Source: Sinomonas susongensis (GTDB lineage: Bacteria; Actinomycetota; Actinomycetes; Actinomycetales; Micrococcaceae). From it: 64,000 bases of DNA. Positions 1-64,000 of the stretch are shown here, in pieces. A program made the translations under genes and the position numbers. The stretch is taken from NCBI RefSeq assembly GCF_005877005.1, contig NZ_SSNH01000007.1:62001-126000 (forward strand), given 5' to 3'. Below the pieces are notes generated by a model, which made no database searches, was not told the DNA's origin, and saw only the letters and a list, made by a program, of their open reading frames with translations. How positions within the stretch are numbered: position 1 is the first letter of the stretch; each line of letters begins with the position of its first letter.

Positions 1-1319
1 TTGTCGTAGATCCCCTGAAGGGTCTTCTTGAGGTCGCCCATCGTGGCCTTGACGTCGCCCTGCTGGGTGACGATTTTCGCTACCGACTTCGCCATCTCCT
101 GGTCCGCGCCCGGCAGGAACACGCGGGCGTTGTCCTGGACCTTCGTCACGGCGAGCTGGTCGATCGCCGTCTGGATCTGCGGCGTCTTGGCCAGCACTGC
201 AGTCATGTCCGAGGACTTGCGGACGGGCATGTAGCCCGTGGCCCCGGAGAAGGCTGCCGCATTCTCGGGTTCGCCCACGAACTTGATGAACATTGCGGCG
301 GCCAGCTGCTGCTCCTTCGAGATCCCGGACGGGATGCCGAGGCCGGCACCGCCGGTCGGGCAGACCGGGTTGGTGGCCTTCGGGCCGCCAGGGAGGAAGC
401 CGACCCCCACATTGAACTTCGCGGTCTTCAGGACACCGACGAGGGAACCGGTCGAAGAGATCGTCGCGGAAGTGATCCCGCCGCCGAAGTCGGCAGAGGA
501 GTCCTTCGAAGACACGCCGGCCCATTTGTCCTTATAGACCGAATCCTGCACCCACTGCATGGCGGCGACCGCATCGTCTGAGTCGCAGGTGATGTCCCAG
601 CCCTTGGACCAGCCCGAGCCCCAGCCCCAAAGGTTGTTCTGGAGGGTCCAGCCCGCGTAGTCAGCCAGCGCAGGATACATGTAGGCATACTGCGCCCCCG
701 AGGAGGCCTTCAGCTTGGGGGCCCACTCGGCGAACTCAGCCCACGAGGTCGGCGCCCGGTCCGGGAGGCCGGCGGCCTTGAAGTGGTCCTTGTTGTAGTA
801 GAACAGCGGGGTGGAGCGGGCGTACGGCATGGCCCACTGCTTGTTGGCGTACTGATAGTCCTTGACGAGCGAGTCGCGGTAATCGCTGAGATTGATGTCG
901 AGCTGCTTGACGAGGGAGTCCATCGGGATGATGTTGCCGTTGATGTAGTAGCGGAACCACCAGACGTCCGAGAGCACCACCACGCCCGGGAGGCCGGAGT
1001 TCGCCGCCTGGGCCGTCTGGAACTTCTGTGCAATCTCCTCGTAGTTCGCGCCCGCCGTCACGAGGTTGACCTTGATCCCCGGGTTCGCGGCCTGGAACTT
1101 CTCCACGAGCTGCTTCTCCACGTCTTCCGACTTGCCCGGGTGGTTCGACCAGAAGTCGATGGAGGCCGCTGGCTTGACGTCCTTGAAGTCGATGTCCGCC
1201 GCCGCAGAGGTCGCGCTGCTGCCGGACGTGTCGGGGCCGCCGCACGCGGAGAGGGCTGCGGCGGTGGTCCCTGCTCCGGCAAGGGCCAGGAAATGACGAC
1301 GGTCCACTCGGAATGACAT
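1..1319 (-). CDS. Extracellular sugar-binding lipoprotein of an ABC importer (3' end outside window)
   Basis: Solute receptor that would capture a sugar or oligosaccharide outside the membrane and deliver it to the two permeases encoded upstream. The product begins MSFRVDRRHFLALAG and reaches a lipobox-like LSAC about residues 22-25, so a lipidated N-terminus is expected; the RR pair hints at Tat export. The following sequence (IDFWSNHPGKSE, then an Asn/Pro/Gly-rich beta-alpha pattern) is typical of family 1 binding proteins. A GAAAGG ribosome site lies just before the ATG. About 439 codons are visible and the frame is still open at base 1, so only a few C-terminal residues are probably missing. 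It is the last gene of the operon. The substrate cannot be read from the sequence. Confidence 0.9.
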   Translation of the reverse strand, partial: MSFRVDRRHFLALAGAGTTAAALSACGGPDTSGSSATSAAADIDFKDVKPAASIDFWSNHPGKSEDVEKQLVEKFQAANPGIKVNLVTAGANYEEIAQKFQTAQAANSGLPGVVVLSDVWWFRYYINGNIIPMDSLVKQLDINLSDYRDSLVKDYQYANKQWAMPYARSTPLFYYNKDHFKAAGLPDRAPTSWAEFAEWAPKLKASSGAQYAYMYPALADYAGWTLQNNLWGWGSGWSKGWDITCDSDDAVAAMQWVQDSVYKDKWAGVSSKDSSADFGGGITSATISSTGSLVGVLKTAKFNVGVGFLPGGPKATNPVCPTGGAGLGIPSGISKEQQLAAAMFIKFVGEPENAAAFSGATGYMPVRKSSDMTAVLAKTPQIQTAIDQLAVTKVQDNARVFLPGADQEMAKSVAKIVTQQGDVKATMGDLKKTLQGIYD

Positions 1320-1417
1320 AGGTGTGCCTTTCGTAGGGTGCTTCTCGAGGGTGATGGAACTGCGGCCTGCACGACCGGGGCAGCCCGGCCCTCACAGCGG
1401 CCGGACCACGTGATGCA

Positions 1418-2317
1418 CTAGCCGGTGACGCTGCCCTGGGTGAGGCCAGCCACGATGTAGCGCTGGAGCATGGCGAACACGACGAGGACAGGCACGATCA
1501 CGAGGACCGCGCCGGCCATGAGGATGCCCCACGAGCCTGTGCCGCCCTCGGAGTTCTGCAGGAGCGTGAGCCCGACGGGGAGTGTCATGACCTCCGGGCG
1601 ATCGGTGATGATCAGCGGCCAGATGTAGTCGTTCCACTCCGACACGATCGTCACGAGAGCCACCGTGGCGATCGAGGGGACTGAGACCGGCACCACGATC
1701 TGCCACAGGCGCTTCCAATGGCCCGCCCCGTCGATCTCTGCCGCCTCGAGGATCGAGGCCGGAAGGGTCATGAAGTGCTGGCGCAGCAGAAAGGTGCCGA
1801 ACGCGGTGCCGAGCCCGGGCAGGATGATGCCCCACAGTGTGTTCTTGCCGCCTATGCCAGCTATGAGCACATAGTTCGGCAGGATCGCGACCTGCGGGGG
1901 CACCATGAGCGCCACCAGGATGAGGATGAAGACCACGTTCTTGAACGGAAACCGCACGAACACGAGCGCGTACGCCGTCATGATCGCGAGGGTGACCTTC
2001 ACGGCCGCGCCGACCGCGGTGACGATCGCTGAGTTGAGGAAGAACCGGCCGAACGGAACCGTGGTCATGGCCGTGCTGTAGTTGTCGAGATTGACGGATT
2101 CAGGCAGGACCTTCAGGTCAGTCGTGACGATCTCGCCGGGAGTCTTGAACGAGCTCAGGACCATCCAGAGGAGCGGAAGGACCACTATGAGCGTCGCGAC
2201 AATGAGGGGAAGATAGCCGCCAGCGATCGTACGGGCCAGGTTCTGCGACGAGAACGGGCGCGGTCGTTCAGGCTTGCCGACCGTCTCCGTGACCGCCAGG
2301 GGTGCGGGGGCACTCAT
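1418..2317 (-). CDS. Sugar ABC transporter permease, MalG/UgpE type
   Basis: Inner-membrane permease subunit, 299 residues, with six predicted hydrophobic segments after a cytosolic N-terminus. The coupling loop EAAEIDGAGHWKRLWQIVVP near residue 200 is the EAA motif that contacts the ATPase in CUT1 sugar importers. Its start overlaps the stop of the upstream permease by 4 bp, implying translational coupling. A 98-bp gap separates it from the binding-protein gene. No ATPase gene is in view; CUT1 operons often borrow a shared MsiK-type ATPase encoded elsewhere. Confidence 0.93.
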   Translation of the reverse strand: MSAPAPLAVTETVGKPERPRPFSSQNLARTIAGGYLPLIVATLIVVLPLLWMVLSSFKTPGEIVTTDLKVLPESVNLDNYSTAMTTVPFGRFFLNSAIVTAVGAAVKVTLAIMTAYALVFVRFPFKNVVFILILVALMVPPQVAILPNYVLIAGIGGKNTLWGIILPGLGTAFGTFLLRQHFMTLPASILEAAEIDGAGHWKRLWQIVVPVSVPSIATVALVTIVSEWNDYIWPLIITDRPEVMTLPVGLTLLQNSEGGTGSWGILMAGAVLVIVPVLVVFAMLQRYIVAGLTQGSVTG

Positions 2318-3264
2318 GCGTAGTGCACCTTCCTCTCGACGAACCGGATCTGCACGACCGTGACGACGAGGAGGATCGCGAACAGGACCACCGAGATCGC
2401 GGCGGAGTATCCGGCCCGGTTGTACGACCCGAATGCCTGCATGTACGCCTCATAGATCAGGGTGCTCGTGCCGCTGCCGAGCGGGGTCATGATCCGGATG
2501 AGATCGAACGCCTGGAGGCTCGAGAGGATCGTGGTGATGAGGAGGAAGAACGTAGTGGGGGAGAGCAGCGGGAGGCTGATGCTCAGGAAGCGGCGGCCAG
2601 CCCCGGCCCCGTCGAGCGCGGCAGCCTCCATCACGTCAGCGGGCAGGGACTGCAGCCCCGCGAGGTACACGATCGCGCAGTAGCCCAGGTTCTTCCAGAC
2701 ATAGACGATGATGACCATCGTCAGCGCAAGCGGAGGCTCGTTGAACCACTGCGGGCTCGCGATGCCGATGCTCCGCAGGAACCAGGCGAGGGCCCCATAG
2801 CCGGGGTCGAAGATGAACATCCACACGAGGCCCACACCCACGCCCGAGAGGACGTAGGGCGCGAACACGGCCGAACGCGCGAACGTCGTGCCGCGGACCT
2901 TCGCATTCAACGCGAGCGCAACGAGCAGGCCCAAAACCATGGACACGCCCACCGTGAGCACGGTGAAGACAGCAGTGGTGCCGAGGACTCGGGGGGCGTC
3001 GTCGCTGCCGAAGAACGTCGCGTAGTTCTCAAATCCGATGTACCGCGCCGTCTTCGATCCGAGCGTCCAGTCCAAGAACGAGTACTGGATGTTCGCGAAG
3101 AGCGGTCGGTACGTGAACACCGCGATGAGGATCAGGTTCGGGAGGGCCAGCGCGAGGAAAACAAGGAAGTCGCGGCGGGTGCGGCCGGAGAAGCGGGGGC
3201 GCTTCCGCTCCGGCTGGGAGGTCGACGACGCGCTGCGGCGGCGCGCTTTGGTCGTCTCGCTCAT
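2314..3264 (-). CDS. Sugar ABC transporter permease, MalF/UgpA type
   Basis: Partner permease of the same importer, about 316 residues from the chosen start (MSETTKARRR). A basic cytosolic N-terminus precedes the first membrane span (LVFLALALPNLILIAVFTYRP), and the EAA loop appears as MEAAALDGAGAGRRFLSISLP. The frame stays open upstream to 3369, and an ATG at 3300 sits directly against a GAAGGA, so the N-terminus is uncertain by up to 35 residues. It is the first gene of the operon; the region upstream holds a dyad that may control it. Confidence 0.9.
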   Translation of the reverse strand: MSETTKARRRSASSTSQPERKRPRFSGRTRRDFLVFLALALPNLILIAVFTYRPLFANIQYSFLDWTLGSKTARYIGFENYATFFGSDDAPRVLGTTAVFTVLTVGVSMVLGLLVALALNAKVRGTTFARSAVFAPYVLSGVGVGLVWMFIFDPGYGALAWFLRSIGIASPQWFNEPPLALTMVIIVYVWKNLGYCAIVYLAGLQSLPADVMEAAALDGAGAGRRFLSISLPLLSPTTFFLLITTILSSLQAFDLIRIMTPLGSGTSTLIYEAYMQAFGSYNRAGYSAAISVVLFAILLVVTVVQIRFVERKVHYA

Positions 3265-3393
3265 GGAACAATCGGGCAAGCGGGCTGGGACATCGGCGGG
3301 CATTCCTTCGGCAACTGGGATACGGGGGTGACCGTCTCGAAGTAGTCGACCATGCCGGAATGTTGCCAAAGGGCGACATCTGCTGAACCGCGG

Positions 3394-3425
3394 GTGAATT
3401 CCGATCTACCTCATCGAGAATTCAC
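3394..3425. promoter_or_regulatory. Interrupted palindrome upstream of the sugar ABC operon
   Basis: GTGAATTC at 3394-3401 is repeated in inverse orientation as GAATTCAC at 3418-3425. The inner bases CGAT and ATCG extend the match with a one-base offset. It lies 130 bp upstream of the first permease start and could be an operator for a sugar-responsive repressor; no regulator gene is adjacent. The rest of 3265-3617 shows no gene or further structure that I can support. Confidence 0.4.
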
Positions 3426-3617
3426 AGCTGATAGCTAAGTGGGTGGTGTAGACGGGGGCCTCCCGCCAGCGAGGGTTCGCGTGAGTCCGCCCTTCGCCAG
3501 CCGGACAGTCCCGTGAAACCCACACTTCCCACCAAGGCGCTTGACAGGTATGGGCGTGATTCTGAAGTGGACGGTCCGGGAAGGAACGGCCCGGCGGCCT
3601 ACCGACTGGAGAACAGC

Positions 3618-3922
3618 ATGAAAGTCAACCAGCGCCTCGGCTACGCGGCCGCTTCGGGGCTCGCCGTTGCAGCCCTCATCGGCGCCGGGACCGCTGCGGC
3701 CAGCGCAGCGACCACGCCCAGCCCTTCCACGACTAGCGGTGCGATCAGCAGCTCAGGCACCTCGCCACCGCCACTTCGAACGGCTCGACAGTGCGGTACG
3801 AGGTGAGCGCCGACTATTCGAGCGTCACCGCGGACAGCGGCTTCGGCCGGGGCGGGTTCCACGGCCACGACGGGGGAGCGTCGACCTCGAGCAGCGCCTC
3901 CCCAGGCACCACCCAGGGCTAA
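3618..3922 (+). pseudogene. Small secreted Ser/Thr/Gly-rich protein, apparently frameshifted
   Basis: An ATG at 3618 follows GGAGAACAGC and opens a typical signal peptide (MKVNQRLGYAAASGLAVAAL, then an alanine-rich cleavage region) and a Thr/Ser/Pro linker. That frame stops at 3806 after a sequence with poor codon character (PPPLRTARQCGTR). A different frame continues smoothly from about 3765 as NGSTVRYEVSADYSSVTADS, then a Gly/His-rich and Ser-rich tail ending SASPGTTQG with TAA at 3920. I infer one secreted protein of about 100 residues split by a frameshift near 3745-3770. A sequencing error is equally possible. Function unknown. Confidence 0.5.
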
Positions 3923-3949
3923 GGCCCTCCGACGGTTCCGGGCTCCATC

Positions 3950-3985
3950 CCTCCCCAGAGGACCTAGACAGAGGTTCTGGGGAGG
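3950..3985. terminator. Strong hairpin between convergent genes
   Basis: CCTCCCCAGA with GGACCT on the left pairs with AGGTTCTGGGGAGG on the right around a six-base loop. It separates the small secreted protein gene from the convergent Pmp3-like gene and could end transcription from either side. No T-run follows on the plus strand. Confidence 0.6.
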
Positions 3986-4009
3986 GGGGGCGTCCGGCCG
4001 AGAGCGCCG

Positions 4010-4180
4010 TTACTTGGCGGGTTCCTTGGTGACGACCAGGATCCCGTAGATCACTCCCGGAATGTGACCGAGCAGCTGCCACAGCAGCGCCCAGAGCACC
4101 TTGCGGGATAGGCCGTCGTGGAAGAGTACGGCCAGGGGTGGGAGGAAGAAGCAGAGGATGACCAAGAGGATCTTCTTCAT
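4010..4180 (-). CDS. Small membrane protein, YqaE/Pmp3 (UPF0057) family
   Basis: A 56-residue protein with two hydrophobic spans (ILLVILCFFLPPLAVLF and VIYGILVVT) joined by a short polar turn containing HDG and ending TKEPAK. The FLPPLAV...G pattern and the second span after a HIPG turn match the Pmp3/YqaE family, small inner-membrane proteins linked in other organisms to salt, cold and membrane-potential stress. The start is the only ATG giving the full first span. It stands alone, convergent with the secreted protein gene and downstream of the MarR gene on the same strand. Confidence 0.85.
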   Translation of the reverse strand: MKKILLVILCFFLPPLAVLFHDGLSRKVLWALLWQLLGHIPGVIYGILVVTKEPAK

Positions 4181-4218
4181 TCCCTAATCCTGCACCATTA
4201 ATGCCCCGGTTCTGGAGG

Positions 4219-4740
4219 TCACGTCCAGAGTGCCTTTCGCAGGAGCTTCCTCAGCGTCGCGGCCTCCGTGTCCGTCAGCGCCGCGAGCTGCTCCCGCTCG
4301 CACTCCAAGACCGCAGCCTCAGCCTTTTCGTGCAGCCGCTCGCCGTCAGGCGTCGCGAGCACGGTCTTCTGCCTGCGGTCGGTCCGCCCCTGTTCACGGG
4401 ATACCAGCCCGCGGCTCTCGAGCTCATCGACGAGCGTTACGATCTGGCTGGGGTCCAGGCTGAGGAAGTCGGCGAGCTCGCGCTGCGTCGGCTCGAGCCC
4501 GCTGCACGCGAGACGCAGTACCGAGTACGAGCGCTCGCGCAGCCCGAACTCGGCCAGCGCCTTGTTGTTCACGACAGATCCGGCGGCGCGCAGCTTGGCC
4601 AGGAGGAGCCCGATGTCGCCTGCGATCGCTGCCTGTGCCAGTCGCGGCACCCCGCCTTCGATGTCCTCCGCGCTCACGCGCCTCGCCTCCCAATCCGGTG
4701 GAGCTAAATCATTGACATTCTCAATGATCGGATCTTTCAT
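4219..4740 (-). CDS. MarR family transcriptional regulator
   Basis: A 173-residue winged-helix repressor. Residues around 60-140 read SVLRLACSGLEPTQRELADFL, SLDPSQIVTLVDELESRGLV and QGRTDRRQKTVLATPDG, the MarR recognition helix and wing. The C-terminus (LTDTEAATLRKLLRKALW) is the family's dimerisation helix. It is divergent from the SDR/amidohydrolase/MaoC/ligase operon, the standard layout for a MarR regulator relieved by an aromatic acid or CoA thioester. The ATG at 4740 gives MKDPIIENVNDL; a dyad sits inside these first codons, so autorepression is likely. Confidence 0.9.
   Translation of the reverse strand: MKDPIIENVNDLAPPDWEARRVSAEDIEGGVPRLAQAAIAGDIGLLLAKLRAAGSVVNNKALAEFGLRERSYSVLRLACSGLEPTQRELADFLSLDPSQIVTLVDELESRGLVSREQGRTDRRQKTVLATPDGERLHEKAEAAVLECEREQLAALTDTEAATLRKLLRKALWT
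4708..4728. promoter_or_regulatory. 21-bp dyad, candidate MarR operator
   Basis: ATCATTGA and TCAATGAT form perfect 8-bp inverted arms around a 5-bp spacer. The centre lies about 97 bp before the SDR start and within codons 5-11 of the MarR gene. The length and AT content fit operators bound by MarR dimers. Confidence 0.55.
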
Positions 4741-4814
4741 GGATCTTGGCAAGGGCCTCGCGGCCCGAGGGTCACCGGACAGGGGACCCGAGCAAGAGTG
4801 CAAGGGAGCATGGC

Positions 4815-5762
4815 ATGAGCCTGGCAGGCAAGGTAGCTATCGTCACCGGCAGTGGGCAGGGCCTGGGCCTGGCATACGCCCGGGAGCTCGCGCGGCAGGG
4901 CGCCGCCGTCGTCGTCAATGACGTCAACGAGGAGGCAGCGGCTGCCGCGGTGGCCCGGATCGAGGCCGACGGCGGGAAGGCGAGGGCCGTCGTCGTCCCC
5001 GTGGGCTCGACGGAGGCGGCCAAAGCCCTCGTCGAGGGTGCGGTCGCGGCGTTCGGACGGCTCGACATCCTCGTCACGAATGCGGGCATCCTGCGGGACA
5101 AGAGCCTTCTGAAGATGACCGACGAGGACTTCGACCTGGTCGTCAACGTCCACCTCCGCGGCACGTTCACCTGCGTCCGCGAGGCGTTCGCGTACTTCAA
5201 GGCCAATGGTGTCCAGGGCCGGATCATCGCCATCGGCTCCCCGACAGGCCAGCGCGGGAACTTCGGCCAGACCAACTACGCCGCGGCGAAGGCCGGGATC
5301 GTGGGCATGGTCCGCACGTGGGCGCTGGAGATGAAGAAGGCCGGCGTGACGGTCAACGCCGTGATCCCGGTCGCGGCGACGGCGATGACCAAGACCGTCC
5401 CGTACTTCGCCAAGGCAGTCGAGGCCGACGAGCGCGGCGAGGCCATGCCGGCCTTCTTCCGCCACGACCTCGGCTTCGGGACGGCCGAGGACGTCGCGGG
5501 CCTCATCGCGTACCTCGCCTCGGACGAGGCCGCCGGCATCACAGGCCAGGCGATCGGCGCGGGCGGGGACCGCCTGCAGGTCTGGACCCACCCCGAGCCC
5601 GCCACGACGGACTACCGCGAGGGCGGCTGGACCTACGAGGCACTCCGGGAGCACGGCGCGGAGCTCATCGGCGCCCACCTGCAGAGCGTTGGCGAGGAGT
5701 TCCTCCCGCTCCCGGAAGGGCTGCAGCCCCAGGCCGAGAAGACCGGCGCCGAGGTCCGCTGA
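4815..5762 (+). CDS. SDR family (3R)-hydroxyacyl-CoA dehydrogenase-like oxidoreductase
   Basis: A 315-residue NAD(P)-dependent oxidoreductase. The Rossmann glycine motif TGSGQGLG is at 11-18, TNAG at 88-91, and the catalytic set is S142, Y155 and K159 (GNFGQTNYAAAKAG). This motif context resembles the dehydrogenase part of HSD17B4-type multifunctional enzymes. The ATG at 4815 is preceded by GGGAGC; another ATG at 4810 leads at once to a stop. It is the first gene of the catabolic operon and its TGA overlaps the next ATG. With the MaoC protein downstream it could perform the hydration and dehydrogenation steps of an R-specific beta-oxidation. Confidence 0.88.
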   Translation: MSLAGKVAIVTGSGQGLGLAYARELARQGAAVVVNDVNEEAAAAAVARIEADGGKARAVVVPVGSTEAAKALVEGAVAAFGRLDILVTNAGILRDKSLLKMTDEDFDLVVNVHLRGTFTCVREAFAYFKANGVQGRIIAIGSPTGQRGNFGQTNYAAAKAGIVGMVRTWALEMKKAGVTVNAVIPVAATAMTKTVPYFAKAVEADERGEAMPAFFRHDLGFGTAEDVAGLIAYLASDEAAGITGQAIGAGGDRLQVWTHPEPATTDYREGGWTYEALREHGAELIGAHLQSVGEEFLPLPEGLQPQAEKTGAEVR

Positions 5763-6646
5763 TGCACTACGAGCTCGGCGTCGACGCCGGCAAGGTCGAC
5801 GCGATCGACATGCACGTCCACCTCGAGGTGGACGGACACGGGCACGCGTCCCTCCCGACGGCACTGACGGAGGCCTCCGCGAAGTACTTCAAGACGGAAG
5901 ACCGCTCCCCGAGCCTGGAGAGGATCGCGGAGACGTACCGCGAGCTGAACATGGCCGCGGTCGTCTTCACCGTGGATGCGCGGACCCAGCTGGGGCACGA
6001 GCCCAACAGCGTCGAGGAGCTCATCGAGGGCGCGGCCCGCCACAGCGACGTCCTGATCCCGTTCGGGTCCGTGGACCCGCGCACGGGGGAGGAGGCGATC
6101 GCCCGCGCGAAGCACCAGGCGCTCGAGCTCGGCGCGCGGGGGTTCAAGTTCCACCCGTCCCTGCAGGGCTTCGATCCCTCGAGCGAGGAGTTCTACCCGC
6201 TCTGGGAGACGCTCCAGGAGCTGGGCCTCCCGGCCATCTTCCACACCGGCCAGAACGGGATGGGCGCGGGCCTGCCGGGCGGCCACGGCATCAAACTCCG
6301 GTACTCGAACCCGCTCCTGCTCGACGACGTCGCCGCCGACTTCCCCGCCCTGACCGTGATCATGGCCCACCCCTCCGTGCCGTGGCAGGAGGAGGCGAAC
6401 TCGATCGCGACCCACAAGTCCAACGTCTTCATCGACCTCTCCGGCTGGTCCCCGAAGTACTTCCCCGAATCGCTCGTGAAGGCGGCCAACTCGGTCCTGC
6501 AGGACAAGGTCCTCTTCGGCACCGACTTCCCGCTCATCACCCCCCAGAAGTGGCTCGGCGCGTTCGCCGGCCTGCCGCTCAAGGACGAGGTGCGTCCCAA
6601 GATCCTCAAGAGCAACGCCATCCGCGTCCTCGGACTGGCCCGATAA
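5762..6646 (+). CDS. Amidohydrolase_2 family metal-dependent hydrolase/decarboxylase
   Basis: A 294-residue TIM-barrel metallohydrolase. DMHVHLE near residue 18 supplies the first metal-binding histidines, followed by FKFHPSLQGFDP, IFHTGQ, IMAHPSVPW and, near the C-terminus, LFGTDFPL with the conserved Asp. This is the PF04909 arrangement, which covers ring-opening hydrolases and non-oxidative decarboxylases of aromatic or beta-keto acids. The ATG overlaps the SDR stop (TGATG). Within the operon it probably cleaves or decarboxylates an intermediate; the sequence does not decide which. Confidence 0.87.
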   Translation: MHYELGVDAGKVDAIDMHVHLEVDGHGHASLPTALTEASAKYFKTEDRSPSLERIAETYRELNMAAVVFTVDARTQLGHEPNSVEELIEGAARHSDVLIPFGSVDPRTGEEAIARAKHQALELGARGFKFHPSLQGFDPSSEEFYPLWETLQELGLPAIFHTGQNGMGAGLPGGHGIKLRYSNPLLLDDVAADFPALTVIMAHPSVPWQEEANSIATHKSNVFIDLSGWSPKYFPESLVKAANSVLQDKVLFGTDFPLITPQKWLGAFAGLPLKDEVRPKILKSNAIRVLGLAR

Positions 6647-6767
6647 CAGCGTCACCCCGAAACAGGGTCAACAACGACACAACTCAACCCGGGAAACGCG
6701 GAATCCGCACCCAGGAACGCCGCGACTTGTGTCGATTGAGCCCCCCACCCCACCCAAGGAGACACCC

Positions 6768-7244
6768 ATGACCCAGCCCCGTGTTGTCGAGCCCCGCCTC
6801 GTCGTCGATTTCGACAGGCTCCTCACTATGGCAGGAGCCGACCTCGGCGCGACCGACTGGCTCGAGATCAGCCAGGAGCGCGTGAACCTCTTCGCGGACG
6901 CCACGGACGACCGCCAGTGGATCCACATCGACCCCGAACGCGCGAAGGAGGGCCCGTTCGGCGCGCCGATCGCCCACGGCTTCCTCACGCTCTCGCTGCT
7001 CATCCCGTTCTGGGGCGAGCTCTTCGACGTCGAGGGCGTCACGACCAAGGTCAACTACGGCCTCGACCGCGTGCGCTTCACCTCACCGGTCAAGGTCGGC
7101 TCGAGGGTGCGGATGCTCGGTCAGATCGCCGAGGTGACCGAGGTCAAGGGCGGCGCGCAGATCAAGGTCAACGCGACCATTGAGATCGAGGGGCAGGAAC
7201 GCCCGGCTGTCGTCGCGGAATTCCTCGCCCGTTTCTACAAGTAG
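6768..7244 (+). CDS. MaoC family (R)-specific enoyl-CoA hydratase
   Basis: A 158-residue single hot-dog protein. FADATDDRQWIHIDPERA near residues 43-60 carries the hydratase Asp/His pair, followed by GPFGAPIAHGFLTLSLL, the second conserved MaoC segment. The ATG follows AAGGAGACACCC. A 120-bp gap separates it from the amidohydrolase gene and 28 bp separate it from the CoA ligase. It would hydrate a 2-enoyl-CoA formed after activation by the ligase, giving the substrate for the SDR. Confidence 0.9.
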   Translation: MTQPRVVEPRLVVDFDRLLTMAGADLGATDWLEISQERVNLFADATDDRQWIHIDPERAKEGPFGAPIAHGFLTLSLLIPFWGELFDVEGVTTKVNYGLDRVRFTSPVKVGSRVRMLGQIAEVTEVKGGAQIKVNATIEIEGQERPAVVAEFLARFYK

Positions 7245-7272
7245 AGCCTGGGCCGACCAAGGGAGGGATGCT

Positions 7273-8838
7273 GTGTACAACAACGGTGTTGGTTCGTGGC
7301 TCGAGCGACGCCGCCCGAAGTCGGGCGCGAAAACCGCCCTGATCGCGGGTGAGCGGAGCATCACCTACGCGGAGCTGGCCGAGCGGACCCGGAGGCTCGC
7401 CCACGCTCTGCGCCGTCGCGGCGTCGCGCCGGGGGACCGGGTCGCGTACCTCGGGGACAACGATCCCGCCTTCGTCGAGACGCTCTTCGCCTGCGGGCTC
7501 CTCGGCGCGCTGTTCGTGCCGCTGAACACGCGCCTCGCGGCACCCGAGCTGCAGTTCCAGCTCGATGACGCAGGCGTCCGGATCCTCGTCAGCGCCGAGC
7601 GCCTTGAGGCGCTGGCCGGGAGCGCGGCCGGGGGCACCGGCGTCCAGCGCCGGCTTGTCGTCGGGGAGGGCCCGGAGTCGGACGACGACGGCCGGGGAGC
7701 CTCCGCCGCTCAGGCCGGCTCCGCAGTGGAACCCTATGAGGAGGCGCTTCGGGCCGCTGCCACCGAACCGATCGACGAGACGGTCACGCTCGAGGACGGG
7801 GCGATGATCCTCTACACGTCCGGCACGACGGGCCGCCCGAAGGGCGCGCTGCTGACGCACGGCAACATCATCTGGAACTGCTACAACGTGCTCGTGGACA
7901 CGGACCTCGCCTCCACGGACATCGCGCTCATGATCTCGCCGCTGTTCCACGTGGCCTCGCTCGACATGGGGCTCCTGCCGATCCTGCTCAAGGGCGGCAC
8001 GGCCGTGCTGGAGCAGAAGTTCGAGCCGGGCCGCGCCCTCGAGCTCATCGAACGGCACCGCGTCACGACGCTCAATGGCGTGCCGACCACGTTCCAGATG
8101 CTGGCCGAGCACCCTTCCTGGGCGGCCACCGACCTCAGCTCGCTCAGAAGGCTCACGTGCGGTGGCTCGGCGATCCCGGCGAGCGTCCTGGCGGCGTATG
8201 AGGAGCGCGGGATCGGCTTCTCCAACAACTACGGCATGACGGAGGCAGCGCCAGGCGTGACGACGCTTCCGATCGAGCGCTCGCGCGAGAAGGTCGGCTC
8301 GGCCGGGCTCCCGCACTTCTTCACAGACCTCCGCGTCGTCGACCCGATCGGCGAGGTCCTGGCGCCGGGGGAGGTGGGCGAGATCCAGATCTCGGGACCG
8401 AACGTCATCAAGCAGTACTGGAACCGGTCCGATGCGGTCCGCGATTCCTATGCGGACGGCGTCTGGTTCAGGTCCGGGGACATGGGCTACCGCGACGACG
8501 AGGGCTTCCTCTACCTGTCCGACCGGCTCAAGGACATGATCATCTCGGGCGGCGAGAACATCTACCCCGCCGAGGTTGAGGCCGTCATCGTCGAACTGCC
8601 GCAGGTCGCGTCCGTGGCGGTGATCGGAGTCCCGGACGAGAAGTGGGGCGAGGTCCCGAGGGCGGTCTTGACCCTCCGCGAGGGGATGGAGCTATCCGAG
8701 GACGACGTGCGCACCCATCTCGACGGGCGGCTCGCCCGGTACAAGATCCCGAAGTCGGTGGTGTTCGTCGAGGAGATGCCGCGCACTGCGAGCGGCAAGA
8801 TCCGCAAGGCCGAGCTCCGCAAGCAGTGCGCCCACTGA
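7273..8838 (+). CDS. Acyl-CoA synthetase (AMP-binding family)
   Basis: A 521-residue adenylate-forming enzyme that would activate a carboxylic acid to its CoA thioester using ATP. MILYTSGTTGRPKGALLTHG around residue 178 is the AMP-binding P-loop, NNYGMTEAAP the A5 motif, YLSDRLKDMIISGGENIYP the hinge, and PRTASGKIRKAELR the C-terminal catalytic lysine region. The GTG start sits after GGGAGGGATGCT; the ATG seen there is out of frame. It closes the MarR-divergent operon. The acid specificity is not evident; medium-chain, aryl and cyclic acids are all possible. Confidence 0.92.
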   Translation: MYNNGVGSWLERRRPKSGAKTALIAGERSITYAELAERTRRLAHALRRRGVAPGDRVAYLGDNDPAFVETLFACGLLGALFVPLNTRLAAPELQFQLDDAGVRILVSAERLEALAGSAAGGTGVQRRLVVGEGPESDDDGRGASAAQAGSAVEPYEEALRAAATEPIDETVTLEDGAMILYTSGTTGRPKGALLTHGNIIWNCYNVLVDTDLASTDIALMISPLFHVASLDMGLLPILLKGGTAVLEQKFEPGRALELIERHRVTTLNGVPTTFQMLAEHPSWAATDLSSLRRLTCGGSAIPASVLAAYEERGIGFSNNYGMTEAAPGVTTLPIERSREKVGSAGLPHFFTDLRVVDPIGEVLAPGEVGEIQISGPNVIKQYWNRSDAVRDSYADGVWFRSGDMGYRDDEGFLYLSDRLKDMIISGGENIYPAEVEAVIVELPQVASVAVIGVPDEKWGEVPRAVLTLREGMELSEDDVRTHLDGRLARYKIPKSVVFVEEMPRTASGKIRKAELRKQCAH

Positions 8839-8871
8839 GGATCGTCCTTGCCTACGGGTGGCCCGGTGCCC

Positions 8872-9780
8872 TCACGGCGTGGCCGGGACGAGGACGCCGG
8901 CCTGCGCCTCGGGTGCGAGCTCGCCGAGGACTTCGCGCACATGGCGCTCGGCGAGGGAGGCCGTCGCCTCGAAGACGGCGATGTATGCCGCTCGTGCCCG
9001 GAGGAGCGGCCAATCCTCGGGGAGCAGTTCGTAGGGCATCCCCGGATCGTCCCAGGGGAACGCCCGCCACTCGTCCAGGACTTCGACGCGAGCTCGGAAG
9101 CCTTCCCGCGCGTCGAGCTCTCCCGCCTGAAGCCGCTTGAGGCGGGCCTCGTTCGCCGCGGCGAACTCGGCATACCGCCTGGGGGGCTCGACAGTGTCGA
9201 TGATGGCGGGACGGCGTCCCTCGAACGCGTCGTCCTCGACCCGGAACGCCATGAAGTCCTCGACGCCGTACCCGTCGGCGATCTCCCGCACCTGCTCCAT
9301 TCGATCCCGGGGCGAGAACCAGAGTGCGTCGTACACGGGTGCGAAGCCCAGCCATTTGAGGCGGGCGCGGAACGCTTCGCGGACGTCGCGCTCCTTCTCG
9401 GGCACGGAGAACGCGACTGCCGTCCAGTGCCGGTCCCATGGAATGCTCGGGTCACCGAACTGGGCGATCTGGGCGGTGCCGACGACGAGCCTGGCCCGGG
9501 CTGCGGCTGTGAAGCGGTATCGCGAAGAGCGCCCTCCGCCGTCGTTCTCGAGGACCCCGCGCGCGGCGAGCCGGCTCAGGGCCGTCGTCACCGCCGAGCG
9601 CGTGAGCCCGACGTCCTCGGCGAGCCGGACGATCGCGCGGGCGGGAAGCCACAGGTCCGTGTGCCGCCAGAATTCGCCGAGCATCGTCACGAGGAGATGC
9701 TGGCTCGTTCCCCCTCGCTGGGGCCTCGGAAAGTCGACGGCGGTCGCCTCGACTCGCCCTTCTCCGTCATAGCGCACCAT
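8872..9780 (-). CDS. PaaX family transcriptional repressor
   Basis: A 302-residue regulator with the PaaX order: an N-terminal winged helix (LPARAIVRLAEDVGLTRSAV, then LSRLAARGVLENDG), a central domain (WDRHWTAVAFSVPEKERDVR) and a C-terminal PaaX domain. PaaX proteins repress aromatic-acid catabolism and release DNA on binding an acyl-CoA such as phenylacetyl-CoA. The start is fixed by GGGAGGATGTG before ATG 9780; the frame is open further upstream. It is convergent with the CoA ligase gene and divergent from the MHS transporter, so it likely controls the second half of this island. Confidence 0.9.
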   Translation of the reverse strand: MVRYDGEGRVEATAVDFPRPQRGGTSQHLLVTMLGEFWRHTDLWLPARAIVRLAEDVGLTRSAVTTALSRLAARGVLENDGGGRSSRYRFTAAARARLVVGTAQIAQFGDPSIPWDRHWTAVAFSVPEKERDVREAFRARLKWLGFAPVYDALWFSPRDRMEQVREIADGYGVEDFMAFRVEDDAFEGRRPAIIDTVEPPRRYAEFAAANEARLKRLQAGELDAREGFRARVEVLDEWRAFPWDDPGMPYELLPEDWPLLRARAAYIAVFEATASLAERHVREVLGELAPEAQAGVLVPATP

Positions 9781-9810
9781 CACATCCTCCCAGCCGAAAA
9801 GAATCTTTGC

Positions 9811-9837
9811 AGATTTATTGACGCTCGCGAGATTTAT
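9811..9837. promoter_or_regulatory. Direct repeats in the PaaX/transporter divergent promoter
   Basis: AGATTTAT occurs at 9811-9818 and 9830-9837, 19 bp apart, in an AT-rich patch inside an otherwise GC-rich intergenic region. AATCT and AGATT also form a small inverted repeat at 9803-9816. These are candidate PaaX contacts; PaaX sites are known to be spaced half-sites, but the exact consensus differs between genera. Confidence 0.4.
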
Positions 9838-9939
9838 CGCAATCATGGATGTACGAGTGATGCACCCCACACAGCCCGAACGACGAGGTTCACGAGAGCA
9901 CACTCGCCCCCCACCCACCGCAACACCAGGAGATCCGCA

Positions 9940-11277
9940 ATGACCGCTGGTCCCGCCACTTCAGTCACTTCCACTGGCGTCGCCCCCGGGCGCCACGCCG
10001 GCAAGGCAGCCGTCGCAAGCTTCGTCGGCAGCACGCTCGAGTACTACGACTTCTTCATCTACGGCTCGGCCTCGGCCCTCATCTTCAACAAGGTCTTCTT
10101 CCCGGGGCTCGACCCGCTTCTGGGGCAGTTCCTCTCGATGGCGACGCTCGGCATAGGCTACGTCGTCCGGCCGCTTGCGGCAGGCTTCATCGGCCACTTC
10201 GGCGATCGCATCGGCCGCAAGCAGATGCTCGTCTTCACGCTCGTCTCGATGGGCGTCGCGACGTTCCTCATCGGCTGCCTCCCCACGACGGCGGTGATCG
10301 GCGCAGCCGCGCCCGTGATCCTCGTGCTCCTGCGGGTCCTCCAGGGCATCTCGGCAGCCGGAGAGTCCGTCGGCGCCGTGACGCTCTCACTCGAGCACGC
10401 TCCGTCCCGCCGTCGCGCCTTCTTCGCGAGCTGGGTCAACACGGGTGCCGCGGCCGGCATCATGCTCGCCTCGATCGCGTTCCTGCTCGTCTCCCTCATG
10501 CCCCAGGCGTCGCTGATCGCGTGGGGCTGGCGCATTCCGTTCCTCGCGAGCTTCATCGTTGCGGCCGCCGGCTTCATCATCCGGCGGCGCGTCCCCGAGA
10601 CCGAGCTGTTCGAGCAAGCCCGCGAGGCGGGGGAAACCAAGCAGGAACTCCCGCTCAAGGTCGTCTTCCGCGACTACTGGCCCACCATCATCAAGGTCAT
10701 CCTCTTCGGCGTCTGGGCCGTGGTCTCCACGATCGTCTCCGCGTTCAGCCTCTCCTACGCCACGAACGGCCACCTCGTCTCGGGCACCATCATGCTCGCG
10801 ACGACCATCATCACGGCCGCGCTCGGCATCATCGCCCAGCCACTGTTCGGCATCCTCGCCGACAGGATCGGACGCAAGCCCGTCTTCATCACCGGCAACC
10901 TCATCTGCGCCGTCATGATCTTTGCCTACTTCTGGTCGATCTCGCAGAAGGACGTCCCCCTGGTCTTCGTCACCTCGATCGTCGTGATGGTGGTCGGCTA
11001 CGGCATGGTCAACCCGCTCGGTCCGGCGATCGTCGCCGAGATGTTCCCGACCCGCATCCGCTACTCCGGTGCGGCCATCTCCTCCCAGCTCGGGCTCATC
11101 GTGACTGGCTTTGCTCCCACGATCGCCGCCGCCGTCGTACGCCCCGGCCCTGGTGGATGGGTCCCCGTGGCGGTCTTCACCGCCGTCTGCTGCGTTGTCT
11201 CGGCCCTGGTGACGCTCATCTGGGTCCGCGAGACCTACCGGATCGACACCGACGACCTCGGGAAGAAGGTGGCTTGA
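9940..11277 (+). CDS. MFS transporter, metabolite:H+ symporter (MHS) family
   Basis: A 445-residue, 12-span carrier. ASFVGSTLEYYDFFIYGSAS in span 1 and GHFGDRIGRKQMLVFTL between spans 2 and 3 are diagnostic for MHS carriers such as ShiA, KgtP and ProP, which import organic acids, aromatic acids or betaines with protons. The second half repeats the loop as GILADRIGRKPVF. ATG 9940 follows CAGGAGATCCGCA. Its stop overlaps the next gene's start, and it is divergent from PaaX, so it probably imports the substrate of this cluster. Confidence 0.92.
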   Translation: MTAGPATSVTSTGVAPGRHAGKAAVASFVGSTLEYYDFFIYGSASALIFNKVFFPGLDPLLGQFLSMATLGIGYVVRPLAAGFIGHFGDRIGRKQMLVFTLVSMGVATFLIGCLPTTAVIGAAAPVILVLLRVLQGISAAGESVGAVTLSLEHAPSRRRAFFASWVNTGAAAGIMLASIAFLLVSLMPQASLIAWGWRIPFLASFIVAAAGFIIRRRVPETELFEQAREAGETKQELPLKVVFRDYWPTIIKVILFGVWAVVSTIVSAFSLSYATNGHLVSGTIMLATTIITAALGIIAQPLFGILADRIGRKPVFITGNLICAVMIFAYFWSISQKDVPLVFVTSIVVMVVGYGMVNPLGPAIVAEMFPTRIRYSGAAISSQLGLIVTGFAPTIAAAVVRPGPGGWVPVAVFTAVCCVVSALVTLIWVRETYRIDTDDLGKKVA

Positions 11278-13073
11278 GCTTGGCGTACAACGTCCTCATC
11301 GAGAACGATGTCGAGACCCCGCTCCGCGACGGGACCGTCCTCCGGTCCACCGTCTACCGGCCGGCCGCCGAGGCCGAGCGCTTCCCGGTTCTCATGACCC
11401 GCACCCCCTACGGGCGGGACCTCTCGGTCAACTCGGCCTACTTCAACCCCGCCACCGTCGCCGCAGCCGGTTTCATCGTCGTCCTCCAGGACGTGCGCGG
11501 CCGCTTCGGCTCGGACGGCGAGTTCGTCCCGAGCGAGCATGAAGCGGACGACGGCGCCGAGGCGGTGGAGTGGGCAGCGAACCTGCCGTACTCATCGGGC
11601 AGGGTCGGGATGTGGGGCCGTTCGTACTTCGGGGAGTCCCAGTGGCGCGCTGCTCGCCGAAATCCCGTGGGCCTCGCGGCCTTGGCCTCCGGCGTATGCG
11701 CGGCGGGCAGTGCAGACAACGGCGCTCTCTTCCGGGGTGGCGCCTTCGAACTCGGCTCGCGGCTGAGCTGGGGCCACGGTTCGATCTCGCTCGAGGCGGT
11801 GCGCCGCGAGTTCGCTGGGGACCCCGCTCGGCTCGAGCGGGAGCTCGAGGCCTGGCGCGACTTGGACGCCTCTTTCGCGGACGGCTCCGCGTTCGGGACA
11901 CTTCCGCTCAACGACCTCAAGTCCCGCGCGAGCACGTTCATGCAGTCGTACATCATCCCCTCCACGGGCGAGGATCCCGGCGGCGAGACGTCGGAGGCGT
12001 GGAACTGGCCCGCCTCCGAACCTGTTGCCCTGGAAACCCTCAACATCGGCGGCTGGTTCGACATCTTCCTGCCGAACACGCTCGCCCACTACAGGCTCCA
12101 GCTCGAGGCATCGAGGAGGGATCCAGTCGTCCCGCGGCCCAGCCTCATCCTCGGCCCGTGGAGCCACACCAATTACACCGGGATTTTCCCGGGCACGGCG
12201 TTCCCGGGAGGGTCTGCTGGTGCGGTCGGGGCCTATGGCGACCTGTCCTCTATCCACGCGCGGTGGTTCGCCCGGGTGCTGGGTGACGGGCCTGGGCAGG
12301 AAGGACCTGGGCACGACGGGCCGGGGCGCGACGGGCCTACGCAGGAGCTGCCTTCGGCCCTCGTCTACTTCATGGGCGAGAACAGCTGGCGAGGCTTCCA
12401 CGAGCTGCCGGAGCCTGACGGGGCGGTGGAGCTCTTCCTGGGTACGGACGGCTCGCTCCTGCGCGAGGCCGGCGACGACGGCGCGGTCGAGTACGACTAC
12501 GATCCACTCGATCCTGTCCCGAGCACGGGCGGCGCCAGCATGCACCTGGGGGCAGACCTCGCAGGCCCGGCCGAGCAGTCGCCGGTCGAGGCGCGCGGCG
12601 ACGTCGTCGTCTTCACGACGGAGCCGCTGGCGGACCCGCTCACTGTGTTCGGCGATGTGACTGCGACACTGTTCGCCTCCTCGTCGGCTGTCGACACGGA
12701 CTTCGTGGTGCGGCTGTGCCGGGTCACGCCCGACGGGCGCTCCGTCGGCTTGGCCGAGGGGATCGTGCGCGCGTCATGGCGCGACGCGTGCGCTGGCGAC
12801 GGGGTTTTCCGGCCGGGACCGCCGCGCCGTCCGCTCACGCCCGGACAGGTCGAGGAGTTCCGGGTCAACCTCTGGGCGACTGCCTGCACGTTCCAGGCCG
12901 GGGATCGAATCCGGGTACAGGTCACGTCGAGCTGTCACCCGAAGTGGGACCGCAACCTCAATACGGGGGCGAAGGCCACAGATTCCTCGGACACAGTCGT
13001 GGCCCGGCAGCGAGTCCTTTGGGGCGAAGCCGCACCGAGCCGCATCACCCTCGGGGTGCTGTCCCAGCCATGA
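11274..13073 (+). CDS. CocE/NonD family X-Pro dipeptidyl-peptidase-like serine hydrolase
   Basis: A 599-residue alpha/beta hydrolase related to cocaine esterase, glutaryl-7-ACA acylase and X-Pro dipeptidyl peptidase. The nucleophile elbow WGRSYFGE puts the serine at 117; GWFDIFLPN and GPWSH belong to the later Asp and His regions; a jelly-roll C-terminal domain (DVTATLFASSSAVDTDF onward) completes the fold. The TTG at 11274 follows GAAGAAGG and overlaps the transporter stop; a TTG at 11280 is an alternative. A Gly/Pro/Asp-rich insert at about residues 340-357 is low complexity. It likely hydrolyses an ester or amide imported by the MHS carrier. Confidence 0.88.
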   Translation: MSLAYNVLIENDVETPLRDGTVLRSTVYRPAAEAERFPVLMTRTPYGRDLSVNSAYFNPATVAAAGFIVVLQDVRGRFGSDGEFVPSEHEADDGAEAVEWAANLPYSSGRVGMWGRSYFGESQWRAARRNPVGLAALASGVCAAGSADNGALFRGGAFELGSRLSWGHGSISLEAVRREFAGDPARLERELEAWRDLDASFADGSAFGTLPLNDLKSRASTFMQSYIIPSTGEDPGGETSEAWNWPASEPVALETLNIGGWFDIFLPNTLAHYRLQLEASRRDPVVPRPSLILGPWSHTNYTGIFPGTAFPGGSAGAVGAYGDLSSIHARWFARVLGDGPGQEGPGHDGPGRDGPTQELPSALVYFMGENSWRGFHELPEPDGAVELFLGTDGSLLREAGDDGAVEYDYDPLDPVPSTGGASMHLGADLAGPAEQSPVEARGDVVVFTTEPLADPLTVFGDVTATLFASSSAVDTDFVVRLCRVTPDGRSVGLAEGIVRASWRDACAGDGVFRPGPPRRPLTPGQVEEFRVNLWATACTFQAGDRIRVQVTSSCHPKWDRNLNTGAKATDSSDTVVARQRVLWGEAAPSRITLGVLSQP

Positions 13074-13546
13074 CCCTGCATCCGGAGCCGCAGGCCCCCG
13101 CCCTCGACTACGTCGGAACGCTCACAGTGCACATCGCCGAGCCGATCGACGTGGGCCCAACTCCCGAGGGGCACCGGCGGATCATCCCCATCACCGGCGG
13201 GACGGCTGCGGGGCCGCGGCTCACGGGGCGCGTGCTGGCAGGGGGTGCGGACTTCCAGACACTCCACTCCCGGGAGCTCACCGAGCTCGAAGCTCGCTAC
13301 GCGCTCGAAACGGAGGACGGCGCTGTCATCTCAGTCGACAACGCCGCCCTCCGCTCGGGGAGCCCCGAGGCCATGGGCCGGCTCATCCGGGGCGAGGCGG
13401 TGGACCCCGCGGAGATCTACTTCCGGTGCGCGGTGCGGCTGCGGGCCTCGGCCCCGGCCTGGGACTGGGTCAATCGCACGCTGTTCGTCGGGACGGGAGA
13501 GCGGTACCCGGGCTCCGTGCTCGTCCACATCTTTGCGATGGGCTGA
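13070..13546 (+). CDS. DUF3237 family protein
   Basis: A 158-residue protein matching the DUF3237 pattern: LTVHIAEPIDVGPTPEGHRRIIPITGG near the start, GPRLTGRVLAGGADFQ, then ARYALETEDGAVISVDNAALR and a C-terminal AWDWVNRTLFVGTGER. The family is a small beta-barrel with no agreed activity, often encoded beside catabolic esterases. The ATG overlaps the CocE-like gene stop, so the two are translationally coupled and probably act in the same pathway. No classical catalytic motif is visible. Confidence 0.85.
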   Translation: MTLHPEPQAPALDYVGTLTVHIAEPIDVGPTPEGHRRIIPITGGTAAGPRLTGRVLAGGADFQTLHSRELTELEARYALETEDGAVISVDNAALRSGSPEAMGRLIRGEAVDPAEIYFRCAVRLRASAPAWDWVNRTLFVGTGERYPGSVLVHIFAMG

Positions 13547-13651
13547 CCGCTGGGCCCACGTGGGCGACGCGCTCGAAACGGGGGAGGTCTCGGCTTCGAC
13601 GTGCGGAGGCCTACTGGGAGGGCAGGAGCGCTGGCATGGGCGGTGCCTTCG

Positions 13652-13810
13652 GTCGCGCAGCCACGTCTGGAAGAAGCTGCTCAGATCCGAGCCGCTGACC
13701 GACTCCGCCGTGTGGATGAAGTCGTCGGTGGTGGCATTTCCGTACCGATGCTGTGCCGCGTACGTGCGGAGGATCTGGAAGAATGCCGAGTCTCCCACCC
13801 GCAGCCGCAC
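13652..13810 (-). pseudogene. Remnant of an M1 family aminopeptidase C-terminal region
   Basis: About 53 codons read VGDSAFFQILRTYAAQHRYG, NATTDDFIHTAESV and SGSDLSSFFQTWLRD. This is the helical segment that follows the catalytic domain in PepN-type M1 metallopeptidases. On both sides the frame turns into sequence with no resemblance to the family, there is no HEXXH motif, and no start or stop fits. The rest of 13547-13994 shows nothing else I can support. I read it as a decayed or recombined fragment between the DUF3237 gene and the citrate synthase-like gene. Confidence 0.7.
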
Positions 13811-13994
13811 GTATCCGGCTCCGCACGGTGGTGCGCCCTCTGACAGCCATGGGCAGGGCTGCTGCGTCCCTGCCCGAGCAGGGCCGCGGCCCATTTCACC
13901 GCCAGGGTCCCCACCGCCGGACCAACCGAACCGCAGGAGTTCCGGGGAGAGTCGGATCAATCCCGAGGATGGCGGGAAGAAGCTTCTCTGGGCG

Positions 13995-15173
13995 TCATCG
14001 CGGAAGCGGCTGGGGTGCGGGTGGCCCCCCGTAGCGGGCTGAAGGCCGGATGATCTTCGGATCGGCGGCCTGCTCAAGGATGTGGGGGGCCCAGCCTAGG
14101 GCGCGAGCGGCAGCGAACGTTGGGGTGAAGAGGCTGCGCGAGAGGCCGACCTGCTCCATGACGACGGCGGCGTACCACTCCAGATTGGTGTGCAGGTGTC
14201 GACCGGGCTTGAGTTTCTCAAGTAGGAACGGAATCCGCTCCTCGACCTGGATGGCAAATTGGACTCTCGGTCCTTCGAAGCGCTGTGCGACCTCCTTGAG
14301 CAGACGTGAGCGCGGATCCTCGACCCGGTACACCGGGTGCCCAAAGCCCATGATCTTCTGATGAGAGAGGACGCGTTCAGTGACCCAGGGATCAATGTTC
14401 TCGACGGTGCCGATGGCGTCGAGCATGTCCAGTACGCGGCTGGGTGCACCTCCATGGAGCGGGCCGGAGAGGGAACCGAGGGCGCCGACGAAGCACGAAG
14501 AGACGTCGGCCCCTGTGGACGCTATGAGGCGCGCAGTGAAAGTGGAGGCGTTGAATCCGTGGTCGATCGCGGCGACCAGATAGGTCGACAGCGCCCTTGC
14601 CCTCTCGGCAGTGGGTGGCGCGCCGTCCAGCATGTACAGGTAGTTCTCGGCGAAGCCCAGTTCCGGGCGGGGCATCAGCGGCGTCTGCCCGTTCGACAGA
14701 CGAGTGAGGGCGGCGATGAGCGTAGAAATCTGCGCGGCCGCGCGGACGACTTCCGTGCGGCGGGTCGGTTCATCCAGGTCGAATAGCGCGGGGGAGCCCC
14801 TTAGCGCTCCGTCAAGGGCGACGGCGGCCTTCACAGCCCCGAGCAGGTCGGCTGAGGCCGACGCCGCCACCGTCGCCACCAGCCGCTGGAGTTCGCTCGA
14901 GGGGACGGCTGCAGCGGCAATCTCGCTCCGGATCCCCCCGAAGCGTCCTGGCTCGGGCAGTTCGCCGTCGATCAGAAGCCACCAGACTTCCTCTACGGAG
15001 CAGCGACGGGCAAGGTCTGTGGCGGAGAACTGACGGTAGGTGTAGAAGCCTTCGCTTCCCCGAACGTCGCTCAGCATTGTCTCGGCGACTACGACGTTCC
15101 TGAGACCACGGGGCACGTCGATGAGGGTCTCGTCCACGCGGTCGATCGTGGTCGGATCCTTGACTTCCCTCAC
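13995..15173 (-). CDS. Citrate synthase / 2-methylcitrate synthase family protein
   Basis: A 392-residue condensing enzyme joining acetyl-CoA or propionyl-CoA to an oxoacid. Conserved blocks are DHGFNASTFTAR (H205), SGPLHGGAPSRV (H240) and MGFGHPVYRVEDPRS (H279), with RSLFTPTFAAARALGW near the end; these match the citrate synthase core. An N-terminal segment (YTYRQFSATDLARRCSVEEV) is as in short Gram-positive forms. The start overlaps a small upstream gene by 4 bp. Being next to a GlxA-type regulator rather than other TCA genes suggests a specialised, inducible synthase; methylcitrate synthesis is possible but there is no prpB or prpD neighbour. Confidence 0.87.
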   Translation of the reverse strand: MREVKDPTTIDRVDETLIDVPRGLRNVVVAETMLSDVRGSEGFYTYRQFSATDLARRCSVEEVWWLLIDGELPEPGRFGGIRSEIAAAAVPSSELQRLVATVAASASADLLGAVKAAVALDGALRGSPALFDLDEPTRRTEVVRAAAQISTLIAALTRLSNGQTPLMPRPELGFAENYLYMLDGAPPTAERARALSTYLVAAIDHGFNASTFTARLIASTGADVSSCFVGALGSLSGPLHGGAPSRVLDMLDAIGTVENIDPWVTERVLSHQKIMGFGHPVYRVEDPRSRLLKEVAQRFEGPRVQFAIQVEERIPFLLEKLKPGRHLHTNLEWYAAVVMEQVGLSRSLFTPTFAAARALGWAPHILEQAADPKIIRPSARYGGPPAPQPLPR

Positions 15174-15457
15174 CCGCCGACCTCCTCGCAGCAGGGTCCA
15201 AGGGTCAGACCCGGGCCCGACTCAAGAAGCTCGCCCCTCCCAAAGTGGTGGCGACGACCGACGTCGGCTGCTCTGCTGGCGAGCCGCACGATCGCCTTCC
15301 ATGGCTCGACGCCCGCAGGGGCAATGCCGACCTCCCGCGCGTTCTGACCCTCGGCGTCGTGTCGCTCGCGGAGAATCCGCCGGCGCTCCAGCTCCTCCTC
15401 GAGGCGCTCCTCCCTGAACTGCCATAGCCGCCAGAACGTGAACTCGTCGATCAACAT
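15170..15457 (-). CDS. Small hypothetical protein coupled to the citrate synthase-like gene
   Basis: A 95-residue product beginning MLIDEFTFWRLWQFREERLE followed by an Arg/Glu-rich helix (ELERRRILRERHD) and ending in a Cys pair (LGPCCEEVGG). ATG 15457 has GGGAAGAGGG seven bases upstream and the stop overlaps the next start, which supports a real coupled gene. I do not recognise a family. The charged N-terminal helix could be a regulatory or adaptor segment; this is inference. Confidence 0.6.
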   Translation of the reverse strand: MLIDEFTFWRLWQFREERLEEELERRRILRERHDAEGQNAREVGIAPAGVEPWKAIVRLASRAADVGRRHHFGRGELLESGPGLTLGPCCEEVGG

Positions 15458-15609
15458 CGTGTGCCCTCTTCCCTGGCGATCTACTTCCCTCGCGGCGCCC
15501 CTGAATGCGCCGCGAGCGTCGTTCCATGCATTCGATATTCGGCCGGTCCAGCGGACATCGGCAGTGGCAGAGGTGACCACTTCCGCGCATTTTCCGCCAT
15601 ACTGGGGAG

Positions 15610-16572
15610 ATGCTGCGTTCGGTTGCCGTCATTGCCCTTCCCGGCCTGCACTCCTTCGAATTCGGGGTGGTGTGCGAGGTGTTCGGCCTGAGGCGCGCGG
15701 GACTCCCGGCCTTCGACTTCAGGATCTGCACCGAGCGGCCGGGCCTGCTCCAGACTGACGTGGGAGTGTCCATCCTCGTCGACTCCGGTCTCGATGCCGC
15801 CGACGATGCTGACTTGGTGATCATGACCCCCTACGACCGAGGTAGGCCCCTTCCGCCGACCGTGGCCGAGGTGCTTCGGCGCGCGGACTCCCGCCGAGCC
15901 CGCATTCTCTCGGTGTGCGCCGGCGCGTTCGCTCTGGCCGAAGCCGGGATCCTGAACGGGCGGCGCGCGACCACCCATTGGCAGCATTCACGCGAGCTCG
16001 CGGCGGAGTTTCCGGAGGTGACTGTTGATGAGAATGTCCTCTACGTCGAGGACGGCAATGTGATCACCAGTGCCGGGACCGCGGCTGGAATCGATGCGTC
16101 CCTGCATCTGATCAGGACAGAGTTCGGTGCGAAGGTCGCCTCCGCCATAGCACGCGGAATGGTGGTCCCGCCTCATCGGGAGGGCGGTCAGGCCCAGTAC
16201 ATCGATCGTCCCGTTCCGACGCAGCGCGGTGACACGATGGAGAACCTCCTGGTGTGGATGGCCGAACACCTTGATGCCGAGCTTCCAGTCAGCAGGCTTG
16301 CGTCCAGAATGCACATGTCTGAGCGAACCTTCGCGCGCCGGTTCCGAGAAGAAACCGGTGCCACACCCGCCGCTTGGGTCAACTCGCAGCGGCTCCTCAG
16401 AGCTCAGAACCTGCTCGAGGAGACAGACCTCAGCATCGACGCCGTCGCAAGTGCCGCGGGCTTCGGACAGGCTGTGCTCCTGCGGCACCATTTCCACAAG
16501 CGGCTGGGTGTCAGCCCAGCGGCATACCGTCGGACGTTTCAGGCGCGTGAGGTGCGCGCAGGCGCTTCATGA
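15610..16572 (+). CDS. GlxA family transcriptional regulator (DJ-1/PfpI plus AraC HTH)
   Basis: A 320-residue regulator. Residues 1-190 form a DJ-1/PfpI-like domain: LPGLHSFEFGVVCEVFGL at the start and ILSVCAGAFALAEAGIL with the nucleophile-elbow Cys, then TSAGTAAGIDASLHL. Residues 215-315 hold two AraC helix-turn-helices (SRLASRMHMSERTFARRF and IDAVASAAGFGQAVLLRHHF). It is divergent from the small gene/citrate synthase pair and upstream of an APC permease on the same strand, so it may control both. Ligand unknown. Confidence 0.92.
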   Translation: MLRSVAVIALPGLHSFEFGVVCEVFGLRRAGLPAFDFRICTERPGLLQTDVGVSILVDSGLDAADDADLVIMTPYDRGRPLPPTVAEVLRRADSRRARILSVCAGAFALAEAGILNGRRATTHWQHSRELAAEFPEVTVDENVLYVEDGNVITSAGTAAGIDASLHLIRTEFGAKVASAIARGMVVPPHREGGQAQYIDRPVPTQRGDTMENLLVWMAEHLDAELPVSRLASRMHMSERTFARRFREETGATPAAWVNSQRLLRAQNLLEETDLSIDAVASAAGFGQAVLLRHHFHKRLGVSPAAYRRTFQAREVRAGAS

Positions 16573-16608
16573 GATTGGCGGAAGGCGCCCCCGGATTGGC
16601 AGGAAATT
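16573..16608 (+). promoter_or_regulatory. Tandem 21-bp-spaced repeats upstream of the APC permease
   Basis: GATTGGC begins at 16573 (GATTGGCGGAAGG) and again at 16594 (GATTGGCAGGAAA), exactly 21 bp apart. AraC-type activators commonly bind direct repeats two helical turns apart, so this is a plausible GlxA-type site for the permease at 16647. TGGCGGAA also occurs on the minus strand at 15592-15599 in the divergent promoter. Confidence 0.5.
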
Positions 16609-16646
16609 TGTAGAAGCATAATCTCTGCCACTGGAACGATGGCACC

Positions 16647-18089
16647 ATGACCCCTACACGAGCCCGTGATGCCGCCGCTCCTTCGCCTCGGGTGCTGGCA
16701 GGGACCCCGACGCTGGGGGATGGCTCTCCAGTGTCAGGGCAAGGGACAGTGGGAGTCCTCCAGGGATCGGCCCTCTACATCTCGGCAGTGCTGGGCACCG
16801 GGATCCTTGTCCTCCCCGGCCTAGCCGCCGAGGTCGCAGGCCCGGCATCCCTCCTCGCGGTAGCCGCCGTACTAGTTCTCTCGGTCCCGCTCGCAGGAAC
16901 GTTCGCAGCGTTGGCGGCCCGGTTTCCTGATGCCGGTGGCGTTGCGACGTTCGTGCGGATTGCGCTCGGCAGGACGGCAGCACGCATGGCCGGCTACTGG
17001 TTCTTCTTCGGGGTGGGCGTAGGCGCCCCCGTCGTTGCGGTTCTGGGAGCCTCGTACCTGGTGGCGACCTTCGGCGGTCCCCGCTGGGCCGTCGTCGTCC
17101 TCGCCGTACTGCTCCTCGTCCCGCCGTTCCTGTCGAACGCCTTCGGAGTTCGCGTTTCGGGGCGCGTCCAGCTGAGCCTCACGGTCGCTCTCGTGGCGAC
17201 CGTCATCGGTGTGGTGGCACTCTGCGCCCCGGCCATGGATCCAGCCCGCTTCGTGCCGTTCCTGCCTCACGGGTGGGCTGGGGTAGCGACCGCCGTGAGC
17301 CTGTTCGTGTGGGCGTTCTCCGGCTGGGAAGCAGTGACCCACCTTGCCGCGGACTTCAGGGCTCCTCGACGGACCATCCCGTTGGCCACAGGAATCGCCG
17401 TTGCGGTCGTCGGCAGCTCCTACTTCGCCCTGCAGCTGATGACCGTCACCGTCCTGGGAGGGAAGGAAGCCGACGGCGACGCCCTGCCATTGTTGGCCTT
17501 GGTCACCTCCGCCGCTGGTGGAGCAGGCCGGGCTGTCGTCGCGACCATCGCTGCCGTCGTCGTACTTGGAGTGCTCAACGCCTACGTCGGCGCGTTCGCC
17601 AAGCTCGGCGCCTCCCTAGGCCGCGACGGCGACTTGCCGCGTTGGCTTGCGGCGGGCTCGGGACCCGGGCAAGTGCCTCGGCGGAGCCTCGTGGCTGTGG
17701 CAGCCCTCACCGGCGTCTATCTCTCAGTGCTGATGCTCACCGGACTGGACCTGTTCCCCTTCATCCTGATCCACACGAGTTCGATGGTCTCGGTCTATGC
17801 CCTGGGAATGCTGGCGGCAGTGCGCCTGTTCGACCGGTTCTCACTCGGCTGGTGGCTCGGACTCGTGTCCCTTGTGCTCACCGCCGGCCTGCTCCTGCTG
17901 GCCGGGACGCAGCTCCTCGTGCCGGGGTGCATCGCAGTTGGCGCGTTGCTCGTCGGTGCCTCCAAGAATCTGCGCGGCTTACGCATGCGCCAGTGGGCCT
18001 CTAGGCTTCCGAACCGGTTTCGCGGTGGCTCGATTCGCGGCGTGACCAGTCCTGTGGGATGGCGGCCTCGAGGGCGTCGTCGACGGTGA
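16647..18089 (+). CDS. APC family amino acid/polyamine permease
   Basis: A 480-residue carrier with about 12 membrane spans. VGVLQGSALYISAVLGTGILVLPGL is the APC span 1 with its unwound GTG motif, and SLFVWAFSGWEAVTHLAADF is the span 6 substrate region. It lies 74 bp downstream of the GlxA-type regulator, suggesting induction by the same ligand. The hydrophobic part ends near residue 450; the last 28 residues are a basic tail (RGGSIRGVTSP onward) encoded antisense to the 3' end of the next gene. The stop may once have been near 18000. Confidence 0.85.
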   Translation: MTPTRARDAAAPSPRVLAGTPTLGDGSPVSGQGTVGVLQGSALYISAVLGTGILVLPGLAAEVAGPASLLAVAAVLVLSVPLAGTFAALAARFPDAGGVATFVRIALGRTAARMAGYWFFFGVGVGAPVVAVLGASYLVATFGGPRWAVVVLAVLLLVPPFLSNAFGVRVSGRVQLSLTVALVATVIGVVALCAPAMDPARFVPFLPHGWAGVATAVSLFVWAFSGWEAVTHLAADFRAPRRTIPLATGIAVAVVGSSYFALQLMTVTVLGGKEADGDALPLLALVTSAAGGAGRAVVATIAAVVVLGVLNAYVGAFAKLGASLGRDGDLPRWLAAGSGPGQVPRRSLVAVAALTGVYLSVLMLTGLDLFPFILIHTSSMVSVYALGMLAAVRLFDRFSLGWWLGLVSLVLTAGLLLLAGTQLLVPGCIAVGALLVGASKNLRGLRMRQWASRLPNRFRGGSIRGVTSPVGWRPRGRRRR

Positions 18090-19266
18090 TGAGGCCGAGG
18101 ATGTGCCGGTCCTCGGAGATGACGGGCATCGTGAGGAGGTTGAAGTCGGCCATACGGGTCGTGACGTCGATGACGTCGTCGCCGGGGGAGGCGACCACGA
18201 CGTCGATGTCGGCGACCTCGGCGAGGGTGAGGCCTGGTTCGGCCTGGACTGCCTGGACCAGGGTGAGTGCGCCCTCGAGCGCGCCGTCGGGGGCGAGGGT
18301 GTAGATCACGGTGAGGGCCTGGGGCTGGATCAGTCGGGCGCCGCGGACAGCGGTGAAGGCATCGGCAACGGTGGCGGTGGACGGCAGGGCGAGGAAGTCG
18401 GTTCCCATCAGGCCCCCGGCGGTGAGGTCGTGGTAGCCCAGCAGACGGTGGACGCGGGACCGTTGGGGTTCCGGGAGCGCTTCGAGGACGGGGATGCGCC
18501 GCTCTTGGGGCAGGTCCATGAGGGCGTCGGCGGCGTCGTCGGCCTGCATGCGGGCCAGGACTTCGGCGACCTCGGCATCGGAACGGTCCTTGAACAGCTC
18601 GGACTGGGAGTCCTCGTCGAGCTCTTCGAAGACGTCGGCCTCGAGTTCGGGGTCCTCGTGGACCTGGGCCAGGAGTTCGTCCTGCTCGTGTTCGTTGGCC
18701 TCCTCGATGATGTCGGCGATCTGGGCGGGCTTGAGCTCGGGGATGCGGCCGGTGGCCTGACGGACGTGAGCGGATTCGGCGTGGCCGATCAGGGGCTCGA
18801 AGTCCTTCCAGTCCCTCGGCGGGTGGGCCGCGTGGCGCGGGCCCACGGCGAGCCAGCGCCGGCGGTGGACGTCGAGGCCGGTGGCGGCCCAGCCGTCCAG
18901 GACAGGGGTGAGCTCGATGTCGTAGGCCTTGACGAACGCGGCGCGGGAGACGTCGATGAGCCGGTGTCCCAGGACGTCCTCGGAGAGGAGGACCTCGCCC
19001 TCCCGGCGGCGGAACTCGCGCACGTCGACGGTACTCACGGCGAGCCGGACCTGTTCCGGGCCCAGGGCTGCCAAATCGGCGGCGGAGACGAACACGCGCG
19101 TGCTGCCGACGGCGACGACGAGCCCCGTGACGAGGGGGTAGTCGTCGTCGCGCAGGCGGACGATGAGGTCCGCCAGAGTGCCCATGCGGTGACCGTCCGA
19201 GTCGGTCACGGGCTGGCGCAGCAGGGCGGAGAGGGAGAGGGAGCCGGTGGGCGCTGCGGTGGTCAT
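18001..19266 (-). CDS. Cytosolic PRC-barrel/MgtE-N/CBS protein, probable magnesium sensor
   Basis: A 421-residue soluble protein. Residues 10-70 resemble a PRC-barrel (GHRMGTLADLIVRLRDDDYP), 190-290 match the MgtE N-domain superhelix (PAQIADIIEEANEHEQDEL, DAEVAEVLARMQADDAADAL), and 300-415 hold two CBS repeats (TVADAFTAVRGARLIQPQAL and DVTTRMADFNLLTMPVISED). In MgtE these cytosolic parts bind magnesium and close the pore. Here there is no membrane domain; the gene lies 75 bp downstream of an Nramp-related transporter, so it probably gates or regulates that protein in trans. GAAAGG precedes ATG 19266. Confidence 0.88.
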   Translation of the reverse strand: MTTAAPTGSLSLSALLRQPVTDSDGHRMGTLADLIVRLRDDDYPLVTGLVVAVGSTRVFVSAADLAALGPEQVRLAVSTVDVREFRRREGEVLLSEDVLGHRLIDVSRAAFVKAYDIELTPVLDGWAATGLDVHRRRWLAVGPRHAAHPPRDWKDFEPLIGHAESAHVRQATGRIPELKPAQIADIIEEANEHEQDELLAQVHEDPELEADVFEELDEDSQSELFKDRSDAEVAEVLARMQADDAADALMDLPQERRIPVLEALPEPQRSRVHRLLGYHDLTAGGLMGTDFLALPSTATVADAFTAVRGARLIQPQALTVIYTLAPDGALEGALTLVQAVQAEPGLTLAEVADIDVVVASPGDDVIDVTTRMADFNLLTMPVISEDRHILGLITVDDALEAAIPQDWSRRESSHRETGSEA

Positions 19267-19341
19267 CGGGTGCCTTTCGGTGCACGTCGGTGGCTTCTCG
19301 AGGCGACTGTACGTCACCTCGGAGAGGTTGCGGGAGGGGTG

Positions 19342-21033
19342 TCAGGCGTTGCCGAGGGCGAGTTGGACGACGCGGACGATCACCAGGATCATCGCGACCA
19401 GCAGGTATAGGCGCAGCACGCTCAGCCCGATCCGCCGCGGCGTCGAGAGCTGGGGCCGCTGCAGCAGCGCCAGCGGAGGCATCCGCCAGGTGAGGCGCTG
19501 GGAGCGGTCTATCGGCTCGGCCGGCGCGGCCTTCCCTGCGGCCCGGGCACGGGCGCGCATGACGACGAGCGCCACAGCGGCCAGGACCGCCAGCAGCGCC
19601 CCGCCTCCGAGGATCTCCAGGATCGTCGTCCCGTCGATGTTTGGGAACAGGACTGCGGCGGTGAGGACCACCGAGAGGATCACCAGCACCGCGATCACGG
19701 CGGAGGTGAAGATGTTCATGCCGCGGCCGTTGGCCCAGGGCCCCATGACCTCCCTGTCGTTGCACAGCAGCAACAGGAACACGGTGGCCGAGGGCAGGAG
19801 AACCCCGGCCAGGACCTGGACGCCGACGGTGAGCAGGCCCAGAGGGCTCCCGGGGATGACGACGATCACGGCGGAGATCAGGATGAGGCCGGCGAAGGCG
19901 GCATAGAAGCCCTTGGCCTCGCTGGGCCTCCGGTGCAGGGAGTGCTTCAGGCCCAGCACGTCGCCGAGGGCGTAGGAGGTGGAAAGGCCTACCGCGGCGG
20001 CGCCGATGATCGACGCGTCGATCAGGGCCAGGGCGAACAGGATCCCGGCGAGGTGGCCGACGTACTTCCCGAGGCCTTCGGCCACGCCCCCGGCGTCGGT
20101 GAACTGGCCGAACTCGGGGTGCCCGGCGAAGGTGGACGCGGTGAAGGAGATGATGGCGGCGGCACCGAGGACGACGATGACGATCCCGAGCCACAGGTCG
20201 ACCCGCTCGTACTTCATGTAGCGGGGGGTGATGCGCTTGTCGATCACGTAGGACTGCTGGAAGAACAGCTGCCAGGGGGCGATGGTCGTTCCGACGATCG
20301 CAATGATCAGCAGCGTCACGTCGGAGATGCTCGAACCCGCGGGCACCCCGGGCAGCACGAAGCCCTGGGCGATCCGGGCATAGTCCGGCGCGCTCATGAA
20401 GAACACGGGCACGAGCAGCACCGAGCCGATGACGAGGGCCAAGCAGACCCTTTCGAAGCGCTGGAAGGATCCGGTGCTCGCCGCCCCCACGATCACGAGC
20501 GCCGCGACGATCACCCCCGGGATCTTGGGCACACCGAGATAGTTCAGGCCGATGCTGATGCCGATGAACTCGGTGACGATCGTCAGGGCGTTGAGGATGA
20601 AGAGGTCGATCGCGCTGAACGCGCCCCAGAAGCGGCCGAACCGCTCGAGGATGAGCCGGGCATGGCCGACTCCCGTGACGACCCCGAGCCGGAGCACCAT
20701 CTCCTGGTTCACGTACAGCACGGGGATCAGGAGCAGCAGCGTCCACAGAAGGCTTGTGCCGTAGTTCTGCCCGGCCTGGGTGTACGTGCCGAAAGCGCCG
20801 GCGTCGTTGTCCCCGACCATCACAATCAGACCCGGTCCGATGATCGCCAGGAGCGTCTTCAGGCGCGCCTTCCAGCTCGACTGCACAGAGGACTCGTCAA
20901 GGCGGATCGTGCCGAAGGCACCCTTGATGTCCCCGACATGTGCCGAGTCGAGGACGGCGGAACCAGTGGCGGGCGCCTCGGGGTGACCGGGCGGGGCAGC
21001 GGTGCGGGTGGGGGTGGGGTTCGTCTTGGCCAT
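19342..21033 (-). CDS. Nramp-related divalent metal (probably magnesium) transporter
   Basis: A 563-residue protein with about 11 membrane spans on the Nramp/SLC11 plan: GPGLIVMVGDNDAGAFGTYT in span 1 and IIAIVGTTIAPWQLFFQQS in span 6. Classical Nramp proteins have DPGN and MPHN there. Here the span 1 Asp (D77) remains but P, N become A, A (DAGA), and the span 6 Met, His, Asn become A252, W254, Q255. Loss of the Met ligand is the hallmark described for Nramp-related magnesium transporters. The M-box riboswitch upstream and the MgtE-like sensor downstream agree. A long cytosolic N-terminus (about 60 residues) is extra. Confidence 0.88.
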   Translation of the reverse strand: MAKTNPTPTRTAAPPGHPEAPATGSAVLDSAHVGDIKGAFGTIRLDESSVQSSWKARLKTLLAIIGPGLIVMVGDNDAGAFGTYTQAGQNYGTSLLWTLLLLIPVLYVNQEMVLRLGVVTGVGHARLILERFGRFWGAFSAIDLFILNALTIVTEFIGISIGLNYLGVPKIPGVIVAALVIVGAASTGSFQRFERVCLALVIGSVLLVPVFFMSAPDYARIAQGFVLPGVPAGSSISDVTLLIIAIVGTTIAPWQLFFQQSYVIDKRITPRYMKYERVDLWLGIVIVVLGAAAIISFTASTFAGHPEFGQFTDAGGVAEGLGKYVGHLAGILFALALIDASIIGAAAVGLSTSYALGDVLGLKHSLHRRPSEAKGFYAAFAGLILISAVIVVIPGSPLGLLTVGVQVLAGVLLPSATVFLLLLCNDREVMGPWANGRGMNIFTSAVIAVLVILSVVLTAAVLFPNIDGTTILEILGGGALLAVLAAVALVVMRARARAAGKAAPAEPIDRSQRLTWRMPPLALLQRPQLSTPRRIGLSVLRLYLLVAMILVIVRVVQLALGNA

Positions 21034-21152
21034 GGGGGACCTGCTTCCTCCCGGCGGTGGCCGGGGACCGGTGAAGCGCACACCGAGGGGACCCTGCGCG
21101 GGCAGGGGTCAACTCGGAAGGGGCATAGAGAAAGGAATGCTGGAGAAGGGGC

Positions 21153-21194
21153 TCAGGATGAGCTGATGGAGGTATGACTGTCGCCACTCGGCAT
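21153..21194 (-). CDS. 13-codon leader ORF between the riboswitch and the transporter
   Basis: ATG 21194 encodes MPSGDSHTSISSS and stops at 21153, 119 bp before the transporter start. An unusually complete Shine-Dalgarno, AGGAGGTGATC, lies 11 bases upstream. No such strong site precedes the transporter itself. It is Ser-rich with no regulatory codon run that I recognise. It may make transporter expression depend on leader translation, or be a decoy; existence of the peptide is inference. Confidence 0.45.
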   Translation of the reverse strand: MPSGDSHTSISSS

Positions 21195-21236
21195 GGGCGA
21201 GATCACCTCCTGCGCTCGTCATCACGTGCCCAGGGG

Positions 21237-21257
21237 CCCCGGGCGCCCGGCCCGGGG
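21237..21257 (-). terminator. GC hairpin in the M-box expression platform
   Basis: CCCCGGGC and GCCCGGGG form a perfect 8-bp stem around a 5-base loop, directly after the aptamer on the minus strand. Two bases overlap the 3' strand of helix P1, so full P1 pairing and full hairpin pairing compete. No U-run follows, so it may act with Rho or on translation rather than as an intrinsic terminator. Confidence 0.5.
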
Positions 21258-21426
21258 TGCCCTTCCTCGTAAGACCTTTGGCACTTCGCGTCGTGACCCC
21301 TTCGAGGGGGAGCCAATCGGGGTTGCCCCTTGCATCCGGGGCAGCCTGTCCTGACCTGTGGCGTCTCTCGACGTTTGGGGTCGCTGGCCTGTTTACGCGA
21401 AGGAGCCTCAGCTAACGAACGGCACC
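21256..21426 (-). promoter_or_regulatory. M-box (ykoK leader) magnesium riboswitch
   Basis: Read on the minus strand, the leader keeps the M-box core in order: GTTAGCTGAGGCTCC (21416-21402), GTCGAGAGACGCC (about 21373-21361), GGATGCAAG (about 21335), and GTGCCAAAGGTCTTACGAGG near the 3' end. Long-range pairing supports it: CTTCGCGT (21402-21395) with ACGCGAAG (21291-21284) forms P2, and GGTGCC (21426-21421) with GGCACC (21261-21256) forms P1. In known cases magnesium binding turns the downstream gene off. It precedes the Nramp-related transporter and the MgtE-like sensor gene. Confidence 0.88.
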
Positions 21427-21436
21427 TTGCCGGAAC

Positions 21437-21442
21437 AGAATA
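21437..21442 (-). promoter_or_regulatory. Probable -10 element of the riboswitch transcript
   Basis: TATTCT on the minus strand lies 11 bp before helix P1 of the M-box, so a start near 21429 would begin the transcript just ahead of the aptamer. No convincing -35 hexamer is visible. Confidence 0.4.
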
Positions 21443-21668
21443 CACACCCAACCTCGGCTTCTCGCACTCGGCAGAGCCGATCACTTCGCCGGCGCCGTGT
21501 GGGGGCTTCCCGGCCGAGTCGGGTCTTGGGGGTGACATTCGCAGGGGACGGCTCGGGAGCATCCGTGGAAGGGATTTCAGCCGCCGTCAGGTTGGACGCC
21601 CGCATCCGTGCTTGAGGTGGGATTCCGCTTCGCTTGAGACCGGACGCGGACCGGGGCTAGGTGTAGGC

Positions 21669-21902
21669 ATGGGCACGAGGCGGGCAATGCCGATGCACAG
21701 GGAGATCATGGAACGTGTCCGGCTCCTACTCCTGCACGGCTCGGTAGAGCAGAGGATCAGTGCCGAGATCTGGGGGCCCGTCGTCTCTGCCCACCGTCCC
21801 ACCGGGCCAGAAATCGGTGACCCATGCGCGGCTTGCCGGCAGGCCTGGCCGTGCGGCCCGGTGCGCGAGATCCTCTCCGCCGGGCTCCTCCCGCGGCTGT
21901 AG
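21669..21902 (+). CDS. Small Cys/Trp-motif protein of unknown function
   Basis: A 77-residue product with an N-terminal amphipathic helix (MPMHREIMERVRLLLLHGSV) and a C-terminal segment SAHRPTGPEIGDPCAACRQAW followed by PCGPVREIL. The HRP...CxxC...WPC arrangement recurs in short actinobacterial proteins of unknown role and could bind a metal. The start is the first ATG that keeps the helix; TAGGTGTAGGC precedes it. It stands alone, convergent with the TadG-like gene. Confidence 0.55.
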   Translation: MGTRRAMPMHREIMERVRLLLLHGSVEQRISAEIWGPVVSAHRPTGPEIGDPCAACRQAWPCGPVREILSAGLLPRL

Positions 21903-21929
21903 CGGGATGCGGGAGCACCGCAGTCGGCA

Positions 21930-23012
21930 CTATCTGGAGAGGCGGACGACCGTTGCGCCGAAGGCAGTCGAGGGGCCGAGAGTGTACGCCGTGTCCAGGG
22001 AGACGTAGGTGATGAATTGGCCGATGATGCCTCGGCAGGACCCGGTGCACGATAGGGACGAGGGGACGGAAGGTGGCTGGTTGGCGTAGCTGTCGGGCAG
22101 GGCGTCGACGCCGCTGAACTTCCAGCCCGCGACCTTGAATGCGGCGAATCCGGCCAGGGTGTAGGTGGCGTTGGCGCCTTCGCCCGCGACCGAGGTGAAG
22201 ACGGGCAGGAGGACGGTGGGGCTGGTGCCTGCTTGGATCTGGGCCGCCCACTTGTTGAGGAGGTCTGTGCAGTTCGACGGCGGGCTGTTGCCAGGGTCGC
22301 TGGATGCGGAGCCCGTGGAGATGTCGATGGTGGCCGCGCAGCGGCCCGGGTCCTGGGTGAGCCAGCCGAAGCCGCCGGGGACGACTTGGCCGGACGGGCC
22401 GTAGGTGCAGCCAGGGTTGATGTTCTTCCCGTGGCTCTGCAGCAGCTGCATCCCGCCGTCGACGTAGCCCTGGACCTGGCAGACCGAGAACGCCAGCGGG
22501 AACACCGCCGGCCCGGCGCTGGGGCTGCCCCACGCGGCCTGGGCCTGGGCGCTCGCCCGCACACTGGCTATGCCCAGGGTCTGGGCGAGGAAGAGGGAGA
22601 CCGAACCGGCCTGCTGACCGGGCTGGAGGGGCTGCGTGGTCGCGGTGACCGTCCGGGCCCGCGTGTCGAGTTCCAGTGAGGCAATCCCTGCCGAGTCGAC
22701 GGCGTCGTTGGAGCGGGCCAGGGAGGGGGCGAGGCTGGACGAGGAGGTGCATTGGGGATCCGTCAGGCTTGCTGCGCACTTCTGCGCCACCGCAAGGGCC
22801 GCGGCGTCCGCCCCGCTCTGAAGGGCGGCCCGCTTCGCGTACAGCATGCCGCCGTCGACCGCCAGTGCAGCCGCGGCGAGCAGGACGACCATCAGCAGCG
22901 CCACGACGACGGCGACGGCGCCCCGCTCGGGATCCCGCGCCCGACAACGGAGGCGTCCCTCAGAGGGGAACGGACGGTCCGTAGCGCCCATGTCGTGTGC
23001 CCGTCCGTTCAT
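21930..23012 (-). CDS. TadE/TadG-like pilus-associated membrane protein
   Basis: A roughly 360-residue protein. After about 20 polar residues comes RDPERGAVAVVVALLMVVLL, the Glu-containing prepilin-like junction and single span seen in TadE/TadG proteins, then VDGGMLYAKRAALQSGADAAALA, the conserved helix of Flp pilus-assembly TadG-like proteins. The remainder is an extracellular Ser/Gly/Thr-rich domain with several Cys. ATG 23012 is chosen; a GTG at 23030 and an ATG at 22991 are alternatives. No tad secretion genes are nearby, so it may serve a pilus encoded elsewhere. Confidence 0.75.
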   Translation of the reverse strand: MNGRAHDMGATDRPFPSEGRLRCRARDPERGAVAVVVALLMVVLLAAAALAVDGGMLYAKRAALQSGADAAALAVAQKCAASLTDPQCTSSSSLAPSLARSNDAVDSAGIASLELDTRARTVTATTQPLQPGQQAGSVSLFLAQTLGIASVRASAQAQAAWGSPSAGPAVFPLAFSVCQVQGYVDGGMQLLQSHGKNINPGCTYGPSGQVVPGGFGWLTQDPGRCAATIDISTGSASSDPGNSPPSNCTDLLNKWAAQIQAGTSPTVLLPVFTSVAGEGANATYTLAGFAAFKVAGWKFSGVDALPDSYANQPPSVPSSLSCTGSCRGIIGQFITYVSLDTAYTLGPSTAFGATVVRLSR

Positions 23013-23165
23013 GCTTGCTGATCCAGTCACCCCGACGATACGGGCGCCCTCGAGGCCGTTCCAGATACTTCAGCCAGGCCTCGGCGTGCCTTGGGCCAAT
23101 CCTGCGCCGTCCCTTGCACTGCACCCAGACGCCGCGGAATCCGGGGGGACAAAAGGTCCGTGGGA

Positions 23166-25124
23166 TCACCGGAGCTGTGCGGCCTGCCGGGCGAACGCTA
23201 CCGTCATGCTGCCCAGGCCCGTGACGTCGTCGTAGCCGGGGCCTGCCGCAAGGGAGGTGTCCCGTCCAAGGGTGACGAGGTAGGTGGAACCCGTGGAGGC
23301 GGTGGATGAGGCCAGGGCAAGCGGGAACGACGGCGCGGTGACGTCGCGCTGGGCGCCGCCCGACCCCGCTGCCGTGTAAAGGGCCGGGTTGGCGAACCCT
23401 ACGCTCCGGTGGGCGCTGGCCTGGGCGATGGCCATCTGTGCGGCGGCCAGAGGGCACGCGAGCGAGGTCCCGGCCACAGTCTGGAAGGCGAACGCCGCTG
23501 TGGCGAGCGTGGAGTCATCGCTGATGGGGCTCAGGCCGATCCGGTATCCGGTGTAGGGATCGGCTAGGGAGGCGATGTCAGGGGAGACCCTGTGTCCCTG
23601 TGCTTGCGATGAGGGCACGAGCCGTGTCTGGTAGGCCGGTTCCGCGAAGGAAGCGCTGGTTCCGCCGCCAGCTCCCGCGTAGAAGGCCCCGGGCAGAGGA
23701 CCGGCGTAGGCGAGCTGGCCGGAGGCGTCCGCGACGACGCGCTGGCGGGTGCTGCCCCACGCGGTCTCGAAGAGGTAGTTTCCGCCCTGTCCGACGGCAA
23801 GGCTCGTTCCGCCGACCGAGGTGACCCATGGGGAGCTCGCGGGGAAGTCGGGGGCCGGGGAGCCGAGAAGCGCGGACTCGTCGCCGCGGTCGCCGCTGGC
23901 GAAGTACAGGCCGATCCCTTCGGCGGCAGCCTGGAGATGGAGGTTGACCTGCCCCTGGATCACAGACGGGGGCAGGGCTTCCCCGACGTCGCCGTAGCTG
24001 TTCGAGACGATGTCCGCCAGCCGGCCGTCGAGGATCGTGGAGAGCGCGATGTCCAGGCCGCCGCCGCAGTTGTAGCCGCCGGCGTAGAGGATGTTCGCGG
24101 CGGGGGCGATGCCGTGCACAGCCTGGATGTCGAGGGTCTGCTCTCCCTGCCACCCGCTCGGCTGGCCGCACAGGGCCTGGTCAGCGAACTCCGACGGGGA
24201 AGGCGCAATCTGGCGGTACTGGCCCTGGCGGAGGGACGGGAGGCCGCTGGCCTCTGACCAGGCGTTGGTGTCCCTCACGATGGTGGGGGAGGCGTAGGCG
24301 TCGACGATCGCGACGGTCTGCCCCGCGCCCGCCGTGGCGTCGATGGCCCCGGGCCGTGCGACGCCGTAGGCGCCTTGGATCTGGGACGGGGTGTACCCGC
24401 AGAGCCGGGTGGGGAAGTTCGCACTTCCGTACGCTGGGGGCAGTGCAGCGGTGCGCTGGGCCCAGTAGTCCGAGCAGGGAACCGTAACGGGCGGGGCGGC
24501 TGTGGCTGTCGCGGCGCCTGCAGCAGCGTCGGGGGACTCGGTGCGCGGGCGAGTCGTCAGCCTACCCTGCCCCAAGTCCACTGCCTGGACCCCGGGGGCG
24601 ATGTCGGCGGGGACCTGTGGAGCGCTGGTTGGGCCGACGAGGGTCTGGCCCTGGAAGGCGTAGTCGGCCAGGGATGTGCCGAAGGCGGCGGCGACCTGGT
24701 CGGCTGTGCCGCGGAAGACGACGAAGAGGCGGCTCGCGGGGACCGAGACGATGCTGATGCCCATGGACCGGAGCCAATCGACTGTCTTCCCGACCGAGTC
24801 CGCCGTCGGCGCGTACGCGTGAATCCACTGCTGCGGGCTCAGGTAGTGCCCGTGCTGTGGGTTTCCGGGGGTCGAGACTGCTGCGGCGGTAGCCTCGGCG
24901 CCGGCTGGGTCGCGGAGGGAGAAGTAGATCTCGCCCTCGACTGTGTCGGTTCCCAACGGGGTGCCCGTCTTGTGCTTGGACCCCGCCCACGAGGGGACAG
25001 ACCCGGGCAGGGACGTCGCGCCGGGGGACGGAGCCGCGGCTGCCCCTGAGGCCGTCAGACCAGCCAGGGCGACGGCGGCGGTGGCGGCGGCGAGCGCGCG
25101 AAGGACGCGGCGGGCTGGGGCCAT
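23166..25124 (-). CDS. Secreted S53 (sedolisin/kumamolisin) serine-carboxyl peptidase
   Basis: A 652-residue acid peptidase precursor. A signal peptide covers about residues 1-32; an activation prodomain of the Pro-kumamolisin type follows (EIYFSLRDPAG, HYLSPQQWIHAYAP). The catalytic triad is visible: E328 and D332 in GEQTLDIQAVHG, and S554 in VAGTSLACP; GYDDVTGLGS near the C-terminus belongs to the calcium site. Length and order match full-length secreted family members. ATG 25124 follows GAGGAT; an in-frame ATG at 25160 would spoil the signal peptide. It is upstream of the TadG-like gene with a 153-bp gap. Confidence 0.9.
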   Translation of the reverse strand: MAPARRVLRALAAATAAVALAGLTASGAAAAPSPGATSLPGSVPSWAGSKHKTGTPLGTDTVEGEIYFSLRDPAGAEATAAAVSTPGNPQHGHYLSPQQWIHAYAPTADSVGKTVDWLRSMGISIVSVPASRLFVVFRGTADQVAAAFGTSLADYAFQGQTLVGPTSAPQVPADIAPGVQAVDLGQGRLTTRPRTESPDAAAGAATATAAPPVTVPCSDYWAQRTAALPPAYGSANFPTRLCGYTPSQIQGAYGVARPGAIDATAGAGQTVAIVDAYASPTIVRDTNAWSEASGLPSLRQGQYRQIAPSPSEFADQALCGQPSGWQGEQTLDIQAVHGIAPAANILYAGGYNCGGGLDIALSTILDGRLADIVSNSYGDVGEALPPSVIQGQVNLHLQAAAEGIGLYFASGDRGDESALLGSPAPDFPASSPWVTSVGGTSLAVGQGGNYLFETAWGSTRQRVVADASGQLAYAGPLPGAFYAGAGGGTSASFAEPAYQTRLVPSSQAQGHRVSPDIASLADPYTGYRIGLSPISDDSTLATAAFAFQTVAGTSLACPLAAAQMAIAQASAHRSVGFANPALYTAAGSGGAQRDVTAPSFPLALASSTASTGSTYLVTLGRDTSLAAGPGYDDVTGLGSMTVAFARQAAQLR

Positions 25125-25301
25125 GGTTGTCGGATCCTCTCCTCGTCCAGGGAGTCCCATCGTCCCCGGCCACGCCGGACGTTACAGTCCGGAGTTCTTC
25201 GCGGCGGTCACAACACGCAGCGCCTGCCTCTTCTCGCGCCAGTGTTACGAGCCGGGCGGGTTGACCCCGGACTTGTCTCGCCTTCGCCGCCGTCCGCGCT
25301 T

Positions 25302-25664
25302 TCATCGTTCGGCAGCGAAGGTGCGCGCGGCGTTCAGGACTCGCTGGGCGGCCTCATCTGAGACGCCGTCCCGCAGCAGGCGGGCGGGGGAGGCGTCGCC
25401 GAGGAGGGGGTTCATGCCTTGAAACCAGGCCTGGACGGTCTCGGTGGGGTGGGACCCGTTCAGGAAGCCGGCAATCTGATACGAGTCCCGAAGCCTTCTG
25501 ACCACTGCGGGTGAGGGAGTGCGTTCCCCGGTAGCCCACAGGCGAACGGAGCGGGTCGCCTTCACAGATCCGATATAGGCGACGAGGTTGGGGCCGAGCA
25601 TCTCGGCGAGCCCGCCCGTGAGGGCGGGCACGTCGAGGCTCATCGCTTCATGGAAGGCGGACAT
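25302..25664 (-). CDS. DUF2384-type (Xre/MbcA/ParS-like) protein without a toxin partner
   Basis: About 120 residues. LGPNLVAYIGSVKATRSVRLW followed by SPAVVRRLRDSYQIAGFL is a degenerate Xre-type helix-turn-helix, and VQAWFQGMNPLLGDASPARLL followed by SDEAAQRVLNAARTF is the DUF2384 toxin-binding domain of MbcA/ParS antitoxins. No RES-domain toxin gene is adjacent. ATG 25664 overlaps the end of the upstream UDP-glucose dehydrogenase gene by 17 bp; ATG 25643 is an alternative that avoids this. It may be a solitary regulator. Confidence 0.75.
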   Translation of the reverse strand: MSAFHEAMSLDVPALTGGLAEMLGPNLVAYIGSVKATRSVRLWATGERTPSPAVVRRLRDSYQIAGFLNGSHPTETVQAWFQGMNPLLGDASPARLLRDGVSDEAAQRVLNAARTFAAER

Positions 25665-27103
25665 TGCTGTGCTCGGCGACGGGCAGGTCAAGGCGGGCTT
25701 CGGCGAGATCGGACTCGAAGTCCAGTGGAGGCGCCCCGATCTGGACCGGCCGTCCGAGCGCCCGGTAGTCCCAGCCAGCTGCACGGTAGGCGTCTGCGTC
25801 GAGGGCGTGACGGCCGTCGACGATGCAGGGCGCGGCGGCGAGTTCGAGCAGGACCGCGGGGTCGGCTTGGCGGAACTGCTCCCATTCCGTCAGGAGAGCG
25901 ACCACGCCAGCTCCGGCGACGGCTTCGTCGAGCCCGTCAGCGTAGTCGAGGTCGGGATAGGCGCGGCGGGCGTTGGGCATGGCCTGGGGGTCGTAGACCG
26001 TGACCCTGGCGCCTGCCTCGTGGAGCATGCGGGCGACGTCGAGGGCGGGGGCGTCGCGGATGTCGTCAGAGTTGGGCTTGAATGCCGCGCCGAGGCACGC
26101 GACCTGGACTCCCGTGACGTCTCCGCCGGCGAGCTCGGTGATGAGGTCGACCGTGCGCTGGCGTCGGCGGTTGTTGATGGCGTCGACTTGGCGCAGGAAC
26201 GAGACCGCCTGGCCTACGCCGAGGGTTTCGGCGCGGTGGGCGAACGCTCGGATGTCCTTGGGCAGGCATCCGCCGCCGAATCCCAGGCCGGGCTTGAGGA
26301 ACCGTCCTCCGATGCGGGTGTCGTAGGAGAGGGCGGTGGCGAGTTCCGCGACGTCGGCCCCGGTCGCCTCGCACACCTCGGCCATCGCATTGATATACGA
26401 GATCTTGGTGGCGAGGAAGGAGTTCGCAGCCACCTTGACGAGTTCTGCTGTGGCGAGATCGGTGGCGACGACGGGAGTCCCGGCATCGATGATCGACGTG
26501 TAGCAGGCGGCGAGCTGCGCATGGGCCCACGCAGAGGCGGTGCCGAAGACGAGTCGGTCCGGTTCGAGGGTGTCCTGGACGGCGTAGCCCTCCCTGAGGA
26601 ACTCGGGGTTCCAGGCGAGTTCGACGGCGGTGCCAGCCGGAGCCGTCTCCTGCACCAGGCGCGTGAGGCGGCCCGCGGTGCCGATCGGAACGGTGGACTT
26701 GCCGACGATGAGGCACTTGCGGTGCAGGTGCGCGGCCAGGGCCGTGACCGCCGCGTCGACGTAGGTCAGGTCGGCTGCGTCCGAGCCTTTCGCCTGGGGG
26801 GTGCCGACGCAGATGAAATGGACGTTTCCGTGATGCGCAGCCAGGGCCGTGTCCGTGGTGAAGAGGAGCCTCCCAGAGGCCAGTGCCTCTCGCAGCTTCT
26901 CTTCGAGGCCAGGCTCGAAGATCGGCAGGCGTCCGGCGGCAAGTTCGTCGATCTTCGCCTGGTTCGACGTCGAGTCCGACGACGTTGTGGCCGAGGAGGG
27001 CCATGCACACGGCATGGGTGGCGCCCAGATAACCGGTGCCGATGACTGTGATGTTGGGATTCTGTGCCACGGGGGCAGAGCTGACTGAGGACTTCTCGGA
27101 CAT
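25648..27103 (-). pseudogene. UDP-glucose/GDP-mannose dehydrogenase with a frameshift
   Basis: The enzyme would oxidise UDP-glucose to UDP-glucuronate for surface polysaccharide. The start (MSEKSSVSSAPVAQNPNITV, then GTGYLGATHAVCMALLGHNV) and the rest (KIDELAAGRLPIFEPGLEEK; catalytic FGGGCLPKDIRAF) lie in different frames. The shift is at about 26965, where one extra G on the coding strand turns GACGTC-AACCAGGCG into GACGTC-GAACCAGGCG. Removing it restores one continuous protein of about 484 residues. As read, translation from 27103 loses all catalytic parts. It may be a true mutation or an assembly error. Confidence 0.82.
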
Positions 27104-27153
27104 TGATCTGGCCTTTCATCGAGTGTCTTGGCTCGCCGCGATTCCGGACGGGA

Positions 27154-27591
27154 TCACGGGTTGGTGCAGGGGATGTTGCTCAGACCGCTTCCGGCGCCCG
27201 CGACCGTGTTCGAGCAGGCCACCTGGTTGTGCATCGCCGGGCGCAGGGCGAATGCGTAGCCCGAGCCGCCCACGCTGCCCGTGTTGTTCTCGAAGATGTT
27301 GTTGTCGCCCCACTGTTGGAGGATGTTGTGGGTCTGGAATCCGTCCTGCGGCGCCCGGACTCCGTCATTGCCGGCGATGGTCCAGGCGTTGCCCTTCACG
27401 TTGACCCATGCGGTGGCAGAGGTCATTCCTGTTCCGTCGAAGTGATTGCCCTCAATGACCCCGCCGACGGTTCCTTCCTTGATGTCCACGTTCTCGGCGG
27501 TGGTGTTCGAGATCGTGTTCTCGGCCAGCACGTTGTAGTTGCTGGCGTCCGGAAGGCAGTTGCTGTACGTGCACCAGTTGCTCTTTATCTG
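27154..27591 (-). pseudogene. 5'-truncated parallel beta-helix repeat protein
   Basis: The frame reads SNWCTYSNCLPDASNYNVLA, ENTISNTTAENVDIKEGTVG, GVIEGNHFDGTGM and ends VAGAGSGLSNIPCTNP. The Asn-rich rungs are those of right-handed beta-helix enzymes (polysaccharide lyases or depolymerases). It has no start or signal peptide: a TGA at 27592-27594 closes the frame on the 5' side and the plus-strand SARP gene begins 11 bp beyond. The first few hundred residues of the usual protein are missing. The neighbouring dehydrogenase fits a lost polysaccharide locus. Confidence 0.72.
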
Positions 27592-27604
27592 TCACGGGGG
27601 TGCG

Positions 27605-28357
27605 ATGGTGTCGAAATGGGAATTGCGGCTCCTTGGCTGCTGGCAGCTGTTCCGGGATGGGAGTCCGGTCACGCTGGGCATCCGCCAGCAGCGTCTGATC
27701 GCGGTGCTGGCCCTCTCGGGTCCGTGCGCGCGGCCATACATCGGGGGCCTTCTCTGGCCCGAGAGCAGCCAGAGCCAGGCGGCCGGCAGTGTGCGGGCCG
27801 CCGTGTTCAAACTGCGTCATGAGCTTCCAGGCCTTCTGGCGGAAGGCGCGGACCCGGTCAGCCTGTGCGAGGGGGTGCGGGTAGACGCCCTGGAACTGCG
27901 GCGCTCCGTGGATCCGGAGTCTGTAGGGGCCGTGCTTGCCCCCGGAATAGAAGACCGACTCGCCGGCCACGAGCTCCTTCCCGGGTGGTACGACGACTGG
28001 GTGATCTTCCAGCAGGAGCGCTGGCAGGGATTCAGGATGGCCGCACTCGAGGCCATCGCTCGCCACCGCCTGGAGGCGGGCCATGCCGGGAGCGCGATTA
28101 CGGCGGCCGAACGCGCCGCCGAAATCGAACCCCTTCGCGAGAGCCCCCAAGCCCTGTTGATCCGCGCCCAGATCCTCGCCGGGGATGCGGCCGCTGCGGT
28201 GAGATCCCACGAGCGCTTCCGAAACCTGCTCTGGGAGGAGATGGGTTTGAAGCCCTCAGCCCAGTTCCGAGAGGCGTTGGGCGCGCATCTGGCCCCTCGG
28301 CATGCCGAGCTGTCTTCGGCGTCCGCGGAGATCCGCCAACCCGTGGGAGTCCGCTAG
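27605..28357 (+). CDS. SARP/BTAD-domain transcriptional regulator (copy 1)
   Basis: A 250-residue SARP-like activator. Residues 5-100 form the OmpR-type winged helix (ELRLLGCWQLFRDGSPVTLG, IRQQRLIAVLALSGPCAR, AAGSVRAAVFKLRHELPGLL). The rest is a bacterial transcriptional activation domain built of TPR-like helices (RMAALEAIARHRLEAGHAGS, IEPLRESPQALLIRAQILAG, VRSHERFRNLLWEEMGLKPS). ATG 27605 follows CACGGGGGTGCG. A related gene follows 31 bp downstream. Targets are unknown; the locus upstream on the other strand is the truncated beta-helix gene. Confidence 0.85.
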   Translation: MVSKWELRLLGCWQLFRDGSPVTLGIRQQRLIAVLALSGPCARPYIGGLLWPESSQSQAAGSVRAAVFKLRHELPGLLAEGADPVSLCEGVRVDALELRRSVDPESVGAVLAPGIEDRLAGHELLPGWYDDWVIFQQERWQGFRMAALEAIARHRLEAGHAGSAITAAERAAEIEPLRESPQALLIRAQILAGDAAAAVRSHERFRNLLWEEMGLKPSAQFREALGAHLAPRHAELSSASAEIRQPVGVR

Positions 28358-28388
28358 AGCGCCGACCGCTCGTCCGAGGAGAAGACCT

Positions 28389-29171
28389 ATGGGAATCAAT
28401 ATCAAGCACGACTGGCAGGTCCAGCTGCTGAGACAGTGGGAACTCCGGTGTGACGGCTCACCAATCCCGCTCGCTGGATTCACGAAGCGCGTCGTCGCGG
28501 GGATCGCCCTAGCTGGGCCTGCCCCATTGGAGGCGATCGCCGGACTGCTGCTGCCGCATCGGGGATCTGGGGAAGCTGCCGGCAAGCTGGAGGTCGAGGT
28601 GCTCCGGATCAGGAATCGGACGCCCGGCCTTCTGGACGAACGTCTCGGCCGGCTGGGGCTCGCACCGGGGGTACGGGTTGACCTCGACGAGCTGCTGCGC
28701 ACGGCTGACCGCCAGACCGCGACGGCCCAGGCGGATTCCGCACTCATCGGAGAACTCCTCGACGCCGAGCTCCTCCCGGGATGGGGGGACGACTGGGCAC
28801 TGTTCTACAGGGAGCGGGTGCGTCTGTTCCGTCTCGCCGCTCTCGAAGCCATGGCGCGGCACAGCCTGCGCCTGGATGAGCCGCGAAGGGCCGCTTTCGC
28901 CGCCCGGAGTGCCTCAGCCATCGAACCCCTGCGGGAGTCCTCCCACGCCCTGCTGATTCGTGCCCTCGTACTCGCCGGGAACCTCCGGGAGGCCTTCTCC
29001 GTCCACGAGGACTTCCGCCGTCGATACCTGAAGGAGACAGGGGCTGAGCCGAGCGTGGCGCTCACTTGTGCCCTCGGCTTGCCGTCGGACGCTGTACGGG
29101 GCCCTGGGCAGGGGTGCCCAGACGCCCACGCCAACACTGAGAACCGCTCGGCTACAGAAGGAGGCTGTTGA
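28389..29171 (+). CDS. SARP/BTAD-domain transcriptional regulator (copy 2)
   Basis: A 260-residue paralogue of the preceding gene with the same order: winged helix (QVQLLRQWELRCDGSPIPLA), then a BTAD (LPGWGDDWALFYRERVRLF, RLAALEAMARHSLRLDEPRR, IEPLRESSHALLIRALVLAG, SVHEDFRRRYLKETGAEPS). Several blocks (LLPGW-DDW, IEPLRES-ALLIRA-LAG) are nearly identical in both. The DNA-binding part is less conserved: the recognition helix lacks the usual Arg cluster seen in copy 1. GAGGAGAAGACCT precedes the ATG. The pair probably forms one operon and may form heterodimers. Confidence 0.82.
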   Translation: MGINIKHDWQVQLLRQWELRCDGSPIPLAGFTKRVVAGIALAGPAPLEAIAGLLLPHRGSGEAAGKLEVEVLRIRNRTPGLLDERLGRLGLAPGVRVDLDELLRTADRQTATAQADSALIGELLDAELLPGWGDDWALFYRERVRLFRLAALEAMARHSLRLDEPRRAAFAARSASAIEPLRESSHALLIRALVLAGNLREAFSVHEDFRRRYLKETGAEPSVALTCALGLPSDAVRGPGQGCPDAHANTENRSATEGGC

Positions 29172-29388
29172 GGATGGCGATAGACAGTAGGGAACCGGCG
29201 GCTGGCGCAAGCCCGATGAGCAACGCGGGAGGACTCCCGCCGGGGCAGGGGTCGCGGCACGGTGGCCACAGGACTTGGCTGACAGGGTGTCTGACGTTTT
29301 TTCGCGGCCTAGTCCACCACCCGCGCCATTCGGCCGGGTAGGCCATCTGCTCGCCAAGGGACCGGCCCTCGAGGCGACTGAAGCGCCA

Positions 29389-29424
29389 GACGGCCTGCCC
29401 GCATGGTGTTGCGGGCAGGCCGTC
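29389..29424. terminator. Perfect 15-bp hairpin between convergent genes
   Basis: GACGGCCTGCCCGCA at 29389-29403 pairs fully with TGCGGGCAGGCCGTC at 29410-29424 around TGGTGT. It lies 218 bp past the SARP pair and 57 bp past the phosphoesterase stop, so it likely ends the latter. The rest of 29172-29481 contains no gene that I can see. Confidence 0.7.
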
Positions 29425-29481
29425 GGCTTGGTTCCGGGTGTGGGCCGGAGGGGCGGTGGGTGTTCCGCCTTGTCGTCCCGG

Positions 29482-30681
29482 TCAGGGGCGGAAGAGCTCC
29501 TCGAACGTGCCGGACGTGGTCGGCGAGCACGTGTTGGCGAGGCAGCCGAGGTGCCACATGCGCTCAATCGTCGAGAGCATGGTGTAGTGGTCGGCCGACT
29601 TGTCGGTGGTCTTGTGCGGACCCTGGGCCGAGTTGATCACGATGAACGGGGCGTCGCCGCCGCCGAGCACCGTGCCGTTGGCCCCCACGGGGCTGCCGGG
29701 GCCGCCCGAGTAGCCGGAGTAGTCGTTCTCGTCCCACGCGAGGACGATGCTCGAGTTCGTCGTCTTCCACGTCGTCGAGCTCATGATCTGCGCGACCTGC
29801 TGCTTGAGGTAGTCGTCGCCGAGCTGGATCGCGCCGTGGTCAAGGCCGGAGTCGGGGTAGCCGCACTTCGGCATGTTCACGAGCGCTGCGCTCGACGGCG
29901 AGATGCCATGCATGTCGTGGCACTGGTCCGGGCTGATCCAGACGAAGTTCGGCACGTTGCCGGAGGAGAGATCGCTCGCGAGGTTGTTCTCCAGCGGGAC
30001 GATCTTCGAGGTCCGCGCCGGGTTGTTCGCGATGTCGGAGAAGTACATGAACGGGTTGTGCTTCTGGGCGTAGAGCTTGACGGTGCTCGAGCCGATCGTC
30101 GGGGCGTACTCGACCGTGGAGCCGGCCGACGGCATCGACTGCATGTAGGCCTTCCAGGACAGGCCCTTGGACTCGAGCTGGTCCACGATGTTCTGGCTCG
30201 AGAACATGTGAGGCGTGGCGGAGGCGCTTGAATACTGGGCAGGCGTGAGGGAGGCCGTGTCGGTGGAATCGCCGGATCCGGGCACGAACTCCTCCGGTGC
30301 GCACGCGACGTTCGCCCCGGCCTTGCAGTCGTCGAAGATGCCTTGGGGGCTTCCCGAGATGGCCGAGAGGTAGTTCGGCAGGCTCGGGTGGGTCACGCCG
30401 TGGTAGTTGGTCGCGACGTTGTACTTCTGTGCGAGGGAGTTGATGTAGGGGGCGTCGGCGGTGTTGCCGATGATCTGGTTGTAGCCGTGGTTCTCCATCA
30501 TGATGACGAAGACGTGGTCGGGCCCGTTTGCCCCTTGCCCGCTCGACTGGGCGTTGGAGCCAGCCGCCGTGAGGGCGTTGGCGGGAGCGACCGCACCGAC
30601 GGCCGCGGCGCCTGTGAGGGCGACGGTGGCGGCAATGGCCGCCACGGTGCCGGTGGCGCGGCTTTTCAGCACATTCAGCAT
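29482..30681 (-). CDS. Secreted phosphoesterase (PF04185, acid phosphatase/phospholipase C-like)
   Basis: A 399-residue exported protein. A long signal peptide (MLNVLKSRATGTVAAIAATV and the following Ala-rich run to about residue 36) precedes the metallo-phosphoesterase start DHVFVIMMENHGYNQIIGNT, with the metal/nucleophile Asn-His region. HPSLPNYLSAISG, FVWISPDQCHDMH and IVLAWDENDYSG are the later PF04185 blocks. The C-terminus ends CSPTTSGTFEELFRP. ATG 30681 follows AAAGGACAGTCCA. It would release phosphate from extracellular esters. It stands alone with a strong terminator. Confidence 0.88.
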   Translation of the reverse strand: MLNVLKSRATGTVAAIAATVALTGAAAVGAVAPANALTAAGSNAQSSGQGANGPDHVFVIMMENHGYNQIIGNTADAPYINSLAQKYNVATNYHGVTHPSLPNYLSAISGSPQGIFDDCKAGANVACAPEEFVPGSGDSTDTASLTPAQYSSASATPHMFSSQNIVDQLESKGLSWKAYMQSMPSAGSTVEYAPTIGSSTVKLYAQKHNPFMYFSDIANNPARTSKIVPLENNLASDLSSGNVPNFVWISPDQCHDMHGISPSSAALVNMPKCGYPDSGLDHGAIQLGDDYLKQQVAQIMSSTTWKTTNSSIVLAWDENDYSGYSGGPGSPVGANGTVLGGGDAPFIVINSAQGPHKTTDKSADHYTMLSTIERMWHLGCLANTCSPTTSGTFEELFRP

Positions 30682-30861
30682 TGGACTGTCCTTTCGGGTT
30701 GCGCCCCGGACGGGGCCCAATGCCTTTCCTACAAGAGCCGGGTGAAGCCCGCTTGGCGGCGGGGTGAACGGCAGCCTCATTCCCGCGAGGTTCACGCGGT
30801 CGAGGTGGCCCTCGCCGTCGACGGACGGTCGGGTTTCTTCTTCAGTGTCGACGCTGGCGTC

Positions 30862-31593
30862 TCAGGCGGCCGGGGGCTCTTCCGGGGCCGGGTCAGACGG
30901 AGCGGTTCCGGAGGTCAGTGGCGTCGATCTGAAGCCCTTGACGATCAGCCAGACGCCGAGGGCGAACTCGAAGACCGCGACGGGAAGCGCCGCGAGACCG
31001 GCAAGAGAGGACACGTTGGTATAGGCGCCGAAGAACACCGCGATGTCGGAGGCCAGGAGCAGCGGGGCGCCGACGAACGCGATGATCGGCAGGACGCGGG
31101 GAACAAGGCGGGACCGGTAGAGCACGTAGCCCAGGAACAGGTCGCACGCGACGGGCATGAGGCTCTGCGAGAGCAGGAAGGTCGAGTTGTAGAAGGCGAC
31201 CAGAGTGTGGCCGGTCGTGACAAGAGCCGCGGAATCCGCTCCGGCAGCCCCGGCGAGCTGAGCGCGCAGGGTGAGAAGAGTCAGCAGGCTGATGACGCCG
31301 ACAAAGATGAGCGTGGTCTCCAGAACCCGCGCGGCGAGGAACCCGAGCGCGGCGGTCTGGCTGACCCGCTTTGCTATCGGGTACAGCACGACGGCGGTGC
31401 CGACGCCGGCGAGCCCCACGACGACCTCGGACAGGCCTCCCCACAGCACCCCAGTGTCGCTGCCGCCGCCGAGGATGAAGGTGCCGACGTCATCCTTCAC
31501 CGGTCTGTACAGCGCCAGGGTCGGGATGGAGACGAACGTCAGCAGGTACAGCACGCCGGCAGTCAGGGAGATTCTCCGGGTCGCAGTGCTCAT
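30862..31593 (-). CDS. DUF4386 family membrane protein
   Basis: A 243-residue protein with about six hydrophobic spans. RISLTAGVLYLLTFVSIPTL at the start, ARVLETTLIFVGVISLLTL in the middle, LPIIAFVGAPLLLASDIAVF near the end and a C-terminal GVWLIVKGFR follow the DUF4386 pattern. Function is unknown for the family. GAGGACCACGAG precedes ATG 31593. It lies upstream of the phosphoesterase on the same strand with a 180-bp gap, so co-transcription is uncertain. Confidence 0.82.
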   Translation of the reverse strand: MSTATRRISLTAGVLYLLTFVSIPTLALYRPVKDDVGTFILGGGSDTGVLWGGLSEVVVGLAGVGTAVVLYPIAKRVSQTAALGFLAARVLETTLIFVGVISLLTLLTLRAQLAGAAGADSAALVTTGHTLVAFYNSTFLLSQSLMPVACDLFLGYVLYRSRLVPRVLPIIAFVGAPLLLASDIAVFFGAYTNVSSLAGLAALPVAVFEFALGVWLIVKGFRSTPLTSGTAPSDPAPEEPPAA

Positions 31594-31831
31594 CTCGTGG
31601 TCCTCGCGGCTGGGGAGTTGCGGGTGCAGCTGGTCATCTGCAATGTACCAATGGCGAGGGCTTGCGCCTGAGCGGCGCCGCAACCGCAACATCACCCAGC
31701 TTCCGCGCCCCGATCCCGCGCCAAAGATTTGCCAAGGAATGGCCGAATCGGGCGTGGGAGCAGCCCGGGGACTGCGAGGATGCTCGTGGAGCCCAGCCGG
31801 GCCTCCTCATACACCGACATTTGGAGCATGC

Positions 31832-32941
31832 GTGCATATCAAGAGGTCGCTGGCCGGACCCGTCGTGTCCGGCCTCGTACTTGGCCTGGCGGCTGTGCTC
31901 GGTCTTGCCGGCCCATCGCAGGCGGCATCCGCGGGAACGCACGCCACACCCGCGCCGCGAGGTGGGACGTACTTCGCGCCGTCTGCCTCCGCTGGAACCA
32001 ACCTTGCCCGGTCAGCGGGCCCGTCGAAGGCGGTGTCCGCGCCGAAGACCGCGACGGCCGCGCTGACTCCGCCGATGAGCAGCGCGCGGCTGCGGTTCGG
32101 CGTCGGAACGCCGGGCGGACCGCAGGCCTCGAGCGAGCTCGACCAGGTCGCGGCCTTGGTGAACGAGAACCCCTCGATCGTGCTGTCCTACAAGGACTTC
32201 TCCCAGCCGGCGCCGATTGACGACCTCAACGCCGTGGCCGCACGGGGTGCCACGAGCCTGGTCACGTGGGAGCCCTGGCTGTGGTCGGGCAACGGGACGA
32301 GCCAGCCGGCCTACTCGCTGAAGGCCATCGCGGCCGGGAACTTCGACTCCTACATCCGCTCATGGGGCGCCGCGCTCGCTGCGTGGGGCAAGCCTGTGAT
32401 GCTCCGGTTCGCCCAGGAGATGAACGGGAACTGGTACCCGTGGGACGAATCCGTCAACGGCAACCAGCCTGGGGACTTCGTGGCCGCGTGGCGCCACGTC
32501 CACGACGTGGTGACTTCGACCGGCGCCACGAACGTCCAGTGGGTATGGAGCCCCAACGTGCCCTACTGGGGCTCGACGCCGTTGTCCGGGCTCTACCCGG
32601 GAGCCGGATATGTCGACACCGTTGCCTTGGACGGCTACAACTGGGGCACGTCCCAGTCGTGGAGCTCGTGGACGAATCCCTCGGACCTGTTCGCCGACGG
32701 ACTCAGCCAGCTTCGGAGTATCGCCCCCGGCAAGCCGATCATCATCGCCGAGACCGCCTCCGCAGAGGCCGGCGGCTCGAAGGCCGACTGGAACACCTCG
32801 CTCGTGTCCTACCTGAACTCACAAGCCGACGTCACCGGTTTCGTCTGGTTCGACTACAACAAGGAAGTCGACTGGCGGATCGACAGCTCCACTGGGTCGG
32901 CGAGCGCCATGGCCACCGCACTTGCCGCACGGCGAAGCTGA
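31832..32941 (+). CDS. Secreted GH26-like endo-glycanase (mannanase type)
   Basis: A 369-residue exported glycoside hydrolase. A signal peptide (VHIKRSLAGPVVSGLVLGLA and the next ten residues) and an Ala/Ser/Thr/Pro-rich linker to about residue 80 precede a TIM barrel. The GH26 acid/base is E196 in LRFAQEMNGNWYPW and the nucleophile E307 in IIIAETAS; WVWSPN and FVWFDYNKEVDWR are further family blocks. The GTG start at 31832 follows GGAG. It would cut beta-1,4-mannan or a related soil glycan outside the cell. Confidence 0.87.
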   Translation: MHIKRSLAGPVVSGLVLGLAAVLGLAGPSQAASAGTHATPAPRGGTYFAPSASAGTNLARSAGPSKAVSAPKTATAALTPPMSSARLRFGVGTPGGPQASSELDQVAALVNENPSIVLSYKDFSQPAPIDDLNAVAARGATSLVTWEPWLWSGNGTSQPAYSLKAIAAGNFDSYIRSWGAALAAWGKPVMLRFAQEMNGNWYPWDESVNGNQPGDFVAAWRHVHDVVTSTGATNVQWVWSPNVPYWGSTPLSGLYPGAGYVDTVALDGYNWGTSQSWSSWTNPSDLFADGLSQLRSIAPGKPIIIAETASAEAGGSKADWNTSLVSYLNSQADVTGFVWFDYNKEVDWRIDSSTGSASAMATALAARRS

Positions 32942-32973
32942 GCACCGGCGAAGCTGAGTACCGGCGAAGCTGA
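32930..32973 (+). repeat. Three tandem 16-bp repeats across a stop codon
   Basis: CGGCGAAGCTGA occurs at 32930, 32946 and 32962 in a 16-bp period. The first copy contains the GH26 gene's stop; the next two are untranslated. It looks like replication slippage at the gene end. Confidence 0.8.
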
Positions 32974-32977
32974 CACC

Positions 32978-33016
32978 GAGCCCGCAGCGCACCCTTGCTG
33001 GTCGCGCTGCGGGCTC
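32978..33016 (+). terminator. Terminator hairpin after the GH26 gene
   Basis: GAGCCCGCAGCGC and GCGCTGCGGGCTC are perfect 13-bp inverted arms around a 13-base loop. ACCTCTTATC follows; there is no true T-run. Confidence 0.7.
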
Positions 33017-33149
33017 ACCTCTTATCCCGAACCGCGGACGGTCACCTTCTGGCCGGTCGGCAGCAGCGGCAGCCGTTGCCCCAGGATTGGCCGGACGAGC
33101 GAGTGTGCGGCAGGCTTGGGTGCGGCATATCGGGGTGGGAGAGGAGCAG

Positions 33150-34313
33150 GTGAGTTTGAAGAGCGGTAGAGACGAAGAGCAGCGGCTGAAGGCCTTGGCG
33201 TCGCTGGGTCTGGTCGGCGCGGACCCGGAGGAGCGGTTCGAGCGCATTGCGCGGGCGGCGAAAGTCATCTTCTCGGTCCCGGAAGCGGAGGTGAACCTCC
33301 TTGACGACCGCCATCTCTTCGCGATGACCCCGCAGGTTCCGGGCAGGACCGTCTGGGACCGGGTCGACACCTTCTGCGACGTCGCGGTCGACGACGACCA
33401 GCTCACCGTGACCCCCGATGCGACAGCCGATCCACGGTTCGACTGAAAGCCGGACGTCGCCGGTGGAAGGGGGATCCGGTTCTACGCGGGGCGCCCTCTC
33501 CACGTAGACGGGCAGCCGGTGGGCACGCTCTGCATCTACGACTTCCGCCCCCGCGAGCTCACGGAGGAGGAGCTCAGACGCTTCGACGCGATCGGCGCCT
33601 GGGCCGAACGGGAGCTGCTCGACTCCCGTGACCTCGAGCAGGCAGTCAACGTCCAGCATGCTCTTCTGCCCACAGGCAACCCCGGGGCGCCGCTCTACTC
33701 GATCGCCGGGCTGAACATGCCGCTCAAGGGGATCGGGGGCGACTTCTTCACGTGGCAGCGCAGCGGCGAGACCATCGAACTGACCGTCGCGGACGTCATG
33801 GGGAAGGGCACCAGTGCAGCGCTCATGGCCGCCACCGTCCGGGCCACGCTGAATGCCCTCAAGGCTCCCACGCCGTCGTCGCTCCTGCACTCGGCTGCGG
33901 AAGTCCTCGCCGCCGACTTCGAGGCGACCGGGATCTTCGCCACGCTCTTCCATGCACGCCTGGACATGCCCACGGGCCTGCTGACGTATACCGACGCCGG
34001 GCACGGGCTGAACCTCATCGTCCGGTCGGACGGCACGCATGAGCAGCTCGAGGCCGCGGGCCTCCCGCTCGGCTTGGAGCTCGGGATGCCCCGGGCGGAC
34101 CAGCAGACTGCCCTCGCTCCCGGGGACACGCTGCTGTCCTTCACCGACGGCCTGCTCGACTTCTATGGCGGCACCCAGAGTGCCCTCAAGGCGGTCGCCG
34201 CGCTCATCGCCGAGCACCGCGAACCGGCCTCGATCGTCGAAGCTGTCAGGGACGCGGCCAGCCATGCCGGCGTCGACGACGACATCAGCATGGTTGCCAT
34301 CCACCGGCCTTGA
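33150..34313 (+). pseudogene. GAF-SpoIIE/PP2C phosphatase interrupted by an in-frame TGA
   Basis: The first part is a GAF sensor (RLKALASLGLVGADPEERFE, EVNLLDDRHLFAM); TGA at 33444 then interrupts TADPRFD-stop-KPDVAGGRGIRFYAGRPL, and the same frame runs on through VGTLCIYDFRPRELTEEEL into a PP2C-type phosphatase (HALLPTGNPG, GIGGDFFTWQ, ADVMGKGTSAALMAAT, YTDAGHGLNL, LLSFTDGLLD, DDDISMVAIH). A CGA-to-TGA change would explain it. Without readthrough only a partial GAF or, from ATG 33519, a GAF-less phosphatase is made. GTG 33150 after GAGGAGCAG is the likely start. The intact enzyme would dephosphorylate an anti-sigma antagonist. Confidence 0.8.
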
Positions 34314-34473
34314 CCGCATCGGACCTGGGACCGTCGGGCCCAGCGTAGCCAGACGGTCGTCTGCCCGTAGAAGACAATGGAGCACGTGGACGGCTGTGTC
34401 GATTTCTGGCCGCCCCGTTCGACCTGAGATTGACAGGGTCGAGAAGCGGCCCTTCTATCGAGGAGAGACAGAG

Positions 34474-34893
34474 ATGTCGAAGTACATGCTGATCATGCGG
34501 GGCACCGACGAGTCCATGGCCAAGATGATGCAGACGCCGTTCGAAGAGATGCTGGAGACGGTCGGGCGCTTCAACGAGGAGCTCATCCGGGCCGGGGTGC
34601 TCGTGGCCGCCGAGGGCCTCGACGACCCGGCCCAGGGCGTTGTGGTGGACTTCAGCGGGGAGACGCCCGTGGTCACCGACGGCCCCTACGGCGAGACGAA
34701 GGAACTGTTCGGCGGCTATTACGTGCTGGACGTGGGGTCGAAGGAGGAAGCCGTCGAGTGGGCCAAGCGCCTTCCGGCGATCCCCGGCAGCAAGGTCGAG
34801 GTTCGCCGGGTGCCTGGCATCGACGAGTTCCCGCAGGACAACCAGTGGATCATCAAGGAGCGCCAGTGGCGCGAGCGGACAGGTCAGCTCTGA
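34474..34893 (+). CDS. YciI/DGPF domain protein
   Basis: A 139-residue dimeric alpha-beta barrel protein: MSKYMLIMRGTDESMAKMM at the start, VVTDGPYGETKELFGGYYVL with the DGPF-type motif (here DGPYGETKE), and a C-terminal EWAKRLPAIPGSKVEVRRV. ATG 34474 follows CGAGGAGAGACAGAG. It overlaps the sigma factor gene by 28 bp. DGPF proteins are the standard partners of ECF42 sigma factors, though their biochemical role is unsettled. Confidence 0.92.
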   Translation: MSKYMLIMRGTDESMAKMMQTPFEEMLETVGRFNEELIRAGVLVAAEGLDDPAQGVVVDFSGETPVVTDGPYGETKELFGGYYVLDVGSKEEAVEWAKRLPAIPGSKVEVRRVPGIDEFPQDNQWIIKERQWRERTGQL

Positions 34894-36197
34894 CGAACGC
34901 CGAGCCCCTCGGAAGCCCGCCGCGCGCCGAGGCCGCGCGGCGGGCCGTCGAGGCCGTGTGGCGCATCGAGTCAGCGCGGATCGTCGGTGCCCTCGCCCGC
35001 TACACCCGCAGCTTCGAACTGGCCGAGGACGTGGCGCAGGAGGCGCTCGCAGAGGCCCTCGTCAGCTGGCTGCGCGAGGGCGAGCCAGCCAACCCGGTTG
35101 GCTGGCTTCTTGCGACGGCGCGACGGCGCGCCATCGATGCCTTCCGCCGTCGCGCCGCGCTCGACGCGCGGTATGCCGCGCTCGCTGGCCCGCTCGCCGA
35201 GGGCCAGACGAGTTCGGGAGCCCTCGCGCCGCAGGAGAGCCCGGATGAGCTGTGGGATCCGGACCTGGTCGAGGACGACGTTCTCTCGCTTGTCTTCATT
35301 GCGTGCCATCCCGTCCTCTCGCCTGAGGCGCGCGTTGCCCTGACACTGCGCGTGGTCGGCGGCCTGTCCACGGAAGAGATCGCCCGAGCCTTCCTTGTTC
35401 CGGTGCCAACGATCCAGGCGCGGATCACCCGGGCCAAGAAGACGATCGCGGCTGCGGGAGTGCCGTTCGAACTCCCACCTGCCGAGGAACGCGGCGCGCG
35501 GCTTGGGGGCGTCCTGAGCGTGCTGTACGTGATCTTCACCGAGGGGTCGACGGCGACGAGCGGGGACAGCCTGCTGCGCCCGGATCTCGCCTACGAGGCG
35601 ATGCGCCTGGCCCGAATCCTTGCGGCCATGCTGCCTGACGCGCCGGAAGTCCACGGCCTCCTCGCGCTGTTCGAGCTCACCGCCGCACGCTTCCCTGCGA
35701 GGACGGCGCCCGACGGAAAGGCAGTGCTCCTCGAAGACCAGGACCGGCGCCTGTGGGACCGATCGGCGATACGCCGCGGTGAGGCAGCGCTGGATCGCGC
35801 CGCGGCGGTTGGGCGAGGACTCGGACCATACGGCCTGCAGGCGGCGATCGCTGCCTGCCATGCGGCGGCGCCGTCCGTTGCGGACACTGACTGGGAACGC
35901 ATTGTGCTCCTCTATGAGGCCCTGGGGCGGGTGGCACCCTCACCCGTCGTCGAACTCAACCGTGCGGTCGCAATTGCGATGGCCGAGCGTCCGCTCCCCG
36001 CTCTCGCCATCGCCGACCGGCTCGTCGCCGAAGGCCGCCTCTCGGGCTCCTATCTGCTCCCGAGTGTCCGCGGCGAACTGCTTGCGAGGCTGGGCCGGAC
36101 GGTCGAGGCGCGGGCTGAGTTCGAGACTGCGGCGCAGCTGTGCCGCAATGACCGCGAACGGTCGGTGTTCGAGGACAAGATCGCGGGACTCGCCTAA
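34866..36197 (+). CDS. ECF42-type RNA polymerase sigma factor with C-terminal TPR-like extension
   Basis: A 443-residue sigma factor. Region 2 reads SFELAEDVAQEALAEALVSW and NPVGWLLATARRRAIDAFRR; region 4 reads LSPEARVALTLRVVGGLSTE and IARAFLVPVPTIQARITRAK. After residue 190 comes the long DUF6596/TPR-like part typical of ECF42 (PDLAYEAMRLARILAAMLPD, GLLALFELTAARFPART, AIAACHAAAP, VVELNRAVAIAM). GTG 34866 with AAGGAGCGCCA is preferred. No anti-sigma gene is present, as is usual for this group, whose C-terminal extension is thought to control activity. Confidence 0.92.
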   Translation: MARADRSALTNAEPLGSPPRAEAARRAVEAVWRIESARIVGALARYTRSFELAEDVAQEALAEALVSWLREGEPANPVGWLLATARRRAIDAFRRRAALDARYAALAGPLAEGQTSSGALAPQESPDELWDPDLVEDDVLSLVFIACHPVLSPEARVALTLRVVGGLSTEEIARAFLVPVPTIQARITRAKKTIAAAGVPFELPPAEERGARLGGVLSVLYVIFTEGSTATSGDSLLRPDLAYEAMRLARILAAMLPDAPEVHGLLALFELTAARFPARTAPDGKAVLLEDQDRRLWDRSAIRRGEAALDRAAAVGRGLGPYGLQAAIAACHAAAPSVADTDWERIVLLYEALGRVAPSPVVELNRAVAIAMAERPLPALAIADRLVAEGRLSGSYLLPSVRGELLARLGRTVEARAEFETAAQLCRNDRERSVFEDKIAGLA

Positions 36198-36369
36198 CTT
36201 TGTGGCTGAGTTCCCCCTTCTGTACGTCTGTTCAATTTCCGGAATCGGGATCTGGTTCTTTGCACATACGGACCGAAGCCTTTTCAGGGATAGTTTGTCG
36301 TGTCGGTGTTAGGCAGGTCACAGGGGCCGGGCCCACGCCGGCGTGAGCGATCTCAAGAGGGAGAAACAG

Positions 36370-37830
36370 ATGGCCAGCTCCACCGGTCAGGCCCAAGGCA
36401 GCCGCGGGCTCGAAGTCCGATCGATCGACTACGTGCCGTTGGACGAGCGGCACGGGAAGGTCACCAGCATCGGTCCGCTGTGGTTCATGAGCAATGCCCA
36501 GATCGCCACGCTCGCTGTGGGGCTGATCAGCATCACTTCGGGCGGGAACCTCATCTGGTCCATGATCGCGATCGTCGTGGGTGTTCTCATCGGGACCCTG
36601 TTCATGGCGGCCCACTCCTCTCAGGGCCCGCAGCTCGGCCTTCCGCAGATGATCCAGTCCCGGCCGCAGTTCGGCTACGTCGGGGCCCTGCTGGTGTGGC
36701 TGTTCGCGTACCTCCAGTACGCCGGCTTCAACATCTTCAACACGGTGCTGGCAGGCCAAGCCATCGGGGCATCCGTGCACGTGGGGTCGGACAACCTGTG
36801 GTTCTGGGTGGTGACCATCGTCGCGGTCGCCGTCGCCCTCTTCGGGTACGACCTCATCCACCGCTTCGAGCGGTACCTGACCTACCTGACCGTGGCGATG
36901 CTCGCGCTCCTGAGCATCGCCGTCCTGACCCACCTCGGCCTGCCGTCGGGGATGTTCGACCTCGGCGGCTTCCAGATCGTGCCGTTCCTCGCCCAGCTCG
37001 GCGTTGCGGCCGGGTACCAGATCTCGTGGGCAATCTATGTCTCGGACTACTCCCGGTACCTCCCGCCCAGCGCCGCTGGCCGGACGTTCCGGTACACCTT
37101 CTGGGGCAGTGCGCTCGGCGGGATCTGGGTGATGTTCCTCGGGGCCTTCATCGCCGCGGCTGCAGGGAAGGACTTCGACACCATCCCGTCCATCCAGGCC
37201 ACCGCAGACAAGCTCTTCCCGGGGTTCGGCTCGATCGCCCTCTTCGTCGCCGCCCTGGGCCTCGTGTCCGTGACCGCGCTGAACATGTACGGCGGGTCGC
37301 TGACGCTCATCTCGTCCATCGACAGCCTGCGCAAGATCAGGCCGACACTGACCCTGCGGATCGTCACCATCGCCGTCACCGCCGCGATCTCGGCCGTCCT
37401 GGCGAACGTCGCATCGGCGGACTTCCTCTCCAACTTCAACAACTTCCTGCTGCTGGTCCTGTACTTCTTCATCCCCTGGACTGCGGTGAACCTCACCGAC
37501 TACTTCATCGTGCGCAAGGGCCACTACGCCATCGCAGAGATCTTCAAGCCCAACGGGATCTACCGGCGTTGGGGATGGGCCGGCATCATCTCCTACCTGG
37601 TGGGCTTCGCGGTCATGATCCCGTTCTTCTCTGCGGGGACTCTGTTCGTGGGCCCGATCGCCCAGGCCATGGACGGCGCGGACATCTCGCTCTTCGTGGG
37701 GCTGCCGGTCGCAGCGCTCCTGTACTGGCTGCTGACGCGGAACGTGAACGCCACCGAAGAAGCCCGGCTCGGCGAAGCCGAGTACGCGGACCTGGATGCC
37801 GCGGCCCACACCCACAATCTGCCCGAATAG
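36370..37830 (+). CDS. NCS1 family nucleobase/cation symporter (cytosine permease-like)
   Basis: A 486-residue transporter with 12 spans. RSIDYVPLDERHGKVTSIGP and WFMSNAQIATLAVGLI at the start, GTLFMAAHSSQGPQLGLPQM, and YQISWAIYVSDYSRYLP are conserved NCS1/CodB features; such proteins import cytosine, other purines and pyrimidines, or hydantoins with cations. ATG 36370 follows GAGGGAGAAACAG; a GTG at 36343 is a weaker choice. No salvage enzyme gene lies beside it. The 172-bp leader is relatively AT-rich but I recognise no riboswitch in it. Confidence 0.9.
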   Translation: MASSTGQAQGSRGLEVRSIDYVPLDERHGKVTSIGPLWFMSNAQIATLAVGLISITSGGNLIWSMIAIVVGVLIGTLFMAAHSSQGPQLGLPQMIQSRPQFGYVGALLVWLFAYLQYAGFNIFNTVLAGQAIGASVHVGSDNLWFWVVTIVAVAVALFGYDLIHRFERYLTYLTVAMLALLSIAVLTHLGLPSGMFDLGGFQIVPFLAQLGVAAGYQISWAIYVSDYSRYLPPSAAGRTFRYTFWGSALGGIWVMFLGAFIAAAAGKDFDTIPSIQATADKLFPGFGSIALFVAALGLVSVTALNMYGGSLTLISSIDSLRKIRPTLTLRIVTIAVTAAISAVLANVASADFLSNFNNFLLLVLYFFIPWTAVNLTDYFIVRKGHYAIAEIFKPNGIYRRWGWAGIISYLVGFAVMIPFFSAGTLFVGPIAQAMDGADISLFVGLPVAALLYWLLTRNVNATEEARLGEAEYADLDAAAHTHNLPE

Positions 37831-37963
37831 CCGGCAACCCGCACGAACCGCAGGCGACCGGTCCGAATAGTTGGGTGGACTCGGAGGGCCTCCCTCGCCC
37901 CCTCGTCTCGGCATACGGTCGAAAGGTCGCTCCAGAACCGACCACGAAGGGGAATGCAGACAG

Positions 37964-38845
37964 ATGAAGCAACGCACCATCGGAAACGTGCCTGTCAGCG
38001 CCATCGGACTCGGCGGGATGCCGATGTCCATCGAGGGGCGTCCCGACGAGCGTCAGTCCGTCGCGACGATACATGCGGCCCTCGACGCGGGCGTGACCTT
38101 GATCGACACGGCCGACGCCTACCACTTGGCCGCCCAGGACGAAGTCGGCCACAACGAGGAGCTCATCAGCCGTGCGGTCCGCGCCTACAGCGGAGACGTG
38201 TCGCACGTGGTCATCGCCACGAAAGGCGGGCACCTGCGGCCGGAGGAGGGTCCTTGGGCGAAGAACGGCGATCCCGAATACCTCAAGAAGGCAGCCAAAG
38301 CCTCTGCCCGCCGTCTCGGCGTCGAGGCAATCGACCTCTACCAGTACCATCGGCCGGACCCGCAGGTCCCCTACGCGGACTCCATCGGTGCTCTCGCCGA
38401 GCTCCTGGATGAGGGCGTGATCCGCATGGCGGGGATCTCGAACGCGAACGTCGAGCAGATCAGGGAGGCCCAGGAGGTGCTCGGCGGCAGGCTGGTTTCG
38501 GTGCAGAACCAGTTCTCGCCGAAGTTCCGGTCGAGCGAGCCCGAGCTTGAGCTCTGCGCGGAGATGGGCATTGCCTTCCTCCCGTGGAGCCCGCTAGGGG
38601 GGATATCGTCGGCCCGCGATCTGGGTTCCAACCACGACGAGTTCGCTCTTGTGGCCCAGAAGTACGGTGTATCCCCGCAAGTGGTGGCTCTCGCATGGGA
38701 ACTGGCCAAGGCCGACGTCGTCATCCCCATTCCGGGGGCGTCGCGCCCGGAGTCGATCCTGGACTCGGCGACGGCCCCAGACCTCGAACTCACCCCCGAG
38801 GATCTCGGCAGGCTCGACTCCGTCTCCGCCTCGGCCGCCTCCTGA
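37964..38845 (+). CDS. Aldo/keto reductase
   Basis: A 293-residue NADPH-dependent oxidoreductase: VSAIGLGGMPMS at the start, LIDTADAYHLAAQDEVGHNE with the catalytic Asp and Tyr, VVIATKGGHLR with the Lys, DLYQYHRPDP with the His, and VVIPIPGASRPESI near the cofactor site. ATG 37964 follows GAAGGGGAATGCAGACAG. It is monocistronic as far as I can see, 133 bp after the permease. Substrate not identifiable. Confidence 0.9.
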   Translation: MKQRTIGNVPVSAIGLGGMPMSIEGRPDERQSVATIHAALDAGVTLIDTADAYHLAAQDEVGHNEELISRAVRAYSGDVSHVVIATKGGHLRPEEGPWAKNGDPEYLKKAAKASARRLGVEAIDLYQYHRPDPQVPYADSIGALAELLDEGVIRMAGISNANVEQIREAQEVLGGRLVSVQNQFSPKFRSSEPELELCAEMGIAFLPWSPLGGISSARDLGSNHDEFALVAQKYGVSPQVVALAWELAKADVVIPIPGASRPESILDSATAPDLELTPEDLGRLDSVSASAAS

Positions 38846-38860
38846 GGGGTCTCCGCAGCG

Positions 38861-38888
38861 GCTAGCTGCATCAGCGCTAGCTGCATCA
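38861..38888. repeat. Short tandem duplication at a gene boundary
   Basis: GCTAGCTGCATCA occurs at 38861 and again at 38876 (15-bp period). The second copy carries the minus-strand stop of the next ORF. Confidence 0.7.
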
Positions 38889-39182
38889 GGTCAGCGGCCC
38901 GGGAAGTCGTCGCTTGATCTCGATGTAGAGCGGGCGCCCCTTGAGATGCCGGGCGAGGGGGCGGTTCCGGGGAATGCGGGGCCGGTAGGAGTGCCCGAAG
39001 GGATCAACCACGACTACCGGCCTTTCGGCCTGAGAGACCTCCGCACCCACGGAGGCCAGACCAGTGCACCGCCACGTGTGCTGTTCGTAGTCGATGGTCC
39101 AATCATGGTCGTCGTTCGGATCCTCCAGTTCCAGTTCCTCGAAGATGGCCGCGAGGAGCGAACGCGACGACACTGCGCGCAT
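38886..39182 (-). CDS. Hypothetical protein downstream of the kdpA break
   Basis: A 98-residue frame with acidic first half (LLAAIFEELELEDPNDDHDW) and basic C-terminal half (PFGHSYRPRIPRNRPLARHL, ending YIEIKRRLPGPLT). I do not recognise a family. Its first codons overlap the end of the truncated kdpA, so it may be a foreign gene piece joined at the break near 39160 rather than an intact gene. No ribosome site supports ATG 39182. Confidence 0.35.
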   Translation of the reverse strand: MRAVSSRSLLAAIFEELELEDPNDDHDWTIDYEQHTWRCTGLASVGAEVSQAERPVVVVDPFGHSYRPRIPRNRPLARHLKGRPLYIEIKRRLPGPLT

Positions 39183-39369
39183 AGGCCTTCCAGGTCTGGG
39201 TGCTGTCTGCCCCGACCCCGGCGGCTCGGTAGATCCAGCGCTCGAACCGCAGGTGGCCGGCGTCGTCCGCGGCCCTGGCAAGGTAGGCGCCCAGGGGCCG
39301 GTGGACCGCGGCGAGTGCCACGACCAGGACGGTCACTTGGGTGACGAAAGCGAAGATGCTGAACCGCAT
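39103..39369 (-). pseudogene. kdpA: Truncated kdpA (potassium-transporting ATPase A subunit)
   Basis: The first 70 codons match the KdpA N-terminus: MRFSIFAFVTQVTVLVVALA, AVHRPLGAYLARA, ERWIYRAAGVGADSTQTWKA and YARSVVAF. After residue 70 (about 39160) the sequence becomes an unrelated Arg/Gly-rich run and stops at 39103. Intact KdpA is about 550 residues with ten spans and selectivity loops, all absent, and kdpB and kdpC do not follow. It starts 4 bp after kdpF in the normal operon order. Confidence 0.82.
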
Positions 39370-39372
39370 GTC

Positions 39373-39471
39373 CTACTTGCCTCCCGGACGGAACAGCTGA
39401 TCCACGAGGTAGACGCACAGCGCCAGGGCGAGGACGCCCAGCAGCGCCCACGTGATGACGTCACCGCTCAT
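39373..39471 (-). CDS. kdpF: KdpF-like small subunit
   Basis: A 32-residue one-span peptide: MSGDVITWALLGVLALALCV then YLVDQLFRPGGK. The hydrophobic core followed by YL-LFRP is the KdpF pattern; KdpF stabilises the KdpABC potassium pump. It overlaps the preceding small ORF (ATGA) and is followed at once by the kdpA start. With kdpA truncated it has no complex to serve here unless another kdp copy exists. Confidence 0.8.
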   Translation of the reverse strand: MSGDVITWALLGVLALALCVYLVDQLFRPGGK

Positions 39472-39563
39472 TTGCCGTCCACCAGCCTCGAAAGCGCTGA
39501 GACGCACCACATCACGAGGCCTGCAAGCACCAGAAAGATCGCCACAACGGCCACATCGGCCAT
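39468..39563 (-). CDS. Small membrane peptide heading the kdp remnant
   Basis: A 31-residue peptide, MADVAVVAIFLVLAGLVMWC then VSALSRLVDGK, with one span and a short basic tail. Its TGA overlaps the kdpF ATG. Similar tiny ORFs precede kdpF in some actinobacterial kdp operons. Function unknown. A 17-bp palindrome lies 18 bp upstream. Confidence 0.6.
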   Translation of the reverse strand: MADVAVVAIFLVLAGLVMWCVSALSRLVDGK

Positions 39564-39864
39564 GTCCACTGTCCCTTCCGCGGCCGCACCGTGCGGCCCT
39601 GTGGAAAGAGTGAAACGCCTCCTCCGCGCCGCAGCTGCGCTATTGACGGCTTCCTAACAGCGCCCGGCCTTTTCTTTGCACCGTCTTTGCGCCGTGGCCC
39701 GGGAGAAGCGATCCGGGGCACTCGAATGGCGGCGAGTCGAGGCATGGACGGAGGACCGCCAAGGAGGGGATAAAGGTTGCGTTAACGCCCGTCTGCTCGC
39801 GTTGCTGGCCGGGTAGTCTTCGACAGTCGGGAAGAACGGACGAGATGAGCGGAAGGATCCTTCG
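39564..39864. promoter_or_regulatory. Divergent promoter region between the kdp remnant and the APC transporter
   Basis: GGCCGCAC and GTGCGGCC form perfect 8-bp arms around one base at 39582-39598, a candidate operator for the kdp side. The rest (39600-39864) includes an AT-richer patch (GGGGATAAAGGTTGCGTTAACG at 39765-39786 in two halves) that may hold the transporter promoter. I looked for a c-di-AMP (ydaO) riboswitch, common before such genes, and did not find its core. Confidence 0.4.
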
Positions 39865-41841
<1,977 letters not shown>

Positions 41842-41928
41842 TCCTCTGCTGGACTTCTGGCGCTGACGTTCTGCTGACGCCCGTGTGAGCCCTTGTTGCG
41901 GCGTGGCCCCCGTGCCACGGTTGTGCCC

Positions 41929-42501
41929 ATGGGACGGCTCATAGTTCAGGAAACGATCAGTGCGGACGGCTTCGCGGCGGACCCGGAGGGCAGGACGTCC
42001 TTCATGGAGCCCTTCATCGGGGGGACGGCCGAAGGATTCGCCCGGCGCCAGCTCGAGCTCATCGAGGGCCTTTCGGGCATGCTCATGGGGGCCCGCACCT
42101 ACGAGGGGTTCAGCTCATTCTGGCCGACGGAGGCAGCGGCCCAGGAGCTGATCGCGCCGGCGTTCAATTCGCTGCATCGCTACGTCTTCTCCCACTCCCA
42201 TTCAGAGGCGCCGTGGGGGGACATGGGTGACTGCGAGGTGTTCTCCGGCGACACGCGCGAGGCGATCAGGCGCATCAAGGCGGAGTCCGAGGGCGACATA
42301 GGGTGCTGGGGGAGCCTGAGCCTCGTCCGGGAGCTCCTGGACCTCGGCGAGGTCGAGGAGCTGCGACTCGTCGTGGCGCCGTCCATGATCGCCCAAGGCC
42401 GCCGCTTCGGCTCGGGGGAACCTGTCAAGCTCACCCTGCGGGAGTCGACGACGTACGACGACGCGCTGGTCGAGATGGTCTACGACGTGCGCGGGGACTG
42501 A
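41929..42501 (+). CDS. Dihydrofolate reductase-like (RibD C-terminal) family protein
   Basis: A 190-residue protein: MGRLIVQETISADGFAADPE at the start, GMLMGARTYEGFSSFWPTE in the middle and IGCWGSLSLVRELLDLGEVE near the cofactor site, all typical of the RibD_C/DHFR-like fold that binds NADPH. Stand-alone members are widespread and mostly uncharacterised. The chosen ATG follows a weak ribosome site. Next to it, convergent, is a TetR gene. Confidence 0.85.
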   Translation: MGRLIVQETISADGFAADPEGRTSFMEPFIGGTAEGFARRQLELIEGLSGMLMGARTYEGFSSFWPTEAAAQELIAPAFNSLHRYVFSHSHSEAPWGDMGDCEVFSGDTREAIRRIKAESEGDIGCWGSLSLVRELLDLGEVEELRLVVAPSMIAQGRRFGSGEPVKLTLRESTTYDDALVEMVYDVRGD

Positions 42502-42528
42502 TGAGACGGATGACGAGCGTGCGTGGCG

Positions 42529-43176
42529 TCAGACCGGCGGCGGCGCGGGCACCCAGGCGATGCTGCTCGCGGGTGCTTCGCTCGACTGCCGCTGGTCCTC
42601 GATGAGCAGGACGGCCATGCTCCTGGCGCGTTCGGCGGCATGGGCGTCACCTTCGGCCGCGGCGACGATGGCCCCCTTCACGAGGATGTGGATGGACCAG
42701 GCGAAACCGGAGGGGTCGTCAAGGCCGGCGGCAGCTGCGAGTCCCGAGATCTGCTCGCGTGTCCTGTCGAGGTAGTGGATGCTGGCCTGGCCGAGGGGGT
42801 GGGCGGGACCCATCTCCATCATCACGTGCAGGAACGTGCTGACCTGGACCAAGCCCTGGCGGAACCAGTCGTCGAAGACGTCGAAGATGGTGAGCACCGC
42901 TGCTCCGTTGCGGCCGCCGTGGCGGGCGACCGCTTCCTCGATGGCGGCGTGGCGCTCTCGGTACCACTGCTCGAGGTACGCCAGGACGACCTGGTCCTTG
43001 GAGCGGAAGTGCTTGTAGAACGTCGCCTTGGCCGCCCCCGAGGCCAGGATCAGCTCGTCCACTCCGACGTCACGTATCCCGCGGCGCGCGAACAGCTCGT
43101 AGGCAGCGGCGAGGATCCTCTCCCGCGCATTGCCCGCGCGGTGCTCGGCCTGAACGGCCTTCTCTCCGATACCCAC
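42529..43176 (-). CDS. TetR family transcriptional regulator (copy A)
   Basis: A 215-residue repressor. The helix-turn-helix reads ARERILAAAYELFARRGIRD, VGVDELILASGAAKATFYKH; the ligand domain includes IFDVFDDWFRQGLVQVSTFL and GLDDPSGFAWSIHILVKGAI. It is very similar along its length to the TetR protein at 48091-48681, with extra residues at both ends. The ATG is at the first position giving the N-terminal extension; shorter starts are possible. Targets unknown. Confidence 0.9.
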   Translation of the reverse strand: MGIGEKAVQAEHRAGNARERILAAAYELFARRGIRDVGVDELILASGAAKATFYKHFRSKDQVVLAYLEQWYRERHAAIEEAVARHGGRNGAAVLTIFDVFDDWFRQGLVQVSTFLHVMMEMGPAHPLGQASIHYLDRTREQISGLAAAAGLDDPSGFAWSIHILVKGAIVAAAEGDAHAAERARSMAVLLIEDQRQSSEAPASSIAWVPAPPPV

Positions 43177-43273
43177 CCCCCGAACCCTACTCGCTCCCGC
43201 GGGATCCAGAGGGGTGGGCCCGATTCGCGGACGGTTTAAAGCGGGGACGCGTGGATCAAGCGGGTCTCGCAGG

Positions 43274-43438
43274 CTAGGCCGGGACCTCGCGGATCTGCAG
43301 GTGGTCGCCGCCGTCGTCGATCGGACTCTGGCCGCACGAGTAGACGAGAAGCTTCTTCGGTCCCTTGAGCCCAGCGAACTGATGAACCGCCACGATCTGC
43401 ATCGGTCGCCCGCACACGCACGTCATCTCGGGATCCAT
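43274..43438 (-). CDS. Small Cys-containing hypothetical protein
   Basis: A 54-residue product starting MDPEMTCVCGRPMQIVAVHQ and containing PKKLLVYSCGQSP. The CxCG knuckle and a later Cys suggest a small zinc-ribbon-like fold, but the fourth ligand is not obvious. CTCGGAGT precedes the ATG. It is divergent from the FabH-like gene. No known family assigned. Confidence 0.6.
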   Translation of the reverse strand: MDPEMTCVCGRPMQIVAVHQFAGLKGPKKLLVYSCGQSPIDDGGDHLQIREVPA

Positions 43439-43535
43439 ACTCCGAGGGTACGCTCGGCCCCGGGACTGAGGTAGGTCGGGGAGGGCAGGGGAGTCCGTCG
43501 GGCAAAGGTTGCCGCGGGTCAATACGATGGTCACC

Positions 43536-44489
43536 ATGGATCAGCGTTCACTGCGGGGATCGGCCCTCATCGGCCTTGGACACTATCAGCCCGAAAACAT
43601 TGTCACGAACGACGACCTGGCGCGGAAGGTCGAGACGAATGACGAGTGGATCCGCACTCGCACCGGGATCCGCGAGCGGCGCATCGCCTCCGAGTCGGAG
43701 ACCGTCGTCGACATGGCCTCGGCCGCGGCCCGGATGGCCCTCGACGATGCGGGGATCGACGACGTTTCGCTCGTGGTCGTGGCCAGCACCACCCTGATGG
43801 ATCGAAGCCCGAACTCCGCGGCGCGCGTGAGTGCCGAGCTCGGCCTTGACGGGCCCGCCGTGCTCGACATCAATACGGCCTGCTCGGGATTCGAGTACGC
43901 CCTCGCGATCGCCGATCAGGCCATCAGCGCCGGGACCGCGGAGCACGCGCTCGTGATCGGCGCCGAGAAGCTCTCCGGGGTGACCGATTGGACGGATCGT
44001 CGGACGTGCGTGCTGACGGCGGACGGCGCCGGTGCCGTGGTCTTGGGCCCCTCGCCGCAGCCGACGATCTCTCCCGTGGTCTGGGGCTCCGTCCCGGGGA
44101 TGCTCGAGGCCGTGGTGATCGACAAGGAGACCCAGCTCTTCTCGCAGGACGGCCGCAGCGTCATGCGCTGGGTCCTGACCGAGGCGGCGGACCAGGCGAA
44201 GCGGGTCCTGGACCGGGCCGGGCTCAGCCCGGCGGACATCGACGTATTCGCCTTCCACCAGGCTAACCTGCGGCTGCTCGAGCCCCTCGCCCGCGCGCTC
44301 GGGGTCACCGATGAGCAGGTGCTGATCCGAGACATCGAAGAGTCAGGCAACACCTCGGCGGCCAGCGTTCCGCTCGGCCTGTCGAAGGCGTGGCACCGAG
44401 GCGAACTGCCGCGTGGGGGCCGGGCATTCCTCTTCGGCTTCGGGGGCGGTTTCACGTACGCAGGCCAGGTCGTGACACTGCCCAGCTAG
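43536..44489 (+). CDS. Beta-ketoacyl-ACP synthase III (FabH-like)
   Basis: A 317-residue thiolase-fold condensing enzyme. The catalytic set is complete: C116 in DINTACSGFEYAL, H241 in FAFHQANLRLL and N272 in EESGNTSAASVP. It would start fatty acid synthesis by joining an acyl-CoA to malonyl-ACP. It is not in a fab cluster (no acyl carrier protein or other synthase beside it), so it may be an accessory starter enzyme for unusual acyl-CoAs. ATG 43536 is chosen; ATG 43527 is an alternative. Confidence 0.9.
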   Translation: MDQRSLRGSALIGLGHYQPENIVTNDDLARKVETNDEWIRTRTGIRERRIASESETVVDMASAAARMALDDAGIDDVSLVVVASTTLMDRSPNSAARVSAELGLDGPAVLDINTACSGFEYALAIADQAISAGTAEHALVIGAEKLSGVTDWTDRRTCVLTADGAGAVVLGPSPQPTISPVVWGSVPGMLEAVVIDKETQLFSQDGRSVMRWVLTEAADQAKRVLDRAGLSPADIDVFAFHQANLRLLEPLARALGVTDEQVLIRDIEESGNTSAASVPLGLSKAWHRGELPRGGRAFLFGFGGGFTYAGQVVTLPS

Positions 44490-44573
44490 AGATTCCGCGT
44501 GGTCTTCGGAGAACCGGCCCTCGTCCGGTGCAATGATGGCGGATGGAAAGAACCATGAGGGAAAGGGCCGGGG

Positions 44574-45447
44574 ATGCCAACACCTGAACATCTCGTTGTG
44601 CGCTCCGACGCGGACGGGCTCGGCCTGTCGGTCCTGCGGTGGCAAGCGCTCGGACCCAAGGTCGGGGCGGTGCAGATCAGCCACGGCATGGCCGAGCACA
44701 AGGAACGCTATGCGCGGCTGGCTGTTGCCCTCTCCCTGGAGGGTTTCACCGTCTATGCCTCCGACCATCGTGGCCACGGCGAGTCCATCTCGTCCTCCCT
44801 GCCGCTGGGAGACTTCGGCGAGGTCGGCTGGGACGGCCTCCTGGAGGATCTCGCCCAGCTCGGTTCTTGGATCCGCGGCAGGGAGGGTGCCCCGGTGTTC
44901 CTTCTGGCTCACTCGATGGGCTCCATGGCCGCCCAACAGGTGCTTCTGAGCCACCCGGACCTCTATGACGGCGTCATTCTCTCGGGCACCTCGGCACTGG
45001 ACGAACTCGCAGCTGCGTCTTCCGGGGGCGAATCGGGAGGGCTGCAGTCGTTCAATTCGGCCTTCGAGCACCGGACCGGATTCGAATGGCTCAGTAGGGA
45101 CGACGACGAGGTGCAGGCCTACGTCGACGATCCCCTGTGCGGCTTCGATCTCACGGAGGCTTCCTCCCTCGCCTTCTACAGCTCGGGAAGCGCGGCCGCG
45201 GATCCATCAAGGCTCGCCATGTTGCGAAAGGACGTTCCCGTCCTGTTCATCTCCGGGCAAGCCGACCCCTGTTGGCGGAGCAGATGGGGTCTGGGTCCGC
45301 AAAGTGGCCGACAGGTATCAGGCTGCCGGCGTCAAGGACGTCGAGGTCCACATCTATCCCGAGGCGCGGCACGAGCTGCTCAACGAGACGAACCGCGACG
45401 AGGTCACCGCCGACGTCATCAGCTGGCTTCAGCACCGCATCCCCTGA
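44574..45447 (+). pseudogene. Monoacylglycerol lipase-like alpha/beta hydrolase, frameshifted
   Basis: ISHGMAEHKERYARLAVALS, YASDHRGHGESI and FLLAHSMGSMAAQQVLLSHP (nucleophile Ser in HSMGS) define the monoacylglycerol lipase-type fold. At about 45266-45269, inside a run of four C, the frame changes: VLFISGQADP continues in another frame as VGGADGVWVRKVADRYQAAG and VEVHIYPEARHELLNET, which carries the catalytic His and ends at TGA 45447. As read, the product loses that His and runs to 45545. One C too many explains it; an assembly error in the C-run is possible. Confidence 0.82.
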
Positions 45448-45511
45448 CACTGACCTCCAAGACGCCAACGGTCCCGCACCCGCCTCGCCCGCGAGCTACC
45501 GGGGGGAGCCG

Positions 45512-46534
45512 TCACGGCGTCTCGCTGGGCTGCGGTCCTTCGTGATCGCTCCCGTCGGAGTCCGAGCTGCCTTGACGTCGTTCATCGAAGGTCACGTCGA
45601 TCCGCTCGAAGCCCTTCAACCGCTGGGCCTTGGCCTGCCGTGCGTAGGACTTGCGGTCGCCGGCCGTGAGGTCCACCTGGTCGGTGAACGGCGTGAGGAG
45701 GGCGCGCGGATGGAGCCTGTCGACCCGGACGACGTTCGCCTCGACGCACAGCACGATCGCGACCGCCGCGACGTACAGGAACGCGAGCAGTCCGAGGACG
45801 ACGGCGAACACGCCGTTCATGGCGCTGGCCCGCCTGACGACTTGGGCGACATAGATGGGCCCCACGGACTGCAGAAGCTGCCACGCCACCGCAGCCCCGA
45901 CGGCCCCTGGGAGGACCTGTCTCACGGTGAGCGGCCTTACCGTGCCGATGCGGAAGGCGAGGATGAACGCCCCCGCGTTCACGGCAACGGACAGCGCGAG
46001 GAAGAGCACTCGGCCCGCTAGGCCGAGCGCGTCGGCGTAGCCTCCGAAGGCCGAGAGGACGGTGGTGCCGATCAGGGCCAGGCCTACGGTGCCGAGCAGG
46101 AGCAGGCTGCGCACGCGCGACTTGACCGCGTCCGGCCGGCTGTTGCGCGGAATCGACCAGGCAGTGTTCATCGCGTGCTGGATCGCCTGGGCTACACCGA
46201 TCCCACCGTAGAGGGCGCCAAGGATGCCGATGACGATGCCACCGGTCCCGCCCCCGAGCCCCCTCGGCTCGGACAGCTGGGAGCCGATGACGGGGAACTC
46301 GGCGAGCGCCGACGCCATCACCTGGGTCCGGAGCTGCGGGTCGCCGGCCAGCACGAAGCCCAGGAGCGTCGACAGCAGCAGGAGCAGCGGGAACAGCGAT
46401 ACGAACCCGTAATACGTGATCAGCGCGGCGAGGAAAGGTCCCTGATCGTCGAAGTACTTGTAGAGGACAGCCAGGGGATATCCCACCCACGGATGCCTCT
46501 GCTGCAGGGCGTCGAATCGCCCGACTGAGCCCAC
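45512..46534 (-). CDS. YihY/BrkB family membrane protein (copy 1)
   Basis: A 340-residue integral membrane protein. After a short cytosolic start come FLAALITYYGFVSLFPLLLL and GFVLAGDPQLRTQVMASALA, the conserved YihY opening; then GIGVAQAIQHAMNTAWSIPR, LPGAVGAAVAWQLLQSVGPI and VFAVVLGLLAFLYVAAVAIV; the tail is polar (SSDSDGSDHEG). The family was once called ribonuclease BN but is now regarded as a membrane transporter or envelope protein of unknown role. GTG 46534 with GGGAGGCTGGACC is preferred to an ATG at 46612. Confidence 0.88.
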   Translation of the reverse strand: MGSVGRFDALQQRHPWVGYPLAVLYKYFDDQGPFLAALITYYGFVSLFPLLLLLSTLLGFVLAGDPQLRTQVMASALAEFPVIGSQLSEPRGLGGGTGGIVIGILGALYGGIGVAQAIQHAMNTAWSIPRNSRPDAVKSRVRSLLLLGTVGLALIGTTVLSAFGGYADALGLAGRVLFLALSVAVNAGAFILAFRIGTVRPLTVRQVLPGAVGAAVAWQLLQSVGPIYVAQVVRRASAMNGVFAVVLGLLAFLYVAAVAIVLCVEANVVRVDRLHPRALLTPFTDQVDLTAGDRKSYARQAKAQRLKGFERIDVTFDERRQGSSDSDGSDHEGPQPSETP

Positions 46535-46623
46535 GGTCCAGCCTCCCTCCCCGCGCAACCGATCCGGCCGCCGTCGGCCGCGGTAGCTTCTTTTCCGATC
46601 ATCCTGCCGCATGCGCGCGGCAG

Positions 46624-48006
46624 CTACCGCGCGTTGAGCCTGGCCAGGAGCAGTGTCTCGGCGAGGATCGAGTGGCGCAGCTCGCCGAGATGGACCGATT
46701 CGTCTTCGCCATGGGCCCGCGAATCCGGGTCTTCCGCGCCGGTTACCAGGATCTGCGCTGCGGGGAAGCGCCTGGCCAGGGCCGAGACGATCGGGATCGA
46801 GCCGCCGACACCGGTCTGGACGGGAGGGACCTGCCACGCCTCCTCCATGGACCAGAGCGCGTCGCCGACGGCGGGCGAGGAGAGGTCGGCCGCGAAGGGC
46901 AGGCTTGCGCGTCCAGGCCGGACCGTCACCTCGGCGCCGGCGGGGGCGTGCGCTGCAACGTGGCGTCGGATCGCGTCCATGGCGTTCTCAGGATGGTCTC
47001 CGGGTGCGATCCTGAGGCTGAACTTCGCCGTCGCCCTGGGGACGAGGGTGTTGGACGCGGTGGCCACGGCGGGTGCGTCCAGGCCGACGATGGCAAGGGC
47101 AGGTTTGGTCCACAGCCTCGACGTGATCGTCCCCGTTCCGGCAAGGCGGACTCCCGGGGGCACGGCGGCATCCGAGCGGAACGCCGCTTCGTCGACATCC
47201 CAGTCCGAGCCGTCCGCCTCGACGAGGCCTTCGACGGCGACGGCCCCCGTCGCGTCGTGCATCGTCGCCAGCAGCCTGGCCAACAGCGTGACGGCGTCGA
47301 GGACAGGCCCCCCGTAGGTTCCCGAGTGCAGGCCGTGGCTGAGGGCGCGGAGTTCGATCGTTCCGTCCACGAGTCCGCGGAGGCTGGTCGTCAGGGCGGG
47401 CACGCCGACCCTCCACACCCCCGAATCGGCAACGACCACCACGTCGCTCTCCAGGAGCTCCCCATGCTGCGCGAGAAAGCTCTCGAGGGACACCGACCCC
47501 GACTCCTCCTCGCCCTCGACGAAGAGAGTGAGCCCGAGCCCGAGATCGTCGCCGAGCACTTCCTTCAGGCTGCGGAACGCTGCGAGGTGCGTGGCGACGC
47601 CGGACTTGTCGTCCGCAGCGCCGCGGCCCCACAGTCGGCCGTCCCGTACTTCGGGAGCGAAGGGGCCCGAAGTCCAGAGCGCAGGGTCGCCGGGAGGCTG
47701 CACGTCGTGGTGGGCGTACAGCAGGACGGTCGGCCGCCCCGGCTTGGGGAGCGAACGGGCGACGACGGCGGGGGCCCCGGGCGCGCCGTCCGGTCCCTCG
47801 GAACTGAGGATCTGGACGTGTGGGAAGCCGGCCGACTCGGCGAGGGCGGCGACGAGGCCGGCACTCCTTGCAAGGTCGGCTGGATCGAACTCAGGCCAGG
47901 CAATTCCCGGGACGGCGACCATGGCCTTCAGCTCGTCGACGGTGCGCGCGTAGTCGGCGTCGACCTGCTCGCGGAGCAGCTGCACGGGCACGGTTGGAGG
48001 GGCCAT
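46624..48006 (-). CDS. M20 family metallo-dipeptidase
   Basis: A 460-residue zinc peptidase. VLLYAHHDVQPPGDPALWTS carries the first metal His and Asp, RGAADDKSGVATHLAAFRSL the bridging Asp, and FVEGEEESGSVSLESFL the catalytic Glu and a metal Glu; VPALTTSLRGLVDGTIELRA and HGLHSGTYGG begin the dimerisation lid; HGEDESVHLGELRHSI near the end supplies the last His. This matches dipeptidases of the PepV/CNDP class. ATG 48006 is the start that aligns; the frame is open farther upstream without family resemblance. Confidence 0.92.
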   Translation of the reverse strand: MAPPTVPVQLLREQVDADYARTVDELKAMVAVPGIAWPEFDPADLARSAGLVAALAESAGFPHVQILSSEGPDGAPGAPAVVARSLPKPGRPTVLLYAHHDVQPPGDPALWTSGPFAPEVRDGRLWGRGAADDKSGVATHLAAFRSLKEVLGDDLGLGLTLFVEGEEESGSVSLESFLAQHGELLESDVVVVADSGVWRVGVPALTTSLRGLVDGTIELRALSHGLHSGTYGGPVLDAVTLLARLLATMHDATGAVAVEGLVEADGSDWDVDEAAFRSDAAVPPGVRLAGTGTITSRLWTKPALAIVGLDAPAVATASNTLVPRATAKFSLRIAPGDHPENAMDAIRRHVAAHAPAGAEVTVRPGRASLPFAADLSSPAVGDALWSMEEAWQVPPVQTGVGGSIPIVSALARRFPAAQILVTGAEDPDSRAHGEDESVHLGELRHSILAETLLLARLNAR

Positions 48007-48090
48007 GCGCTTCAGCCTAGCGGCGCCGCTCGGTGGCGCCGGATATCGCGGGCGTTGGTTCACCTTCGATTTGTTGGGTAAGTCCCGGGC

Positions 48091-48681
48091 ATGGATGTGA
48101 AGGGGAGTGTCCACGCGCCGGCGAAGCCCGGCGCCCGGCAGCGGATCCTCGATGTCTCCTTCGCCCTGTTCGCGGAACGGGGCATTCGCGACGTCGGTGT
48201 CGACGAGCTCATCGAACGGTCCGGCGTTGCCAAGGCCACCTTCTACAAGCATTTCCACACGAAGGACGATCTCGCCCTCGCCTATCTCCAGCGCTGGTAC
48301 GAGGAGAGAAGTGCGGCGATCGACGATGCCGTCAAACGCCACAGGGGAAGCGACACCCCGGCCCTCCTGGCCGTCTTCGACGTCTTCGACGAGTGGTTCA
48401 GGCAGGGGGCATCCGAAGTGAGCTCCTTCCTGCACGTCCTCATGGAGATGGGGCCGACGCATCCTCTCGGCAGGGCGAGCCTGGACTACCTTGCCCGGAC
48501 CCGCGAACAGCTCGGGGACATCGCCCGGGAGGCCGGCCTGACCGACCCCGATGGATTCGCGTGGTCATGCCACATCCTCCTCAAGGGGGCGATCGTTGCT
48601 GCGGCGGAAGGCGATCCCGATGCCGCCGCACGTGCACGCCATATGGCGGCCCTTCTCATCGCAGACCGTCGGACTGGGTAA
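48091..48681 (+). CDS. TetR family transcriptional regulator (copy B)
   Basis: A 196-residue repressor with helix-turn-helix ARQRILDVSFALFAERGIRD, VGVDELIERSGVAKATFYKH and a ligand domain (VFDVFDEWFRQGASEVSSFL, GLTDPDGFAWSCHILLKGAI). It shares most residues with the TetR gene 5 kb upstream (42529-43176). It is divergent from the M20 peptidase gene and may regulate it. The ATG is in a GC-rich context with weak ribosome site. Confidence 0.9.
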   Translation: MDVKGSVHAPAKPGARQRILDVSFALFAERGIRDVGVDELIERSGVAKATFYKHFHTKDDLALAYLQRWYEERSAAIDDAVKRHRGSDTPALLAVFDVFDEWFRQGASEVSSFLHVLMEMGPTHPLGRASLDYLARTREQLGDIAREAGLTDPDGFAWSCHILLKGAIVAAAEGDPDAAARARHMAALLIADRRTG

Positions 48682-48691
48682 GCCGCCGGAC

Positions 48692-49399
48692 TCAGGGGGC
48701 GGGTTCGTTCTCGGGGAGCTCGTATTCCCAGCCGGCCTGCGGCTCCTCCTGCAGCCCCGTGTAGTAGATGCGCGTATTCGGTTCGGGCCGGACGAGTGCG
48801 AGGCCGACCGAATGCCCGAGGAAGGCCTGGTCGAGGCAGAGCGCCTTTCCCGCGGCCACCGTGGAGAAGGGCGCCGGGAGCGGCGCTTCGACATCCGCCG
48901 CCACGCTGCCGAAGAGGACTCCGTATCCAGCCCGGCTGTAGAGGTCGGCGGCGGAGTGCAGCAGGGCAGCTCCCGTTCGGGACGATACGGGCACGGTCAT
49001 GGCCAGGACTTCGGCAGCGAAGATCAGGCTGAGGCGTTCGAGCTGGCTGTGGCCGTCGAACGTGGAGGGCTGTCGGAATGCCCGTACTGCCGGCGTGACG
49101 ACGAGGCTCGCTAGGGCTTCGCCGTCGTGCGTGACGGCGACGAGTGCGGTGGAGACCGACGACAGCGCGGTGTTGTAGCCTCTCGCGTGCGCGGCGGCGA
49201 GCGCTTCGTGGAACTTCTGCCGCCCCTCGGCGGCCGCCCCCAGAGAGGTTGCGAGGCCGCCTTCCTTGAGAGCCCACGAGAGCTGCGGGGGCAGCCGTCC
49301 GAGGAGCTCGGGGTGGCGATCCGCGTCCTGAGGGACGGCGGGGCGGACGCGGACAGGGCATAGGGCGTGGACGGGGGCGGCGGCGGGCGCGGAAGCCAT
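48692..49399 (-). CDS. Hypothetical protein downstream of a LacI regulator
   Basis: A 235-residue protein I cannot place firmly. The order (VRVRPAVPQDADRHPELLGR, then a central LERLSLIFAAEVLAMTVPV and LLHSAADLYSRAGYGVLFGS) loosely recalls GNAT acyltransferases, but the acetyl-CoA P-loop is not clear. It follows the LacI-family gene by 87 bp on the same strand and so may share its promoter and operator. Start MASAPAAAPVH after a GGGTCC; uncertain. Confidence 0.6.
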   Translation of the reverse strand: MASAPAAAPVHALCPVRVRPAVPQDADRHPELLGRLPPQLSWALKEGGLATSLGAAAEGRQKFHEALAAAHARGYNTALSSVSTALVAVTHDGEALASLVVTPAVRAFRQPSTFDGHSQLERLSLIFAAEVLAMTVPVSSRTGAALLHSAADLYSRAGYGVLFGSVAADVEAPLPAPFSTVAAGKALCLDQAFLGHSVGLALVRPEPNTRIYYTGLQEEPQAGWEYELPENEPAP

Positions 49400-49486
49400 G
49401 GGGGTCCTTCGGAGGAGTGGCGGGGGAGAGGCGAGGCCGGAGAGGGGGACTGGGGCGGCGCTGACAGGGAGCGGTTGTGAGGGGGT

Positions 49487-50554
49487 CTAGGCCGTGGTTC
49501 CGCGTACGGGCCGGGAACTCGCCCGCACGACGAGCTGGGGGGTGAGGAGGCTGGGCTCGCCCGGGACGCCGGGGGCGCCGTCGAGCTGGGCGAAGACACT
49601 GCCCAGGGCCCAGCCCACCGCCTCGTCGAGCGGCTGGCGCACCGAGCTGAGGCCGAGGGCGGCCGCGGTGGGAGTGTCGTCGAAACCGACGACGGCGCCC
49701 TGACCGCCTGCCGCCTGAACGGCGCTGTAAGCGCCGATCGCGAGTGAGTCCGAGGCACAGACGAAGGCCGTCGCTCCGGCGTCGAGGAGCCGACGGGCGG
49801 CATTGCTGCCACTCAGGATCCCATCCGGCTGCCAGGAGTCGAGGGACTGGCGCCGGGGGGCATCCGTTCCGGCTCGGGCGAGTGTCTCCGCCCAGCCGCG
49901 CCGTCGTTCGTCGCCCGTCTCCGAGCCGTGCGGCCACCCGACGAAGGCTATCTCGCGGTGGCCGAGTTCGAGGAGGTGCCTCGTCGCCTGGGCGGTCCCG
50001 GCCGCACCATCGACGTCGATCCAGGCGTGGTTCAGTGAGTGCTGATGGTTCGTGCCGTCGCTCGACCAAGGGCGCCCGAACACGGAGAACGGGATGCCAT
50101 GTTCGCTGAGCCACCCGTAGCGGACGTCGTCGCGGTGGGTTTCGATGAGGATGAAGGCGTCGACCGTCCGAGCCCGGGTGAGCCTCGAAAACTGCCTGAG
50201 CTCCGCCTCGTCCGAATCCGCCGTGTAGAGCATGACCCGGTAGTCCCGACGTTCGGCCTCAGCCGACAGGGCATGGAGGAACGTGTCGAGCACCGCGCCG
50301 CCGATTCCGTCTCTGACGCGATCGAGCCTGTAGGCAATCACCCCAGAACGCGCGGTGCGCATCTGCCGTGCCGCGGCGCTGCGGACGTATCCGGTCTCCT
50401 CTATGGTGTCGAGGACCTTCTTGAGGGTGGCAGGCTGGAGCCGTTCCGGGTTGTTGAGGGCGTTGGACACCGTCTGCCGCGACACGCCCGCCAGGAGGGC
50501 GACGCTGGAGACGGTCGGCCGGGGAACCGCTCCCAAAGGAACTTCTCCGCTCAC
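49487..50554 (-). CDS. LacI family transcriptional regulator
   Basis: A 355-residue repressor. Residues 12-60 are the LacI helix-turn-helix and hinge (TVSSVALLAGVSRQTVSNAL, RLQPATLKKVLDTIEETGYV); the rest is a periplasmic-binding-protein-like sensor (FSVFGRPWSSDGTNHQHSLN, HLLELGHREIAFVGWPHGSE, TAFVCASDSLAIGAYSAVQA, VVGFDDTPTAAALGLSSVRQ). A palindrome 59 bp upstream suggests autoregulation. No sugar genes are adjacent, so its main targets may lie elsewhere. Confidence 0.93.
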   Translation of the reverse strand: MSGEVPLGAVPRPTVSSVALLAGVSRQTVSNALNNPERLQPATLKKVLDTIEETGYVRSAAARQMRTARSGVIAYRLDRVRDGIGGAVLDTFLHALSAEAERRDYRVMLYTADSDEAELRQFSRLTRARTVDAFILIETHRDDVRYGWLSEHGIPFSVFGRPWSSDGTNHQHSLNHAWIDVDGAAGTAQATRHLLELGHREIAFVGWPHGSETGDERRRGWAETLARAGTDAPRRQSLDSWQPDGILSGSNAARRLLDAGATAFVCASDSLAIGAYSAVQAAGGQGAVVGFDDTPTAAALGLSSVRQPLDEAVGWALGSVFAQLDGAPGVPGEPSLLTPQLVVRASSRPVRGTTA

Positions 50555-50612
50555 GGCTGCTCCCGTCCGCCATTGGGCTCCTCTGATCTTGGTCGATCAG
50601 AGCGCTCAGCCA

Positions 50613-50628
50613 ATTTGATTGATCAAAT
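50613..50628. promoter_or_regulatory. LacI-type operator
   Basis: ATTTGATTGATCAAAT is an inverted repeat (ATTTGAT / ATCAAAT, two-base centre), AT-rich and 59 bp before the LacI-family start. A related half-rich sequence, TTGGTCGATCAGAG, lies at 50589-50602. Confidence 0.65.
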
Positions 50629-50787
50629 GGCCGATGTCTCAATGGTCCGCGGAAGAGAATAATGTGTCAAGAATCACACAGCATCGGAGTTGAGACCGCT
50701 GCAGAGCAACCCGCCCTGGCCTCGTATTCCCGGCGCAGTACGCGCCCGGGGGTCGCTGTGGGGGACAGCTCCTCGCCGGACGCGCAA

Positions 50788-51891
50788 TTAATTGTATGGC
50801 TGTTCTGCGCGTTCTGTCGCCTCCGGAGCGTCCTTTCCGTGATGGCGGCGCAGCTCGCGACCGTGATGGATATCCTTCTCGGCCTGCTCCTCGCGCTTCT
50901 CGGTCTTCTCCGTGGACTTGGGCGGGAGCTGGATCGACTTCTCCGCTGGGATCCCGGCCTGGAGCTCGCGACCGCGCTCGACCTCGGCGTCGAACTCTGC
51001 CCCGAAGAGGAGGGACAGATTGAGCAGCCATACCCACAGGAGCATGATGATGACGCCGCCGAGCGTGCCGTACGTCTTGTTGTAGTGGCCGAAGTTGCCC
51101 ACGTAGAACCCGAACGCGAGTGTGGCGAGGGCGAAGATGACCAGCGCAATGAACGACCCCATGCTCATCCAGCGGAACTTCGGCTGGCGGACGTTCGGCG
51201 TGAAGTAGTAGAGCACGGCGATGAGGCCGATCACGAGTGCGACGGCGACAGGCCACTTGACGATGTCCCACACGAGCACCGTCGCCCCGCCGAGACCCAC
51301 GGCATTCCCCACGGACTCCGCGACCGGCCCGCTGAGCACGAGGATCGCGGCGATCACCGCGGCGATGACGACTGAGAGGAGGGTGACTGCGAGCGTTGTC
51401 CCGCGGAGCCTGACGAAGGAACGCCCCTCGCCGATCTCGTAGATCCGGTTCATCGCCCGTCCGAAGGCGCGCACGTACCCGGAGGCCGACCAGACGGCTC
51501 CGAGGAGGCCGATGACGAGGGTCAGGCCCGCGGCGGGGTTGTGCACGAGGTCCTCGATGGGCTGGCGGATCGCGTCGGTGGTCGTACCCGGGGCGACGCT
51601 CTGGACGATGTTCATCATCCCCGAGACGGTGTTCTCCGCCTGGCCGAAGAGCCCGAGCACCGAGACGATCGCGAGGAGCGCCGGGAACAGGGAGAGCATC
51701 CCGTAGTACGTCAGGCCTGCGGCGAGGTCTGTGCACTGGTCGTTCATGAACTCACGGAGGGTCTTGCGGGCGATGTACCTCCAGGACGGCTTCGTCACGT
51801 CCTGCGGCCGAGATGGTTTGCGGCTGTCGTCCGGCGAGGGCGCAGCTTCCGCCTTGCCCGCCGTGCTCTCGCGAGTGTCATGTCGGCTCAC
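50788..51891 (-). CDS. YihY/BrkB family membrane protein (copy 2)
   Basis: A 367-residue membrane protein with a charged cytosolic N-terminus (about 60 residues), the YihY opening DLAAGLTYYGMLSLFPALLA, GFVRL-type loop SASGYVRAFGRAMNRIYEIG, and spans LVIGLIAVLYYFTPNVRQPK and GTLGGVIIMLLWVWLLNLSL. The C-terminus is a long charged tail rich in Glu, Lys and His. GTG 51891 follows GGAAGGAACTCCACT. It is divergent from the envelope cassette at 52070, with which it may share regulation. Confidence 0.88.
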   Translation of the reverse strand: MSRHDTRESTAGKAEAAPSPDDSRKPSRPQDVTKPSWRYIARKTLREFMNDQCTDLAAGLTYYGMLSLFPALLAIVSVLGLFGQAENTVSGMMNIVQSVAPGTTTDAIRQPIEDLVHNPAAGLTLVIGLLGAVWSASGYVRAFGRAMNRIYEIGEGRSFVRLRGTTLAVTLLSVVIAAVIAAILVLSGPVAESVGNAVGLGGATVLVWDIVKWPVAVALVIGLIAVLYYFTPNVRQPKFRWMSMGSFIALVIFALATLAFGFYVGNFGHYNKTYGTLGGVIIMLLWVWLLNLSLLFGAEFDAEVERGRELQAGIPAEKSIQLPPKSTEKTEKREEQAEKDIHHGRELRRHHGKDAPEATERAEQPYN

Positions 51892-52069
51892 AGTGGAGTT
51901 CCTTCCCCAGGGTGCAATCGGACTGTCCCGAAGGGGACACGCTGACCGTCTTCTGCCCCCAAAAGGGCCGGTCAAACCCTGAAGCGGCAGATGAAGGGAA
52001 ATGTGTGCGGTCCTCCACGACGGGTATCAGCCGGACACCACCAGCACCGAGTCGAGAGAGGAACCCACG

Positions 52070-53056
52070 ATGGTCGATTTCCCATCGAACGGTCCCGGCG
52101 CACCGACGAGCGCCCCGGGAAGCAACACGCCCGCATCGCAGAGCTCCACCACCGAGACCGCGAAGAACGAGGCTCGCGGCGTTGCCCAAGAAGCGGGTGC
52201 CTCGGCGAGTGCGGTCGGCCAGACGGCCAAGGACGAAGCAACCAACGTTGCCCGCGAGGCGCAGTTCCAGGCCAAGGACCTCATCCACCAGAGCCGCCAG
52301 GAGCTGATGCACCAGGCCTCGGCTCAGCAGGAGCGCGCGGCGCAGGGCCTGAAGTCACTCCACGAGGAGCTCAGCTCGCTCGCGGAGAAGAGCGAGAACC
52401 CGGGCGTCGGGACGGACCTGGTCCGTCAGGCTGCCCAACGGGCTGGCGCCTTCGCCGAGTACCTCGGCCAGCGCGACCCCGGCTCGCTCCTCAATGAGGT
52501 CAAGTCGTACGCGCGACGGAAGCCCGGCACCTTCCTCGCCATTGCAGCGGGAGCGGGTCTCCTTGCGGGGCGCCTGACCCGCTCTCTCGCGGCTGGCGCA
52601 TCGAACAACGGAGCCGGCCAGCAAGCGGCCGGCGGTACCTCTCCCGAGGCCTACCCTGCGGGGCACGGCTATGCTGCGGGCGGCACGGGTGCCTACCCGG
52701 AGGACGCCGGGCTCCCGGCGACTGGCGGGGTCCCCGCCTACCCGGATGCTGAGCCCTCGATCACGCCCTTGCCGGGCGGCATCGAGCCGGCGGTTCCGGG
52801 CTATGAGCCCCGGCCCGACGGATACGGCCAGTCGCCCACGGTGGAGCATTCGTCCTGGGACGAGGGCGCAGTGCAGGAAGGCGCCATCGCCGGCAGCCCC
52901 GCGTATGGAGCGCCTCCAGGGGCCCGGCACGCCACCGCGCCCGGGGCTGACCTCGAAGGGAGCGAAGAGCGCAGCCGGCTTCTCGGTGAGGATGCCGACC
53001 CCGTGACCGACGAGATCCCGCCGATGCCGCGCGAGGACCGGGGTGGCCTGCGATGA
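52070..53056 (+). CDS. Ala/Gly-rich protein heading an envelope-stress-like cassette
   Basis: A 328-residue protein. Residues 20-130 are an Ala/Gln/Glu-rich helix (NEARGVAQEAGASASAVGQT, ATNVAREAQFQAKDLIHQSR) resembling LEA-like or apolipoprotein repeats; RRKPGTFLAIAAGAGLLAGR at 165-185 is a short membrane-anchoring helix; the rest is a Gly/Pro/Tyr-rich, probably disordered tail. GAGAGGAACCCACG precedes the ATG and the stop overlaps the holin-like gene. Such genes precede Holin-X/DUF3618 pairs in many actinobacteria. Confidence 0.75.
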   Translation: MVDFPSNGPGAPTSAPGSNTPASQSSTTETAKNEARGVAQEAGASASAVGQTAKDEATNVAREAQFQAKDLIHQSRQELMHQASAQQERAAQGLKSLHEELSSLAEKSENPGVGTDLVRQAAQRAGAFAEYLGQRDPGSLLNEVKSYARRKPGTFLAIAAGAGLLAGRLTRSLAAGASNNGAGQQAAGGTSPEAYPAGHGYAAGGTGAYPEDAGLPATGGVPAYPDAEPSITPLPGGIEPAVPGYEPRPDGYGQSPTVEHSSWDEGAVQEGAIAGSPAYGAPPGARHATAPGADLEGSEERSRLLGEDADPVTDEIPPMPREDRGGLR

Positions 53057-53541
53057 GCCACCCGTACGAAGCCCCTCCGGGCGGCACGCCCGGCTATCCG
53101 CCGCCGTCGTCCGCAGCGTCCGGGGCGGTGCCCACCCCACCCGCTGAGGAGAAGGCGGCGAACACGTCCATCGGCGAGCTCCTGAGCGACGTGACCAAGG
53201 ACCTCTCGACGCTCATGCGCCAAGAGCTCGAGCTCGCCAAGGCCGAGGCGACCCAGTCCGCAAAGCGGGCCGGGCGCGGCGCAGGACTCTACGGGGGTGC
53301 CGGCATCGCCGGCCACTTCGTCCTCCTGTTCCTCTCCATCGCCCTGTGGTGGTCGCTCGGGGCCTACGTGATCGGCCTGGGCTGGTCGGCCGTCGTCGTC
53401 GCCATCATCTGGGCGATCATCGCGGGTGTCCTCGCGGCACGTGCCAGGAAGGACCTCCAGTCGGTCAAGGGCCTGCCCCGGACCGCCGATTCCATGAAGA
53501 AGATTCCCGAAACCCTCAAGCCGAGCGAGGAGCCACGATGA
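53053..53541 (+). CDS. Actinobacterial Holin-X (phage holin superfamily III-like) protein
   Basis: A 162-residue protein: Pro/Gly-rich N-terminus, a helix SIGELLSDVTKDLSTLMRQE and LELAKAEATQSAKRAGRGAG, then two spans (HFVLLFLSIALWWSLGAYVI, AVVVAIIWAIIAGVLAARAR). This is the PF07332 pattern. Despite the name, chromosomal members are not phage lysis genes and probably act in the envelope. It overlaps both neighbours by 4 bp. Confidence 0.88.
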   Translation: MSHPYEAPPGGTPGYPPPSSAASGAVPTPPAEEKAANTSIGELLSDVTKDLSTLMRQELELAKAEATQSAKRAGRGAGLYGGAGIAGHFVLLFLSIALWWSLGAYVIGLGWSAVVVAIIWAIIAGVLAARARKDLQSVKGLPRTADSMKKIPETLKPSEEPR

Positions 53542-54113
53542 GTGAGAACCCCGACGCAATCCGAGCCGACATCGAGCAGACCCGGCAGCGGTTGGGCTAC
53601 AACGTCGATGCCGTCGCCGACAAAGTGACCCCGTCCCACATCGCGCACCGTCAGACCGAACGGATCAAGGGCGCCGTGGGCGGCGTGAAGGACCGCATCA
53701 TGGGCAGCGCCGACGACGCGGCGCAGAGCACGCGCGGCGCGCTCTCCGACGCTGGCGACTCGGTCGACCAGGCCAAGCGCACTGTCGTCCGGAAGGCGCA
53801 GGGCAACCCGCTCGCGGCCGGGCTCATTGCGTTCGGCGCCGGTCTCCTGGTCTCCTCGCTCATCCCGCCGAGCCAGAAGGAGCAGGAGCTCGCCCAGACC
53901 GTGAAGGAAAAGGCGCAGCCCATGACCGAGCAGCTTTCGAACGTCGCGTCGGAGGCCGCCTCCAACCTGAAGGAGCCTGCCCAGGACGCGCTCCAGTCGG
54001 TCAAGGACACGGCCGCCGAAAGCGCCCAGAACGTCAAGCAGGAGGCTCAGGATCAGGGCTCTTCGGTGCAGGACCGCGCCCAGCAGGCGCAGGAGAACCT
54101 GCGCCAGAGCTGA
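53538..54113 (+). CDS. DUF3618 domain protein
   Basis: A 191-residue protein: ENPDAIRADIEQTRQRLGYN, VDAVADKVTPSH is the DUF3618 start; a Gly-rich short span (NPLAAGLIAFGAGLLVSSLI) sits at about 90-110; and the C-terminal half is an Ala/Gln/Glu/Lys LEA-like helix (SVKDTAAESAQNVKQEAQDQ). It closes the three-gene operon and is followed by a strong terminator. Likely a peripheral or single-span envelope protein that partners the Holin-X protein. Confidence 0.88.
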   Translation: MSENPDAIRADIEQTRQRLGYNVDAVADKVTPSHIAHRQTERIKGAVGGVKDRIMGSADDAAQSTRGALSDAGDSVDQAKRTVVRKAQGNPLAAGLIAFGAGLLVSSLIPPSQKEQELAQTVKEKAQPMTEQLSNVASEAASNLKEPAQDALQSVKDTAAESAQNVKQEAQDQGSSVQDRAQQAQENLRQS

Positions 54114-54126
54114 CGGTCCCGCTCGT

Positions 54127-54167
54127 GCCGCCGGGCGGTTCCCCCACACGGGGAGCCGCCCGGCGGC
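54127..54167 (+). terminator. 18-bp-stem terminator after the envelope cassette
   Basis: GCCGCCGGGCGGTTCCCC and GGGGAGCCGCCCGGCGGC pair with a single G-T position around a 5-base loop, 14 bp past the DUF3618 stop. Confidence 0.8.
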
Positions 54168-54189
54168 GCGTTCGCGAAACCCCTGCCGA

Positions 54190-54229
54190 CCACCCGAAAC
54201 CCCTGGCAACTACCGGGGGTTTCGGGTGG
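54190..54229 (-). terminator. Second hairpin overlapping the end of the convergent permease gene
   Basis: CCACCCGAAACCCC and GGGGTTTCGGGTGG are perfect 14-bp arms. The right arm covers the last codons and stop of the minus-strand APC gene, so it likely ends that transcript. CCGAAACCCCTG-like copies precede it at 54175. Confidence 0.65.
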
Positions 54230-55493
54230 CGCCCGAGGTTTCGCGGCGCATGTGTTGCCTGATGATCCGGTAGCCGATGCCAACGGCGAGGACGCCGAGG
54301 CCCGCAACGATCGAGGGCAGCGGGAGGCACGCGGCAAGGGCGATGCACCCGATCGCCCCGAGGACCTGGAGCGCCTTCGGGTAGCGGCGGTGCCCGGAAT
54401 CCTGGGTGAAGGCGGAGGCGTTGGCGACGAAGTAGTACAGGAGCACGCCGAACGAGGAGAAGCCGAGGGCGCCCCGCAGATCCGTGGTCACCACGAGGAT
54501 GCAGACGACGACGGCGAGGACGACTTCCGCCCGGTGCGGCACGTGATAGCGCTCGTGGACGGCGGCGAGCCAGGCGGGCAGGTCCTCGTGCCGGGCCATC
54601 GCCAGCGTGGTCCGGCCGATCCCGGCCGTGATCGAGAGGAGCGACCCGAGGGTCGCCGCCGCAGCCCCGATCCGTACGATCGGGGAGGCCCAGAAGGACC
54701 CTCCCGCGGTCGCGACGTCGGAGAGCGGTGCGACCGAGGAGGCGAGCCTCTCCGGGCCGATGGTGAGCAGGGTCGTGAGGGCCACCGCCGCATAGACCAC
54801 GAGGACGATCGCCAGGGCGATCAGGACAGCCCGGGGAATGGTGCGCTGCGGCTCCCTGACCTCCTCGCCCATCGTCGCGATCCGGGCGTACCCGGCGAAC
54901 GCGAAGAAGAGCAGTGCCGCGGCCTGCAGGATGCCGTACCAGCCGTGGTCGAAAAGGCCCGTGGAGAGGGCCGAGGGCTGCGGGTGCCCCTGGGCAAGGC
55001 CGAGGACCACGACGAAGGCAAGCACCACGAGGACGACGCCGGCGAGGACCTTCGTGGCGCCTGCAGTGCGGGTGACGCCCACGTAGTTGACCGCGCCTAC
55101 GGCGAGCACGGCGAGGACGCCGACAGGCTTCTCCCAGCCGACGGGGGCCGCGTACGCCGCGAACGTGATGGCCATCGCGGCCGCGCTGGCGGTCTTGCCG
55201 ACCACGAAGCTCCACCCGGCGAAGAACCCGGGCCACTCGCCGAGGCGCTCACGGCCGTAGACATACGTGCCGCCGGATGTCGGGTACTGGGCCGCGAGCT
55301 GCGCGGAGGCGGTGGCATTGCAGTAGGCGACGATTGCCGCGAGGGCCAGCCCGACCAGCAGTCCCGCGCCGGCCGCGACGGCAGCTGGGGCGAAGGCCGC
55401 GAAGATGCCCGCCCCCATCATGGACCCCAGTCCCACGGCGACGGCGTCGAACGTGCCGAGACGCCGCGCGAGCGCCCCCTGATGGCTTGTCAC
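54210..55493 (-). CDS. APC family amino acid permease
   Basis: A 427-residue carrier with 12 spans. FDAVAVGLGSMMGAGIFAAF is the span 1 motif (GSMMGAGIF), QLAAQYPTSGGTYVYGRERL the loop before span 3, and LFFAFAGYARIATMGEEVRE, PQRTIPRAVL the span 6 region. It resembles the AdiC/LysP-like amino acid exchangers. It is divergent from the CDF exporter, with 109 bp between starts. Substrate not evident. Confidence 0.9.
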   Translation of the reverse strand: MTSHQGALARRLGTFDAVAVGLGSMMGAGIFAAFAPAAVAAGAGLLVGLALAAIVAYCNATASAQLAAQYPTSGGTYVYGRERLGEWPGFFAGWSFVVGKTASAAAMAITFAAYAAPVGWEKPVGVLAVLAVGAVNYVGVTRTAGATKVLAGVVLVVLAFVVVLGLAQGHPQPSALSTGLFDHGWYGILQAAALLFFAFAGYARIATMGEEVREPQRTIPRAVLIALAIVLVVYAAVALTTLLTIGPERLASSVAPLSDVATAGGSFWASPIVRIGAAAATLGSLLSITAGIGRTTLAMARHEDLPAWLAAVHERYHVPHRAEVVLAVVVCILVVTTDLRGALGFSSFGVLLYYFVANASAFTQDSGHRRYPKALQVLGAIGCIALAACLPLPSIVAGLGVLAVGIGYRIIRQHMRRETSGATRNPR

Positions 55494-55602
55494 CGATGCT
55501 CCTTACGGTATTGATCCGGTCCTGTACTTTCTAGCAGTCATCGCATGAGCAGTTCCCCTCGGGTACCTTCGAAGACATGAAGGTCCTCGAGGTGTACGCA
55601 CC

Positions 55603-56520
55603 GTGAACGATCACTCGCACGCTCACGACGTCGATCCCGTGAAGGACAGGGCACGGCTCCTCACGGTGTTCGCCGTGACGGTCGCCATCATGGTGGCAGA
55701 GGTCGTCGGTACCGTGCTCTCGGGTTCCCTCGCGCTGCTCGCGGACGCGGGCCACATGTTCACCGACGCATCCGGCCTGCTGATCGCGCTCATCGCGGCG
55801 TCCCTCGCACTCAAGCCGCGCACCCCGGAGCGGACGTGGGGCTACCGGCGGGCCGAGGTTCTGGCCGCGGCACTCCAGGCCGGTCTCCTCCTCATCGTGG
55901 GGGCGTTCGTGCTCGTCGAGTCTGTCCGCCGCCTCGTCGAGCCGCCGCAGGTCGGCTCCTCCGCGATGCTCTGGTTCGGCGTCATCGGTCTTGCCGGGAA
56001 CGCCGTCTCCCTGGCCGTCCTCGCCTCGAGCCGGCACCGCAGCTTCAACCTCAGGGCCGCGTTCCTCGAAGTCCTGAGCGACGCGTTCGGCTCCGTCGCC
56101 GTCATTGTCGCTGCCGGTGCCATCGCCCTCACCGGCTGGACCCGCGCGGACGCCGTCGTGTCCCTGCTGATCGGCGCGCTCATCATCCCGCGGACGCTCC
56201 GTCTGCTCAAGGACACGACCGACGTGCTCCTCGAATCCACCCCCAAGGGCCTCGACCTCCGAGCAGTGCGGGAGCATATCCTCGCGCTCCCACATGTGCT
56301 GGACGTCCACGATCTGCACGCTAGCCTCGTCGGCTCGGGCACCCCGGTCATCACCGGGCACGTCACGCTCGAGGACCGCTGCCTGACCGACGGCCACGCC
56401 CAGGACATCCTTGCGGACCTGCAGCGGTGTGTGGCCGAGCACTTCGATCTGGCCGTCGAGCACTCGACCTTCCAGCTCGAGACCGCCGCGCACCGGGAGC
56501 GCGAGCACATCCACCACTGA
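55603..56520 (+). CDS. Cation diffusion facilitator (CzcD-like zinc/cobalt exporter)
   Basis: A 305-residue CDF exporter. A His-rich start (NDHSHAHD) precedes six spans; ALLADAGHMFTDASGLLIAL holds the span 2 HxxxD zinc site and EVLSDAFGSVAVIVAAGAIA the span 5 HxxxD-equivalent (LSDAF, with Asp). The C-terminal domain (LDLRAVREHILALPHVLDVH, DLHASLVGSGTPVITGHV) ends in a His tail (HREREHIHH). The GTG start overlaps the end of a 9-codon upstream ORF (MKVLEVYAP, 55577-55606), which may couple translation. Confidence 0.9.
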   Translation: MNDHSHAHDVDPVKDRARLLTVFAVTVAIMVAEVVGTVLSGSLALLADAGHMFTDASGLLIALIAASLALKPRTPERTWGYRRAEVLAAALQAGLLLIVGAFVLVESVRRLVEPPQVGSSAMLWFGVIGLAGNAVSLAVLASSRHRSFNLRAAFLEVLSDAFGSVAVIVAAGAIALTGWTRADAVVSLLIGALIIPRTLRLLKDTTDVLLESTPKGLDLRAVREHILALPHVLDVHDLHASLVGSGTPVITGHVTLEDRCLTDGHAQDILADLQRCVAEHFDLAVEHSTFQLETAAHREREHIHH

Positions 56521-56528
56521 CCGACGCA

Positions 56529-57320
56529 TCACCCGCCGTAGCCGAGCGACCGTGAGACCGATCGGGCGGCCTTCTGGACCACCGGGACCAGTCCGCGCAT
56601 CCGCTGAGCGGGCATGAACGGCTTCGTGGCGGACACGCTGACTGCGGCGACGATGCCGCCGCCGGCATCACGGATCGGCGCGGCCACGCAGCGGATTCCC
56701 GGCTCGTTCTCCTCGAGGTCCATCGACGCGCCGTGCCGGGCATACTCCTGCATCCGGCGGACGAAGTCCTCGACGGATCCCGGATCCGCCGGATGCCCGG
56801 CCTCACCGAGGTGCTCAGCCTCGTAGAGGCGCTGCCAGTCCGCATCGCGGTCGAGGATGAGCGCCTTGCCGATGCCGGTCCGGGTGAGCGGCATGCGGTG
56901 CCCGATCCTCGATCGCATCTCGGCCCCCCGCGTGCCCTCGATCTTGTCCAGGTAGAGGACCTCGCCCCCGTCCACAATGGCCAGGTGGACGGTGTCGTGG
57001 ACCTTCTCGGCCAGTTCCTCGAGGACAGGGCGGGCGACGACGGGCAGCGGGTTCTGGTGGAGCGCCTGGAACCCGAATTCGATGAGTGTCGGCCCGAGGG
57101 CGTAGTCCCGTCCGGCGGCGACCCGGAGATAGCCGTAGCGCTCGAGCAGCTGGACGAGCCGGTGCGCCGTGCTCCGGCCGATGCCGGTGGCTTCCGAGAC
57201 GCTGCGGAGGTCGGTGGCTCCCCGGGCCACGGCGCGGACGACGTCGAGACCCCGCGCGAGGGTCTGCGTCCCGGGGGGAACCGCCGGTTCGGCTTCTCGG
57301 GGGAGCTTCTCCTGAGACAT
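56529..57320 (-). CDS. IclR family regulator of the galactonate operon
   Basis: A 263-residue regulator: N-terminal winged helix (QTLARGLDVVRAVARGATDL, ATGIGRSTAHRLVQLLERYG, YLRVAAGRDYALGP) and the IclR effector domain (HDTVHLAIVDGGEVLYLDKI, IGKALILDRDADWQRLYEAE, GIRCVAAPIRDAGGGIVAAV). ATG 57320 starts 73 bp from the divergent dgoK GTG; a 12-bp palindrome lies between. It is expected to repress the dgo operon until galactonate or a derivative binds. Confidence 0.93.
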   Translation of the reverse strand: MSQEKLPREAEPAVPPGTQTLARGLDVVRAVARGATDLRSVSEATGIGRSTAHRLVQLLERYGYLRVAAGRDYALGPTLIEFGFQALHQNPLPVVARPVLEELAEKVHDTVHLAIVDGGEVLYLDKIEGTRGAEMRSRIGHRMPLTRTGIGKALILDRDADWQRLYEAEHLGEAGHPADPGSVEDFVRRMQEYARHGASMDLEENEPGIRCVAAPIRDAGGGIVAAVSVSATKPFMPAQRMRGLVPVVQKAARSVSRSLGYGG

Positions 57321-57337
57321 GACAAAGAGCCTACATC

Positions 57338-57349
57338 CCCATATATGGG
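57338..57349. promoter_or_regulatory. Perfect palindrome in the IclR/dgoK divergent promoter
   Basis: CCCATATATGGG is a perfect 12-bp palindrome, 18 bp from the IclR start and 44 bp from the dgoK start. It is the only dyad in the 72-bp intergenic region and the natural candidate for the IclR operator. Confidence 0.6.
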
Positions 57350-57392
57350 ACGCAGTTCGACATGCTGGGATGAGACCGGAAGACTTCCAACC

Positions 57393-58406
57393 GTGAACGA
57401 CAACCCCCCGCGCCTCATCGGCCTCGACTGGGGCACCACCTCGTGCAGGGCCTACCTCCTCGGCGAGGGAGGAGCCGTGCTCGACCGGCGGCTCGACGGC
57501 CGAGGCGTCCTGCCCCTCTCCCGATCCTCGGAAGGCCGCTCCGCCGCCTTCGAGGGCGAGCTCGCCGCACTCTGCGGCGACTGGCTGCGCGCCGCCCCGG
57601 GCCTGCCGCTGGTGGCCTGTGGCATGGTCGGCAGCAACCAAGGATGGGCAGAGGCATCGTACCGCCATCTCCCCGTCGATCTGAGTGAGCGCCCTGACTC
57701 GCTCACCGAGGTGGCGACGGCGATGGGGACGCTGTTCATCATCCCCGGCCTCTTCAAGGACGGCAGGACCGGCAGCCCGGGCGATCACCCAGACGTGATC
57801 CGTGGCGAGGAAACCCAGCTGCTCGGCGCGCTGCCATCCGAGGCCGACCGCGGGGATTCGCCCGCCGTCGTCGTTCTCCCCGGGACCCACACGAAGTGGC
57901 TCCGCCTGGACGCCACGCTCGTCTCCGACTTCGTGACGACGATGACAGGAGAGCTCTTCGGCCTGGTCATGGAGCACAGCATCATCGCGCGTCTCGCCGA
58001 AGAGCCGTCGGCACCGGACCTTGCCGCATTCGACCGCGGGCTCGACGTCGTCTTCACAGCCGACCACGATTCCGCCCCAGCGGCCCCGGCAGACATCGCG
58101 ACCTCGCTCTTCTCGGCGCGGACCCTCGTCATGGCGGGGGAGCTGGAGCCCAGCGCCGTCAAGGACTACGTCTCAGGCCTCATGATCGGAGCAGAGGTCG
58201 AACAGTTCGCGCGCCGCTGGATAGGGGAGCAGGACACCGTGGGCACGCCGATCACGATCTGCGCGAGCGCCCAGCTGGGCTCGCGGTACGCGCGCGCCCT
58301 CGAGCGAGCCGGCATCGCGTCGGCGCTCGCCCCCGAGGACGCCGTCGTCACAGGCCTGTGGCGCACCGCCGTCGCCCTCGGACTCATCGACAAGGAGGCT
58401 TCATGA
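57393..58406 (+). CDS. dgoK: 2-dehydro-3-deoxygalactonokinase
   Basis: A 337-residue sugar-acid kinase. [20 protein letters not shown] is the phosphate-1 motif of the ASKHA fold; [20 protein letters not shown] and [14 protein letters not shown] are DgoK signatures. It phosphorylates 2-keto-3-deoxygalactonate at C6 with ATP. The GTG follows a weak site. Its stop overlaps dgoA by 4 bp. It is the first gene of the operon, divergent from IclR. Confidence 0.93.
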
Positions 58407-59008
58407 CCACCGGACTCATAGCAATCCTCCGGGGGATCACCCCGCCGGAAGCCGAAGAGATCGGCAGGGTCCTCTATGCCGCGGGCTTCCGATACGTAGA
58501 GGTTCCCCTCAACTCGCCCGACCCCCTCGAATCCATCAGGCTCATCCGGGCTGCACTGCCCGAAGACTGCCTCGTCGGCGCGGGAACGGTCCTGACCGCG
58601 GGGCAGGTCGAGCTCGTGAAGGCGGCCGGGTCCGACATCGTCGTCTCTCCGAACATGGACCCGGACGTCATCCGCGCCACGGTCTCGGCCGGCATGAAGA
58701 GCTACCCGGGGGTCGCGACACCGAGCGAAGCCTTCGCGGCCCTGGCCGCAGGCGCGACGGCGCTCAAGCTGTTTCCCGCCGAATCGGTCGGCATCGGGGG
58801 AATGCAGGCTTGGCGCCCCGTCCTTCCCCCGGGAACCGAACTCCTGCCCGTCGGCGGCGTCGCGGCCTCCAACGTGGGCGACTGGGTCGCGGCAGGGGCT
58901 GCCGGTGCAGGCATCGGCTCGACCCTGTACAAGCCCGGCCGGAGCGCCGAGGACGTCGCTGCACGGGCCGCGGAGCTCATGGCCGCCTGGCGCACGGCGA
59001 CCCGGTAG
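58403..59008 (+). CDS. dgoA: 2-dehydro-3-deoxy-6-phosphogalactonate aldolase
   Basis: A 201-residue class I aldolase splitting KDPGal into pyruvate and glyceraldehyde 3-phosphate. E33 ([12 protein letters not shown]), the AGTVLT block and Schiff-base K122 (ALKLFPAE) are in place. Length equals the family norm. CAAGGAGGCTTC precedes the ATG. It could also accept KDPG, as related enzymes do, but dgoK and dgoD as neighbours favour the galactonate form. Confidence 0.94.
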
Positions 59009-59034
59009 CCGCAACCAATCTCACGAGGAGAATC

Positions 59035-60183
59035 ATGAAAGTCACGTCGCTCACGACGTACACCGTTCCCCCGCGCTGGCTGTTCCTCAAGATCGAGACC
59101 GACGAGGGCGTGACCGGATGGGGCGAGCCCGTGGTCGAGGGGCGGGCGGCAACGGTCGCGGCCGCCGTCGAGGAACTCGCCGACTACGTCGTGGGCCAGG
59201 ACCCCCGCAACATCGAAGACCTCTGGACCGTCATGTACAGGGCAGGCTTCTACCGCGGCGGCCCCGTCATGATGAGCGCGATCGCCGGCATCGACCAGGC
59301 CCTGTGGGACATCAAGGGCAAGGCACTCGGCGTCCCGGTGCACGAACTGCTCGGCGGGAAGGTCCGCGAGTCCATCCGCACCTACTCCTGGATCGGCGGC
59401 GACCGTCCCGCCGACAGCGCCGCCGCGGCGCGGGCCGCCGTCGACCGTGGTTTCACTGCCGTCAAGATGAACGGCACCGAAGAGCTGCAGTACGTGGACA
59501 CGTGGGACAAGGTCGAGCGCGCCATCGCCAACGTCCAGGCCGTCCGGGAAGCGGTGGGCGACAACATAGGCATCGGGGTGGACTTCCACGGCCGGGTGCA
59601 CAAGCCGATGGCCAAGGTGCTCATCAAGGAGCTCGAGCCGTTCAAGCTCATGTTCATCGAGGAACCCGTCCTCTCAGAGCACGCGAGCTCGCTCCTCGAC
59701 GTCATGCGGAACACGCCCACGCCCATCGCGCTGGGGGAGCGGCTCTACTCGCGCTGGGACTTCAAGGAGATCCTGGCCACCGGTGCCGTCGACATCGTCC
59801 AGCCTGACCCGTCGCACTGCGGCGGCATCACCGAGGCCCGGAAGATCGCCCACATGGCCGAGGCCTACGACGTCGCGCTCGCACTGCACTGCCCGCTGGG
59901 CCCCATCGCCCTCGCGACGTGCCTGCAGATCGACGCGGGCTGCTACAACGCCTTCATCCAGGAGCAGAGCCTGGGGATCCACTACAACACGTCCAACGAC
60001 CTCCTCGACTACGTCATGGACCCCTCGGTGTTCGCCTACGAGGCCGGCATGGTGAAGATCCCGGACGGGCCGGGCCTCGGCATCGAAGTCAACGAGGAGT
60101 ACGTCCTCGAGCGCGCGGCCGAAGGGCACCGTTGGCGGAATCCGCTCTGGCGCCACTCCGACGGCTCTGTGGCCGAGTGGTAG
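59035..60183 (+). CDS. dgoD: Galactonate dehydratase (enolase superfamily)
   Basis: A 382-residue mandelate-racemase-type dehydratase turning galactonate into 2-keto-3-deoxygalactonate. [20 protein letters not shown] at the start, [20 protein letters not shown] with the first metal Asp, FIEEPVL and [10 protein letters not shown] with metal Glu residues, and [18 protein letters not shown] with the general-acid His. ACGAGGAGAATC precedes the ATG. It makes the substrate for DgoK. Confidence 0.95.
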
Positions 60184-60191
60184 GAGACGCG

Positions 60192-60917
60192 GTGAAGGAC
60201 AGTCGCGTTCTGTGGGTCACCGGCGGCGGCAGCGGAATGGGCCGCGCTGCGGCCCTCTCGGCGGCCGGTTCGGGCTGGAAGGTCGCCATCAGCGGGCGGC
60301 GGCACGACGCCGTCGCTGCGACGGCCGACGACGTGCGGCGGCGGGGCGGGGAAGCGCTCGAGGTGCCCGTCGACGTCCGCGACGCAAGGGCGCTCAGGGA
60401 CGCCCATGAGCGGATCGCAGCTGCATGGGGCCCCGTGACGGGCCTGGTCGTCTCGGCCGGGCTGAACGCCCCCCGACGCTCCTGGTCCGACCAGTCGATC
60501 GACGAGTTCGCCGACATCGTCGATACCAACCTCACCGGCGTCGCCCGCGTCGTCGACCTCGTACTGCCCGGCATGAGGTCCGCCGGCGGGGGAGACATCG
60601 TGGTGATCTCGTCGCGTTCCGCATGGCGCTTCTCGCCCGGCGCGGGCGCGGCCTACATGTCCAGCAAGGCCGCGCTCGGCATGCTCGTCGCGTCGTTGAA
60701 CGACGACGAGGGCCCCAACGGGATCAAGGCCTGCCACCTGTGCCCGGGTGACGTGGACAGCGACTTCCTCGCCCTCCGGCCCAACGTGCCGGGCCCCGAG
60801 CAGCGCGTGATGATGCTGAGCCCCTCCGACGTGGCCCGCTCCGTCCAATTCGTGCTCGACAGCCCGCGGCACGTCCGCATCGACGAGCTCGTCATCACGC
60901 CCGTCGGGCAGCGGTGA
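60192..60917 (+). CDS. SDR family oxidoreductase of the dgo operon
   Basis: A 241-residue Rossmann dehydrogenase. LWVTGGGSGMGRAAALSAAG is the cofactor motif, VVSAGLNAP the NAG-like segment, and VISSRSAWRFSPGAGAAYMS followed by SKAAL gives Ser, Tyr and Lys. GTG 60192 follows TAGGAGACGCG, 8 bp after dgoD. It may oxidise galactose (giving galactonolactone) or reduce a keto sugar acid; an operon position at the end fits an entry-step enzyme. No lactonase or transporter is present. Confidence 0.88.
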   Translation: MKDSRVLWVTGGGSGMGRAAALSAAGSGWKVAISGRRHDAVAATADDVRRRGGEALEVPVDVRDARALRDAHERIAAAWGPVTGLVVSAGLNAPRRSWSDQSIDEFADIVDTNLTGVARVVDLVLPGMRSAGGGDIVVISSRSAWRFSPGAGAAYMSSKAALGMLVASLNDDEGPNGIKACHLCPGDVDSDFLALRPNVPGPEQRVMMLSPSDVARSVQFVLDSPRHVRIDELVITPVGQR

Positions 60918-61062
60918 GGCAGCCTGCGAGCCGGGAGCAAGTAGTCCAGCCAGACCGGCAGCAGGCACCCTCTTCACACTCGACGGCATCGCTCATATAG
61001 TCCGAAAGGTACGGTTGCCGTGCCCGAACAGGCGGGCTCGGCGAGCAAGAAGGGAGACCATC

Positions 61063-61257
61063 ATGGCCCGGATCACCATCGACGGAATCCTCTACGACAT
61101 CGAGGCGAAAGACGGCGCCGCCCTGGCCAAGGAGATCGCGGACACGCTCGCTGCCGGAAGCACGTGCACCTATGAGGCGAGCCGATTCGGCGGCCCTCGA
61201 CCGGTCGAAGGGCATCTGGTCATTTCCCCCGGCCAGTCCTTCTTCATCACCGGGTAG
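61063..61257 (+). CDS. Small conserved-looking hypothetical protein
   Basis: A 64-residue product: MARITIDGILYDIEAKDGAA, then LAKEIADTLAAGSTCTYEAS and VEGHLVISPGQSFFITG. The compact beta-alpha-beta pattern suggests a small soluble fold. AAGGGAGACCATC precedes the ATG. A -10-like TATAGT lies upstream at 60994-60999. I do not recognise a family. Confidence 0.6.
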   Translation: MARITIDGILYDIEAKDGAALAKEIADTLAAGSTCTYEASRFGGPRPVEGHLVISPGQSFFITG

Positions 61258-61304
61258 CCCCTGCCTCATCCACCGACGCCTGGTCGTCCGCCTATGCTGG
61301 CCCC

Positions 61305-62261
61305 ATGGATCTGGTCGCCGCAGCTGCAGAGCTCTATGCCCTGCTCCCCGGGGAGTTCACGGCGACCCGGAACGAGCGGGCGAAGGCCGCGAGGGCCGAC
61401 GGGAATGCCCTCCTCGCCAAGCAGATCGGGCGCCTTCCCAAACCCTCGACGGCCGCATGGGCGATCAACATGCTCGCGAGGCGCGGCTCCGAGCAGATCG
61501 CGAGCGTGCTCGACCTCGGCGAGGAGCTGAGGCGTGCACAGGAGGAACTCGATCCAGCGGGCATGCGGGAGCTGGGCCAGCAGCGGCACCGTCTCCTGGC
61601 CGCCGTTGTCCGCGAGGGGCGTTCGGTGGCCGAGGAGCTGGGCGTTGGCGTCAGCGACGCTGCGGCGTCCGAGATGGAGCAGACGCTGCGGGCGGCGATG
61701 GCCGATCCTGATGCGGCCGCCGCCGTCCGCAGCGGCCAGCTCGTCCGCACGCTGGCCAGCAACGGGCTGGAGCCGGTTGACCTGTCCGGTGCCGTGGCCG
61801 TCCCGGGGGCGCTCCAACAGGGGGACGCCGAACGCCGTGCTGCGCCTGAACGATCGGGCGCGGAGCCGTCCAAGGGCAGCGCCAAGGCCGCGCGGAAGGA
61901 CGATCGCGGGGCCGAGCGGCGTGCCGAGGAAGCCGAGCGACAGCGCGCCGAGGAGGCACGGCAGCGTGAGCGCGAAGAGGCCCGGGAGGAGCTCGACGAA
62001 GCCCAGCGCGGGGCCGAGCAGGCCGCGGCGGAACTCAGCGAGGCGGAGCGGAGCGTCACCGAGACGGCTGCCCGGCGCGAGGGAATCTCGAGGGAACTGG
62101 ACGAGCTGCGCGAGCGGGTTACCGAGTTGGAGGAGCAGCTCGAAGCCGTCGGCCGGGAAGCCGGCTACGCGGAGCGGACGCGGAGGCTGGCCGCCCGTCT
62201 CGCCGAGCAGGAGCGCCGAGCAGCGGATCGGGCGCGCGAGCGGCTCGAGCGGCTCTCGTAA
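61305..62261 (+). CDS. Coiled-coil hypothetical protein
   Basis: A 318-residue protein. Residues 1-150 are globular helical (LYALLPGEFTATRNERAKAA, IGRLPKPSTAAWAINMLARR, GQQRHRLLAAVVREGRSVAE); from about 180 to the end it is Glu/Arg/Ala-rich coiled coil (RAEEAERQRAEEARQRERE, LDELRERVTELEEQLEAV). This combination occurs in actinobacterial proteins of unknown function. No signal peptide or span. It is convergent with the epimerase gene; 43 bp separate them. Confidence 0.75.
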   Translation: MDLVAAAAELYALLPGEFTATRNERAKAARADGNALLAKQIGRLPKPSTAAWAINMLARRGSEQIASVLDLGEELRRAQEELDPAGMRELGQQRHRLLAAVVREGRSVAEELGVGVSDAAASEMEQTLRAAMADPDAAAAVRSGQLVRTLASNGLEPVDLSGAVAVPGALQQGDAERRAAPERSGAEPSKGSAKAARKDDRGAERRAEEAERQRAEEARQREREEAREELDEAQRGAEQAAAELSEAERSVTETAARREGISRELDELRERVTELEEQLEAVGREAGYAERTRRLAARLAEQERRAADRARERLERLS

Positions 62262-62304
62262 CTCCGGTTTCGAAGGTGGTCCCAGGGTCCGATTAGAGTC
62301 CCGT

Positions 62305-63339
62305 TCAGTTTGTCGCAGACTGCTCCCCGGGCCTCAAGGACGGGGAGGCGTCGACCCCTGACGCCTCCTGCATCCCACCGAGGACGGCCGTGATCGCCTC
62401 CTGGGACGTCCGTCGCGGCTCCCAGCCGAGCTCCTCGCGCGCACGCCTCGTGTCCATGACGGGGACTTGAAGCGCCATGTCGATCCACCCGGGGTCCGAA
62501 CGCTGGAGCCTCAACTGCCACGACGCCCAGACGAGGCTCCGCAGTGCCCCCGTCGGGACCGGGATCGACCAGCGCGCCCCCACGACAGGCGGCAGCGTCT
62601 TCCTGTCGAGGGCTGGCTCGGCGGCGATGTTGAAGGCGCCCCGCGCGCCCGAGACGAGCGCGAGGCGGTAGGCCTCGGCGACGTCGTCCGCGTGCACCGC
62701 CTGGAAGACCATGCCCGGCGGCACGGGCAGGACAGGGGAGCGAAGACGAGCCACCTGGACGGGGATGAACGGCCCCAGGAAGAACCGCCCGACCTCAGAG
62801 GCCTGCCCGGACTGGAAGATGAGCCCGGGCCGCAGCCGCGCGACGGCGATCTCCGGGTGGGTCGCCTCAACGTCGTCGAGGAGCCGCTCCACGGCGGCCT
62901 TGTGACGGCTGTAGTGCGAGGTGTGGATCCCGCCGGTCGGCCACCTCTCGTCAATGCGGCGGTCCTTGGGCGCCGGGCTGTACGCCCCGACCGACGATGC
63001 GTACACGATCTGGCGGACGCCCGCCGCCACGGCGGCGTCGAACACCTTCGAGCTGCCGGTCACGTTGGTCGCGAACAGCACGGACTCCCGGTGGTTCGGC
63101 TGGATCAGCCAGGCGAGGTGGACGACGGCGTCACACCCCGCGAACGCCTCCTCCAGCTGTGCCACAGCACCCGGCGCACTGATGTCCACCGACCTCCACG
63201 TGGCGTGGCGGTAAGGCTCCGCCCCGGCGTCCGGCAGCCGGCGCTCGATGCCGACGACGTCGTGGCCTCCCTCGGCGCCGAGACGCCGGAGCAGCGCAGT
63301 GCCGGCGTTTCCCGTGGCTCCCACGATCGCGATGCGCAT
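62305..63339 (-). CDS. NAD-dependent epimerase/dehydratase (extended SDR)
   Basis: A 344-residue protein with N-terminal cofactor motif MRIAIVGATGNAGTALLRRL, IVYASSVGAYSPAP with the catalytic-region Ser, and HYSRHKAAVERLL with Tyr-x3-Lys. The C-terminal part (VFQAVHADDVAEAYRLALVS, LGWEPRRTSQEAITAVLGGM) is the extended SDR substrate domain. It resembles the group that reduces or epimerises nucleotide sugars or other alcohols; substrate unknown. Divergent from the membrane protein at 63471. Confidence 0.9.
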   Translation of the reverse strand: MRIAIVGATGNAGTALLRRLGAEGGHDVVGIERRLPDAGAEPYRHATWRSVDISAPGAVAQLEEAFAGCDAVVHLAWLIQPNHRESVLFATNVTGSSKVFDAAVAAGVRQIVYASSVGAYSPAPKDRRIDERWPTGGIHTSHYSRHKAAVERLLDDVEATHPEIAVARLRPGLIFQSGQASEVGRFFLGPFIPVQVARLRSPVLPVPPGMVFQAVHADDVAEAYRLALVSGARGAFNIAAEPALDRKTLPPVVGARWSIPVPTGALRSLVWASWQLRLQRSDPGWIDMALQVPVMDTRRAREELGWEPRRTSQEAITAVLGGMQEASGVDASPSLRPGEQSATN

Positions 63340-63470
63340 GTGCGTGCTCCTTCTCGAATTCGGGCCTCCCCCTACTCCTGCCCACTGGGCGGAGAGGCAA
63401 GCAGGGAAGCCCGTGGCGCACCTCGACTAGACTGAAAAGCCGGTGCTGCCGCCACGAGGAGGGAGAGAGG

Positions 63471-64000
63471 GTGTCGCTCGACCAGCTGCTCGAGCTGCCC
63501 TTCGAGACCGCCGTGGCCGCATTGTTCGCCATCGTCCTCTGCCGGACGAACGGCACCTACTGGCTCGGCCGGGGCGTTGCCGCGGGCTACGGCAAGACCA
63601 GATGGGCTCGACGCTCGCGCCCCGGGAAGCTGCGGCGTGCCCGTCGGCTCATCGACCGATGGGGTCCGTTCGCGATCGTCCTCACGTTCCTGACTGTCGG
63701 GCTCCAGACCACGGTCAACTTCGCCGCGGGCGTGACGCGGATGCGGCTCCGCTACTACATCCCCGCGACGGTCGTAGGCTCTGCCGCCTGGGCGCTCATC
63801 TATGCGACGGTTGGCCTGGCCGCCGTCGAGCTTGTCCTCCAGCACGCCGCAGCGTCGCCGTGGGCCTGGGGCATCGCCGCCGCGGTGCTGGGCGCCGTCG
63901 TCGTCCGCTTCGCGCGGGCCGTGCTCCGCCGCGGGAAGTCAGGGGACGCGAGTGCCGTTAGGGTAGACGAGGCGCGCGAGCACACCGCGCCGGAAGAAAG
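63471..64000 (+). CDS. DedA/VTT-like membrane protein (3' end outside window)
   Basis: Open from GTG 63471 (GAGGAGGGAGAGAGG upstream) to the edge, 176 codons. Spans appear near TAVAALFAIVLCRTNGTYWL, GPFAIVLTFLTVGLQTTVNF, IPATVVGSAAWALIYATVGL and GIAAAVLGAVVVRFARAVLR. The RFG-like RWGPFAIVL, ...G-TRMRLRYYIPATVVGSAAW arrangement matches the DedA/SNARE-associated (VTT) family, possible lipid or cation carriers. The polar tail is still open at base 64000. Confidence 0.75.
   Translation, partial: MSLDQLLELPFETAVAALFAIVLCRTNGTYWLGRGVAAGYGKTRWARRSRPGKLRRARRLIDRWGPFAIVLTFLTVGLQTTVNFAAGVTRMRLRYYIPATVVGSAAWALIYATVGLAAVELVLQHAAASPWAWGIAAAVLGAVVVRFARAVLRRGKSGDASAVRVDEAREHTAPEE

Follow-up and report, generated by a model that had tools for sequence, protein, structure and literature searches.

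The minus strand of the window, a stretch of 64,000 nucleotides from Sinomonas susongensis, has three elements, listed here as they are transcribed: an M-box riboswitch aptamer, a gene for an Nramp-fold transporter of the NRMT type and a gene for a protein resembling the cytosolic part of the magnesium channel MgtE, which we call the sensor (ORF map with Rfam and Pfam matches; Table 1). The M-box lies 5′ of the NRMT gene and scores above the gathering score of its covariance model, in agreement with a preliminary description of this DNA that had placed an RNA-level magnesium element on the same operon. For the NRMT, the ATG at 21033 (residue 17) is a likelier start codon than the GTG used in Table 1. 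The two genes lie on the same strand, with 75 bases between the NRMT stop and the sensor ATG. The two frames are in register with a single TGA between them, and several relatives are alike. We took this to be at about chance level and set aside a readthrough fusion; the window sensor has an ATG of its own with GAAAGG immediately 5′ of it. A convergent amino-acid permease ORF (16647-18089) overlaps the 3′ end of the sensor gene.

Table 1. Genes, domains and motifs of the operon, in order of transcription
Feature	Coordinates	Strand	Basis
M-box (ykoK leader) Mg2+ riboswitch aptamer	21256..21426	-	Rfam RF00380, 115.3 bits against a gathering score of 44; model positions 1-169
NRMT-type Nramp gene, 579 aa from GTG at 21081	19342..21081	-	Pfam Nramp, E 1.5e-85
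Alpha-1 binding-site motif D93-A94-G95-A96 (DxxA; NRMT consensus DxxG)	20794..20805	-	Alignment; consensus from PMC8806188
Alpha-6 binding-site motif T265-T266-I267-A268 (TxxA, as in NRMTs)	20278..20289	-	Alignment
Free-standing MgtE-type sensor, 421 aa, own ATG	18001..19266	-	Pfam MgtE_N and CBS
PRC-barrel-like N-terminal region, residues ~12-135	18862..19233	-	AF2 beta-rich; homology
MgtE_N domain, residues 178-280	18427..18735	-	Pfam, E 5e-20
CBS pair, residues ~283-402	18061..18420	-	Pfam, alignment, AF2
C-terminal tail, P404..W407 at the place of the MgtE plug helix	18004..18060	-	Alignment

The transporter is related to NRMTs

The closest solved structure to the window transporter is EleNRMT (PDB 7qia, E 5.8e-55). 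In NRMTs the motif reads DxxG-TxxA/T, without the Asn and Met that classical Nramps have there (PMC8806188). Compared with this motif, the TxxA of the window protein matches the consensus, whereas its alpha-1 DxxA differs from DxxG. It is the only DxxA among the tabulated locus sets, one of which, the named set, was recruited with a pattern that demands the alpha-1 Gly and so cannot reveal another DxxA. In a phylogenetic tree, the protein falls among DxxG-TxxA transporters, beside a clade that bears M-boxes (SH-aLRT 99). The window NRMT is probably a Mg2+ importer; as a true NRMT it would work independently of H+ coupling. The host genome also encodes a classical MntH (DxxN-AxxM; L003) and a third Nramp (DxxG-TxxS; L005).

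The sensor retains predicted Mg2+ ligands of MgtE

By sequence and by fold, the best solved relatives of the sensor are the cytosolic domains of MgtE (2oux, 2yvy), followed by other CBS proteins. Of the CBS pair, Pfam scores only the second member (residues 351-401, E 4e-7). The chain ends about 20 residues past the CBS pair, and the MgtE membrane domain with its pore aspartate (D432 in T. thermophilus) is absent; a hydropathy count found a membrane helix after the CBS pair in none of the tails of 81 soluble class A sensors, among them the window protein. The preliminary description had claimed a free-standing MgtE_N/CBS protein encoded after an Nramp-fold transporter, and the matches to Pfam, 2oux/2yvy and EleNRMT and this helix count bear it out. 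It had also claimed an added PRC-barrel. For this part, Pfam gave no match: PF05239 is unscored in the window sensor even at E 0.01. The same family matches 33 of the 49 members of A3, an alignment of sensor relatives (the window protein is not among the 33), and an AF2 model of the sensor (mean pLDDT 86.6, pTM 0.61) is beta-rich at residues 19-132. We thus regard a PRC-barrel as present in the window sensor by homology only.

In T. thermophilus MgtE, E59 contributes to the Mg7 site, D91 and D247 to Mg4, D95 to Mg6, and D226 and D250 to Mg5, while the plug helix supplies E258 to Mg2 and D259 to Mg3 (PMC5882242). D211, D243 and D247 of the window sensor align to E59, D91 and D95 and are predicted ligands; D397 occupies the D247 position, and an Asn occupies that of D226. 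We counted these positions in 91 class A sensors (81 soluble and 10 with one membrane helix, Bacillota excluded). The D247 position was Asp in all 91 and the D91 position in 88, the D95 position was Asp or Glu in 91 and the E59 position in 90, and the D226 position was Asn in 73. The same N-domain ligand residues are kept in 9/9 class C paralogues, which neighbour DUF1003 genes; the predicted Mg2+ ligands therefore mark the sensor family, not partnership with an NRMT. Ten class C loci were examined for neighbours and nine entered the ligand, tree and tail counts (L063 was left out for a spurious long frame), and of 14 MgtE loci fetched, a text filter left 13 for the pore aspartate and 12 for the ligand alignment.

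The plug helix, with its ligands, is absent from the soluble class A sensors. The sensors have thus kept the clamp that the N domain forms with the CBS pair and lost the element that plugs the pore in MgtE. A tail of the form P..[WY][RK] follows the CBS pair in 70/81 soluble class A sensors and in 9/9 class C paralogues, and in 0/12 real MgtE proteins, 0/33 pore-dead forms and 0/10 one-helix forms (see below). The tail of the window sensor, P..WSRR, lies outside the 70 that score. The sensors of Bacillota end in short, basic tails with a median net charge of +3; by eye, most of them lack P..[WY][RK]. We also considered the C-terminal tail of the NRMT as a docking site and rejected it: two sensor-less close relatives had been matched only to residue 511-513, and their full frames carry the tail.

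The sensor gene recurs beside NRMT genes

Our first survey, of the window's own phylum, found 92 NRMT-like matches in 86 of 296 genomes, and a sensor within 3 kb of at least 66 of them, where a rough estimate expects about 0.4 by chance. These pairs comprise at least 63 defined by a sensor match at 3 kb or less and three with a weaker sensor just downstream (L138-L140). The survey used 150 listed sensor matches and scored up to six candidates per genome (four for the NRMT search); with these caps, the number of unpaired matches may be an overestimate, and the chance expectation is approximate. Among Bacillota, matches occurred in 39 of 348 genomes; all 34 strong matches had a sensor beside them, as did none of the seven weaker Nramps fetched (of 19). 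The recurrent co-occurrence anticipated by the preliminary description is thus found in both phyla.

The sensor lies upstream on the same strand in 61 of the 66 first-survey pairs and downstream in four, one of which is the window pair; the last pair has its genes on opposite strands. A set of 80 named loci contained 52 with a sensor (50 upstream, one downstream, one on the opposite strand) and 28 without, seven of which end at a contig edge. Since gene order varies in this way, the linkage of sensor and NRMT outlives rearrangement. A tree-based test rejected placement of the window NRMT in the actinomycete paired clade (p 8e-5), while the window sensor joins that same clade. Capture of the sensor from another lineage may explain this; congruence was not rejected with matched rows (p 0.25) or with the M-box clade included (0.46, 0.51). 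A plasmid search with an NRMT query returned Nramps of less than 60% identity.

Binding-site motifs place the sensors beside NRMT-type carriers. Among 65 first-survey paired loci, 63 had DxxG-Txx[A/T/S] and two GxxG-TxxA, and all 33 paired Bacillota loci tabulated had DxxG-Txx[A/T]. Yet some NRMTs are without a sensor, and the motif does not separate the two groups: six of seven unpaired first-survey loci fetched had an NRMT-type site (the other had DxxS-AxxT), as did one of seven unpaired Bacillota loci (L329, DxxG-TxxA; the other six were without the motif). The 26 unpaired matches of our first survey, from which these seven loci and one further contig (G220:C38) were fetched, include 15 whose genome encodes, at another place, a sensor frame of 600-700 aa. 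Seven of the 15 were fetched, and all were pore-dead MgtE forms.

M-boxes occur on 16 of the 66 first-survey pairs, at one of which (L065) the element sits between the two genes, and on 25 of the 34 Bacillota pairs, as scored with a covariance model built for this analysis. Among named window-type loci, an M-box was found on 3/52 paired loci versus 20/21 sensor-less NRMTs with flank (the exception is L183), the seven contig-end loci being excluded. With L072 and L073, these 20 make 22 NRMT loci that have an M-box and no adjacent sensor; the Bacillota locus L329 is of the same kind. We considered the M-box as a functional replacement of the sensor and abandoned the idea. The sensor label changes only twice on the tree, so the inverse pattern carries little weight, and a test of independent pairs had two pairs and no power. 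A mycobacterial M-box class has been described 5′ of a manganese-transporter type (PMC12810186), and the sensor-less mycobacterial NRMTs may be that type, with an NRMT-like site.

Relatives are pore-dead, anchored by one helix or fused to MgtA

Thirty-three sensor relatives, with frames of 604-699 aa, have a C-terminal membrane domain like that of MgtE; 26 lie beside an NRMT and seven are unlinked. The domain has 4-6 predicted membrane helices, and hhalign aligns it with the pore domain of MgtE at 98.7 and 99.2%, against 0.1% for an NRMT control. The pore aspartate is found in 0/33 of these forms versus 13/13 real MgtE proteins, and the GG of helix 2 is likewise lost in the 33. Mutation of the pore-aspartate site abolishes conduction by MgtE (PMC5882242), and we call these forms pore-dead. 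Ten other sensors have one C-terminal membrane helix and are nested within the pore-dead group (SH-aLRT 99), which supports a step from pore-dead to one-helix forms; the tree is unrooted and sets no such step for the soluble forms. The NRMT partner of one of the ten, at L112, is near-identical to EleNRMT (7qia).

In two genomes (G187 and G296), of 18 searched in their taxonomic order, a single frame of 1,317 residues joins the sensor to a complete Mg2+-translocating P-type ATPase of the MgtA type; the ATPase part in G187 scores 1,077 bits with TIGR01524 against a cut-off of 611. No such relative was found among the viral contigs scanned. The natural fusions sought after the preliminary description thus turned up with MgtA and not with the NRMT: 154 NRMT frames from two locus sets contained no sensor-NRMT fusion, and no Bacillota NRMT match had a frame longer than 577 aa. 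A 1,158-aa frame at G220:C38 was a candidate and was dismissed, as Pfam sees Nramp only and no sensor was found in it. We regard the MgtA fusion as the strongest hint that the sensor unit regulates Mg2+ transport itself.

A Mg2+-reading subunit is the favoured interpretation

The pairing of an NRMT with an MgtE-N-like protein, and the idea of feedback in trans, are already published. Shin et al. 2014 (PMC4072509) reported that an MgtE-N-like gene adjoins most NrmT genes, that many NrmT genes are under M-boxes and that NrmT on its own, in the absence of the sensor gene, rescues Mg2+ uptake; they speculated that the neighbour has a feedback-regulation or chaperone role. When they co-expressed the A. 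capsulatum pair, growth rescue was no better, and the partner rescued Mn2+ uptake. Among the papers searched, which are open-access with few subscription titles, we found no later test of their proposal.

Considering the gene content of the loci, the linkage, the conserved ligand positions, the loss of pore aspartate and plug in relatives and the MgtA fusion in two genomes, we think it fairly probable that the sensor is a Mg2+-reading subunit, derived from the cytoplasmic half of MgtE, that restrains the NRMT in trans at high Mg2+. Four parts of this proposal are our inferences: that the sensor binds Mg2+, that it touches the NRMT, which element does the docking, and that the effect is inhibitory. 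With no MgtE pore domain found in the host genome, the NRMT next door is the most probable target. At high cytoplasmic Mg2+, the ion would bind between the N domain and the CBS pair, and the loaded sensor would close to a compact form. The closed form could then dock on the cytoplasmic face of the NRMT, perhaps by its C-terminal tail, and hold the carrier in a non-transporting state; at low Mg2+ the sensor would open and the carrier be released. The M-box would limit the amount of transporter and the sensor the share of it that works. Negative feedback is the likeliest sign because these domains act in this way in MgtE. Against gating in trans, an AF2 model of both window proteins as a joint chain (pLDDT 70, pTM 0.50) was uninformative. 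Also counting against it are the rescue by NrmT alone, the lack of a sensor-NRMT fusion among the 154 frames, the M-box-bearing NRMTs with no sensor alongside, a motif common to paired and unpaired carriers, the lost plug ligands with the altered D226 position, and ligand conservation in class C. An inhibitor would not improve rescue, so the A. capsulatum co-expression result is weak counter-evidence. On this footing, trans gating is a plausible interpretation, and the two-part transporter gated by a borrowed sensor, as first described, is partly supported.

The strong linkage would also suit a sensor that aids folding, assembly or membrane retention of the NRMT, where bound Mg2+ would be purely structural and gating would play no part, and so would the varied anchors of the relatives (4-6, 1 or 0 predicted helices). 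We consider such a role unlikely: the ligand positions used in sensing are conserved, and the available text on the proteoliposome work with EleNRMT (PMC8806188) speaks of neither a CBS protein nor an operon partner. Retention of the metal-ligand set is equally what one would see in a buffer or chaperone that takes Mg2+ (or Mn2+) from the NRMT, the alternative put forward by Shin et al. 2014 (PMC4072509). Free Mg2+ in the cytoplasm is millimolar, which we expect leaves little for a chaperone to do, and the pore-dead channel forms and the MgtA fusion suit gating better; we hold this role to be quite improbable. The same low probability attaches to a sensor that detects ATP or some other nucleotide through its CBS pair and couples the NRMT to energy state, not to Mg2+. 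The CBS domains of MgtE do bind ATP (PMC5529423), and 5x9g is among the structural matches of the sensor, but the strong conservation of the N-domain and D247 Mg2+ ligand positions and the M-boxes on many operons argue otherwise.

The host genome also carries CorA and a second sensor paralogue, of class C, that adjoins a DUF1003 membrane protein, as in 10/10 class C loci examined; we found no literature pairing DUF1003 with magnesium. That the window sensor acts on one of these proteins, with the NRMT its neighbour through a shared regulon only, is very unlikely in view of DUF1003 in 0/36 NRMT loci tested (28 with a sensor) and none in the window, the linkage to every strong Bacillota NRMT, and the host genome itself (99.9% complete), in which the MgtE pore domain (PF01769) has no match, so that no ancestral channel was found for the sensor to serve.

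If the sensor does gate an Nramp-fold carrier, that carrier would be under allosteric control by a subunit taken over from an ion channel. The MgtA fusion would then be a covalent version of the same proposed control, and the pore-dead MgtE forms would be regulators predicted to be unable to conduct. In a wider reading, possible although we hold it only tentatively, bacteria would use the PRC/MgtE_N/CBS unit as a mobile regulator of structurally unrelated Mg2+ transport proteins: as a separate subunit of NRMTs (pore-dead, one-helix or soluble), in one chain with MgtA, and possibly with DUF1003 proteins, which would then count among the Mg2+ transport proteins as well. One lineage would have reduced a channel stepwise to a regulator, the gene staying beside that of the carrier it came to control. 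The relatives thus widen the picture from a single odd pair to a portable sensor, and they make testable the role of the neighbour gene that Shin et al. 2014 left open. An experimental handle comes from EleNRMT, whose structures are solved, since a transporter almost identical to it is paired with a one-helix sensor.

Comparison with known systems

The sensor resembles the cytoplasmic domain of MgtE (2yvy, 2oux) in its MgtE_N domain and CBS pair and in the acidic side chains found where MgtE coordinates Mg4, Mg6 and Mg7. It differs from MgtE in having neither pore nor plug helix, in the added PRC part and in the Asn at the Mg5 ligand position D226. The transporter shares with EleNRMT (7qia), its closest solved relative, the TxxA on alpha-6 and membership of the NRMT clade; it differs by DxxA on alpha-1, where NRMTs have DxxG, and is longer by about 100 C-terminal residues. 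A sensor adjoins the window NRMT, whereas the available text on EleNRMT (PMC8806188) mentions no such partner. In the Mg2+-translocating P-type ATPases (TIGR01524), the sensor stands at the N-terminus of two relatives; the window has no such fusion.

The nearest precedent is the NrmT system of Shin et al. 2014: two adjacent genes, often under an M-box, with a proposal of feedback. The window sensor has both marks of their NrmT-associated MgtE-N-like protein, homology to the MgtE N domain and adjacency to an NrmT gene, and the window differs in gene order, with the NRMT first. The available text of that paper makes no mention of the PRC part, the CBS domains, pore-dead MgtE, one-helix forms or the MgtA fusion. 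Beyond that text, our analysis appears to add the pore-dead and one-helix relatives, the fusion of the sensor with MgtA, and a sensor that keeps its predicted Mg2+ ligands while the plug is lost.

Fusions and paralogues of the sensor

We found that the PRC/MgtE_N/CBS sensor is joined in one chain to a Mg2+-translocating P-type ATPase in two genomes. At all ten of the class C loci looked at (L002, L062-L064 and L159-L164), a DUF1003 membrane protein was found near a sensor paralogue, and these two proteins possibly constitute another Mg2+ transport pair.

Placement of the M-box and features of the window genome

At L065, the Mg2+ riboswitch (M-box) lies between the sensor gene and that of the Nramp-type probable Mg2+ importer (NRMT), and is therefore predicted to control only the transporter. 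Elsewhere, an unlinked MgtE relative lacking the pore aspartate carries its own M-box (L133, 1251-1418 and 1377-3272); the NRMT gene of that genome is on a different contig (L132). Within the window, the transporter has alanine at the glycine position of the NRMT motif DxxG (20794-20796), and the 3' ends of the sensor gene and a convergent amino-acid permease ORF (16647-18089) overlap at 18001-18089. The gene adjoining classical MntH in the same genome (L003, 681-1559, minus strand) encodes what we take, by sequence alone, to be a DtxR/MntR-like regulator.

Features at the fetched loci, in each locus's own coordinates
Feature	Locus	Position	Strand	Length
Sensor-ATPase, single frame	L083 / L336	6089-10042	-	1317 aa
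Sensor-ATPase, single frame	L335	778-4731	-	1317 aa
Class C paralogue and nearby DUF1003 protein	L002	843-2739	-	
M-box between sensor and NRMT genes	L065	2775-2943		
PRC-part-only frame adjoining NRMT gene	L081	4451-5083		
PRC-part-only frame adjoining NRMT gene	L091	4436-5044		
PRC-part-only frame adjoining NRMT gene	L132	285-941		
Bacillota NRMT (G346), two overlapping frames	L338	2574-3584 and 3524-3865	-	
Sensor, overlapping PRC and MgtE_N/CBS frames	L311	1615-2292 and 2153-2992		

Split and partial frames

The three PRC-only frames (202-218 aa) resemble just one portion of the sensor, its PRC part. The split Bacillota NRMT adjoins an M-box and an intact sensor. The split sensor at L311 resembles a homologue that is reported to be split in C. 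acetobutylicum.
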